Source: Bacteroidales bacterium
Lineage (GTDB): Bacteria; Bacteroidota; Bacteroidia; Bacteroidales; VadinHA17
Length of the DNA stretch: 46,919 bases
Reading direction: 5' to 3'
Assembly (NCBI GenBank): GCA_015712185.1
Contig: JADDYF010000459.1
Coordinates: forward strand, 1 to 46,919
Part shown: in pieces, positions 1 through 46,919 of the stretch
Position numbering within the stretch: the stretch's first letter is position 1
Layout: the number at the start of each line of letters is the position of its first letter
Position numbers and translations under genes: made by a program
Notes under the pieces: model-generated
The model's database searches: none
What the model was told of the DNA's origin: nothing
The model's input: the letters and a program-made list of their open reading frames with translations, nothing else

Positions 1-264
1 AAAGGAAAGCTGGGCCTTATGAACGGATCTCCTTTATGGGAGGACTATTTCAGAAATTCCGACAGGTACTACACTCTTATTTACACCTCCAGCGACAAGC
101 CCATGATCTCTGTGCGATTCAGGGAATCTGCAGATTTCCAGCAGTTTATTGCAGCTCACGGATGGAGTCTCTGCGATCTGAGCATTTATGACCTGAAGGT
201 GGCAGGTGATGCAACCATAAGGCTGCTGGGTGAAAATCATCTCCTGATAAAGCCTGGCCAATAA
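1..264 (+). CDS. 3' part of a hypothetical protein (open to the window start)
   Basis: Frame of ORF 19..264 has no stop between base 1 and 264, so the gene may be 5'-truncated by the window; no family recognised. Confidence 0.5.
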   Translation, partial: KGKLGLMNGSPLWEDYFRNSDRYYTLIYTSSDKPMISVRFRESADFQQFIAAHGWSLCDLSIYDLKVAGDATIRLLGENHLLIKPGQ

Positions 265-269
265 TTTTG

Positions 270-277
270 TACTTTTG
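270..277 (+). promoter_or_regulatory. Bacteroidetes-type -7 element TAnnTTTG (TACTTTTG) upstream of trxB
   Basis: TACTTTTG 26 bp before the ATG at 303; implies the ORF-track start at 267 is too early. Confidence 0.55.
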
Positions 278-302
278 CGGATCAGTTAAAAAAGAGCTTT
301 TT

Positions 303-1295
303 ATGGAACCATTCAAACCTCTGGACCTCAATAATAATGAGAAATCAGATATTGAAAGTACTGAAAAAATAAGATGTTTGATATTGGGATCAGGACCCGC
401 AGGCTATACGGCTGCCATCTATGCCGCAAGAGCAAATCTTAAACCGGTTGTTTATACCGGATTGCAGATGGGAGGGCAGCTTACCACTACCACTGAGGTC
501 GAAAATTATCCCGGATATCCCAAAGGCATTACCGGACCTGAGATGATGGAAGATTTTAAGATACAGGCGGAGAGATTTGGTACAGAAGTTCGTTTCGGAA
601 TTGCAACAAATGCAGATTTTACTGGCGGTAACCTTAAAGTTACCATCGACGATAAGAAACTGATCGAGGCTGATGCGGTAATCATAGCTACCGGGGCAAC
701 TGCAAAATATCTTGGACTGGAAGCTGAAAAAAGATATACCGGCATGGGGGTATCGGCATGTGCCACATGCGACGGTTTTTTTTACAGACAGAAGGATGTT
801 GCCGTTGTAGGCGGAGGAGATACGGCTGCAGAAGAAGCAACCTACCTGGCAGGCTTGTGCAATAAAGTATACATGATAGTAAGAAGGGATGTCCTCCGGG
901 CCTCAAAAGCTATGCAGAAGAAAGTGTTTGACACCGCGAATATTGAGATCTTGTGGGAACACCAGGCAGTTGATCTTTATGGTGAAAACGGTGTGGAAGG
1001 AGTTGTACTTGTCAGGAAGAAAGGTACACCCGGCGAAGAAACGGTAAGAATTAAAATAGACGGATTTTTCCTTGCTATCGGGCATACACCCAACTCTGAA
1101 ATCTTCAGGGATTATATTGAGACTGACAGTGTCGGCTATATAAAGACAGTTCCGGGTTCGACGCGGACGAATGTGCCGGGAGTTTTTGCTGCAGGGGACG
1201 TTCAGGATCCGCACTACAGGCAGGCTGTGACGGCAGCAGGATCCGGATGTATGGCCGCTATCGATGCAGAAAGGTATCTGTCGGATAAAAGGTAA
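303..1295 (+). CDS. trxB: Thioredoxin-disulfide reductase
   Basis: GSGPAGYTAAIYAARA FAD motif, redox-active CATC (ACATCDGFFY), GGGDTAAEEA NADPH motif, C-terminal GVFAAGDVQDPHYRQAVTAAGSGCMAA. ATG at 303 chosen from the ORF 267..1295. Confidence 0.96.
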   Translation: MEPFKPLDLNNNEKSDIESTEKIRCLILGSGPAGYTAAIYAARANLKPVVYTGLQMGGQLTTTTEVENYPGYPKGITGPEMMEDFKIQAERFGTEVRFGIATNADFTGGNLKVTIDDKKLIEADAVIIATGATAKYLGLEAEKRYTGMGVSACATCDGFFYRQKDVAVVGGGDTAAEEATYLAGLCNKVYMIVRRDVLRASKAMQKKVFDTANIEILWEHQAVDLYGENGVEGVVLVRKKGTPGEETVRIKIDGFFLAIGHTPNSEIFRDYIETDSVGYIKTVPGSTRTNVPGVFAAGDVQDPHYRQAVTAAGSGCMAAIDAERYLSDKR

Positions 1296-1310
1296 CTATA
1301 CTGATTCAAA

Positions 1311-1697
1311 ATGAAAACATTTAAGAAGACCTTTAAGATAAATGCTGAACCGTCTGATATTTATTCCGCATTGACCAATCCTGTTACCATAGAACTGTGG
1401 TCGGGTTACCCGGCAGAGATGTCGGAAGTACCGGGAAGCGAGTTTTCTCTCTGGGAAGGGGACATAACAGGCAGGAACCTTGAATTCATAAAAGACAAAA
1501 AGGTGGTTCAGGAGTGGTATTTCGGCGCTCAGGCGGAGAAATCGGTTGTTACTATAACGATCCAGCCCGATCGCGATAATTCCATTGTAACGGTTGAACA
1601 CACAAACATCCCCGATGAGGATTTCAATGATGTAGCTGAAGGATGGAGGGAGTACTACATTGGCGCGATAATCAGTTTTTTCAACCCGAACTTTTAA
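1311..1697 (+). CDS. SRPBCC/AHSA1-like domain protein
   Basis: Short ORF with AHSA1/START-like pattern (FKINAEPSDIYSALTNPVTIELWSG...GWREYYIGAIISFF). Confidence 0.75.
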   Translation: MKTFKKTFKINAEPSDIYSALTNPVTIELWSGYPAEMSEVPGSEFSLWEGDITGRNLEFIKDKKVVQEWYFGAQAEKSVVTITIQPDRDNSIVTVEHTNIPDEDFNDVAEGWREYYIGAIISFFNPNF

Positions 1698-1786
1698 TCC
1701 AGGGGTATTATTTATTCGCTGTATCAGGCGTATGAGTTAAATTTGTAAAGGAAAATGGATTGTGTAAACGTTAAATATTAAAAAGG

Positions 1787-2485
1787 ATGGAAGCTTTGTT
1801 GAGTTCGGTTTACAGGTATGCTTTGATCGCGGGTTTATTGTTTTTTACCTGTTCTGTGGATATTTCGGCACAGTCAGATACTCTTTACCCTTCAGACCAG
1901 TTTCTTTTTAGCGGGTTTTCGACGGGTGTTGTTAAAATGAAAAACGGTGAAAAAGTAATTCTGAATCTCAATTACAATATAGTAACAGAGAGAATGGTAT
2001 TTAAGCAGAAGGAGCAGATATTTGACATGATCAACTATGGATCTGTTGATACGGTTTACATTCATCAAAGGAAATTTATTCCCTCCGGCAGGATTTTCTA
2101 TGAGCTGCTTGTAAGTAAACCTGTGACTTTATTCCTGCAGAATAAAGGCACGGTGAAGCAGCCCTCAAGGCCGGCAGCTTACGGGGGAACATCAGATGTC
2201 TCATCGTCCGATTATATTAACAACATACAGCTTGGAAATGACAGGTTCAGGATGGCCAATGACGTAAAGATTGCTGTGGATTTCAAGCCAGTGTTGTGGT
2301 TGCGGAAGGATAACAAGTTGTATGCGATAATAAATAAGAAACAACTGGCCAATATATTTCCGGACAGGGAAAAGGAAGTGAAGGAGTTCATCAGGACCAA
2401 CCGGCTGAATATCGGAAATCCTGATCAGATTATAAACCTGGTAGACTATTACGTAAAAATATCAGGTCAGGAGAAAATGCTATAG
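1787..2485 (+). CDS. Hypothetical exported protein
   Basis: Long ORF with N-terminal signal-peptide-like hydrophobic stretch; no family recognised. Confidence 0.65.
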   Translation: MEALLSSVYRYALIAGLLFFTCSVDISAQSDTLYPSDQFLFSGFSTGVVKMKNGEKVILNLNYNIVTERMVFKQKEQIFDMINYGSVDTVYIHQRKFIPSGRIFYELLVSKPVTLFLQNKGTVKQPSRPAAYGGTSDVSSSDYINNIQLGNDRFRMANDVKIAVDFKPVLWLRKDNKLYAIINKKQLANIFPDREKEVKEFIRTNRLNIGNPDQIINLVDYYVKISGQEKML

Positions 2486-3102
2486 AGATCCTCTATGCAT
2501 GCAAGTATCAGAATGCCGATACCCTTATAACCGGGGGTGCTGGCATGTTCCTGTATCCTTTCGTTCCATTCCGGTATCCACGAAAGCATATGACGGGTAA
2601 TGAACCTCTGGATATCACTTTTCATTATATCGGACGAGGCATTGTCATCAAGAAGCAGGTATCTGTCCACCAGAGACGTCAGGAAAAGAAGCTCAGTCCC
2701 TAGATGATCGTTGGCTCTTTTTATACGTGATCTTGAATCCCACCCGTACGATTTGTAGAATTCGCCCACCTCATTATAGGTAACATCATCGTTATTTGTG
2801 TCAGACAGGTAGTGGGAGGCATGTGCCGAAGCAAGGTGAAACCCCGAGTCGTCAAACAGCCTGAGGTAATCATCCTGTAATAATTGCCTGCATATATCTT
2901 TATCAGTACATGATTCCCTTAACAGCGAGGCTGCTTTCATAAACCGGGGATTGCTGCTCGAAACAGGCAGCCTCCGCAAAGCTCCGTTTGTCCAGAAATC
3001 GGTTATGCACTCTTCTGTCGGTTCGTACATAATCATGCTTCCGGCAAAATAGAGCATCATATTATATCCTTTAAGAAGATTTGTCGGTTCGTTCTCCTTC
3101 AT
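2467..3102 (-). CDS. TorD-like molybdoenzyme chaperone
   Basis: EVGEFYKSYGWDSRSRIKRANDHLGTELLFLTSLVDRYLL ... FITRHMLSWIPEWNERI resembles the TorD/DmsD family core. Confidence 0.7.
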   Translation of the reverse strand: MKENEPTNLLKGYNMMLYFAGSMIMYEPTEECITDFWTNGALRRLPVSSSNPRFMKAASLLRESCTDKDICRQLLQDDYLRLFDDSGFHLASAHASHYLSDTNNDDVTYNEVGEFYKSYGWDSRSRIKRANDHLGTELLFLTSLVDRYLLLDDNASSDIMKSDIQRFITRHMLSWIPEWNERIQEHASTPGYKGIGILILACIEDLYSIFS

Positions 3103-3257
3103 AAAATCACAGTTCAGGTCCGAAAACTATGCAATCCCATCCGGGAAAGGCTATTGTTTTCGTTAATCAATGATATAACCAGCAATTGACCTGTTTTGTT
3201 CGAAACTGATAAAATCAGGATAAAAATGAGGCTTATGGATTATATTGTATTTTGCTG

Positions 3258-4502
3258 CTATTTTGAGAAATCAGCCATTTCATGAGGATATTCATCACCG
3301 TCAACCTTTCTCTTGATCTCCCTGAAAGCATTCACGGTATAAGCGACATCTTCAAGGCTATGAGAAGCTGTGGGGATCAGACGAAGCATGACAACGTCAC
3401 GTGGTACAACCGGATAAATCACTACAGAACAGAATATCCCGAAGTTTTCCCGCAGGTCGTAAATAAGTTGTGTAACCTGTTCAAGAGGACATTTGAAAAA
3501 GACCGGTGTGACAGGTGATTCTGTGCTCCCAAGGTTAAGTCCGGCCTCCTTTAGCCCCTTCTGCAGGGCACGCACAATCGTCCACAGCTTTTCCCTGTAT
3601 TCAGGATGGGTCTTCACGAGCTCAAGTCGTTTTATTGCACCAATTGTCATAGCCATCGGCAGCGATTTTGCATATATCTGCGACCGAAGGTTGAAGCGCA
3701 GGTAAGTTACCACCTCTTTGGTGCTGGCAACAAAGGCGCCTATTCCGGCCATCGATTTTGCAAATGTGGCAAAGTAAACATCTATCTGATCCTGAACACC
3801 AAAGTGCTCGCCCGTTCCGGCCCCGCTGTGTCCCATTGTACCGAAACCATGGGCATCATCTACAAGGAAACGGAAATTATATTTTTTCTTCAGAGCTGCT
3901 ATTTTATCGAGCTTCCCCAGGTCTCCTGCCATGCCAAATACACCTTCGGTAATTACGAGGATACCTCCGCCAGTCTCTTCAACCAGCTTCGTTGCACGCT
4001 GCAGCTGCTTTTCGCAGTTCTCAATATCATTATGGGGGAAAACAAATCTCTTTCCGAAATGAAGCCTCAGACCATCCATTATGCATGCATGAGACTCAGA
4101 GTCATATACAATGACATCGTGTCTGTCAACAAGTGCGTCTATTATTGAAACCATTCCCTGGTAGCCGTAATTGAGCAGATATGCAGCCTCCTTTCCGACA
4201 AATTCAGCGGCCATTCTTTCAAATTTTTCGTGCATTGATGTCTGACCCGACATCATTCTTGCACCCATGGGGTATGCAAGTCCGTATAGTGCCGTTGCTT
4301 CTGCATCAGCCTTTATCACATCGGGATTATTTGCAAGGCCAAGGTAGTTGTTGAGGCTCCAGGTCAGAACCTCCTTACCTCTGAATTTCATTCTGGGAGC
4401 AATCTCGCCTTCAAGTTTGGGGAACATGAAATATCCGTCTCCGACAACGGAATACTGCCCAAGGGCACCTTTTGTTGATTTGATTTTTTCAAAAATATCC
4501 AT
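3258..4502 (-). CDS. Aminotransferase class I/II PLP-dependent enzyme, alpha-oxoamine synthase (KBL/AONS/SPT) family
   Basis: NNYLGLANNPDV, GARMMSGQTSMHEKFE, VDDAHGFGTMGHSGAG, TFAKSMAGIGAFVA (PLP lysine) motifs. Confidence 0.9.
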   Translation of the reverse strand: MDIFEKIKSTKGALGQYSVVGDGYFMFPKLEGEIAPRMKFRGKEVLTWSLNNYLGLANNPDVIKADAEATALYGLAYPMGARMMSGQTSMHEKFERMAAEFVGKEAAYLLNYGYQGMVSIIDALVDRHDVIVYDSESHACIMDGLRLHFGKRFVFPHNDIENCEKQLQRATKLVEETGGGILVITEGVFGMAGDLGKLDKIAALKKKYNFRFLVDDAHGFGTMGHSGAGTGEHFGVQDQIDVYFATFAKSMAGIGAFVASTKEVVTYLRFNLRSQIYAKSLPMAMTIGAIKRLELVKTHPEYREKLWTIVRALQKGLKEAGLNLGSTESPVTPVFFKCPLEQVTQLIYDLRENFGIFCSVVIYPVVPRDVVMLRLIPTASHSLEDVAYTVNAFREIKRKVDGDEYPHEMADFSK

Positions 4503-4530
4503 TATAATGTCTGTTTGTAAAAAATTTCCA

Positions 4531-4538
4531 CAAAAGTA
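4531..4538 (-). promoter_or_regulatory. -7 element TACTTTTG for the PLP enzyme gene
   Basis: CAAAAGTA on + strand = TACTTTTG on -, about 29 bp upstream of the start at 4502. Confidence 0.5.
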
Positions 4539-4650
4539 CAGATTATCAGTAAAAGCTGATACCTATTTATACCTAATTTATCAACGTCATAATGGAGCGA
4601 AATATTTAAATAAAAATTTTGTTCTTATGCCTGAATTGAAAAAAATATAG

Positions 4651-4658
4651 TAATTTTG
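4651..4658 (+). promoter_or_regulatory. -7 element TAATTTTG upstream of bamD
   Basis: TAATTTTGCACC 13 bp before ATG 4672. Confidence 0.55.
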
Positions 4659-4671
4659 CACCACATTTTTT

Positions 4672-5490
4672 ATGAGGGTCGCATTTCATCATATAGTCCT
4701 GATATCTTTAGTTTTGCTCAGTTCATGCGGTGAGTATGAGAAGCTTCTCAAGAGTACCGATTACGATCTTAAGAAAACCAAAGCAAGGGAATACTATGAA
4801 TCAGGCCATTATGTAAGGGCAACAGAGCTGCTGACTCAAATACTTCCCCGGTACAGGGCTACAGAGGAAGCAGAAGATCTCAACTGGATTAATGCACGCA
4901 GTTTTTATGGCATGAAGGACTATTATACTGCCGGGAGTTATTTCAAATCATATATCGATCAGTATCCTGCAGGAAAATATGCCGAGGAGGCAACATATAT
5001 GTCAGCTTTATGCGATTATAATATTGCTCCACGGCCTGAGCTTGACCAGGAGAACACGATGAATGCTCTCGAAGGATTCAGCGTTTTTATTTCCAGGTAT
5101 CCTTCGAGTCCCAGAGTTGAAGAATGTAAAAGACTTATCAATGAGCTCAAGGAGAGACTAGTTGAAAAATCATACCTGAGTGCCAAACTGTATTACGAGA
5201 TGAAGCAGTATAAAGCGGCAATTGTGGCTCTGACAAACAGTCTCAAGGAGTATTCTGAAACAAAGTACAGGGAAGAGATGATGTTCCTTAAACTGAACTC
5301 ACTTTTTCTCTATGCCGAGAACAGCCTGGCGATAAGGCAGAAGGAGAGGTACCAGGATACGCTCGATGAATACTTTTCCTTCATGGAGGAGTATCCCCAA
5401 AGCCGGTTCTCGAAGGAGGTGGCAAGGATTTTCCAGGCAACAAACAGATTCCTGAAGACAGGCGCCACTGAAACAGCAACAAATGATTAA
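4672..5490 (+). CDS. bamD: Outer membrane assembly lipoprotein BamD
   Basis: Lipobox-like LLSSCGEYEKLLKSTDYDLK, TPR-like repeats (A-R-YYESGHYVRATELL, YPAGKYAEEATYMSALCDY); upstream of the omega-subunit gene. Confidence 0.88.
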   Translation: MRVAFHHIVLISLVLLSSCGEYEKLLKSTDYDLKKTKAREYYESGHYVRATELLTQILPRYRATEEAEDLNWINARSFYGMKDYYTAGSYFKSYIDQYPAGKYAEEATYMSALCDYNIAPRPELDQENTMNALEGFSVFISRYPSSPRVEECKRLINELKERLVEKSYLSAKLYYEMKQYKAAIVALTNSLKEYSETKYREEMMFLKLNSLFLYAENSLAIRQKERYQDTLDEYFSFMEEYPQSRFSKEVARIFQATNRFLKTGATETATND

Positions 5491-5504
5491 TTGATAAACT
5501 GAAT

Positions 5505-5837
5505 ATGGATTACAGAAAGTCAAATGCTCCGGCAACCACTGTTACACGTAATGTTGATCTGATGACAAAGAACACAGGTAATATTTACGAAACCGTTATT
5601 GTTGTGGCAAGAAGATCAAACCAGATCGCCGTTGAAATGAAGCAGGAGCTTAACAAGAAACTTGAGGAATTTGCATCATTCAGCGATAACCTCGAAGAGG
5701 TATTTGAGAACAGGGAGCAGATTGAAATATCGAAGTTTTATGAGCGGCTGCCAAAGCCCACGCTTATTGCATTACAGGAGCTTGAGGAGGGCAAGATATT
5801 TCACAGGAATCCGGAAAAGCAGCCCAAACTAAAGTAA
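5505..5837 (+). CDS. rpoZ: RNA polymerase omega subunit / Rpb6-like protein
   Basis: NIYETVIVVARRSNQIAVEMKQELNKKLEEF; standard neighbour of bamD and coaBC in Bacteroidetes. Confidence 0.85.
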   Translation: MDYRKSNAPATTVTRNVDLMTKNTGNIYETVIVVARRSNQIAVEMKQELNKKLEEFASFSDNLEEVFENREQIEISKFYERLPKPTLIALQELEEGKIFHRNPEKQPKLK

Positions 5838-5850
5838 ATTCAGCCGCAGG

Positions 5851-7065
5851 ATGCTGAAAGATAAAAACATACTCGTCGGCGTTACAGGCGGTATCGCAGC
5901 TTTCAAAACAGCGACTATTATCAGGTTGCTTGTAAGGGAAGGCGCTGATGTAAAAGTTATAATGACTGAGCATGCAAAGGAATTTATAACGCCTCTCAGC
6001 CTTGCCACACTATCAAAAAATCCTGTTCTGACAGAATTTTATAATCCCGAGAACGGTGAATGGCACAGCCACGTCGACCTTGGTTTATGGGCTCACCTGT
6101 TCCTGATAGCACCTGCTACAGCCAATACAATTGCCAAGATGGCGAACGGAATAGCGGATAATCTTCTCCTCACAACTTACCTGTCGGCACGTTGCCCTGT
6201 ATTTGTGGCTCCTTCAATGGATATGGATATGCTGAATCATCCGGCGACAGTGATAAATATTGAAACGCTGAAAGCATTCGGGAATACGGTCCTTGAACCT
6301 TCCAGCGGCGAACTGGCCAGCGGACTCACAGGTAAAGGACGGATGGCAGAGCCGGAAGATATCGTAGCCCGGGTAAAGAGCTACTTCCAAAAAAAAAAAA
6401 GTTATAAGCCGCTGAAGGGCAAACATATCCTTGTCAATGCGGGTCCCACCCGCGAACCAATCGATCCGGTACGTTTTATAAGCAACTATTCCAGCGGTAA
6501 AATGGGAATTGCGCTTGCTGATGCTGCCGCAGGTTACGGTGCTGAAGTTGAACTGGTACTGGGACCGGTGAACATCCTGCCGAAAAACAGGGCTGTTAAG
6601 GTTATAGATGTGACAACAGCTGAATCTATGGCATCCGAATGCATATCAAGATTTCCGTTTTGTGACATTGCGATACTGTCTGCCGCAGTGGCCGATTATG
6701 CCCCGTCACAGACTACGGAGAGGAAAATTAAAGTAAAGGGGAAAGAGATTATCCTGAAACTGCGACCTACGACTGACATTGCCAGGGCAATTGGGAAATT
6801 AAAGAAAAAGACCCAGTTCACTGCCGGTTTTGCACTCGAAACAGATAATGAAATAAAAAATGCAACAGGAAAACTGAAGCAGAAAAACTTCGATATCATT
6901 ATTCTTAATTCGTTAAAGGATCATGGTGCAGGATTTGAACACGATACCAATAAAATCACTATAATTGACAAGAACAATAATATTGATAAATTTGAGTTGA
7001 AATCGAAAGAAGAAGCAGCAAGAGATATTCTTGACAAGATTGTTTCTATGATTAAGAAGGGATGA
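5851..7065 (+). CDS. coaBC: Bifunctional phosphopantothenoylcysteine decarboxylase / phosphopantothenate-cysteine ligase
   Basis: VGVTGGIAAFKTA flavodoxin start, APSMDMDMLNHPA, then GPTREPIDPVRFISNYSSGKMGIALADAA ligase motif; A12 tract in the interdomain linker. Confidence 0.95.
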   Translation: MLKDKNILVGVTGGIAAFKTATIIRLLVREGADVKVIMTEHAKEFITPLSLATLSKNPVLTEFYNPENGEWHSHVDLGLWAHLFLIAPATANTIAKMANGIADNLLLTTYLSARCPVFVAPSMDMDMLNHPATVINIETLKAFGNTVLEPSSGELASGLTGKGRMAEPEDIVARVKSYFQKKKSYKPLKGKHILVNAGPTREPIDPVRFISNYSSGKMGIALADAAAGYGAEVELVLGPVNILPKNRAVKVIDVTTAESMASECISRFPFCDIAILSAAVADYAPSQTTERKIKVKGKEIILKLRPTTDIARAIGKLKKKTQFTAGFALETDNEIKNATGKLKQKNFDIIILNSLKDHGAGFEHDTNKITIIDKNNNIDKFELKSKEEAARDILDKIVSMIKKG

Positions 7066-7994
7066 AACTGTCGTACAACATAAAAATACTGTCAGCAGCA
7101 ATTCTGTTTATGGTTCCGGTGACAACTTTGACGCAGGAGCTTAACTGTAATGTCCAGGTCTCTGCACAGAAGATACAGGGATCGAACAGGCAGGTGTTTG
7201 AGAATATGCAGCGCGATATCTACGATTTCATGAATAACATGGTCTGGACCAACCATGTCTTCAGCTATTCTGAAAGAATTGACTGCAATATACTGATTAA
7301 CCTCACCGACCAGATTTCTGCTGATGAATTCAACGGTACAATAACTATCCAGCTCCGCCGGCCGGTGTATAATACAACATATAATACCACTCTGCTTTAT
7401 TTCATCGATAACAACTTCAGGTTCAGGTATGTAGAGTTTCAGCCTCTTGAGTTTGATCCTACTACCCACCGGTCAAGCCTGGTCTCTGTGCTGGCATACT
7501 ATGCTTACATAATACTTGGCTTTGACTACGATTCCTTTGCTCCTGAAGCAGGTACTGAATTTTTCCAGATGGCGGAGAAAATAGTTACAAATGCCCAGAA
7601 TGCTCCGGAAGCCGGATGGAAGCCCTATGACGGTTCACGAAACAGGAACAGGTACTGGCTGATAAAAAATATTCTCGACAAGGAATATGAAGGTGTGAGA
7701 CAATTCATTTATGAATATAACAGGAACGGACTCGACAGGATGGAATCAAGAATCTCTGAGGCGAGGAACAGCGTGGTGGAGAGCCTCAGGCTTATCCAGG
7801 AGGTTTACAGGAAGAGGCCCGATCCTTTCATGTACCTTGTTCAGGTTGTAATGGAATCGAAATCGGACGAATTCATAAATATATTTGCTGAAGCATTCCC
7901 CGAGGAAAAAAGCCGTGTAGTACAGATACTTACAGAGATTGATCCTTCCAACAAATCCAAATACGAAAAGATTACTGCATCCAACCACCCATAA
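7062..7994 (+). CDS. DUF4835 family protein (type IX secretion-associated, PorD-like)
   Basis: ELNCNVQVSAQKIQGSNRQVFENMQRDIYDFMNNMVWTNHVFSYSERIDCNILINL; located between coaBC and recN as in many Bacteroidetes. Confidence 0.8.
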   Translation: MKLSYNIKILSAAILFMVPVTTLTQELNCNVQVSAQKIQGSNRQVFENMQRDIYDFMNNMVWTNHVFSYSERIDCNILINLTDQISADEFNGTITIQLRRPVYNTTYNTTLLYFIDNNFRFRYVEFQPLEFDPTTHRSSLVSVLAYYAYIILGFDYDSFAPEAGTEFFQMAEKIVTNAQNAPEAGWKPYDGSRNRNRYWLIKNILDKEYEGVRQFIYEYNRNGLDRMESRISEARNSVVESLRLIQEVYRKRPDPFMYLVQVVMESKSDEFINIFAEAFPEEKSRVVQILTEIDPSNKSKYEKITASNHP

Positions 7995-8003
7995 TATTCC
8001 GTT

Positions 8004-9668
8004 ATGCTGGTAAAACTGTTCGTTCAAAACTATGCGCTTATCAAAGATCTGGATTTCCAGCTTGAGAACGGACTGACAATCATTACAGGTGAAACAGGGG
8101 CAGGCAAATCCATTCTCCTCGGCGCCCTGTCGCTGATCCTGGGAACAAGAGCCGACACTTCAGTACTCCTTGAGAAAAATGAGAAATGTATTGTTGAAGG
8201 TACTTTCAGAATCGAAGACTATGATCTTTCAGAGTTCTTTACTTCCAATGAACTTGATTATGAGCCTGCCACAATACTGAGACGCGAAATAAATCCGGCC
8301 GGCAAATCGCGTGCATTCATTAATGATACACCGGTGACTATCAATCTGTTAAAGGAACTGGGCAGCAAGCTGATAGATATCCATTCACAGCATCAGACGC
8401 TTATGCTGAGCGATAATTCCTTCCAGCTGAACGTAATTGATTCCTTTGCCGGAACAACAAAACTGACAGGTGAGTACACAACAGCATACAGTAATTACCG
8501 GAAACTTAAAAAAGAGTACTTCGAAATAAAGGAAAAAGCAGACAGGAACACGGCGGATCTTGAATATTACCAGTTCCAGCTGAATCAGCTTGAGGAAGCC
8601 AGGCTCGTCAGGGGCGAACAGGAAGAGCTCGAGAAAGAACAGGAGATCCTGAGCCACGCAGAAGAAATAAAAGCTGCGCTGGAAAACTCTGCCGGCCTTT
8701 TTACCTCAGATAGTATCTCAATACTGTCGATGATGAAAGAGGTTAAAGTGAACCTGGGGAAAATACGGAGCTTTATGCCTGATATTGAAAATATTCTCGC
8801 AAGAGCTGATTCATCATATATTGAGCTGAATGACCTTGCGGGGGAAGTAGAGAAGCTTGCTGCATCAATTGAAGCTGACCCAAAACGCCTTATACATATC
8901 AATGACAGACTTGACAACATCTATACCCTGATACAGAAACACAGGGTTGGGAATCTTGACGAACTGATTGACAAGAAAGAAGAAATCAAAAGCCTTATCA
9001 GATCGATAGTAACGAGCGATGACCGGATGGCTGAGCTTGAATCATTACTTGAAGGAGAGACTGACAGGTTAAGAAAAATATCCGGAGAGCTTTCGGCCAG
9101 AAGGTCAGAAATAATTTCTGATATGGAGAGAAAAATTACCGAATCACTCAAACAGCTGGGTATGCCCAATGCCCGGTTTAAAATATCTTTCATCCAGGTT
9201 AAGGAGTTTACACCGGCAGGAATTGATCATGCAGAGTTCCTGTTCTCGGCAAACAAGCAAGTGGCGCCCGAGAACCTTGCCAGGATTGCTTCGGGTGGTG
9301 AATTGTCGAGGGTAATGCTGAGCCTGAAATCGTTCCTGACCAAAAACCGTAACCTTCCTACAATAATTTTCGACGAGATAGATGCAGGCGTCTCAGGTGA
9401 GATAGCCGATAAGGTAGGGCAAATACTTGCTGGCATGGGAAAATACATGCAGGTGGTTAATATCACTCATCTTCCTCAGGTGGCATCGCGGGGCAGGAAG
9501 CACTATCATGTTTATAAAGACGAGTCCGGTGATACAACAATAACCCGGATAAAATTGTTATCATCAGACGAAAGAGTGATGGAGGTGGCAAGATTACTCA
9601 GCGGAAGCGAAGTTACAGCAACAGCAATCAGGAATGCAAAGGAACTTATTAAATCTGCAGAAAACTAA
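8004..9668 (+). CDS. recN: DNA repair protein RecN
   Basis: LTIITGETGAGKSILLGALSLILGTRAD Walker A, LARIASGGELSRVMLSLK signature, TIIFDEIDAGVSGEIADKVG Walker B. Confidence 0.96.
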   Translation: MLVKLFVQNYALIKDLDFQLENGLTIITGETGAGKSILLGALSLILGTRADTSVLLEKNEKCIVEGTFRIEDYDLSEFFTSNELDYEPATILRREINPAGKSRAFINDTPVTINLLKELGSKLIDIHSQHQTLMLSDNSFQLNVIDSFAGTTKLTGEYTTAYSNYRKLKKEYFEIKEKADRNTADLEYYQFQLNQLEEARLVRGEQEELEKEQEILSHAEEIKAALENSAGLFTSDSISILSMMKEVKVNLGKIRSFMPDIENILARADSSYIELNDLAGEVEKLAASIEADPKRLIHINDRLDNIYTLIQKHRVGNLDELIDKKEEIKSLIRSIVTSDDRMAELESLLEGETDRLRKISGELSARRSEIISDMERKITESLKQLGMPNARFKISFIQVKEFTPAGIDHAEFLFSANKQVAPENLARIASGGELSRVMLSLKSFLTKNRNLPTIIFDEIDAGVSGEIADKVGQILAGMGKYMQVVNITHLPQVASRGRKHYHVYKDESGDTTITRIKLLSSDERVMEVARLLSGSEVTATAIRNAKELIKSAEN

Positions 9669-9725
9669 ATAACCTGATATTTTTGGTTTAAAAGATTATT
9701 GGTATAAAATTCAACCGGAGTATTA

Positions 9726-10556
9726 ATGGAGGGATTGCTTTTAAAAGGTAAAAAGGGCATAATCTTCGGAGCCCTGAACGACAAATCAATAGCATGGCAG
9801 GTTGCCCTGAAAGTATGGAAGCATGGAGCCCAGCTGGTTCTCACAAATTCACCCGTAGCTGTCAGAATGGGAACTATTCGCGAACTGGCTGATATTACCG
9901 GAAGTCCTGTCATTGCTGCGGATGCCACAAAAATGGAAGATATTGAGAAACTGCTTCTGGAGAGCATGAGGATCTTCGGCGGCCAGTTCGATTTTATCCT
10001 TCATTCCATAGGTATGTCTCCCAATGTACGAAAAGACATTCCCTATGAGCAGACCAGCTACGAAAACATGCTGAAGACCTTCGACATATCTGCACTCAGT
10101 TTTCACAGAATTCTTCAAACGGCATATAAGCTCGATGCAATAAAGGAATGGGGTTCGGTAGTTGCATTGTCGTACGTTGCCGCACAACGTACGCTGACAG
10201 GGTACAACGACATGGGTGATGCAAAAGCATTGCTTGAATCAATAGCCCGGAGCTTCGGGTATATCTACGGACGAGACCGGCATGTCAGGATCAACACTGT
10301 TTCACAGTCGCCGACTCTCACCACTGCCGGCGCCGGTATACATGGCGTTGATTCGCTGCTTGACTTCTCAGAACGGATGTCACCGCTTGGAAATGCCACC
10401 GCCGAGGAATGCGCCGAATACTGTGTGACTCTGTTCTCTGATCTTACAAGAAAAGTGACAATGCAGAACCTGTACCATGACGGCGGATTCTCGAGCATGG
10501 GTATGAGTCTCAAAGCCATCGAGCAGTACAGGAAAAGCTTCGAGGATTGCGACTGA
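9726..10556 (+). CDS. fabI: Enoyl-[acyl-carrier-protein] reductase (FabI-like)
   Basis: GALNDKSIAWQVALKVWKHGAQLVLT, ILHSIGMSPNVRKD, YNDMGDAKALLESIARSFGYIYG, FabI-type SDR pattern. Confidence 0.88.
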   Translation: MEGLLLKGKKGIIFGALNDKSIAWQVALKVWKHGAQLVLTNSPVAVRMGTIRELADITGSPVIAADATKMEDIEKLLLESMRIFGGQFDFILHSIGMSPNVRKDIPYEQTSYENMLKTFDISALSFHRILQTAYKLDAIKEWGSVVALSYVAAQRTLTGYNDMGDAKALLESIARSFGYIYGRDRHVRINTVSQSPTLTTAGAGIHGVDSLLDFSERMSPLGNATAEECAEYCVTLFSDLTRKVTMQNLYHDGGFSSMGMSLKAIEQYRKSFEDCD

Positions 10557-10627
10557 GATAACCTCATACATTTCTGTCAGGTTTTAATAATTGCTACCTT
10601 AGAACCCTGTTTTGGCGTAACTCACAC

Positions 10628-11932
10628 ATGGGATTGCTCATCAAAAATATCCGCTGCCTGGTTCAGACGGAAGAGAATCCGGTACTTAAGATCTGCGGAA
10701 AGGAGATGTCGGATCTGAATACCCTATCTGATGCCTTTCTGCTGATGAGTAATGGCAAGATCGAGGACTTTGGCAGGATGGATGATCTTAATGCCGGAAC
10801 AGTGTCGTTGCCCGGTTCTGGTTATGAGGAGATTGATGCGACTGGCAGGCTGGTATTCCCATCTTTCTGCGATCCGCATACCCATCTTGTATTTGCCGGA
10901 AGCAGGGAAAAGGAATTTACTGATAAGATCAGGGGTTTATCCTATGAGGAAATAGCAAAAAGAGGCGGAGGCATATTAAATTCCGCCAGGCTGCTGCGGA
11001 AGACATCAGAAGATGAACTGTTTGAGCAGTCTGCAGTGCGTGTGAATGAGATAATCAGCCAGGGTACGGGAGCTGTTGAGATTAAAAGCGGGTATGGTCT
11101 CACCACAGCCGACGAGATCAAGATGCTGAGGGTGATAAGAAGGATCAGGGAAACATTTGATATTGAGGTCAGGTCAACCTTCCTCGGTGCTCATGCGGTT
11201 CCTGATGAATATAGGGGTAAACCAGGCAGCAACGTGGGGAAATACGTTGGACAATACGTTGAACAATACGTTGAACAATACGTTGATCTGGTGATTAACG
11301 AAATGATCCCCCTGGTTGCATCCGAACAGCTGGCTGATTATATTGATGTATTCTGTGACAGGGGATTCTTTACAGCCGAAGAAACGGAAAGAATAGTGAT
11401 GGCCGGGCTCAAATATGGCCTTATTCCGAAGCTTCATGCTAACGAGCTGGATTATTCCGGAGGTGTCCAGGTCGGTGTGAAATATGGGGCGCTTTCGGTT
11501 GATCATCTCGAATGTACGGGCGATGCTGAAATTGAAGCGCTCCTGGGATCGCAAACAATGCCGACCCTTCTCCCCGGTTCGGCATTTTTTCTCGGTCTTC
11601 CCGATCCCCCTGCCAGGAAGATGATTGATTCAGGCCTGCCGGTGGCTCTGGCTTCCGATTACAATCCGGGGTCATCGCCATCAGGGAACATGAAGCTGAT
11701 AATGTCACTCGGCTGCATAAGGCTGAAAATGCTGCCTGAGGAGGTGATCAATGCCGTTACGATAAATGCTGCTTATGCCATGGGACTTTCGGAAACACAT
11801 GGATCGATTGCACGCGGAAAAGTAGCGAATGTATTCATTACCAGGGAAATGTCTTCATATGAGTATATGCCGTATGCATTTGGAAGCGACCTGATCGAAA
11901 CTGTAATTCTAAAAGGAAAAGTACTTGTTTAA
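10628..11932 (+). CDS. hutI: Imidazolonepropionase
   Basis: FPSFCDPHTHLVFAGSREKEF, KSGYGLTTADEIKMLRVI, TFLGAHAVPDEY, ALASDYNPGSSPSGNM. Confidence 0.95.
   Translation: MGLLIKNIRCLVQTEENPVLKICGKEMSDLNTLSDAFLLMSNGKIEDFGRMDDLNAGTVSLPGSGYEEIDATGRLVFPSFCDPHTHLVFAGSREKEFTDKIRGLSYEEIAKRGGGILNSARLLRKTSEDELFEQSAVRVNEIISQGTGAVEIKSGYGLTTADEIKMLRVIRRIRETFDIEVRSTFLGAHAVPDEYRGKPGSNVGKYVGQYVEQYVEQYVDLVINEMIPLVASEQLADYIDVFCDRGFFTAEETERIVMAGLKYGLIPKLHANELDYSGGVQVGVKYGALSVDHLECTGDAEIEALLGSQTMPTLLPGSAFFLGLPDPPARKMIDSGLPVALASDYNPGSSPSGNMKLIMSLGCIRLKMLPEEVINAVTINAAYAMGLSETHGSIARGKVANVFITREMSSYEYMPYAFGSDLIETVILKGKVLV
11237..11284 (+). repeat. In-frame 12-bp tandem repeat (4 copies) in hutI, encoding GKYV-GQYV-EQYV-EQYV
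   Basis: GGGAAATACGTT GGACAATACGTT GAACAATACGTT GAACAATACGTT read directly from the sequence. Confidence 0.95.
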
Positions 11933-11935
11933 GAT

Positions 11936-12026
11936 TTAACCATAAAGAACTCAAAGTCCGAACAAAGAGCACAAGGTATTTCCTAAGTATTCCTTTGTGA
12001 TTTACCTTTGTGCTCTTAGTGGTTAA
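11936..12026. repeat. Dispersed imperfect palindromic repeat, copy 1 (TTTAACCA...TGGTTAAA)
   Basis: Left TTTAACCATAAAGAACTCAAAG and right arm whose reverse complement is TTTAACCACTAAGAGCACAAAGGTAAATCACAAAGGA; similar to the repeat at 24464-24541. Confidence 0.75.
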
Positions 12027-12065
12027 ACAATATTTGTAAAATGTCATTCCCGGTGTTTTAAACCT

Positions 12066-13760
12066 ATGTTGAAGAAGATCATAGAATGTGTCCCGAATTT
12101 CAGTGAAGGCAGAGATTTGACCGTCATCAGGCAGATCACCGATGCTATTGAATCTGTGGGTGGTGTGAAACTGCTTGATGTTGATCCCGGAAAGGACACA
12201 AACCGTACTGTGGTGACTTTTACGGGTGAACCCGAAGCAGTGTCGGAAGCCGCTTTCCGCGCTGTAAGGAAAGCTTCGGAGGTGATAGATATGTCGAAGC
12301 ACCGTGGGAAACATCCCCGGATGGGTGCCACCGATGTATGCCCGTTTATCCCGGTTGCAGGCATTACCATGGATGAAACTATAGCTGTTGCCAGGAAAGT
12401 AGCGGAAAGGATTGGACAGGAGCTCGGAATACCCGTTTATTGTTATGAGAGTGCCGCGTTTGAGGAGAAGCGCAGGAACCTTGCAAATTGCAGGGCAGGA
12501 GAGTATGAGGGTCTTGAAAGAAAGCTTCAGGATCCTGAATGGAAGCCCGATTACGGACCGCCTCTCTTCAACAGGAAGTCAGGTGCTACAGCCGTGGGTG
12601 CCAGGGATTTCCTGGTTGCCTTCAATATAAACCTGAACACTACATCAACACGGAGGGCAAATGCAATCGCATTTGACGTAAGGGAGAAGGGGAGGGAGAT
12701 CGTAAATGACAAGGGTGAAGCTGCGACAATCCCCGGGACGCTTAAAAGTGTGAAGGCAATCGGCTGGTATATTGAAGAGTATGGAATTGCCCAGATCTCG
12801 ATGAATCTGACAGACATTTCAGTCACTCCTGTCCATATTGCATTTGATGAGGTGTGCAGGAAGGCGGATGCCCGGGGCATAAGGGTGACAGGTTCGGAGC
12901 TTGTCGGACTTATACCTCTTAAGGCTATGCTTGATGCCGGGAAGTATTACCTTGAAAAACAGCAACGGTCTGTCGGGGTATCCGATGACGAGCTTATCAG
13001 GATAGCTGTCATATCAATGGGTATGAATCAGCTGCAGCCATTCAAACCGGATGAGAAAATAATTGAATACGTTATGGAAGAAAAAAATCAGCGGAAGCTT
13101 ATTGCAATGAGTCTGAAAGGATTCATGAATGAAACCGCCTCTGAGTCCCCGGCGCCGGGAGGAGGTTCAGTAGCATCATATATGGGGGCGCTGGGTGTGG
13201 CACTCGGTACTATGGTGGCTAACCTCTCGAGCCATAAAAAAGGGTGGGACAGCAGGTGGAAGGAATTCTCCGACTGGGCTGTAAAGGGAAAAGAGATACA
13301 GAACAGGCTTCTTGAACTTGTTGATGAGGATACTGAGGCATTTAATATGATAATAGCATCCGGCAGGCTGCCGAAATCTACTGATGAAGAGAAAAAGACC
13401 CGGTACGATGCTGTCCAGGTCGCAATAAGAAACGCTATCATGGTACCTTACACGGTAATGGAAACAGCTTATAAAGGATTTGAAATTGTGCGGGAAATGG
13501 TGGAGACAGGCAATCCATCATCGGTTACTGATGCGGCTACAGGAGCCATAGCCCTGCGTTCGTGCATAAGGGGAGCTTTTCTGAACGTAAAGATTAACTC
13601 CGGGAGCCTTGAGGATAAGGCTTTTGTCAAAAAACTTTTGAAGAAAGGCCAGGATATTGAGACAAAAGCATGCCTCGAGGAGGAAGCAATCCTGAAAATG
13701 GTTGATTCAGAGATATTAAAACAGCAGAAAAGACTCCGGAAAGTCAAAAAAAGTGGCTGA
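12066..13760 (+). CDS. ftcD: Glutamate formimidoyltransferase / formimidoyltetrahydrofolate cyclodeaminase fusion
   Basis: ECVPNFSEGRDLTVIRQITDAI, HPRMGATDVCPFIPV, C-terminal ESPAPGGGSVASYMGALGVALGTMVANLS cyclodeaminase domain. Confidence 0.93.
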   Translation: MLKKIIECVPNFSEGRDLTVIRQITDAIESVGGVKLLDVDPGKDTNRTVVTFTGEPEAVSEAAFRAVRKASEVIDMSKHRGKHPRMGATDVCPFIPVAGITMDETIAVARKVAERIGQELGIPVYCYESAAFEEKRRNLANCRAGEYEGLERKLQDPEWKPDYGPPLFNRKSGATAVGARDFLVAFNINLNTTSTRRANAIAFDVREKGREIVNDKGEAATIPGTLKSVKAIGWYIEEYGIAQISMNLTDISVTPVHIAFDEVCRKADARGIRVTGSELVGLIPLKAMLDAGKYYLEKQQRSVGVSDDELIRIAVISMGMNQLQPFKPDEKIIEYVMEEKNQRKLIAMSLKGFMNETASESPAPGGGSVASYMGALGVALGTMVANLSSHKKGWDSRWKEFSDWAVKGKEIQNRLLELVDEDTEAFNMIIASGRLPKSTDEEKKTRYDAVQVAIRNAIMVPYTVMETAYKGFEIVREMVETGNPSSVTDAATGAIALRSCIRGAFLNVKINSGSLEDKAFVKKLLKKGQDIETKACLEEEAILKMVDSEILKQQKRLRKVKKSG

Positions 13761-13786
13761 TAAATTTGTCAATTCAAATAAATAGA

Positions 13787-13819
13787 TATCTTAGCACCGC
13801 GATTATTCTATTAACCTAA
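13787..13819 (+). promoter_or_regulatory. Shared susC leader: TATCTTAG -7-like element followed by ATTAACCTAA
   Basis: Same arrangement (TAnCTTAG, 13-15 nt, ATTAACCTAA) upstream of the second susC at 19938-19968. Confidence 0.5.
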
Positions 13820-13832
13820 ACCATTTCTATTT

Positions 13833-16800
13833 ATGAAAAGAATCCTATTGTTTCTTTCACTGATGCTGATAACAGGTTCGCTTGTTATAGCTCAGACAGT
13901 GCTTATTTCGGGGACTGTGACAGGTTCTGAAGACGGCCTGCCTCTGCCCGGGGTTAACATCACTGTTAAGGGAACGACGGTCGGAGCTATCACGGGTGCA
14001 GATGGTAAATATACACTGTCAGCGCCTGCCGGTTCGCAAGCCCTTATTTTCAGCTTTATCGGCTTCGTCACGCAGGAGGTTCCCATCCAGAGCAGAACTA
14101 CAATTAATGTGGTTCTGCGGCAGGACCTTTACAACATAGAGGAAGTCGTTGTTGTTGCATACGGTACCCAGCAAAAGCGGGATATTACCGGTGCTGTGTC
14201 ATCTGTAAAAGGCGATGCCATAAAAGCCGTACCTGTTCAGAGCTTCGACCAGGCTCTCCAGGGTAAGGCTGCCGGTGTGTCAATTACACTGCCAAATGGC
14301 GTTCTCAACAACGTACCGGTTATCCGGATCAGGGGATTTAATTCAATATCCGGTAGTTCTTATCCGCTGATTGTTGTTGATGGTATTCCGATTGCCACAG
14401 GAAACTTCGGAGGCAACGCAATAACAAATGCACTTGCAGATATCAATCCTGCTGATATCCAGTCCATGGATATTCTGAAAGATGCTTCCGCAACAGCTCT
14501 TTACGGATCGCGTGCCGCCAACGGTGTGATCATTATTACAACCAAACGCGGTACAGGTGCAAGGACAAAGGTAACCTATGACGGTAACGTCGGTCTGACA
14601 CAGCCTTATCACCTGTTTGAAATGATGAATGCTGCCCAGTATATCGAGCATAAAAACAAAGCATGGCAAAACCTGCTCGGTGCAACAGCTCCTCAGCTTT
14701 CATTCGTAAATGATGAAAACGGTGATCCCATAGATACCAGGTGGGCTGATTATGTTTATCAGACCGGTTTTCAGCATAACCATACGCTATCTTTTTCAGG
14801 TTCCACACCTTCAACCAGCTACTTCCTGTCAGCAGGATATACCGACCAGGAAGGTATGGTAAAGAAAAACTTCTATGAAAGAAAGAATGCAAGGATAAAT
14901 CTCGATCACAAATTAAACAAGTATGTTACGCTGAATGCAAATATTGCATACACACTCGGATATACTGAAGCGCCTAATACCGGGGCATCATTTGCCACAG
15001 CCGGTGCCGCACGCCTTGCGTTCGTATTGCCTCCCAATCTTGGTCCTTACAAGAATGACGGGAGCGGTGACTATAATATTGAAGGTTCTGCGATCGGAAG
15101 GATGGGACAACCTTTCCCGAATCTCGGATACTATAACCCGGTCGCAATTTTTAACCTTAATAAATTCACCACATCAACCGACAGGCTTCTGACGACACTG
15201 AGCGCCAGCGTTGAACCTATTAAGGGACTTGTTCTGAAAACGCAATATGGTATTGATTACCTGAATTCAGAAACGACAACCTTCCAGTCTCCTGTAACAG
15301 GTGACAGCTACGGGTCGAATGGTTTTGCCGGTAACGGCTATACAAAATTCAAAAGGTGGACATGGACAAATACTGCCAATTATAACCTGGTCCTCAGGGA
15401 AAAATTCAATATCGGACTGCTTGCCGGTGCTGAGGAACAGTACACTACCAGTGTATCCTGGTCGGGAAGCAAGACCAATGTCGCTGACCCCTTCTTTAAG
15501 GTTTACCAGGGAACATGGGTTACTGCCGGTATGGGTGGCGGCGGAATAGGTGAGAACTATTTCATATCCTATTTCGGTCGTGCCAGCTTCAACTATAACA
15601 GGAAATACTATGTTGAAGGAAGTATCCGCCGTGACGGATTCTCAGGCCTGGCAGCAGGTAATAAATTTGGTACATTTGGCGGTGCATCAGTAATGTGGAA
15701 TGCATCCAACGAGCAGTTTATTTCCAACACACTGGGTTCAATCTTCTCAGATATCCGTCTCAAAGCAAGTTACGGACGTGTAGGCAACATTTCAGCTGTT
15801 GGGGACTTCAGCTCATTGTTCCTGTATGGTGCAGGTGTGTATGGTGCAGTACCGACTCTTACATTCAACCAGGCTGGTAATGCAGACCTGCAATGGGAAA
15901 CAAGCGACAAGTATGATGTAGGGCTCAGCTTTGGTCTTTTGAATGACAAGATACAGGCCGAGATCAACTATTATTACAATGACATTAATGGTCTTGTACT
16001 TAGTGTTCCCCAATCACCATCAAAAGGGATTCCCGGCAACTCAATTCCGGCAAATGTTGGTTCCATGTTTAATACAGGACTTGAACTGACACTGACCAGC
16101 TTTAATTTCTCGACAGCAAAATTCTCATGGACGACAACCCTGAATTTCAGTACACTGAAAAACGAGGTTACCGCTCTTGCTCCTGGCGTAACAGAGATCC
16201 TGGGTATTACCGGCGGTCTTGAAACAACCAACCGTACTGTAGTTGGTAAACCAGTAGGCGGTATACTTGCTGTTGAAACCAGGGGTGTGGATCCGGAAAC
16301 TGGAAGAAGGATCTATCTAAATGCAGCCGGTAAAGAAGTTTTATTCTATTTCGAAAATTCAGGCGCTGAGAGGTGGAAATACAGGGACGGCTCAGGTAAC
16401 GCTCCACAGATCACAACCGCAGCTGATGGTAAGGTAATGGGTTCACCATTACCCAAGTTTTTCGGAGGATTGGATAATAATGTAACATACCAGGGATTTG
16501 ACCTCTCACTTGGTCTGACATATGCATTCGCATTTGATGTTTATTCAGGATCAAAAGCCGGTCTGAGAGACCAGAGATGGTGGAATAACTCTGTTGAGGT
16601 ATATGAAACAGCATGGGAACAGCCAGGTGACATTACAAACATACCAAAGCCGGTTATGAACGATAACATCTCCAACGGTTCATCTTTCCCGATAAGCGAG
16701 AATATTGAACGAGGTGACTACGTGAAAGTAAGAAGCATCTCTGCAGGTTATACTTTCAGGAAACTGCCAACAGTGACCAATATTGAAAGTATAAGATTAT

Positions 16801-16955
16801 ATGCCCAGATTTTTAATGCTTTTGTATTTACGAAATTCTCAGGGTCAGATCCGGAGGTTTCAACAGAAGGTAATTCAAATATTGCTCCGGGAATAGACAG
16901 GAATACTGCTCCGCAGGCAAGAAATTTCACTTTTGGTGCAAGCATTAATTTTTAA
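13833..16955 (+). CDS. SusC/RagA family TonB-linked outer membrane protein
   Basis: Carboxypeptidase-regulatory-like N-terminus (GTVTGSEDGLPLPGVNITVKGTTVGAITGADGKYTL), EEVVVVAYGTQQKRDITGAVSSV, SMDILKDASATALYGSRAANGVIIITTKRG, terminal FTFGASINF. Confidence 0.97.
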   Translation: MKRILLFLSLMLITGSLVIAQTVLISGTVTGSEDGLPLPGVNITVKGTTVGAITGADGKYTLSAPAGSQALIFSFIGFVTQEVPIQSRTTINVVLRQDLYNIEEVVVVAYGTQQKRDITGAVSSVKGDAIKAVPVQSFDQALQGKAAGVSITLPNGVLNNVPVIRIRGFNSISGSSYPLIVVDGIPIATGNFGGNAITNALADINPADIQSMDILKDASATALYGSRAANGVIIITTKRGTGARTKVTYDGNVGLTQPYHLFEMMNAAQYIEHKNKAWQNLLGATAPQLSFVNDENGDPIDTRWADYVYQTGFQHNHTLSFSGSTPSTSYFLSAGYTDQEGMVKKNFYERKNARINLDHKLNKYVTLNANIAYTLGYTEAPNTGASFATAGAARLAFVLPPNLGPYKNDGSGDYNIEGSAIGRMGQPFPNLGYYNPVAIFNLNKFTTSTDRLLTTLSASVEPIKGLVLKTQYGIDYLNSETTTFQSPVTGDSYGSNGFAGNGYTKFKRWTWTNTANYNLVLREKFNIGLLAGAEEQYTTSVSWSGSKTNVADPFFKVYQGTWVTAGMGGGGIGENYFISYFGRASFNYNRKYYVEGSIRRDGFSGLAAGNKFGTFGGASVMWNASNEQFISNTLGSIFSDIRLKASYGRVGNISAVGDFSSLFLYGAGVYGAVPTLTFNQAGNADLQWETSDKYDVGLSFGLLNDKIQAEINYYYNDINGLVLSVPQSPSKGIPGNSIPANVGSMFNTGLELTLTSFNFSTAKFSWTTTLNFSTLKNEVTALAPGVTEILGITGGLETTNRTVVGKPVGGILAVETRGVDPETGRRIYLNAAGKEVLFYFENSGAERWKYRDGSGNAPQITTAADGKVMGSPLPKFFGGLDNNVTYQGFDLSLGLTYAFAFDVYSGSKAGLRDQRWWNNSVEVYETAWEQPGDITNIPKPVMNDNISNGSSFPISENIERGDYVKVRSISAGYTFRKLPTVTNIESIRLYAQIFNAFVFTKFSGSDPEVSTEGNSNIAPGIDRNTAPQARNFTFGASINF

Positions 16956-16974
16956 CTGATAAAACAATACAGAG

Positions 16975-18438
16975 ATGAAGAATATACTTACGATATCAAT
17001 AGTTTTTGCACTCTTGCTTACAATCGGGTGTTCAAAAGAAAATCTCGATCCGGTCCCGCAGACCTCACTTTCCGACCTTTCGGTCTTTGACACCAAGGAC
17101 CGTGTGGTTGCACAGGTAAACGGGATGTACGCACTGACAAAGAGTGGTAATTTTCTTGGCGGCAGGTTCTTCGTATATAATGATGTAAGGGCAGAGAACT
17201 TTATACCAAAGAGTTCGAACCTTGTTACCTGCTTTGCCACATGGAACCATTCTGTTGTGAGCTCCACCAATGAGGTTCAGAACTTCTGGGGTGCCGTCTA
17301 TGCAGCCGTCAATGCAATCAACGTTTTTCTGGAAGGTTTGCAGGTCGCATGGGATGGCGGCAAGCTGGACGGAAAAATAACTCAGGCTGAGTTTGACCAG
17401 TTCAGAAGTGAAGCGCTGACCCTTCGTGCTTTGTGTTATTTTGACCTGCTTCAGCTTTATGCCAAGCCATACAACATAGGAGCAGGCGCTAATCCCGGAG
17501 TTCCTCTCAGGCTTACGGCAATGAAATCGGCAGAAGGCAACGATCTGGCAAGAAGCACGGTAGCTGAATGTTATACTCAGATACTTAAGGATCTGAACGA
17601 CGCTGAACCGCTGGCTGCCACTAGTTACAGTACTGCGCTACTTAACACCACAAGGATTCACAGGAATACTATAATTGCTCTTAAAACAAGGGTTTATCTG
17701 CATATGCAGAACTGGGCTAATGTGGTGTCTGAATCTGCGAAGATTGTTGGTCAGAGTACACCGCCGTTTTCGGCAACAAGCGGAGTTGCATTTGCACTGA
17801 ATCCTTCCTACGCTGACCTGTGGACAACTTATACATCCGCAGAGTCAATCTTTTCGATGCCATTCACGTCGACCAACACTCCTGGTACACAGAATGGACT
17901 GCCTCATTATTTCAACTCTGCGTCTTCGGAATCCTATTATCTGAATACCAGCGCCGGTTCTGTTTATGCAACCATGAATGACACCGATGTAAGAAAGTCG
18001 AGCCTGGTCCTTGCAGACGGGAATTACTTCCTGTCGAAATACCCTGACTTTACGACTCTTACAAACTATGCACCTGTTATCAGGTATGCCGAAGTCCTCT
18101 TAAACAGGGCAGAAGCACTCGTCAGATCAGGCGGAGCAGTTACAGCAGAAGCATTAAGCCTTCTTAACGCTGTCAGAACCCGTTCATTTCCAACAGGCGC
18201 ATATGCCAGCTTTGCCACGGTAAACGATTTCTATAATGCAATATTGCTCGAGAGAAATATGGAGTTCCTTGGCGAAGGTATGCGGAACTTGGATATTATG
18301 AGGCTTGGTATACCGATTCCTGCAAAAAATACCTCAATGGGTAATGTAGCAGAGATTCCTTCAACCAGTACCTCATATATATGGCCTATGCCGGCGAATG
18401 AGCTGGGTATAAATAAGTTGCTGACACCTAACAAGTAG
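16975..18438 (+). CDS. SusD/RagB family nutrient-binding lipoprotein
   Basis: Lipobox LLTIGCSKENLDPVPQTSLS, SEALTLRALCYFDLLQLYAKPY, RYAEVLLNRAEALVRSGG, C-terminal YIWPMPANELGINKLLTPNK. Confidence 0.95.
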   Translation: MKNILTISIVFALLLTIGCSKENLDPVPQTSLSDLSVFDTKDRVVAQVNGMYALTKSGNFLGGRFFVYNDVRAENFIPKSSNLVTCFATWNHSVVSSTNEVQNFWGAVYAAVNAINVFLEGLQVAWDGGKLDGKITQAEFDQFRSEALTLRALCYFDLLQLYAKPYNIGAGANPGVPLRLTAMKSAEGNDLARSTVAECYTQILKDLNDAEPLAATSYSTALLNTTRIHRNTIIALKTRVYLHMQNWANVVSESAKIVGQSTPPFSATSGVAFALNPSYADLWTTYTSAESIFSMPFTSTNTPGTQNGLPHYFNSASSESYYLNTSAGSVYATMNDTDVRKSSLVLADGNYFLSKYPDFTTLTNYAPVIRYAEVLLNRAEALVRSGGAVTAEALSLLNAVRTRSFPTGAYASFATVNDFYNAILLERNMEFLGEGMRNLDIMRLGIPIPAKNTSMGNVAEIPSTSTSYIWPMPANELGINKLLTPNK

Positions 18439-18455
18439 TAGAATATCGTTCTTAC

Positions 18456-18494
18456 AAAAAAGGCTGACTGCAGTATGGCGGATCAGCTTTTTTT
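18456..18494 (+). terminator. Rho-independent terminator of the first susCD operon
   Basis: AAAAAAGGCTGA ctgcagtatggcgga TCAGCTTTTTTT: stem plus U-tract 17 bp after the susD stop. Confidence 0.8.
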
Positions 18495-18497
18495 GTT

Positions 18498-18569
18498 GTC
18501 TTATGGTCTCAGGGTCTGATGGTCTTATGGTCTGATGGTCTTATGGTCATATGGTCTTAGGGTCTGAGG
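18498..18569 (+). repeat. Left 8-bp tandem array, 9 units of GTCTNAKG
   Basis: GTCTTATG GTCTCAGG GTCTGATG GTCTTATG GTCTGATG GTCTTATG GTCATATG GTCTTAGG GTCTGAGG. Confidence 0.95.
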
Positions 18570-18574
18570 ATGGA

Positions 18575-18970
18575 TTATTTATTACCTTTCAGATATTTCA
18601 TAAGGCTTCCGGTTCCTTTTATTAGTCTTTGACTTCTTTCCCTTCGGGCTGCAGCCTTTTCAGTTTCTATATAGTGCAAATCCTCAGCGATATAATACAT
18701 GTTTTTCACTTCACCTGCAGATCCTCTCGAAAAATTCAGAAACCGCCGGAATTCAGGATCACTCTGACGGCAAAATCCCTCAGAGATATTATTCATGATA
18801 GAGATTCCTGCGCTGGTTATCTGGTTTCTAAAAATAAAATCCCGGCAATCTCTGAAATCAGAATAAATAAGATTCACTAACTCTCTGGCCAATAACCAGA
18901 TCTCTAATTCTTCAAAATTCTTAACAGTTCCCATTTTAGCACGATTTAAATGTTTATATAAATGCAGCAT
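18575..18970 (-). CDS. S23/IVP-like four-helix-bundle protein
   Basis: FEELEIWLLARELVNLIYSDFRDCRDFIFRNQITSAGISIMNNISEGFCRQSDPEFRRFLNFSRGSAGEVKNMYYIAEDLHYI matches the 23S rRNA-intervening-sequence protein pattern. Likely start ATG at 18934 (MGTVKNFEEL). Confidence 0.9.
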   Translation of the reverse strand: MLHLYKHLNRAKMGTVKNFEELEIWLLARELVNLIYSDFRDCRDFIFRNQITSAGISIMNNISEGFCRQSDPEFRRFLNFSRGSAGEVKNMYYIAEDLHYIETEKAAARRERSQRLIKGTGSLMKYLKGNK

Positions 18971-18984
18971 TCTTATTCTAAAAT

Positions 18985-19048
18985 CCTCAGACCCTCGGAC
19001 CCTCAGACCCTCAGACCCTGAGACCCTGAGACCCTGAGACCCTCAGAC
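18985..19048 (-). repeat. Right 8-bp tandem array, 8 units, inverted relative to 18498-18569
   Basis: CCTCAGAC CCTCGGAC CCTCAGAC CCTCAGAC CCTGAGAC CCTGAGAC CCTGAGAC CCTCAGAC; reverse complement is GTCTSAGG-like units. Confidence 0.95.
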
Positions 19049-19804
19049 AATCCTTCTGATGGCCCGGAGATGATGCGAGTAGCTCCCGATCTCCTGTTTG
19101 AAGATACCCTGGTGATCAATGGAGTCTATCCTTACCCTGCCCGAGGCATGTATAACAAGCCCTCTTGAAAGTATCATGCCGACATGTGATATCCTTCCTC
19201 TCTCATTATCGAAGAACACCAGGTCGCCAGGCTTTGTATCATCAATGAAGCTGATATCCCGGCCTGTCTCAACCTGCTGGCGGCTGTCGCGTGGTATCGG
19301 CTTACCATGGATCTTGTAAACAAGCTGTGTGAATCCCGAGCAGTCAATCCCTGATGGTATCCGGCCGCCCCAGATATAAGGGCTGTTAATAAACCGCATT
19401 GCAGTGTCGGAAATCGAGCTGTTGATTGATATATAGCTGTTATTGAATTCGTTACAGGTGAAGTATTTATTTATACCAACTGAGAATGTCTTTTTTTCAA
19501 AATCGGGATCGTATACCTCGCATCCCGCTTCAAGAATTATCCTGGTGTTATCGCTTTTGAAGCAAAGCAATGACTTGTTCAGCACAAAACCATGTGAATT
19601 GCCTGTATCCGGGGTATGCTGAAGATGATTCAAATCAATCCATCCGGTATAATGGTCAAACAGCGTCTCGATCTTCATCCAGTGTCCTGCTTCATCGAGT
19701 TTACTGTATTTCTCTCCGAAAAGCACCTGGCTCAGCATCTCCGATTTATGCGCCGGTCCTGACCTCAGCGGGACAAAGACGGTCTCACAAATGTACCTCT
19801 CCAT
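19043..19804 (-). CDS. C40 family (NlpC/P60) cysteine peptidase with N-terminal SH3-like region
   Basis: GIDCSGFTQLVYKIHGKPIPRDSRQQVETGR (catalytic Cys), PGDLVFFDNERGRISHVGMIL (catalytic His), HASGRVRIDSID. Confidence 0.92.
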   Translation of the reverse strand: MERYICETVFVPLRSGPAHKSEMLSQVLFGEKYSKLDEAGHWMKIETLFDHYTGWIDLNHLQHTPDTGNSHGFVLNKSLLCFKSDNTRIILEAGCEVYDPDFEKKTFSVGINKYFTCNEFNNSYISINSSISDTAMRFINSPYIWGGRIPSGIDCSGFTQLVYKIHGKPIPRDSRQQVETGRDISFIDDTKPGDLVFFDNERGRISHVGMILSRGLVIHASGRVRIDSIDHQGIFKQEIGSYSHHLRAIRRIV

Positions 19805-19820
19805 AAATTATTCTTTGGTT

Positions 19821-19828
19821 CAAATTTA
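19821..19828 (-). promoter_or_regulatory. -7 element TAAATTTG for the NlpC/P60 gene
   Basis: CAAATTTA on + strand, 17 bp upstream of the - strand start at 19804. Confidence 0.45.
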
Positions 19829-19937
19829 ATAAATTATGTCAATCTGCCGGGGATACAGATAAAGGCTTTCCGGCTGAAAAATGTACCAGTGGCGGCTAAA
19901 AACATTGTTTATCCCTTTATTATTTAAAATAAAACAA

Positions 19938-19968
19938 TAACTTAGCTTTAGATTTTATATTAACCTAA
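19938..19968 (+). promoter_or_regulatory. Second susC leader: TAACTTAG plus ATTAACCTAA
   Basis: Same motif pair as 13787-13819, upstream of ATG 19978. Confidence 0.5.
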
Positions 19969-19977
19969 TCTTTAACC

Positions 19978-22900
19978 ATGAAGAAAATCCTAATGATTTT
20001 TTCACTGTTGGTCATAACAGGAGCAATTGTTATGGCACAAACTGTGCAGATTACGGGAACGGTAACCAGCTCAGAGGATAATCTGGGAATACCGGGCGTA
20101 ACTGTAACTGTAAGAGGAACTACTGTAGGGGCTTTGACAGACATAAAAGGTACCTATAGTATAAATGTTCCGAGGGATGCTACCACTCTTGTATTTTCAT
20201 ATGTAGGTATGAAAAGAATGGAGGTTGATATCGCAGGCAGGTCTGTGATAAATGTTATAATGGAACCTGAATTGCTTGAGATGACGGAGGTCATAGTCAC
20301 GGGATATGCAACGAGGAGAAAGAATGAGATAACGGGCTCAACAGTTCAGATATCCGGAGAAAATCTCAGAAATGTCCCTGTTGTTACTGTAGACCAGGCA
20401 TTGCAGGGGAAGGTGGCTGGTATCACTATTTCCGCTTCTTCAGGTACGCCGGGATCAACAGCGGATATACGGATCAGGGGAGTAGGCTCTATTACCGGCA
20501 GCAACGATCCTCTCATCATCATTGATGGTGCACCGGTCGTGAACAGTAACTTCTCGGGTTCCGGGGCAGTCAGTTCGCTTAGCGCCCTGGCAGCTATAAA
20601 CAACAATGATATCGAGAGCCTGACAGTATTGAAAGATGCTTCCGCAACTGCAGCCTATGGTGCAAGAGGATCAAACGGTGTTATTGTCATTACAACCAAA
20701 AAAGGCAGGCAGGGAAAGACGAATTTTGATTTTTCAGCTTCAACCGGTTTTCAGAACAATGCTACTCCGGGTCTTACGCCTCTTTCAGGCCAGCAGAGGA
20801 AGGAACTGCTCCTTGAAGCCATTTACAATACTTACGGAGCAGCCAACAATTTCACTGAAGATGAAGCCTACGATTTCATGGTTGCACGCAACCTTGACGG
20901 CGGACGCCTTCAGAACTGGGACGGTAAGGAAGCCAACTGGTTTGAAGCGGTCACCAATAAGAATGCACCGGTCACGACAGTAAGCCTTGCTGCAACCGGC
21001 GGCGATAATACTTCTTCATTTTATGCATCGCTCGGCTACAACAAAACTGAGGCGACAGTCATAGTAAGCAGTCTGAAAAGATTCAACGGGACCCTGAATT
21101 ACAACAGAAAGCTTGCCAAGAATGTCAGTTTCTCAATAAACACAAATGTGTCCAATACGTTCCAGAATGCATATCTTGAGCAGTCGGCCTATTTTGCCAA
21201 TCCTAACCTGACAAAATACTTTATGAGTCCCTGGGTTGGTCCTTACAATGCAGACGGCACTCTCAGAACCACAGGCCTTGGCAGCCTTTTCAATACGGTT
21301 TATCTGGCAGAGCATGATATTAATACCAATAATCTGACCCGTGCCCTGGTAAGTTCCTTTGTGGAATGGGAGATTATAAAGAACCTGAAATTCAGGACCT
21401 TTGCCAGCACTGACTTCAACCTGTCCAACTATAAAGACTACAGGAACAGGATACATGGCGATTCAAGGGATGAAAAGGGTAGTTCATATGCCTCTGCAGA
21501 AAGGAATTTCAACTATGTCTTCCAGAACTCCCTTGATTATACTATAAGGTTCAGCGATCATAATTTCGGACTAAAAGTTCTCATGGAATACCAGAAAAAC
21601 CAGAATAACTTCTTATCCGGTTATGGAGAGAACTTCTCAACCGACGGTTTGACGAACATATCCAGCGCAGGTGCGAACTTTGATGCCGGCTCTTCCTTTA
21701 ATGACTGGAGCAACCTGTCGTACCTCGGTATGCTGAACTATAATTACAAAGCCAAGTATATAGCTGATTTCACCTTCAGAAGAGAAGGATCTTCATTGTT
21801 TGCCCCGGATCTGAGATTTGGTAATTTCTGGTCTGCCGGCGCTGCATGGAATATTAGTGAAGAACCATTCCTTCAGAATGTAGGATTCATCAGCAATCTC
21901 AGGCTAAGAATATCTTACGGCCTGAGCGGCAGCAACGGAGTGGGTCTTAACTCGTATCAGGCACTCTTGTCATATGATGCTGACTATGCAAACCAGGGTG
22001 CAGTTTATCCCAGCCAGTATGGTAACAGCAACCTGACATGGGAGAAGAACAATACTCTTGACACAGGTACTGATTTCGGCTTCCTCGATAACAGGATAAC
22101 CGGTTCATTTGCCTATTTCCACAAAAAGACCTTTGACCTGCTTCAAAGTGTTCCTATTACCAGAACCTCGGGCCATTCAACAATAACCCAGAATATCGGG
22201 ACAGTGGTCAATTCAGGTTTTGAGGCAACGGTCGATGTGGCAATCTTTAAAAGCCAGGATCTTAACTGGCGTATATCAGCCAACCTTGCCACAGTTAAGA
22301 ATGAAGTAATCGCGCTGGCAAAAGATGCTGCAGACAAGGATATTGAAATTACTGCGGGACAAAGAAAAGTTGCAGTCGGACAACCGATCTATTCATGGTA
22401 TACCAGGAAATATGCCGGTGTTGATCCTAATACCGGAGTGCCTCAATGGTACCTCAACAGTAAAGACGGACCAATTACGACCAACTATTTTGACCCGGCT
22501 TTAACCCTAGATTTTCAGGGAGGAAGTGCACTGCCGACAATCTCCGGTGGTTTTGGGACTCATGTTGATTTTAAAGGGCTATTCCTCGATGCAAACTTCT
22601 TTTATGAAGGAGGACACAAGGTCTTTGAAGACTGGTCATTCTATACCCATCATGCAGGAACAACCAGCCTTCTGACCTACCAGGGTGTTGATGAACTTAT
22701 GAAAAGATGGCAGGAGCCGGGGGACATAACAGATGTTCCATTAGTATTATACAATGCAACTGCGAACAATGCATCGCGGCCGTCCACAAGGTTCCTGTAT
22801 GAAGGAGATTATATCAGGCTGAAAGATGTAGTAATTGGTTATTCCCTTCCATCAGCATGGGAGCAGAAAATAAGGTTTACCGATGTTTCGGTATTCGTCC

Positions 22901-23034
22901 GCGGCACTAACTTCTGGACGTGGGTGAAGGATGACAAGCTGAAGTTCGACCCGGAAATCAGGGCTGATGGTTATACCAGGTTTACAACACCACCGGTCAA
23001 ATCAATTGTGTTCGGATTAAACATAAAATTCTAA
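19978..23034 (+). CDS. SusC/RagA family TonB-linked outer membrane protein (second copy)
   Basis: GTVTSSEDNLGIPGVTVTVRGTTVGALTDIKGTYSI, EVIVTGYATRRKNEITGS, LKDASATAAYGARGSNGVIVITTKKG. Confidence 0.97.
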   Translation: MKKILMIFSLLVITGAIVMAQTVQITGTVTSSEDNLGIPGVTVTVRGTTVGALTDIKGTYSINVPRDATTLVFSYVGMKRMEVDIAGRSVINVIMEPELLEMTEVIVTGYATRRKNEITGSTVQISGENLRNVPVVTVDQALQGKVAGITISASSGTPGSTADIRIRGVGSITGSNDPLIIIDGAPVVNSNFSGSGAVSSLSALAAINNNDIESLTVLKDASATAAYGARGSNGVIVITTKKGRQGKTNFDFSASTGFQNNATPGLTPLSGQQRKELLLEAIYNTYGAANNFTEDEAYDFMVARNLDGGRLQNWDGKEANWFEAVTNKNAPVTTVSLAATGGDNTSSFYASLGYNKTEATVIVSSLKRFNGTLNYNRKLAKNVSFSINTNVSNTFQNAYLEQSAYFANPNLTKYFMSPWVGPYNADGTLRTTGLGSLFNTVYLAEHDINTNNLTRALVSSFVEWEIIKNLKFRTFASTDFNLSNYKDYRNRIHGDSRDEKGSSYASAERNFNYVFQNSLDYTIRFSDHNFGLKVLMEYQKNQNNFLSGYGENFSTDGLTNISSAGANFDAGSSFNDWSNLSYLGMLNYNYKAKYIADFTFRREGSSLFAPDLRFGNFWSAGAAWNISEEPFLQNVGFISNLRLRISYGLSGSNGVGLNSYQALLSYDADYANQGAVYPSQYGNSNLTWEKNNTLDTGTDFGFLDNRITGSFAYFHKKTFDLLQSVPITRTSGHSTITQNIGTVVNSGFEATVDVAIFKSQDLNWRISANLATVKNEVIALAKDAADKDIEITAGQRKVAVGQPIYSWYTRKYAGVDPNTGVPQWYLNSKDGPITTNYFDPALTLDFQGGSALPTISGGFGTHVDFKGLFLDANFFYEGGHKVFEDWSFYTHHAGTTSLLTYQGVDELMKRWQEPGDITDVPLVLYNATANNASRPSTRFLYEGDYIRLKDVVIGYSLPSAWEQKIRFTDVSVFVRGTNFWTWVKDDKLKFDPEIRADGYTRFTTPPVKSIVFGLNIKF

Positions 23035-23038
23035 AGAC

Positions 23039-24424
23039 ATGAGAAAGATAATTATAATACTTACAGTTGCATTTACGAGCATAATCATCTCATGCACTGA
23101 AGATTCCCTGGAACCCACACTTGCACAATCAAAAGCTGTGGAAACCAGTATCAGGACGGCAGAAGATCTGCAGGGAATCCTGTATGGTGCCTACAACAGG
23201 ATGACATCAGCCGCTTATTACGGACGTGAGCTGATAATCTTTGGTGAAGTAAGGTCAGATAACTGCTTCTCCAACGGTAACTCAGGCAGGTTTATCACCG
23301 TCGCGGCAATGACCATTGGCAACAATGAGGCTTACGCATCAGATCCATGGACACAGATATATGCCGTAATCGCTTCTGCCAACATCATAATAGGCGCCCA
23401 GGATATTACCGGCGACCAGGCTGTTATTGATCATATCAGGGGGCAGGCTCATGCAATAAGGGCCCTGGCTCATTTTGACCTGCTCAGAATTTATGGTCAG
23501 CAGCATGTTACCGGCGGGGATCCTACACTTGGTGTGCCTTATATTACAGAATACAAAGGTGATAACCTTCTGCCTGCGAGGAATACGGTAACAGAGGTTA
23601 AGACAAATGTATATAGCGACCTTCAAACAGCACTGTCGTTAATGTCAGCTACCCTGAATGATGCTTCAAAACAGCAGATATCAACTTATGCTGTCAATGC
23701 TATACAGGCAAGAGTTGCAGTATACTTCGGGGACTGGTCGATAGCAAAGACTGCCTGTGAGGCTGTTATAAACTCGACAAAGTATCAGATTTGTCCTGCA
23801 GCTTCGTATGATGACATCTGGCGGACTGACAGCCCGGTCAATTCAATTTTTGAACTGGCCTTCAGCAGCACGGATAATGCGAATATAAACGGACTGCAAT
23901 ATATCTACAGGGGTTCACAGTATGGAGATGTGGAAGCCCTTGCAGATCTTACGGGGTTGTTTGAAGCAAATGATGTCAGAGGATTTGTTAATGGCATGAT
24001 AGGCTATGAAGGAACAAGATTAAGGAACCTGGGTAAATACCCTTCAATAGACTATTCCGATGAGGTTTTCCTTTTCAGATATGAAGAGGTGATCCTTAAT
24101 TATGCCGAGGCACTTTATGAACTCAGCGACGCAAATGCACTGACAGTCCTTAACCAGATTCCGGCAGCAAGGAATGCCACACCATATGCAGCCATCAGCA
24201 AGGCAAATATATTGCTTGAAAGGAGGAAAGAGCTGTGTTTTGAAGGCTTCAGGTTTGACGACCTGGCCCGCACAGGATCGAATATACCTCTTGTGAGCCC
24301 GTTCCAGCAAACCCATGGCGGACCAGCATACGGAAACTACAAATATGCTTTCCCGATACCTCTGAATGAGCTCAATGCCAACTCCAACATGGTACAGAAT
24401 TTTGGCTACAGCAGTACTAAATAG
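23039..24424 (+). CDS. SusD/RagB family nutrient-binding lipoprotein (second copy)
   Basis: Lipobox SIIISCTEDSLEP, GQAHAIRALAHFDLLRIYGQQH, RYEEVILNYAEALYEL, RKELCFEGFRFDDLARTG. Confidence 0.95.
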   Translation: MRKIIIILTVAFTSIIISCTEDSLEPTLAQSKAVETSIRTAEDLQGILYGAYNRMTSAAYYGRELIIFGEVRSDNCFSNGNSGRFITVAAMTIGNNEAYASDPWTQIYAVIASANIIIGAQDITGDQAVIDHIRGQAHAIRALAHFDLLRIYGQQHVTGGDPTLGVPYITEYKGDNLLPARNTVTEVKTNVYSDLQTALSLMSATLNDASKQQISTYAVNAIQARVAVYFGDWSIAKTACEAVINSTKYQICPAASYDDIWRTDSPVNSIFELAFSSTDNANINGLQYIYRGSQYGDVEALADLTGLFEANDVRGFVNGMIGYEGTRLRNLGKYPSIDYSDEVFLFRYEEVILNYAEALYELSDANALTVLNQIPAARNATPYAAISKANILLERRKELCFEGFRFDDLARTGSNIPLVSPFQQTHGGPAYGNYKYAFPIPLNELNANSNMVQNFGYSSTK

Positions 24425-24443
24425 CAAAGTACTCTGGTAAGAT

Positions 24444-24583
24444 AAAGGAGGCTGTCTCACAAGTCCTTTGTGTCCTTCGTGGTTAACCGTAAATCATTTA
24501 ACCACAAAGGATCGCAAAGGTAAGCACGAAGGGCACAAAGGAAGATGGACCTGAAGTGGATACTTTTGAAGACAGCCTCCTTT
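24444..24583. mobile_element. MITE-like non-coding element with 14-bp perfect terminal inverted repeats
   Basis: AAAGGAGGCTGTCT (24444-24457) / AGACAGCCTCCTTT (24570-24583), enclosing palindromic repeat copy 2; no ORF inside. Confidence 0.55.
24464..24541. repeat. Dispersed palindromic repeat, copy 2
   Basis: TCCTTTGTGTCCTTCGTGGTTAA ... TTTAACCACAAAGGATCGCAAAGGTAAGCACGAAGGGCACAAAGGA, related to 11936-12026. Confidence 0.8.
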
Positions 24584-24621
24584 CATTTACAACTGTTCAG
24601 GTATTTTTTCAAAAATTAAGT

Positions 24622-24629
24622 TATTTTTG
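24622..24629 (+). promoter_or_regulatory. -7 element TATTTTTG upstream of the HD-domain gene
   Basis: TATTTTTG 22 bp before ATG 24652. Confidence 0.5.
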
Positions 24630-24651
24630 TCTCCATAGACATTGATGACTG

Positions 24652-26049
24652 ATGCCGCAACCAGCACACGATCCGTGGAGTTCCGTTAAAACCAGGAAGG
24701 ACATTCTGAATCTCTTCATGTTTCTTGCGAGTATTGCTGTAGTTGTTGCACTGTTATCAACCGGCATCCGTGGCAATCCTCTAGCACTGACAGGAATTAT
24801 TATAATCGTCAGCTCGTGCTACCTGGTGCTTTTCCTTTTTTTGTGGCAGTTCCGCCGCGAAGTCCTTGAAGTTGGAAGGAAGACATTCTTCATTATCCTG
24901 TCGATACTGACATTACTTTTAGTTACCAGATATGTACTTGACCGGTTTGACAGGAATGTCCTGTTCCTGATCCCGTATGCAATAATCCCCGTGATCATAC
25001 GAACGTTCTACGACGCCCGTCTTGCATTGTTCATTCACCTAATTACAATAATGCTGGCAGGATTCATGATACCCCAGTCATTCACCCTGATATTCATGAG
25101 TTTTATCTCGGGGATGATAGCAATATTCACCCTGACAAACATATACAGGAAAACACGACTTTTAATTACAGCCTTTATAGTTTTTCTGAGTTATTCGGTC
25201 CTTTATTTTGGAATAAGCCTGATGCTAGAGGGTAATCTGGCAGATATCGAATGGAAGAATTTCGGATTCTTTGCCGGTAACGGAATACTTATACTGGTGA
25301 GCTTCCCGTTGATCTTTTTATTTGAGAACAAGTTCCTGCTTCTTTCAGATACAACACTGCTGCAGCTGGCTGATACAAGTCAGCCTTTATTACGCAAGCT
25401 TGCTGATGATGCTCCAGGTTCATTTCAGCATTCTCTCCAGGTTGCTAATCTTGCTGAGGAAGCTGCGAGGGTTACTGGTGCAAGCCTGCTTCTCGTCAAA
25501 ACAGGAGCTCTATACCATGACATAGGAAAGATTGCAAATCCAAAATATTTTATTGAAAACCAGGCTGAAGGGATTAGTCCTCATGAGAACCTCAATCCCA
25601 GGGAAAGTTCCAGGCTTATTATCAATCATGTCAAGAACGGTGTCAACCTGGCGAAGAACTACAAGGTGCCAGTGCAGATAATCGATTTTATAAGGACTCA
25701 TCACGGGACAAGCGTTGCATATTACTTCTACAAGAAATTTCTCGATCTTAATCCAGGCATCACAGGTATCGAAAAGGAGTTTGCCTATCCGGGACCGAAA
25801 CCTTTCTCAGTGGAGACAGCTATTGTTATGATGGCTGATGCTGTGGAGGCATCGTCAAGAAGCCTCGAGGATTATACTGAAGAAAACATAAGTGAGCTGG
25901 TTGAGAGGATCTTATACATCCAGGAACAGGATGGTCAGTTTGCCGGTGCACCCCTGACGTATAAAAATATTTCAGATATCAAGGATGTCTTTAAGAAAAG
26001 ACTGTCAAACATTTACCATGCCCGTATAGCCTATCCCGAGAGAGGTTAA
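24652..26049 (+). CDS. HD family phosphohydrolase with polytopic membrane domain (PgpH-like, short form)
   Basis: Multiple hydrophobic segments followed by DDAPGSFQHSLQVANLAEEAA ... GALYHDIGKIANPKYFIENQ ... IRTHHGTS HD motifs. Confidence 0.88.
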   Translation: MPQPAHDPWSSVKTRKDILNLFMFLASIAVVVALLSTGIRGNPLALTGIIIIVSSCYLVLFLFLWQFRREVLEVGRKTFFIILSILTLLLVTRYVLDRFDRNVLFLIPYAIIPVIIRTFYDARLALFIHLITIMLAGFMIPQSFTLIFMSFISGMIAIFTLTNIYRKTRLLITAFIVFLSYSVLYFGISLMLEGNLADIEWKNFGFFAGNGILILVSFPLIFLFENKFLLLSDTTLLQLADTSQPLLRKLADDAPGSFQHSLQVANLAEEAARVTGASLLLVKTGALYHDIGKIANPKYFIENQAEGISPHENLNPRESSRLIINHVKNGVNLAKNYKVPVQIIDFIRTHHGTSVAYYFYKKFLDLNPGITGIEKEFAYPGPKPFSVETAIVMMADAVEASSRSLEDYTEENISELVERILYIQEQDGQFAGAPLTYKNISDIKDVFKKRLSNIYHARIAYPERG

Positions 26050-26699
26050 CGCATATCTATTATATCAACATCCCTGTATTTTTCAGGGGAGAAGCTGAAA
26101 AAGGACTGATCGGGCTTCTGTTTAAGGTTATAGTCCTTGACAATAAGTGTGGCGGTGATCCCGTCTCTTCTTTTATATTCAAGGCTCTTCAGATATAAAT
26201 TTGACCTGGCAATAAACAGCCTTACCCTGATCAGATCGTTTTTATAGTCTTCAGGATAAAGGTCAATAATATATACCTCGGGTCTTTCTTCTGTCAGACG
26301 GCTTTTATAACCTTTTTTATACATGGTAAAGATTGAAGACGGACGGCTCTGAAAAGAATCATCGTTCCTGTCGGGCTTTGTTATTGTGACCTCTTTTTCT
26401 GCCGGCAGGAGGCTCCATGATACTTCACCATTGAACCAGATAATATTGTCGGGGAGATCGAGCCTGTAACTGTTCCTGCTTAACAGAACTGAACCCTGTA
26501 ATGTATCGGTTGTTTTTTCCAGCTGGTCATCAGTGATCAGGAGGAATTTCATTGAAACGGACGGTGCACTGGTTGCAGAAGCCGAGAATTTATCAAGGAT
26601 GGCTACGGCCCGGGGGTCACTTTGTCCCGAGACGCATAATGCCAGCATAAGCGCCGAAAGAGTACCGGATATCTTTCTCATGTTTGCCATTTTAATCAA
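26046..26699 (-). CDS. LolA-like outer membrane lipoprotein carrier protein
   Basis: Signal peptide then SVSMKFLLITDDQLEKTTDTLQGSVLLSRNSYRLDLPDNIIWFNGEVSWSLLPAEKEVTI; downstream of ftsK. Confidence 0.85.
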   Translation of the reverse strand: MIKMANMRKISGTLSALMLALCVSGQSDPRAVAILDKFSASATSAPSVSMKFLLITDDQLEKTTDTLQGSVLLSRNSYRLDLPDNIIWFNGEVSWSLLPAEKEVTITKPDRNDDSFQSRPSSIFTMYKKGYKSRLTEERPEVYIIDLYPEDYKNDLIRVRLFIARSNLYLKSLEYKRRDGITATLIVKDYNLKQKPDQSFFSFSPEKYRDVDIIDMR

Positions 26700-29124
26700 G
26701 ACGCTCCAAAATCTGTTCCAAAATCATCATATCGGAGCACAGGACATCCCGGGCCTTGCTTCCTTCAAACGGACCTACGATACCGGCAGCCTCAAGCTGA
26801 TCGATAATCCTGCCTGCCCTGTTATATCCAATAGACAGTTTTCGCTGGATAAGGGAAGTGGAACCCTGCTGGTGCTGAACAACAAGCCGTGCAGCCTCTT
26901 CGAACATGGGATCCCTTTTTTTGAGGTCCACTTCAATCACACCTGCTTCTCTGTCGTCGATATATTCCGGAAGGTGCATGGCATCGGCATATCCCTGCTG
27001 AGACCCGATATATTCCGTCAGTTCTTCTATTTCGGGAGTGTCTATAAAAGCACATTGCAGTCTTACCGGTTCACTACCCGATGAGATGAGCATATCGCCG
27101 CGTCCTACAAGCCGGTCTGCTCCCGTTGTATCGAGAATTGTCCGGGAGTCAATTGATGAAAATACACGGAAAGCGATCCTGGTCGGGAAATTGGCTTTTA
27201 TGAACCCTGTAATAATATTTGTTGAAGGTCTCTGGGTGGATATTATAAGATGAATACCGATTGCTCTTGATACCTGTGCAAGTCTTCCGATGGGACCTTC
27301 GATTTCCCTTCCGGCAGTCATTATCAGGTCGGCAAACTCATCAATTATCAGAACAATGTACGGCAGGTATTTGTGCCCTTTTTCGGGATTAAGCTTCCGT
27401 GAAATGAACTTCTCGTTATACTCTCTGATATTCCTGACCTGGGCTTCTTTAAGGAGTTCAAGCCGGTTATCCATTTCGATGCAGAGGGAATAAAGCGTGT
27501 TGATGACTTTCTGTGTATCGGTAATTATCGCATCTTCTTCGCCGGGAAGCTTCGCAAGGAAATGACGTTCAATTTTTGTATAAAGAGGCAATTCGACCCG
27601 TTTGGGATCGATCAGTACCAATTTTATTTCTGCAGGATGCTTCTTGTATAGAATAGAGGTGATGATCGCATTTATCCCGACCGATTTTCCCTGTCCTGTA
27701 GCCCCTGCTATAAGCAAATGCGGCATCTTAGTGAGATCAACAATATAGGGATCGTTAGTGATTGTACGACCCAGGGCAAGTGCAATATCAAATTTTGATT
27801 CCTGAAATGCCTTGGATGTAATAAGTGAGCGCATTGATACAGTTTCGGGCTTCTTATTAGGTACCTCAATACCAACCGTGCCTCTTCCGGGAATGGGTGC
27901 AATGATTCTTATACCCATTGCTGAAAGATTCAGGGCAATATCATTCTCGAGGGATTTTATACGTGCCAGCTTCACACCGCGTTCGGGGATTATCTCATAC
28001 AATGTTACTGTTGGTCCGACAGTTGCAGAGATCTGCTTAATACTGATTTTGTAATCGCCAAGCGTCTTGATGATATTTTCTTTATTTTCAATAACCTCAG
28101 AATTATCGAAAACGTTTTCCGATTTATGCTCCCTGAGGATGGAGACAGGAGGAAGTTTATACCGGGACAGGTCGAGGCGCGGATCGTAGTTCTCCATTAT
28201 TTCCTCAACCTCTTCATCAGATAATATATCCTCTGCATCGGGTTTGGTAATATTGATAGGTATGGAAGTTTCCTTCGTTTTGACTTGTCTGTCGTTGTCA
28301 AAGTCGCGAATTATCGAGCTTTTATGAGAATCAGGAGTTTCTGTCTCAATCCTGTCCTCCTCTTCTTTTTCAGTGATTGTATTCCTTACATGGAACTCGA
28401 CGTCGCTTCTTCCATCAGCTTCATCTCTGGCACTTTCGGATTTTCCGATGGAAGCAGATTCTTCATGTTTCTCTTTCTTCGGGAATAAATAATCTTTGAG
28501 CCTCCTGAAGGCCAGCATCTTTGAGCTGAATGATGACGGGTGAACTCTCAAAGCAAGAACAAGATAAGATACAGTAACAAAAGCAAGGAGGATACCTGTC
28601 CCTGTTCTGCCCATAAATGCATTCAGCCAGGTTGTTAGGACATATCCCTGTCCTCCGCCCGGTCCGCTCATCAGATAACCCTCTGATTTACCAAAGATAT
28701 AGCTCAGGAGCAGGGACAGGATGATTGCTGCAAAGGTAAATTTGGCTAACAGGCTCCATACTCTTATTCCCGGGAAATTGAGAAGATGCAGACCTAATGT
28801 TCCAAAAATAACCGGGATAAAAAAACCTCCAAATCCGAAACCATAGCCTATAATCATCTTGGCAATCATATGCCCAAGCCTGCCTCCCCAGTTTTTTACG
28901 ACTGTTTCAGGTCCTGAGATTACTTCAGAATGCGGCAAACTGAGGTCTGGTTTCCACCAGAACAGGTATGAGATACAGGCAACAAGCAGATACAATGCTA
29001 CTCCCGTAATAAGGATGCCGACGACAAACTTTGTTCTTTCGTCAGTAAAGAACGGTTTTGATTTACCTGAGCCCTTTCCTGTTTTAGATGATTTCCTGCT
29101 GCTGTCTTCTTTGTCCTTATTCAT
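26692..29124 (-). CDS. ftsK: DNA translocase FtsK/SpoIIIE
   Basis: N-terminal membrane segments, PHLLIAGATGQGKSVGINAIITSILYKKHP Walker A, IVLIIDEFADLIMTAGREIE Walker B, C-terminal gamma-like winged helix STSLIQRKLSIGYNRAGRIIDQLEAAGIVGP. Confidence 0.96.
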   Translation of the reverse strand: MNKDKEDSSRKSSKTGKGSGKSKPFFTDERTKFVVGILITGVALYLLVACISYLFWWKPDLSLPHSEVISGPETVVKNWGGRLGHMIAKMIIGYGFGFGGFFIPVIFGTLGLHLLNFPGIRVWSLLAKFTFAAIILSLLLSYIFGKSEGYLMSGPGGGQGYVLTTWLNAFMGRTGTGILLAFVTVSYLVLALRVHPSSFSSKMLAFRRLKDYLFPKKEKHEESASIGKSESARDEADGRSDVEFHVRNTITEKEEEDRIETETPDSHKSSIIRDFDNDRQVKTKETSIPINITKPDAEDILSDEEVEEIMENYDPRLDLSRYKLPPVSILREHKSENVFDNSEVIENKENIIKTLGDYKISIKQISATVGPTVTLYEIIPERGVKLARIKSLENDIALNLSAMGIRIIAPIPGRGTVGIEVPNKKPETVSMRSLITSKAFQESKFDIALALGRTITNDPYIVDLTKMPHLLIAGATGQGKSVGINAIITSILYKKHPAEIKLVLIDPKRVELPLYTKIERHFLAKLPGEEDAIITDTQKVINTLYSLCIEMDNRLELLKEAQVRNIREYNEKFISRKLNPEKGHKYLPYIVLIIDEFADLIMTAGREIEGPIGRLAQVSRAIGIHLIISTQRPSTNIITGFIKANFPTRIAFRVFSSIDSRTILDTTGADRLVGRGDMLISSGSEPVRLQCAFIDTPEIEELTEYIGSQQGYADAMHLPEYIDDREAGVIEVDLKKRDPMFEEAARLVVQHQQGSTSLIQRKLSIGYNRAGRIIDQLEAAGIVGPFEGSKARDVLCSDMMILEQILERLD

Positions 29125-29146
29125 TATACATCCCGAAAATGCATGC

Positions 29147-29154
29147 CAAAGGTA
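29147..29154 (-). promoter_or_regulatory. -7 element TACCTTTG for ftsK
   Basis: CAAAGGTA on + strand, 23 bp upstream of the start at 29124. Confidence 0.5.
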
Positions 29155-29277
29155 ATAAATAAAATTATTGGGCGAACAGAACTATCTACAGGATGGAAAT
29201 GATGCTGGGCAGTTTGAATTCCCGTGAAGGGCGGAAGGTGACCAGTTAACAGGTTGTAACAGCAATCGTGATAGTTA

Positions 29278-29291
29278 CCGGCTACCGGTGG
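29278..29291 (+). repeat. CCGGCTA-type heptad repeat, short copy
   Basis: CCGGCTA CCGGTGG; same heptad as 31269-31303. Confidence 0.5.
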
Positions 29292-29298
29292 TACGTCA

Positions 29299-30042
29299 TC
29301 AGAGGCTTAAAGTTATCATCTTGTTTATGAACCTGGTAATATCTTCCCTTGATACCCTTACATATCTTTCTCTTCTTTCGAATTCTCTGTCCTGTACCTC
29401 TATCTTGTATACATTTTCAGCAGAAAAATGCATTTCAGCCGGACCAATAAAAAAGAAAAAGTTCATTAATACCCCGTTTATATCCCTGAAAGGTGTTGAG
29501 GCATTGGGATTTTCAACATCTATTTCGTCGGTGTACCAGACATTAAAGATCCTTTTCCTGTCAAACGGGAAAGTGACCTCAGCATTTTTACAGTTGAATC
29601 CGCAGATTACCGTGGTTTTCGGGGTCTTTTTTATCTCCAGTCCTTTCATTTTATCAAATCCCGGATGCATTTCTCCACGATCAGAAGAGTAAAATTGTTT
29701 TATTGTAAAAAGACTGATGTAGGTATCAAAAATATCTTTTTTAGGATTGGTAAGATTCGTAATACCCGAATTTCCAAATGGTGAAAGTATTTCGAAGAGA
29801 ATTTTATCGTCTTTGAAGGATACAACGAGGTTCTTAGGCATGAACTCCTTGTGTATCGGATTTATAACTCCCTTGTATTCAATGGTATAGTGAATCTCAC
29901 CCTGATTGATATGTTTTGCTCCCCTTTCTTTACAGGAATATGCCGAAAATGCTAAGACGAGTGCAATAAGCAATCCGTATCTGGAAATCACTAAGCTTCT
30001 CTTTTGGAAAGTGTAAAAATAATACTCTTTTTGAAATTTCAA
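29299..30042 (-). CDS. Hypothetical exported lipoprotein-like protein
   Basis: Hydrophobic N-terminus ending in FSAYSCKERG; no confident family. Confidence 0.7.
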   Translation of the reverse strand: MKFQKEYYFYTFQKRSLVISRYGLLIALVLAFSAYSCKERGAKHINQGEIHYTIEYKGVINPIHKEFMPKNLVVSFKDDKILFEILSPFGNSGITNLTNPKKDIFDTYISLFTIKQFYSSDRGEMHPGFDKMKGLEIKKTPKTTVICGFNCKNAEVTFPFDRKRIFNVWYTDEIDVENPNASTPFRDINGVLMNFFFFIGPAEMHFSAENVYKIEVQDREFERRERYVRVSREDITRFINKMITLSL

Positions 30043-30140
30043 ATTTCCTGATTATGATTTGTTTGATTTTATCTGTCGTCCTTCTGGTTACGGTCCTCTG
30101 GCATCAGGTACCCAGTAAAACGGCCCGGACAAAATTTTAT

Positions 30141-30148
30141 TACCTTTG
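30141..30148 (+). promoter_or_regulatory. -7 element TACCTTTG upstream of argF
   Basis: TACCTTTG 59 bp before ATG 30208. Confidence 0.45.
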
Positions 30149-30207
30149 TACTCTTAATTATAGAACTTCAAACTTTAAATACCTCAGGCACTCCAAACCG
30201 ACTTATC

Positions 30208-31218
30208 ATGGAAATCAACCTTCGTAATCGTCATTTTCTAAAACTTCTCGATTTCACGCCGGTAGAGATCAAATATCTGCTTGACCTGGCTTCGGACCTG
30301 AAAAAAGCAAAACATACCGGAACAGAAAAACAGCATCTGAAAGGGAAAAATATTGCTTTGATCTTCGAAAAAGCTTCGACAAGAACCAGGTGTTCATTCG
30401 AGGTTGCCGCATATGACCAGGGTGCAAGTGTCACATACCTGGGTCCGAGCGGTACACAGATCGGACAGAAAGAATCGATGAAAGATACCGCGAGGATTCT
30501 CGGGCGGTTGTATGATGGTATTGAATACCGTGGATTCGGGCAGGAAATTGTTGAGGAACTGGCAAAGTACGCCGGCGTGCCGGTATGGAATGGTCTTACC
30601 AATGAATTTCATCCCACACAGATACTTGCTGATTTCATGACAATGCAGGAGCATTCCGATAAGCCGCTTAATATGATTTCTTTCTGTTATCTGGGCGATT
30701 CGCGTTTTAACATGGGTAACTCCCTCATGGTTGGCGCTGCCAAAATGGGAATGGATTTCAGGGCAGCCGCTCCCGGGGCATTTCAGCCATCACCCGAACT
30801 GGTTGCGAAATGCAGGGAGATTGCGCAGATGACAGGATCAAAAATACTGATCACCGAGAATGTGGATGAAGCCGTAAGAGGAGTGGATTTTCTCTATACC
30901 GACGTTTGGGTATCGATGGGAGAACCGGAAACTGTATGGGAGGAACGGATCAACCTTCTGAAGCCTTACCAGGTAAATATGGAAGTCATAAAAAAGACCA
31001 ATAATCCTAAAGTAAAATTTCTTCACTGTCTGCCTGCTTTTCATAACAGGGAGACAAGGGTCGGGGAGGATATTTTCAGAAGATTCGGACTCAACGGTAT
31101 GGAAGTTACCGAAGATGTTTTTGAGTCGGAATATTCAATAGTATTTGATGAAGCTGAGAACAGGCTTCATACTATAAAAGCCGTGATGGTGGCAACGATT
31201 GGGGATCGTAGGTTATAG
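30208..31218 (+). CDS. argF: Ornithine carbamoyltransferase
   Basis: [80 protein letters not shown]. Confidence 0.95.
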
Positions 31219-31389
31219 CTCGTAGCTCGCAAGATCACAAAAAAATCCCCTCATGGGAGGGGGGGCTTCCGGCTACCGGCTACCGAATACCGAATACCGG
31301 CGACCTGTTCGTAGCGTATAGCTCGTAGCTCATAGTCTGATTTTATTTAATATTGAATCAGCCCTGAGCCCTGATCCCTGATCCCTGAG
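31207..31389. repeat. Mosaic of heptad tandem arrays filling the argF / DUF456 convergent intergenic gap
   Basis: CGTAGGT TATAGCT CGTAGCT (31207-31227); (CCGGCTA)2(CCGAATA)2CCGGCGA (31269-31303); TAGCGTA TAGCTCG TAGCTCA (31312-31332); CCCTGAG (CCCTGAT)2 CCCTGAG (31362-31389). Confidence 0.9.
31238..31263 (-). terminator. Rho-independent terminator, probably of the DUF456/PUR transcript
   Basis: On - strand: CCCCTCCCATGAGGGGATTTTTTT; stem CCCCTC/GAGGGG and U-tract. Confidence 0.7.
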
Positions 31390-31872
31390 CTATCTGACTA
31401 TCAGTTCCCTCACAAAATAGAAAGTCATTATAAAAGAGGCGGCGAGTTTCAGGCCAATGCCTGTCAGAAAGCCCAGCAGGCTTCCAAAGCCGGCTTTGAC
31501 AGCATAGCGTATATCATCCTTAAAGATCAGTTCTCCAACAACTGCACCAAGCAGCGGTCCTATAATGATCCCGACAGGTCCGAGGAAAAGTCCGATAATT
31601 AATCCGACGGTTGCACCCCTTGTCCCATATTTGGAACCACCGAATCTCTTTGTTCCCCAGATCGGAACAATATAATCGAGAATAGTAACTACCACCGTGA
31701 TGGTTGCAAGAATTATCAATGTCGTTAAACTGAAATGTCCGAATTTTGTAGCCTGAAGGGATATAAGTCCGAGAAAGCTGAGAGGTGGCCCCGGAAGGAC
31801 CGGCACGAGACAACCGATTATTCCGATTATCATCAGAATAATTCCTAATATTAGAAGAACAATATCGAGCAT
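31390..31872 (-). CDS. DUF456 domain membrane protein
   Basis: GIIGCLVPVLPGPPLSFLGLISLQ, IVPIWGTKRFGGSKYGTRGATVGLIIGLFLGPVGIIIGPLLGAVVGEL. Confidence 0.88.
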   Translation of the reverse strand: MLDIVLLILGIILMIIGIIGCLVPVLPGPPLSFLGLISLQATKFGHFSLTTLIILATITVVVTILDYIVPIWGTKRFGGSKYGTRGATVGLIIGLFLGPVGIIIGPLLGAVVGELIFKDDIRYAVKAGFGSLLGFLTGIGLKLAASFIMTFYFVRELIVR

Positions 31873-31888
31873 CTGGAATTAACCTTGG

Positions 31889-32290
31889 TTATTTCTTACC
31901 CAGGTCATCAAATTCGATGTCAGTAAATTCTTCCGTTTTAATGGTTTCATCCTCCTGGCTGGCTGAAGTTGCTGGCAGCGGTTCAGGGACATTGAGGACA
32001 CCTTTGCCGTTGCCAATATATGTTACAGCATCTTTTAATCCTTCGGTGAATTTCTCAAAGTCTTCCTTATAGAGAAAAATCTTGTGTTTCTCATAAAATA
32101 CTTTGCCTTCTTTACCTAAACGCTTTTTGCTTTCCGTAATGGTAAGATAATAGTCTTCTTTCCGGGTAGCTTTGACATCAAAAAAATAGGTTCTTTTCCC
32201 GGCACGGACAACCCTGGTGAAGATCTCCTCTCTCTGGACCTTTTCCTCACTCCCGTTAACAGTTTCTTTTGTTCCGGTTTCGTCTTCCAT
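31889..32290 (-). CDS. PUR family nucleic-acid-binding protein (DUF3276)
   Basis: REEIFTRVVRAGKRTYFFDVKATRKEDYYLTITESKKR; start MEDETG at 32290 chosen because a TACATTTG -7 element lies at 32330-32337. Confidence 0.85.
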   Translation of the reverse strand: MEDETGTKETVNGSEEKVQREEIFTRVVRAGKRTYFFDVKATRKEDYYLTITESKKRLGKEGKVFYEKHKIFLYKEDFEKFTEGLKDAVTYIGNGKGVLNVPEPLPATSASQEDETIKTEEFTDIEFDDLGKK

Positions 32291-32329
32291 TTGTAAGTCA
32301 GTTAATGTTAGGGATTTAATTTGTATCGT

Positions 32330-32337
32330 CAAATGTA
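32330..32337 (-). promoter_or_regulatory. -7 element TACATTTG for the PUR gene
   Basis: CAAATGTA on + strand. Confidence 0.45.
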
Positions 32338-32420
32338 AGAATTATTTTCTCAAATCAAAATATGGTTCAGAAATTGTCGGGAAAATTTACCTTTCTGTTT
32401 CAATGGTAAAGGAAAAAGAG

Positions 32421-32428
32421 TATTTTTG
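32421..32428 (+). promoter_or_regulatory. -7 element TATTTTTG for nusB
   Basis: TATTTTTGCACC 26 bp before ATG 32454. Confidence 0.5.
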
Positions 32429-32453
32429 CACCTTTATTTCAGGTTCTTTACTG

Positions 32454-33422
32454 ATGATAAGCAGGAGATTACTACGCATAAAAGCCCTTATGGTCCTGTA
32501 TGCTTACAACCGCCGGGAGGACGATGATCCTGGTCAGGCCGAAAAGGAATTAATGTTCAGTATCACAAAGACATACGATCTTTATCACCTGCTTTTAATG
32601 CTCGTGGTTGAGATAGCCGACATAGCTTCCGAGAAAATAGACCAGGCACTTCAGAAAAGGATACCCACTCCAGAGGACCTGAATCCGAACAGGCGGTTTA
32701 TCGATAATGCTGTTGTCTCCCAGTTAAGAAATAATACCGAGCTTCAAAAATATATATCAGGGAAAAAGCTGTCCTGGGCGAATTACAGGCATATTCCGCG
32801 TCTTCTTTATAACAGGATGACCACATGGGATGTCTATAACGAATATATGAAAGCGGGGACATCTGAGTATTCGTCTGATAAGAAGTATATAATGAGACTT
32901 ATCAGCGATCTGTTTGTAAATTCCGAGGATCTGAATACCTGTCTGGAGGAGCAAAGCATTTACTGGAACGACGATATGGAGTATGTAATGGTAATGATTG
33001 AAAAAACGCTCAAGAAATTCAAACCAGGAACTGGTGAAAAGAACAGCCTAATGCCATTATTTAAAAATGAGGAGGATGAGGAATTTGTAAGAATGCTGTT
33101 CAGAAAGGCTGTAGTCCATGCATCAAAATGTTCAGAGCTGATTGACAACAATACGACAAATTGGGAGGTGGAACGTATTGCCCTGATGGATATCCTTGTG
33201 ATGCGGCTGGCTATAACGGAAATACTCGAATTCTCTGAAATTCCGGTAAAGGTGACACTGAATGAATACATTGAAATAGCCAAATACTATTGTACATCAA
33301 AAAGCAGTACCTTTGTCAACGGAATTCTTGATAATATTGTAAAAGAAATCCGTGAACTGGGTCTGGTTAAAAAACAGGGAAGAGGCCTTGTGGGAGAAGT
33401 AATAACAAGTAACAATAATTAA
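32454..33422 (+). CDS. nusB: Transcription antitermination factor NusB
   Basis: MISRRLLRIKALMVLYAYNRR; C-terminal ERIALMDILVMRLAITEILEFSEIPVKVTLNEYIEIAKYYCTSKSSTFVNGILDNI. Start moved from 32217 to 32454. Confidence 0.9.
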   Translation: MISRRLLRIKALMVLYAYNRREDDDPGQAEKELMFSITKTYDLYHLLLMLVVEIADIASEKIDQALQKRIPTPEDLNPNRRFIDNAVVSQLRNNTELQKYISGKKLSWANYRHIPRLLYNRMTTWDVYNEYMKAGTSEYSSDKKYIMRLISDLFVNSEDLNTCLEEQSIYWNDDMEYVMVMIEKTLKKFKPGTGEKNSLMPLFKNEEDEEFVRMLFRKAVVHASKCSELIDNNTTNWEVERIALMDILVMRLAITEILEFSEIPVKVTLNEYIEIAKYYCTSKSSTFVNGILDNIVKEIRELGLVKKQGRGLVGEVITSNNN

Positions 33423-33433
33423 TATTTACAATT

Positions 33434-33757
33434 ATGACCAATTTTGCGTATTTATTTTTGATGGGACAACCCTCCGGTACTACCGGCGGACAGGGGAATA
33501 TGCTTGTGACCATGCTTCCTCTGATACTTGTTTTTGTTGTCTTTTATTTCTTTATGATCAGACCGCAGATGAAAAAACAGAAAGAAATGAATAACTACAG
33601 AAGCTCGCTTAAGAAAGGTGACAAGGTAGTAACCACAGGTGGGGTCTATGGCAGGGTCCATGAGGTAAAGGATAACTTTATAATGATGGATGTCGGTGGG
33701 GATATCAAGCTGAAGGTCGATAAGAGTGCATTGCTGAAAGATTCATCAGCTGACTGA
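33434..33757 (+). CDS. yajC: Preprotein translocase subunit YajC
   Basis: LILVFVVFYFFMIRPQMKKQKEMNNYRSSLKKGDKVVTTGGVYGRVHEV. Confidence 0.95.
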   Translation: MTNFAYLFLMGQPSGTTGGQGNMLVTMLPLILVFVVFYFFMIRPQMKKQKEMNNYRSSLKKGDKVVTTGGVYGRVHEVKDNFIMMDVGGDIKLKVDKSALLKDSSAD

Positions 33758-33785
33758 TTAAAATAAATTCCTTTAATTTCAGGTT

Positions 33786-34253
33786 GTGGATAAAAAGGAT
33801 GGGAACAGACCAGGAAAACTTACAAAAAAAGGAGTAAGTTCAGTCAACAGGCGTGTTGCGGTTTTTGCTTTCTTCCTTTTGTTGTCGTTCCTTTTCTGGT
33901 ACCTTAATTCACTTGGCAAAGACCAGGAAGTGAGTATCCGATATCCTTTAAGGTATGTTAATCTTCCGGAAGGCCGGCAATTTGCAGGACAACCTCCGGC
34001 CAGGATCAGCCTGAATCTGAAAGGTCCGGGATATTCGATTCTCAGACTCAAGTATTCGGGCAACAGGGCTCCCGCTGTAATCGATTTATCGAAAGTCAGT
34101 TACAGGAGGAAGCCAGGAGGAAATGCAAATGATTATTACTTTCTTATGGCAGGTCTTATTGAGGAACTGAATACCCAGCTGAAATCGGAATGCAAGATCA
34201 CTTCGGTAAAGCCGGACACATTATATTTCTCCTTCGCTCAGACAACAAGATAA
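33786..34253 (+). CDS. YbbR/CdaR-like domain protein
   Basis: Single TM then extracytoplasmic YbbR-like sequence; GTG start; between yajC and coaE as commonly seen. Confidence 0.7.
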   Translation: MDKKDGNRPGKLTKKGVSSVNRRVAVFAFFLLLSFLFWYLNSLGKDQEVSIRYPLRYVNLPEGRQFAGQPPARISLNLKGPGYSILRLKYSGNRAPAVIDLSKVSYRRKPGGNANDYYFLMAGLIEELNTQLKSECKITSVKPDTLYFSFAQTTR

Positions 34254-34324
34254 TAAGTGTTACAGCTTCAGGATAATTGAGGTTACACACTTATGGTTTA
34301 ACTTTCCGGTATAAATGAAGCAGA

Positions 34325-34936
34325 ATGATACAGGATGGCAATCAACGAATGAAACTGGGTGTGACTGGAGGCATTGGCAGCGGAAAGACCTCAGTCTGCA
34401 GAGTATTCAATGTCCTCGGTATTCCTGTATTTTCGGCCGATCCGGAGGCACAGAAGATAATGAACAGCGATGAAGAGATCAGGAAAGGAATCAATAAAAT
34501 TGCAGGCAGGGATCTTTATGAGGGAGGAAATCTTGACAGGGGAAAGCTTGCATCCCTGATTTTTAGTAATCCTGATATTCTTGCCAAAGTGAATGAACTT
34601 GTTCATCCGGCAGTATTTGCATATTTTGAGAAGTGGACAAATGAACAGACCGCACCCTATTCGATTATGGAGGCAGCCATTTTGTTTGAAAGCGGAGCCT
34701 CGAAGCTTGTGGACAGGGTTGTTACAGTGGTCGCTCCGCTGGAAGAAAGGATTCTGAGGGTTATAAAGGGCAAGAAATTATCGAGAAAGCAAATTATGGA
34801 AAGGATCAGCAACCAGATGGATGATGAATCGAGAATGAAACTCTCTGATTATGTGATCAATAATTCTGAGAATGATATGATCATACCTGCGATTCTGAAG
34901 ATCCATGAGGATATTCTGAACCACCTAAATGCCTGA
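34325..34936 (+). CDS. coaE: Dephospho-CoA kinase
   Basis: [21 protein letters not shown]-loop, [34 protein letters not shown] at 34349 also plausible. Confidence 0.93.
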
Positions 34937-34944
34937 ATCAATAT

Positions 34945-35679
34945 ATGGGAAGATTTGGAAAATGGATCGGCGGAGGTCTTGGCTGGGCAATGGGAGGGCC
35001 TATTGGTGGTCTGCTCGGCTTTCTTGTCGGTTCATTTATTGATAACGCCACAATAACAACTACCAGCGGAACCTATACATCGGGCGATAGCCGGACAACC
35101 CAGGGAGCATTCGGTGTCAGTCTTCTTGTTCTTCTGGCTGCCGTCATGAAAGCGGATGGTAAGGTCGTAAAATCGGAACTTGAGTATGTTAAGCAGTTCT
35201 TCGTCAGGCAGTTCGGGAGCAGCGCTGCTGGTGAAGCAACTATGATGCTGAGAGACCTGCTGAAACAGGATATACCCCTGAGGGATGTATGCCAGCAGAT
35301 AAGCATGAATATGGACTATTCGTCGCGTCTTCAGCTCATTCACCTTCTATTCAATGTATCTCTTGCTGACGGGCGATTACACCAGTCAGAGATTGACCTG
35401 ATTGAAAAAATATCGGGATACACAGGGATAAGCATTACCGATTATCAGTCGATAAAGAACATGTTTATACCTGAAACAGATTCTTCATATAAAATACTTG
35501 AGATAGATCCCTCAGCATCTGATGAGGAGGTAAAAAAAGCCTACAGACGAATGGCAATGAAATATCACCCCGATAAGGTAAATCACCTTGGTGAAGATTT
35601 CAAAAAAGTTGCGGACGAAAAGTTTAAAAAGGTAAACGAAGCCTATGAGAGAATTAAAAAAGAGAGAAACATGCCTTAG
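34945..35679 (+). CDS. TerB/DnaJ-domain co-chaperone (DjlA-like)
   Basis: Gly-rich N-terminus, TerB-like middle, C-terminal J domain [31 protein letters not shown]. Confidence 0.9.
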
Positions 35680-35727
35680 TAAAGGATAAAAATAATATCA
35701 ACAGGTCACTCAATTCAATACAAGGAT

Positions 35728-35735
35728 TAAATTTG
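35728..35735 (+). promoter_or_regulatory. -7 element TAAATTTG
   Basis: TAAATTTGCACC 16 bp before ATG 35752. Confidence 0.5.
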
Positions 35736-35751
35736 CACCAAAAGTAAATAT

Positions 35752-36372
35752 ATGATTCTAAAAGATATTCTGGCAATATCAGGACAACCCGGACTATTCA
35801 GGTTTATTGCCCAGGGCAAGAATGCAATAATTGTTGAGCATCTCGAAACAAAAAAAAGAAGCAGTGCCTTCAGTTCAGCAAAAGTAAGTTCGCTCGACGA
35901 AATCTCAATATTTACCGAGAAGGAAGATATGCCTCTCGGGAAGGTGTTCGATCTGATATTTGAAAAAGAGAAAGGTGGCCCGGCTGTTGATCCCAAGTCT
36001 GAGAACGATAAGCTCAAAGCCTATTTTACCGAAGTCCTTCCGGAATACAGCAGGGAGCGGGTCTATACCAGCGATATCAGGAAAGTTGTGCTCTGGTACA
36101 ATATCCTTCAGAAACTGAATCTTCTGGTCAGAGAGGAGCCAGAAAAACATGAGGAAGTTGAGGAAACTAGGGAAAAGGTAAAAGAGCGGGAATCTGAAAC
36201 TGTAAAAGCAGCAGCATCAAAAAAGAAAGAAAGCAGCAGAGTTAAGGAATCTGCCACCGTGAAGAAAGAACCGGAAGAAAAGACAAAACCTGCCCTGAAA
36301 AAGAAACCGGAATCAGCTGAAAAGGGAGCCCGGACCACAAAAAAGAAGACCCAGGGGTCCAAAGAAAAATAA
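35752..36372 (+). CDS. DUF5606-like protein with Lys/Glu-rich C-terminal tail
   Basis: MILKDILAISGQPGLFRFIAQGKNAIIVEHLETKKR N-terminus; charged low-complexity tail. Confidence 0.75.
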   Translation: MILKDILAISGQPGLFRFIAQGKNAIIVEHLETKKRSSAFSSAKVSSLDEISIFTEKEDMPLGKVFDLIFEKEKGGPAVDPKSENDKLKAYFTEVLPEYSRERVYTSDIRKVVLWYNILQKLNLLVREEPEKHEEVEETREKVKERESETVKAAASKKKESSRVKESATVKKEPEEKTKPALKKKPESAEKGARTTKKKTQGSKEK

Positions 36373-36388
36373 ATCATCCAGGTAGACT

Positions 36389-37225
36389 ATGAATTTTGGA
36401 GGCACCGAAGTGGTTTATGATTATGCCGGTTCGGAAATAATCATTGTTCCCGTTCCGTATGACTCCACCAGCACATGGATGAGTGGAGCGGACAGGGGAC
36501 CTGATGCCATCATGGAGGCTTCTGTGAATCTCGAGTTTTATGATATTGAAACAGGCACCGAGGTCCACAGGAGAGGTATCCATACGGTTGATCCTGTTCT
36601 GGAAAACCGTACTCCGGAATATCTCATTGAGGCTGTATACATGAAGATCCGGCAGCTCCTTAATGATAAAAAATTTCCTGTAACTGTCGGCGGAAATCAC
36701 ACAGTGAGCATTGGCGCTGCCAGGGCATTTTCCGAATATTTCAGCGGCCTGTCAGTACTTCAGCTTGATGCACATTCCGACCTAAGGCAGGAATACGAGG
36801 GTTCAAAGTTCAATCATGCATGTACAATGGCGAGGATCCGTGAATTTGCTCCTGTAGTGCAGGTTGGCATACGGAGCATGTCAGCAGAGGAACTTATATA
36901 TGCGGAAAAAGAGCGGATCTTTTATTCCCATGATTTGTTTTACAACAAGAAGCTCTACACAGCAGCATCTGGCATGCTCGCTGAGGATGTGTATATTACA
37001 ATTGACCTCGACGTTTTTGATCCGTCAATAATGCCTTCAACAGGAACGCCTGAGCCGGGCGGGCCGGATTATTATGAACTGATGCATTTCCTCAGAGACG
37101 TTACCCGTAATAAAAAGGTGAGAGGGTTTGATGTCGTTGAATTCTGTCCGTCGGCGGGAAATAAAGCTCCCGATTTTGTGGCAGCAAAGGTCTTATATCA
37201 GCTGCTGAGTTATATATTTAAGTGA
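36389..37225 (+). CDS. speB: Agmatinase / ureohydrolase family
   Basis: GGNHTVSIGAARA, LDAHSDLR, ITIDLDVFDPSIMPSTGTPEPGG metal-binding motifs. Confidence 0.88.
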   Translation: MNFGGTEVVYDYAGSEIIIVPVPYDSTSTWMSGADRGPDAIMEASVNLEFYDIETGTEVHRRGIHTVDPVLENRTPEYLIEAVYMKIRQLLNDKKFPVTVGGNHTVSIGAARAFSEYFSGLSVLQLDAHSDLRQEYEGSKFNHACTMARIREFAPVVQVGIRSMSAEELIYAEKERIFYSHDLFYNKKLYTAASGMLAEDVYITIDLDVFDPSIMPSTGTPEPGGPDYYELMHFLRDVTRNKKVRGFDVVEFCPSAGNKAPDFVAAKVLYQLLSYIFK

Positions 37226-38008
37226 TCAGTCTTCCTCCTTCGCTCTCTCCCAGATCACATTCATCTCATCCAGTGTCATGTCGCGGAGTGAAATACCCTT
37301 CCTGAGAGTCTCTCTCTCAAGATAGTTGAAACGTTTAATAAACTTCCTGTTAGTCTTTTCGAGGGCGGCTTCAGGATCAAGGCCATAAAGCCGTGATGCG
37401 TTGATTATGGAAAAGATAACATCCCCGAGTTCCCTCTCAATTGTTTCTGTATTATGATTCCTTACCTCAGTCTTTAATTCCGATACTTCTTCAAGTACCT
37501 TGTCCCATATCTGTTCACGCTTCTCCCAGTCAAATCCTACTCCCCTGACCTTCTCCTGTATCCTGTTTGCCTTAACCATTGCAGGAAGTGATGATGGTAC
37601 GCCCGAAAGAACAGGTTTATACCCGTCGTTTTCGTTAATTTTGAGCTTTTCCCAGTTTTCCTCAACTTCAGACGGACCTGAGACCCTGACATCGCCGAAT
37701 ACGTGCGGATGCCTGTAAACCAGCTTGTCATTTATCCCTTTCAGTACATCGGTCATGGTAAATGAGCCTTTTTCCGAACCTATTTTGGCATAGAAAACGA
37801 TATGAAGCATCAGATCACCCAGCTCATTTCTCAGTGCATCTTCATTCCCCGAGAATATGGCATCAGCAAGTTCATAAGTCTCTTCTATGGTCAGCTTTCT
37901 GAGACTTTCATAAGTTTGCTTCATATCCCATGGGCAGGTGGCCCTTAATTTATCAATTATTCCAAGGAGTTTCTTAAACTCCCTGCCACATTCATTCATT
38001 TTCTCCAT
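37226..38008 (-). CDS. mazG: Nucleoside triphosphate pyrophosphohydrolase MazG
   Basis: CPWDMKQTYESLRKLTIEETYELADAI ... LRNELGDLMLHIVFYAKI, second MazG repeat EEVSELKTE...ERELGDVIFSIINASR. Confidence 0.95.
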   Translation of the reverse strand: MEKMNECGREFKKLLGIIDKLRATCPWDMKQTYESLRKLTIEETYELADAIFSGNEDALRNELGDLMLHIVFYAKIGSEKGSFTMTDVLKGINDKLVYRHPHVFGDVRVSGPSEVEENWEKLKINENDGYKPVLSGVPSSLPAMVKANRIQEKVRGVGFDWEKREQIWDKVLEEVSELKTEVRNHNTETIERELGDVIFSIINASRLYGLDPEAALEKTNRKFIKRFNYLERETLRKGISLRDMTLDEMNVIWERAKEED

Positions 38009-38019
38009 AATTACAGGTA

Positions 38020-38814
38020 TTAAAACAGCCGGTTCGGTGAGGCAGCTTTGGAAAGCATATCGATCCTTACCACCGAACCAATTGAAAGGCTGAGCAATTC
38101 CGAAACATTTGCACCATTGATCGATATTTCGAGCAGCTCGAGGGCGTTGAATCTTGCAAGCATCTCACCGACAGGAAGGTCGCTATACTTCCGTGATATC
38201 TTATCGATATAATTCTTGTTGCTCTGAATAAGTATACGATAATTCTTATTCTCAAATACCCTGTCAAATACCTCCCTGGTTATGTTGGATATTGCATTGC
38301 CGTATGAGTCAATGAAAATAATGCTTCCGATAATAACATCTTTATCTATAGTAGCCCTGAGAGGAAGACGTTCGTGAACATTTTTTATCGGAGTTCCCAG
38401 ATCAGAAGGCTTCCTGCCTGTGAGCAGGCCGGCAGCAGCTTTTACAAAAACATCAAGCTCATCTGTGTCTTTTCCGTGTCTGATACTCACCACTTCGTCA
38501 GGTTCTGCATTGAGTATAAGGTTAAAAATACCATTGTCGGTTCCGATAAAGAAATGATCCCTTGCCTTCACTATCAGGTATTCCTGGTCGTTAACTGGTT
38601 CAGTATGAACACAAATAATATGGATTGTGCCTTTAGGATAGTTGCTGTAAGTGTTCCTTATCACAAATGCCGCATGAGAAATGTTCAGGGCAGGAATACT
38701 ACAACTGTTGTCAATTATTGTAACTCCCGGACACATGCTGCATAATTTCCCCTTAATGATACCGGAATAGATATCATCCGGCTTCCATTCTGTGGTTAAT
38801 GTTATTACAGGCAT
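38020..38814 (-). CDS. SAM hydroxide adenosyltransferase (DUF62 family)
   Basis: VITLTTEW..DDIYSGIIKGKL, IHIICVHTEPVNDQEYLIVKARDHFFIGTDNGIF, FIDSYGNAISNI. Confidence 0.88.
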   Translation of the reverse strand: MPVITLTTEWKPDDIYSGIIKGKLCSMCPGVTIIDNSCSIPALNISHAAFVIRNTYSNYPKGTIHIICVHTEPVNDQEYLIVKARDHFFIGTDNGIFNLILNAEPDEVVSIRHGKDTDELDVFVKAAAGLLTGRKPSDLGTPIKNVHERLPLRATIDKDVIIGSIIFIDSYGNAISNITREVFDRVFENKNYRILIQSNKNYIDKISRKYSDLPVGEMLARFNALELLEISINGANVSELLSLSIGSVVRIDMLSKAASPNRLF

Positions 38815-38831
38815 AAGGAAAAATCTTACGA

Positions 38832-38839
38832 CAAAGATA
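38832..38839 (-). promoter_or_regulatory. -7 element TATCTTTG for the SAM hydrolase / mazG transcript
   Basis: CAAAGATA on + strand, 18 bp upstream of the start at 38814. Confidence 0.45.
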
Positions 38840-38901
38840 ATCTTCTAATGAAAATTAAACTTACTTTGCAAAGTTCAAAGGGAATTATTTATAAACTATT
38901 A

Positions 38902-38915
38902 GCCGGTTGCCGGTT
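38902..38915 (-). repeat. CCGGNNA heptad repeat, short copy
   Basis: Reverse complement reads AACCGGCAACCGGCTA, two heptads of the family at 31269-31303. Confidence 0.45.
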
Positions 38916-38959
38916 TAAACTGAATAAAAGCTACAGGTGCTGTTAACTGTTAAGATTTA

Positions 38960-39925
38960 ATGACAGAGATAGTTATTTTTCTTGAGGATATAGATCCTGT
39001 CGTATTTTTTGGCGCAAACAATACGCTGCTTGACAAAATCCGGAGTTTTTTCCCAAAAATCAAAATACTTGTCCGTGGCAACGAAATGAAATGCATCGGT
39101 GAGGAATCGGAGATTACCATTTTTGCCGAGAAGTTTAATGAACTAATTGAATATTACCGGAAATATAACCGGCTCGATGAGCAGGATCTTGAAAAATACC
39201 TCTTTGACAAAGAACACATGAGATCTGCCACAAACGGTGATTTTGAAGAGGTTCTCGTTTTCGGCACAAGCGGTAAACCAATAAGGGCAAGGACAGTAAA
39301 CCAGCTCCTCCTGGTACATGATTATAAGATAAATGATCTTATTATTACTGACGGACCTGCAGGAACGGGCAAGACATATACTTCCATAGCGCTGGCAGTC
39401 AGGGCATTGAAAGAAAGAGAGGTAAAGAAGATAGTTCTTACCCGGCCTGCTGTAGAGGCTGGCGAGAGACTCGGATTTCTTCCCGGCGATGTAAAAGAGA
39501 AGCTTGATCCCTACCTGCAACCGTTATATGATGCACTTCATGATATGCTGCCGTTCAAGAAGCTTGAGACCTGGCTTGAGGATGGTACTATTCAGATAGC
39601 TCCGCTTGCATTTATGAGAGGCAGAACACTGGAAAACGCATTCGTGATACTGGATGAGGCGCAAAATGCCACAGTAAGCCAGCTGAAGATGTTTCTTACA
39701 CGTATGGGCATTAATTCGAAGTTTATTATGACGGGTGATACGACTCAGATTGATCTTCCAAGGAAAAATGAATCGGGGCTTCTGCAGGCGATGCGGATAC
39801 TGGAAGGCATCGAAGGGATTTCGATAATTAAATTCGATGAAAGGGATATTGTCCGTCATAAGCTTGTGAAGAGGATAGTAAAAGCCTATGAACAGGAAGA
39901 GAAAGAGTCACCCGGCGGACAATAG
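38960..39925 (+). CDS. phoH: PhoH family ATPase
   Basis: ITDGPAGTGKTYTSIALAVRAL, VLTRPAVEAGERLGFLPGDVKEKLDPYLQPLYDAL, VILDEAQNATVSQLKMFLTRMG. Confidence 0.95.
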   Translation: MTEIVIFLEDIDPVVFFGANNTLLDKIRSFFPKIKILVRGNEMKCIGEESEITIFAEKFNELIEYYRKYNRLDEQDLEKYLFDKEHMRSATNGDFEEVLVFGTSGKPIRARTVNQLLLVHDYKINDLIITDGPAGTGKTYTSIALAVRALKEREVKKIVLTRPAVEAGERLGFLPGDVKEKLDPYLQPLYDALHDMLPFKKLETWLEDGTIQIAPLAFMRGRTLENAFVILDEAQNATVSQLKMFLTRMGINSKFIMTGDTTQIDLPRKNESGLLQAMRILEGIEGISIIKFDERDIVRHKLVKRIVKAYEQEEKESPGGQ

Positions 39926-39956
39926 AATATTCAGGTAAAGGGAAAAAATAGTAACT

Positions 39957-40910
39957 ATGCATAAGACAATTATCAGATCGGATTTTAATTTTCCCGGTCA
40001 GAAGGGTATCTACAGAGGAAAAGTCAGGGATGTCTATAACATCAATAATGATTATTTGCTGATGATCGTTTCAGACAGGATATCGGCTTTTGATGTTGTT
40101 CTACCCCGTGGTATACCATATAAGGGACAGGTGCTTAATCAGATAGCATCGAAATTCCTTAAAGCCACAGAAGATATTGTACCCAACTGGATTATTGCCA
40201 CACCCGATCCAAATGCAGCCTTCGGGCATAAGTGCGAACCTTATCCGGTTGAAATGATTGTAAGAGCTTATCTGACAGGGAGTTCGTGGCGCTCATATAA
40301 GTCAGGGGCAAGAAAGATCTGCGGAGTACCTGTTCCGGACGGAATGAAAGAACACCAGCGGCTTCCTCAGCCAATCATCAGCCCGACTACTAAAGCTGCG
40401 CATGGGAGTCATGATGAGGATATCTCGCGCGAAGAGATAATTGAAAGAGGACTTATACCTGAAAAGGAGTATGGACTGATTGAAAGGTATACGATGGGAG
40501 TATTCCTGAGAGGTGCGCAGATAGCTGCAGAACATGGTCTGATTCTTGTAGATACAAAATATGAATTCGGTAAAAAGGATGGTAAAATATATCTTATTGA
40601 CGAGATAAATACCCCGGATTCTTCACGGTATTTTTATGCGGAGGGCTACCTGGAAAGATTCGATAAGGGACTTCCGCAGAAACAGTTGTCGAAGGAATTT
40701 GTAAGGGAATGGCTAATGGAAAACGGATTCCAGGGTAAAACGGGGCAGAAAGTACCGGAGATGTCGGATGCTTTTGTTAATGAAGTATCAGACAGATATA
40801 TAGAATTGTATGAAAAAATTACAGGTGAAAAATTCCTGCGTGAGAATATTACTAATGTGGCTCAAAGAATAGAAAATAATTGCAGGGCATTCCTGGAAAA
40901 CTTCAAATGA
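39957..40910 (+). CDS. purC: Phosphoribosylaminoimidazole-succinocarboxamide synthase
   Basis: [75 protein letters not shown]. Confidence 0.96.
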
Positions 40911-40917
40911 TATCAGA

Positions 40918-42894
40918 ATGAGAACCGGGATATTTTTCAGGATAATACTGACTTCAATGCTCCTCCTGAGCAATCTTCTTACGGTTGATTCCCAGGTTGT
41001 TGTTGAAAGATCAAAGAACAAAATTGTGATTTCGGGAATACCTTATTATGTTCACATTGTCAAAAAAGGTGAAACAGCATATTCCATTTCAAGAGCATAT
41101 GGACTTACTGTTGAAGAGCTGACAAGGGAAAATCCGCCTGCAGTATATGGTGTCAATGAAGGTCAGACTCTCAGGATCCCGGTGAGCCTGGTCAGAGAAC
41201 CATCGGAGCTTCCTTCCGCACCGGCAAAACAACCGCGCGATGAGAGCAAATATATTTATCATAATCTTCAGCCCGGAGAAACTATATATTCACTTTCAAA
41301 ATCGTATGGTGTTTCGGAAAATGACATAATTGAAAGCAATCCGGGGATTGAAATCAACAAATTACCAGTAGGGGCGGAGATTGCCATTCCAAGGAAACCT
41401 TTTATGACAGATAAGCAGGAGTTTGCAGTGCAGGACTCAAAATATTTATTTCATAAGGTTGAGAGGGGTGAATCGATGGCTTCAATTGCAGAGAAATATG
41501 GACTTACATTAAGAGAGTTAAGAAGGGAAAACAGGGAACAGCGGTTTCCTCAGGTTGGCGATTATATCAGGATCCCCGTAGCAAAGATGGAACGGGCTCC
41601 TGAAAGAATAATACCTGTACCTGATACTATACCTGTTGCTGTTAGTGATTCGGTTGTGGAATGGGTGCGTCCGACCGGCTATACCCCGGTACGGAACCTT
41701 AGAGGATCATATGATGTTGCGGTCCTTCTTCCTTTTTATCTGAACGAAAACTCCGACAGGATTGAAATCGATTCCTCAAAATGGATTAAGGGAAAAAAAA
41801 TCTACAGACCTCTAAGGAGGCCTGAAGACTGGATTTATTCAAGAAGCAAGGGATTTATCGAAATGTACAACGGCATTTTGCTTGCTGCCGACACCCTGAG
41901 GACCCTTGGTCTTAATATCAACCTGCATTCTTATGATATTAAAAGTGATACTGTTGATCTGACACGCCTCATAGAGTCCGGCAGGCTTGACAATATGGAT
42001 CTGATAATCGGACCTGCATATTCTTATAATCTGGCGATCGCAGCCCGGTTTGCCGGGAAACTTGGAATTCCGGTGGTGTCGCCTGTTCCCCTTATCAATT
42101 ATTCTGTTCTCATAAACAATCCTGAACTCTTCATAGTAAATTCATCGCTTGATGTTGTTCAGACTTATATAGCAAAAAAAGCAAGTGAGTTTTCTGATCA
42201 CAATTTTGTATTCATTCATTCAGATACTGCAGGAACAGACCAGAGTGTGAAGAATTTCAGGGATAAGCTAATTAATGAACTTGCCTCAAGGATACCCTAT
42301 GAAGAAATACGATTCAAGGAATTTCTGTTTTATGGCCGCTCAACTTTTGATAATGATTCAATAAACAGGCTTAGTCATGCACTATCCGAAAGTATGGGGA
42401 ATGTTATAATCATTGCCTCTGAGGATGGTCCGGTAATCAGCGAGACAATGCAGGACATTCATGCACTGCTCAGAAAATTCGATATAAAGGTGATCGGGTA
42501 TCCGGCAATAAGGGGTATCGATAATCTGGATCCCAAATATTTCTTCGATCTCGACATAATGGTGTATTCTCCATACTGGATAGATTACAATAAAGATGAT
42601 GTAAAGGAGTTTAATTCCGATTACCGAAAAATATTCCTTACAGAACCCGGTGAGATGAGTTATGCATGGACAGGATATGATATTGCATATTACTTTCTGA
42701 GCGGAATGGCAATACACGGGAAGGATTTTATTGTTCATCCTGAAATACATAATCCTGATCTGTTGCAGACTGAATTTAACTTTGTACGCAGGAATATATT
42801 TGACGGACTGGAGAATCAGAAGCTGTATCTGATCAGGTATACAAAGGATTACGAAGTTATACTTGTCAAGGAGAATGCTCTTGCCGGGGAGTAA
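40918..42894 (+). CDS. LysM-repeat protein with periplasmic-binding-protein type 1-like domain
   Basis: Three LysM-like repeats (YYVHIVKKGETAYSISRAYGLTVEELTRENP; YHNLQPGETIYSLSKSYGVSENDI; FHKVERGESMASIAEKYGLTLRELRREN), then YDVAVLLPFYLNENS...LDNMDLIIGPAYSYNLAIAARFAGKLGIPVVSP. Confidence 0.85.
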   Translation: MRTGIFFRIILTSMLLLSNLLTVDSQVVVERSKNKIVISGIPYYVHIVKKGETAYSISRAYGLTVEELTRENPPAVYGVNEGQTLRIPVSLVREPSELPSAPAKQPRDESKYIYHNLQPGETIYSLSKSYGVSENDIIESNPGIEINKLPVGAEIAIPRKPFMTDKQEFAVQDSKYLFHKVERGESMASIAEKYGLTLRELRRENREQRFPQVGDYIRIPVAKMERAPERIIPVPDTIPVAVSDSVVEWVRPTGYTPVRNLRGSYDVAVLLPFYLNENSDRIEIDSSKWIKGKKIYRPLRRPEDWIYSRSKGFIEMYNGILLAADTLRTLGLNINLHSYDIKSDTVDLTRLIESGRLDNMDLIIGPAYSYNLAIAARFAGKLGIPVVSPVPLINYSVLINNPELFIVNSSLDVVQTYIAKKASEFSDHNFVFIHSDTAGTDQSVKNFRDKLINELASRIPYEEIRFKEFLFYGRSTFDNDSINRLSHALSESMGNVIIIASEDGPVISETMQDIHALLRKFDIKVIGYPAIRGIDNLDPKYFFDLDIMVYSPYWIDYNKDDVKEFNSDYRKIFLTEPGEMSYAWTGYDIAYYFLSGMAIHGKDFIVHPEIHNPDLLQTEFNFVRRNIFDGLENQKLYLIRYTKDYEVILVKENALAGE

Positions 42895-42981
42895 GAATCT
42901 GATGAAATCCGCGGAAATCTCTTCCGCCGCAGAATTTATGTTAATAAAAATTAACATTCGGGAATAATTGCATCGGGGATA

Positions 42982-43560
42982 TTGTCTAAAAGAAGAATAA
43001 TGATCAACGGATCATACCGGCAGTTCGGGGAGGATGAACTGGTAAAGGCATCACTTGGCGGTGATAAGCGTGCATTCGGGGAGATTGTATGCCGGTATCA
43101 GAAAATGGTTGCCAGAACGGTAAAAGGAATGCTAGGAGATTCGGTTTATGCTGAAGACATCGGACAGGATGTGTTCGTAAAATTGTATCATTCGTTGTCC
43201 GAGTTCAGGGGAGAAGCAAAACTGTCAACATATATACAGAGGATTGCAGTTAATCTGACCCTGAATGAGATAAAGAGAAGAAAACGGTTTTTCTCAATGT
43301 TTTCGCAGAAAGGAAACAGTGAGATGCATGAATTTGAGGTTGGACATCATGAGAATGAGGATAGAATAGAGGCTAAGGAAATAGTGAACAAGGCACTGCA
43401 GAAAATGGACCCCAAGTTCAGGATAATAGTAACGATGAGAATGTTGCAGGGTTATTCAACGAAAGAAACTGCAGAAATACTTGGTCTGCCCCTGGGAACA
43501 GTTCTCTCACGGCTTTCAAGGGCACAGGAACAGTTAAAGGGAATTTTGGAAAATTTATAG
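42982..43560 (+). CDS. RNA polymerase sigma-70 factor, ECF subfamily
   Basis: KASLGGDKRAFGEIVCRYQKMVARTV, YAEDIGQDVFVKLYHSLSEFRGEAKLSTYIQRIAVNL, TAEILGLPLGTVLSRLSRAQEQLK. Track start is TTG; an ATG at about 43000 is also possible. Confidence 0.93.
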   Translation: MSKRRIMINGSYRQFGEDELVKASLGGDKRAFGEIVCRYQKMVARTVKGMLGDSVYAEDIGQDVFVKLYHSLSEFRGEAKLSTYIQRIAVNLTLNEIKRRKRFFSMFSQKGNSEMHEFEVGHHENEDRIEAKEIVNKALQKMDPKFRIIVTMRMLQGYSTKETAEILGLPLGTVLSRLSRAQEQLKGILENL

Positions 43561-43565
43561 TCAAT

Positions 43566-43919
43566 ATGAAACCTTCAGAGATTAAGAAACTCATTATCAG
43601 TTCAATGGAACCTGATTCAGATTCAGGGGGAATCGCCAGGCAGCTGGAAGATGAAGGTATTTCCTTTGATTTCAGCGGAGGATTCAGCGAAAAGGTCATT
43701 GACAAAATATTTACTGCAGGAAAAGTCGTCAACCGCCAGACAGAGTTCATCAGAGGCCTTAATTACGCGTTCTACAGGGTGGTTCTGACAGGTGTAGCTG
43801 CTATTGTTGTATTGCTGATATCAATTTTTCTGATGGAGGGATCAATTTCATTTGATTCTTTCCTGGGGCTTGGTGATAGTTATGATGAGAGTATTGTCTG
43901 CCTGTTAACAGGTAATTAA
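43566..43919 (+). CDS. Small single-TM protein, candidate anti-sigma factor
   Basis: Position directly after the ECF sigma gene; one TM segment (VVLTGVAAIVVLLISIFLM). Function by context only. Confidence 0.5.
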   Translation: MKPSEIKKLIISSMEPDSDSGGIARQLEDEGISFDFSGGFSEKVIDKIFTAGKVVNRQTEFIRGLNYAFYRVVLTGVAAIVVLLISIFLMEGSISFDSFLGLGDSYDESIVCLLTGN

Positions 43920-43930
43920 TTATCTTAAAC

Positions 43931-44461
43931 ATGAAAGCAAAGTCTATTTTTATATTACTGATTACACTTGTAGTCGGATTCGTGCTCGGCATGCTTACAT
44001 CTGCCCAGATCAGATTCCAAAGGCTCAGACCTGTAAGGATGTATTTTTCCGAAGAGCGTTTCAGGGAAGGATTTTATAATATGATCCAGCCTGATGAGAA
44101 ACAGAAAGCAGAGATTGAAAAGATACTTTCCAAATATGCAAAATTGAACAGCGAGGTTCAGAGCAATTTCAGGAAGGAGCTTGAAACAAACATGAAGGAG
44201 TTCAGGAAGGAGATCGATTCGAAACTGACAAAGGAGCAGCTTGCACGGATCAAGGAAATGGATGAGCGGCGTCAGGAAATGATCAGGCAGGGCAGGAGGA
44301 ACCGTGATAATGATTCACTCAATAACAGGAGCTTTGGAAGAGGCAACCGTGACAGAAGGCCGGACGGTCAGAGAAGAACCTACCCTGGTGACCATCCACC
44401 TGATCCCGGCGTTCCACCACCACCTCCGCCACCCAGGGATACAGTCTCTACCCGATTATAA
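43931..44461 (+). CDS. Spy/CpxP-like periplasmic protein with proline-rich C-terminus
   Basis: TM anchor, DEKQKAEIEKILSKYAKLNSEVQSNFRKELETNMKEFRKEIDSKLTKEQLARIKEMDERR, then PGVPPPPPPPRD. Confidence 0.65.
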   Translation: MKAKSIFILLITLVVGFVLGMLTSAQIRFQRLRPVRMYFSEERFREGFYNMIQPDEKQKAEIEKILSKYAKLNSEVQSNFRKELETNMKEFRKEIDSKLTKEQLARIKEMDERRQEMIRQGRRNRDNDSLNNRSFGRGNRDRRPDGQRRTYPGDHPPDPGVPPPPPPPRDTVSTRL

Positions 44462-46679
44462 ATAAAAGATAGTCAAGAAGAATCGGGAGATCATCAGCAT
44501 TGACTCCCAGTGAAACCAGCATTTGCCGGTCATCGGTAAAGATGGTCATGAACTTTTCCCTGGATATTTCACCACTTATTATACTTTGCCTGTAAAGATC
44601 AATTGCATCTTTCTTTCTGCCTTTACACAGAGCAAGGTGACCCATGTTGATCAGGTCGTGAGCATTGAGCTTACCAGCCGAGAGCCGTTCATAATATTTT
44701 TCAGAATCGTCAAATCTGCCGAGGGCAAAATAACAGAATGCAATAGGCCGCAGTATCCTAAGGTTACCAGGTTCTTTATATTCAACAATGAAATAGTGCT
44801 TCAATGCATTTTCATACTCCCTGAGATCGAGGTAACAATGAGCTGTCATTATAGCTGTGTGAATATTTTCAGGCTCCATCTCACCAGCCTCGATGTAATA
44901 ATCGAGAGCTTCGTTTGTCCTTCCCAGCCGGCGCAGGCAGAATCCTATCTTTTTTATAGTCCACACCTTTCTGTCGATCATCTCAGCCCGCATATAATAT
45001 TTAAGCGCTGATTCATAATCACCAGTCTCCTGGCAGCAGTAACCTGTCTTTTCATACAACAATGCATCATCGGGCTTTTCTTTTGCCTGCTTCAGGTAAA
45101 GGGCAAGAGCATCGTCATAAAAGTCCTTGCTGAAGAAATAGTCTGCAAGTCCGGCTTCTGCTTCCTGTGCATTGCATGTTATCCTGAAGAATTCAGAATT
45201 ATAAATATCAAGTTTACCGGTGAAAATATCCTCAAATTCTTTTTTGTACGGTGAAAGCTTGAAGAACCTGTAAAAATCCTGAAGATATTGAGTGACATTT
45301 ATTCTGAATTTCCTGGTGGGATCCGTTATAGATTCATCATCCTCAAGCTGTTGCAGTCCCTCGATTTCCATGCGGAACACTTTCAGCATCATATTTTTCT
45401 GCGATGACGGAAGATACTTCAGGTTAAGAACAAGCGAATATTTATCGGAGTTACAGATAAAAGGTGTTTTATATAAAGCTTCTGCAAGCTCATTGGTTCC
45501 CGGCCCGAGCACATCATCCCTGAAAATCTCGTCCACAACCTCATGATCGGGATAAAACGGGACAAACCAGTTCTGGAAGTCCTTGAAAAAGTCAAAATGC
45601 TTAAGGTTGGCAAAAGCAGACATATACACATCGGCTCCCTCCATCTGCAGCTTTGTCAGTTCCTCCATGGTCTTGAATATTTCATCCGAGCCGGTTATCA
45701 TTTCCGACCAGTCAGGATTCTTCTCTTCATTTTTATCCTTGGGGAGGATGTTATCCAGGTCGAGTTTCTCCTCAATTCTCGGCCTGAGCTTTGCTACCTG
45801 CGGCAGGATCTCATCATGCAGCTTCCTGCTCAGCTTCTCTGTCTCGCGCGATCTGATTGTCTGCAATACAATTATTCTGCAATGTTCTCTGAACAGGGTG
45901 GCTGCACTCATCTCCCTGATCCTTGAGGTGATCTGCGGATAGAGAAGCACTCTTCCGTTATAATAATGCAGGTTCAGGATCAGTCCGGCTAGAGCCCGTT
46001 CCATCACCTGGTCCTGTCCCGATTGATATATATCTGTGAGAAACAGGAGTTTTTCAGTCTGCCAGGTCCTTAATGCACTCAGAGTAATAGCCGTTGTAAA
46101 CAGGCTGGTTTCGTACCACCTGAATTTTCCGGAGTTCAGAATAATTGAAATGAGACTTCCTTCAGCTTCGCCATAATAGTCGGTCAGCCAAAGATGGTTA
46201 AAGATGTTCTTTATGAGCCGTTTGTGCTTCCTGGCTATTGCTGATTCAGGATTAGGGATCAGCTCCTGGCTCAGTTTAAGCCATTCGTCGAGTTCTGATT
46301 TGAACATCAGGTCATCCACTGTCTCAACGATCGTCTTGCCTGTCAGCTTCTGTTCTTTTTCCGTCTGTTGTTTTACCCAGTAGGTGTTCCATCCCGAGAA
46401 ATGTGACAATATGTCCTGTCTTACGCGGTCCGAAAGTCCGAGGATTGACTGGATCAGCTTCAGATAGACCTTTTCGCGTTCAGGATCTTTTACACCTTCT
46501 ATTGTATATGTGAGCATATTCCGGTAAGTCATAACAATATCCTCATACTCATCACGTAAATCGCCTGATGTGGCGCCGGTAATCATATCGGCAAGGATAT
46601 CAAGACTTTGCTTTATTCTTTTTTCCGAAATAAGTGAGCAAAGCTGTTTATGCTGCTGTATGATCTTTTTTATATCCAT
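44448..46679 (-). CDS. Large TPR-repeat protein
   Basis: TPR-like repeats (YEKTGYCCQETGDYESALKYYMRAEMID; IGFCLRRLGRTNEALDYYIEAGEMEPEN; IAFCYFALGRFDDSEKYYERL). Start MDIKKI at 46679 chosen from ORF 44448..46718. Confidence 0.85.
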   Translation of the reverse strand: MDIKKIIQQHKQLCSLISEKRIKQSLDILADMITGATSGDLRDEYEDIVMTYRNMLTYTIEGVKDPEREKVYLKLIQSILGLSDRVRQDILSHFSGWNTYWVKQQTEKEQKLTGKTIVETVDDLMFKSELDEWLKLSQELIPNPESAIARKHKRLIKNIFNHLWLTDYYGEAEGSLISIILNSGKFRWYETSLFTTAITLSALRTWQTEKLLFLTDIYQSGQDQVMERALAGLILNLHYYNGRVLLYPQITSRIREMSAATLFREHCRIIVLQTIRSRETEKLSRKLHDEILPQVAKLRPRIEEKLDLDNILPKDKNEEKNPDWSEMITGSDEIFKTMEELTKLQMEGADVYMSAFANLKHFDFFKDFQNWFVPFYPDHEVVDEIFRDDVLGPGTNELAEALYKTPFICNSDKYSLVLNLKYLPSSQKNMMLKVFRMEIEGLQQLEDDESITDPTRKFRINVTQYLQDFYRFFKLSPYKKEFEDIFTGKLDIYNSEFFRITCNAQEAEAGLADYFFSKDFYDDALALYLKQAKEKPDDALLYEKTGYCCQETGDYESALKYYMRAEMIDRKVWTIKKIGFCLRRLGRTNEALDYYIEAGEMEPENIHTAIMTAHCYLDLREYENALKHYFIVEYKEPGNLRILRPIAFCYFALGRFDDSEKYYERLSAGKLNAHDLINMGHLALCKGRKKDAIDLYRQSIISGEISREKFMTIFTDDRQMLVSLGVNADDLPILLDYLLFIIG

Positions 46680-46802
46680 TATTCCTCCTGTAACCTGGTC
46701 CATGTGACAAAATAACACTGAACTTTTGAGTAAAACATATATGCAACAATCAGGCCGGAACGATAAAAAGCACTTTAAATATAGAGAATCTGAAACATTA
46801 TA

Positions 46803-46810
46803 TACTTTTG
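46803..46810 (+). promoter_or_regulatory. -7 element TACTTTTG upstream of the YgiQ-like gene
   Basis: TACTTTTG 22 bp before the TTG at 46833. Confidence 0.45.
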
Positions 46811-46832
46811 GAGGTTATCAGATATTTTTAGC

Positions 46833-46919
46833 TTGGAATCCGGTTACAGTATAACCAAATGGCTCCCAACAAGCAGGAAAGAGCTTGAGAAGCATAAGCT
46901 TGATGAACTGGATGTTATC
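46833..46919 (+). CDS. 5' end of a YgiQ-family radical SAM protein (truncated by window)
   Basis: TTG start; LESGYSITKWLPTSRKELEKHKLDELDVI matches the conserved YgiQ N-terminus; no in-frame ATG between the stop at 46791 and the motif. Confidence 0.65.
   Translation, partial: MESGYSITKWLPTSRKELEKHKLDELDVI

Follow-up and report, generated by a model that had tools for sequence, protein, structure and literature searches.

The window, the whole 46,919-nucleotide stretch of Bacteroidales DNA that was analysed (JADDYF010000459.1), carries between a susD gene and an NlpC/P60 peptidase gene a small gene of the IVP/S23 family, enclosed by inverted arrays of an 8-bp unit. The features of this element and its borders are listed here, with the arms named in the sense of the gene.

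18456–18494, no strand: terminator-like hairpin behind susD that forms the opposite border of the element, placed by sequence comparison; it adjoins the element in genome G081 too and lies close after NlpC in empty genomes
18498–18569, minus strand: 3′ arm, nine units, GTCTNAKG on the plus strand and AGACCATA on the gene strand; TRF period 8, score 94; inverted match to the 5′ arm
18559–18571, no strand: innermost 13 bp of the left arm, by sequence a perfect inverted repeat with 18983–18995
18575–18934, minus strand: IVP/S23 four-helix-bundle gene (PF05635, E 1.1e-25; TIGR02436), its ORF open to 18970
18935–18947, minus strand: leader AAATCGTGCTAAA directly 5′ of the start codon, with high column-wise conservation across 25 orthologues
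18983–18995, no strand: innermost 13 bp of the right arm, by sequence a perfect inverted repeat with 18559–18571
18985–19048, minus strand: 5′ arm, GTCTGAGG x 8, CCTCAGAC on the plus strand; TRF period 8, score 100; contains the NlpC stop codon
19043–19804, minus strand: neighbouring NlpC/P60 peptidase gene (PF00877), its 3′ end abutted by the element; empty and filled junctions occur in relatives

The layout described in the original prediction, an S23/IVP ORF between nine and eight inverted 8-bp units whose innermost 13 bp form a perfect inverted repeat, was confirmed by TRF, profile search and inverted alignment. TRF returned period-8 arrays at 18498–18565 (8.5 copies, consensus GTCTTATG) and 18985–19048 (8.0 copies), and the inverted alignment of the two arms scored 67, where mispaired flanks have their 99th percentile at 35.6. 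The NlpC stop codon (19043–19045) lies inside the right array. Folding of the single strand, a check proposed together with the prediction, yielded a stem 5 s.d. below shuffles, as is expected of any long inverted repeat.

The ORF had also been described as filling the loop. At the 5′ side, the likely start codon is the ATG at 18934–18932, 36 nt inside the ORF as first read, rather than the one at 18970, because AAATCGTGCTAAA-ATGGGAAC is conserved in ~25 orthologues and residues 1–9 of the longer ORF are of low confidence in the structural model. The gene would therefore fall slightly short of filling the loop on that side. The leader includes TCGTGC, which resembles the unit consensus of the window's IVP subfamily. 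The idea that the leader holds a copy of the unit serving as operator in all subfamilies was considered and rejected, as such a copy is seen only in this one (own unit 0.716, other unit 0.699, p 0.19). Elsewhere in the window, a second, gene-less stretch of 7-bp arrays lies between the ends of two genes (31219–31389), with a GGCTACC-type array at 31264–31299 and an AGCCCTG/ATCCCTG array at 31360–31388.

PF05635 is the sole domain match in the window ORF, and no catalytic domain was found in the IVP. Its predicted structure (pLDDT 91.7) retrieved XCC0516 (2GSC) first in Foldseek, followed by BT_0352 (2RLD) and then Avd (4DWL; TM 0.69/0.83, 7% identity), which bears out the proposed fold relationship to Avd. 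PF05635 proteins are common and structures have been available for about 20 years; to our knowledge, they have no known function. A search of the window's genome (G000, 89.7% complete) for reverse transcriptase (PF00078) gave no match, and dependence of the element on a diversity-generating retroelement was rejected on this ground.

The gene and its arms are one discrete unit that ends at the arms. Between loci L004 and L052, of the 7-bp GTTGCTG clade, homology spans arm to arm and the flanks are unrelated. Two filled/empty pairs were also compared: a clean 66-bp gene-less array pair distinguishes G066 from the empty site in G067, with flanks 83% identical, and a 53-bp gene-less array pair makes a similar difference between G006 and G027. 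Both pairs show clean ends and no plain target-site duplication. The free-standing, intergenic, IVS-like design that had been proposed is thus borne out, with the arms as its ends. Comparison of NlpC junctions with and without the element, also suggested at that time, revealed filled, inverted, gene-less and clean states. Within the genus, the IVP gene at this junction has either the window's orientation or, as in G025, G081 and G064, the reverse one. G034 holds a gene-less inverted pair of the window-type unit, further genomes hold arrays only, and clean junctions, G001 among them, have a terminator-like hairpin almost immediately behind the NlpC stop. Some near-identical copies reflect vertical descent (L057/L060/L073 and L127/L135).

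The arms abut stop codons, with 88 stop against 26 start codons on the upstream side, and where the upstream-side neighbour has its 3′ end facing the element, the median gap between its stop codon and the arm is 5.5 nt. Neighbouring genes are varied, presence is patchy, and gene-less and broken copies occur. Some copies lie inside essential-looking operons, in an sdhA-IVP-sdhB-like order by ORF reading in Polaribacter (L089, 437–3628) and in an accB-IVP-accC-like order by reading of translated flanks in G376 (L343). On plasmid pNe_5 of Nostoc edaphicum, an IVP element on the opposite strand lies between annotated ribonucleotide reductase beta and alpha subunit genes (L308), and the order guanylate kinase, IVP, nicotinate-nucleotide adenylyltransferase is in print for Flavobacterium columnare (PMC5524665). 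Conserved neighbourhoods were once suspected of being 23S rRNA; this was ruled out when no rRNA was found, L089 being the sdhA-sdhB-like operon. For a location in a 23S rRNA gene, there was no Rfam match in the window or 20 IVP loci, and no 23S motifs were present in 226 loci.

The same design is found well beyond this locus. The other IVP genes of the window's genome, which the original prediction had singled out for inspection, bring the total to four, all armed and each with a different unit (CAAGACG, GTCTNAKG, TGATGAG and GTTGCTG). Among the window's relatives, the family is present in 51 of 60 genomes, with up to 18 copies. A strict arm test required a periodicity score above the 99% null and an inverted match above threshold. 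In these relatives 55 of 77 IVP genes passed it; the figures were 39 of 81 for named genomes spanning many phyla, 9 of 11 for viral contigs and 18 of 27 for a 399-genome Pseudomonadota draw; roughly 30–50% of IVP genes fail it, mostly outside the window's relatives. Arrays do not flank unrelated genes equally often, an outcome that would have told against the prediction: among non-IVP genes of IVP-carrying genomes of the genus, 1 of 437 controls passed. Nostoc edaphicum pNe_5 carries an IVP gene between AGTAGGG x8 and TCCCTAC x5, and Nostoc and Calothrix plasmids have IVP genes flanked by AGTAGGG, CAGGAGT or AGGGTGT arms. A clean transposition was considered for a pair of IVP copies carried by Nostoc PCC 7120 plasmids and rejected, as their common segment also holds transposase sequence. 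Among the viral contigs (L166, L165), one holds several CGTTCAA/ACGTTGA arrays together with repeated IVP elements. The repeat-armed IVP design recurs across many bacterial phyla, with the repeat differing by copy, and the window feature is one copy of a widespread element family of ~0.5 kb, an IVP gene between convergent arrays of 6–9-bp units.

The arms follow recognizable rules. The null was exceeded by 141 elements, with a best period of 7 in 89 of them, 8 in 37, 9 in 10 and 6 in 3, whereas the spread of periods in shuffled flanks is flat. Mapped onto the tree of IVP proteins, period needs 24 changes; 1000 shuffles gave a mean of 44.8 and a minimum of 39. Pairs of IVP proteins closer than 0.5 have a common period in 97% of cases, while their unit identity is 75%; the unit follows the IVP tree more weakly than the period does. 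Period and core motif tend to be retained within an IVP clade, the motif being RGTCNTGC-like at 8 or 9 bp in the clade of the window IVP. The window subfamily (25 loci, 62–79% identical) has variants of RGTCNTGC(A) in both arms; some loci have AATCGTGC in both, further loci have GGTT in both, and others have 9-bp units in both. True arm pairs of this subfamily score 62.1 against 35.9 for mispaired arms, the best of 5000 permutations reaching 55.6. The two arms of an element thus change together. Polarity is fixed, with the G-rich strand of the arms pointing inward; of 116 5′ arms, 105 are G-rich when read on the gene strand.

Arrays without a gene also occur where IVP genes occur, and they outnumber them. 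In sampled parts of 12 genomes, noncoding 6–9-bp arrays number 1.7–2.0 per 100 kb where there are one or two IVP genes and 4.8–15.9 where there are four or more, and none was found in 455 kb of six IVP-less genomes, of which one belongs to the same genus and most come from other families. Arrays of 10–13 bp are near zero in all genomes sampled. The window-family unit reaches 234 matches per genome against 0–1 for a reversed-pattern control, these being overlapping matches in which long arrays weigh more; the window's own genome has a single match to the exact pattern. Its association with the presence of a subfamily IVP as such is modest (p 0.016). The unit is commoner where the resident IVP has 8-bp GTC-type arms (median 18 versus 4, p 0.002, 13 genomes; p 0.0004 without G063 and G086), a grouping chosen after the arms were seen. 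G060 and G061, both incomplete, have dispersed unit arrays and no detected IVP, and G007 has many 8-bp arrays, yet its family IVP has 9-bp arms. Around the IVP gene of L020 (900–2600, G030) lie about seven gene-less 9-bp palindromic array pairs in tandem (GTTGAAAGG / CTCCTTCAA), and at L001 (73–161), not far from another IVP element of its genome, a 9-bp inverted pair lacking a gene (AAAGTGCCT / ACTCTAGGC) encloses a loop of <30 nt.

We lean towards an IVS-like family of selfish elements in which the IVP would recognize the repeat unit and perhaps act in trans on gene-less array pairs. The elements may be selfish repeats in the style of IVS and REPIN. The IVP pentamer, an Avd-like scaffold, would recognize the unit in DNA or RNA and could hold both convergent arrays together. 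Since the IVP has no catalytic domain, cutting or copying would have to come from host enzymes. Replication slippage, recombination and perhaps RNase III acting on RNA might keep the arms matched, and could enable the spread or inversion both of the element and of array pairs lacking a gene. A position behind stop codons would render the copies nearly harmless.

An element acting at the level of RNA is the strongest competing account, albeit an unlikely one. Here the arms would pair in the transcript, RNase III would excise the hairpin as in 23S rRNA IVS, the IVP would bind the stem RNA, and insertion into operons would be tolerated since the transcript is cut or bridged. The arms do form a very stable stem, copies lie inside the sdhA-sdhB-like and accB-accC-like pairs, and Avd, whose fold the IVP shares, is part of an RNA-protein complex. 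RNase III cuts the Coxiella 23S IVS, in which 2–3 tandem GACAGAT heptamers precede the S23p ORF (PMC4990558). Against this account, G.U pairs in the stems show no excess over A.C mismatches (205 versus 244); nothing therefore marks RNA pairing as a selected property, and the sequence shared by the arms need not be an RNA-pairing constraint. In addition, the two arms mirror each other only weakly in the order of their unit variants (mean z 0.65), and the window copy is oriented opposite to its orthologues at this site. The RNA processing and binding of the protein to its own RNA stem, as originally envisaged, thus find no support.

A second alternative puts the arrays first, as microsatellite-like products of host slippage at hairpins into which IVP genes insert or by which they are captured, the protein having no role in making them. 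The surplus of gene-less arrays over IVP genes suits this idea, as does polymerase slippage, to which heptamer overrepresentation is ascribed in work cited in PMC4679880 and PMC4692102. We regard it as improbable given the empty 455 kb of the IVP-less genomes, the way the IVP tree is tracked by period and, less closely, by unit, the four different units in one genome and the inverted placement around the gene. Arrays kept by selection at each locus as operators or as terminator or anti-terminator sites of a host-beneficial regulatory protein are more improbable still, as the unit-like TCGTGC in the conserved leader of the window subfamily and the nearness of arms to stop codons are offset by a leader match that is not general and by the variable neighbours, patchy presence and gene-less and broken copies.

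The preferred reading, a selfish element whose IVP recognizes its unit, links the IVP family with the short repeat arrays strewn through these genomes. The link of IVP clade to repeat period and core offers a direct hypothesis for PF05635, namely unit recognition. Were the IVP to act in trans, repeats would be spread by a system that has no enzyme of its own and that would also give rise to inversions and to 3′-end variation in operons. Three separate puzzles may have a common origin: the 23S rRNA IVS, the heptamers found in Xanthomonas and cyanobacteria, and the short Bacteroidota arrays. A bolder generalization, which we hold as tentative and somewhat doubtful, is that IVPs are sequence-specific repeat-recognizing factors that create, maintain and mobilize short tandem arrays in trans. 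They would then define an unrecognized class of selfish repeats without a transposase or reverse transcriptase of their own, accounting for the heptamers of Xanthomonas, Nostoc and Bacteroidota, with the 23S IVS as a special case. No paper linking IVP to arrays was found among the open-access papers searched, and priority for this link is therefore not assured.

The heptamer repeats of Xanthomonas and Nostoc resemble IVP arms, which are likewise G-rich and convergent, and differ from the window's element, whose own period is 8. The available portions of Rehm et al. 2015 (PMC4692102) report 186 and 183 arrays of GGGAATC / GGGGA(C/T)T type, of no known cause, in two Xanthomonas genomes, with 70–75 convergent inverted pairs per genome that are intergenic and close behind the upstream gene; they focus on G-quadruplexes and name no associated protein. 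In our set, the IVP of G376, 64% identical to X. campestris XCC0516, has GGGATTC / AATCCCC arms, and the same genome has dispersed GGGANTC arrays: the pattern GGGANTCGGGANTCGGGA has 261 matches there, many of them in one long array, and none in four other genomes. A GGGAATC array in G376 (C1, 326875–327564 and beyond) extends over at least ~690 bp, some 98 units. The TAACTGA heptamers of Beggiatoaceae, Cyanobacteria and Bacteroidetes are also dispersed intergenic arrays, patchy over overlapping phyla and of no known mechanism, and differ in that those of Beggiatoaceae lie mostly before start codons (PMC4679880).

Close counterparts are the 23S rRNA IVS of Leptospira and Coxiella, which have the same protein family, a small ORF in an inverted-repeat loop and a similar size. 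The window's element has both an S23/IVP ORF in the loop (PF05635 1.1e-25, fold 2GSC) and complementary stem ends. In contrast to the IVS, window-type elements lie outside rRNA, their arms are arrays of 6–9-bp units, and they have dispersed gene-less copies, with several different units per genome. With Avd of diversity-generating retroelements, the window IVP shares its fold, whereas no reverse transcriptase was found in its genome. In REPIN/RAYT systems, a protein gene is flanked by a repeat that has many gene-less palindromic copies elsewhere, and the RAYT is a tyrosine transposase. The window ORF, with PF05635 only, has no Y1 tyrosine transposase and the arms of IVP elements are tandem arrays; as in REPIN/RAYT, the IVP gene is flanked by a repeat that is dispersed in the genomes of relatives with the same subfamily.
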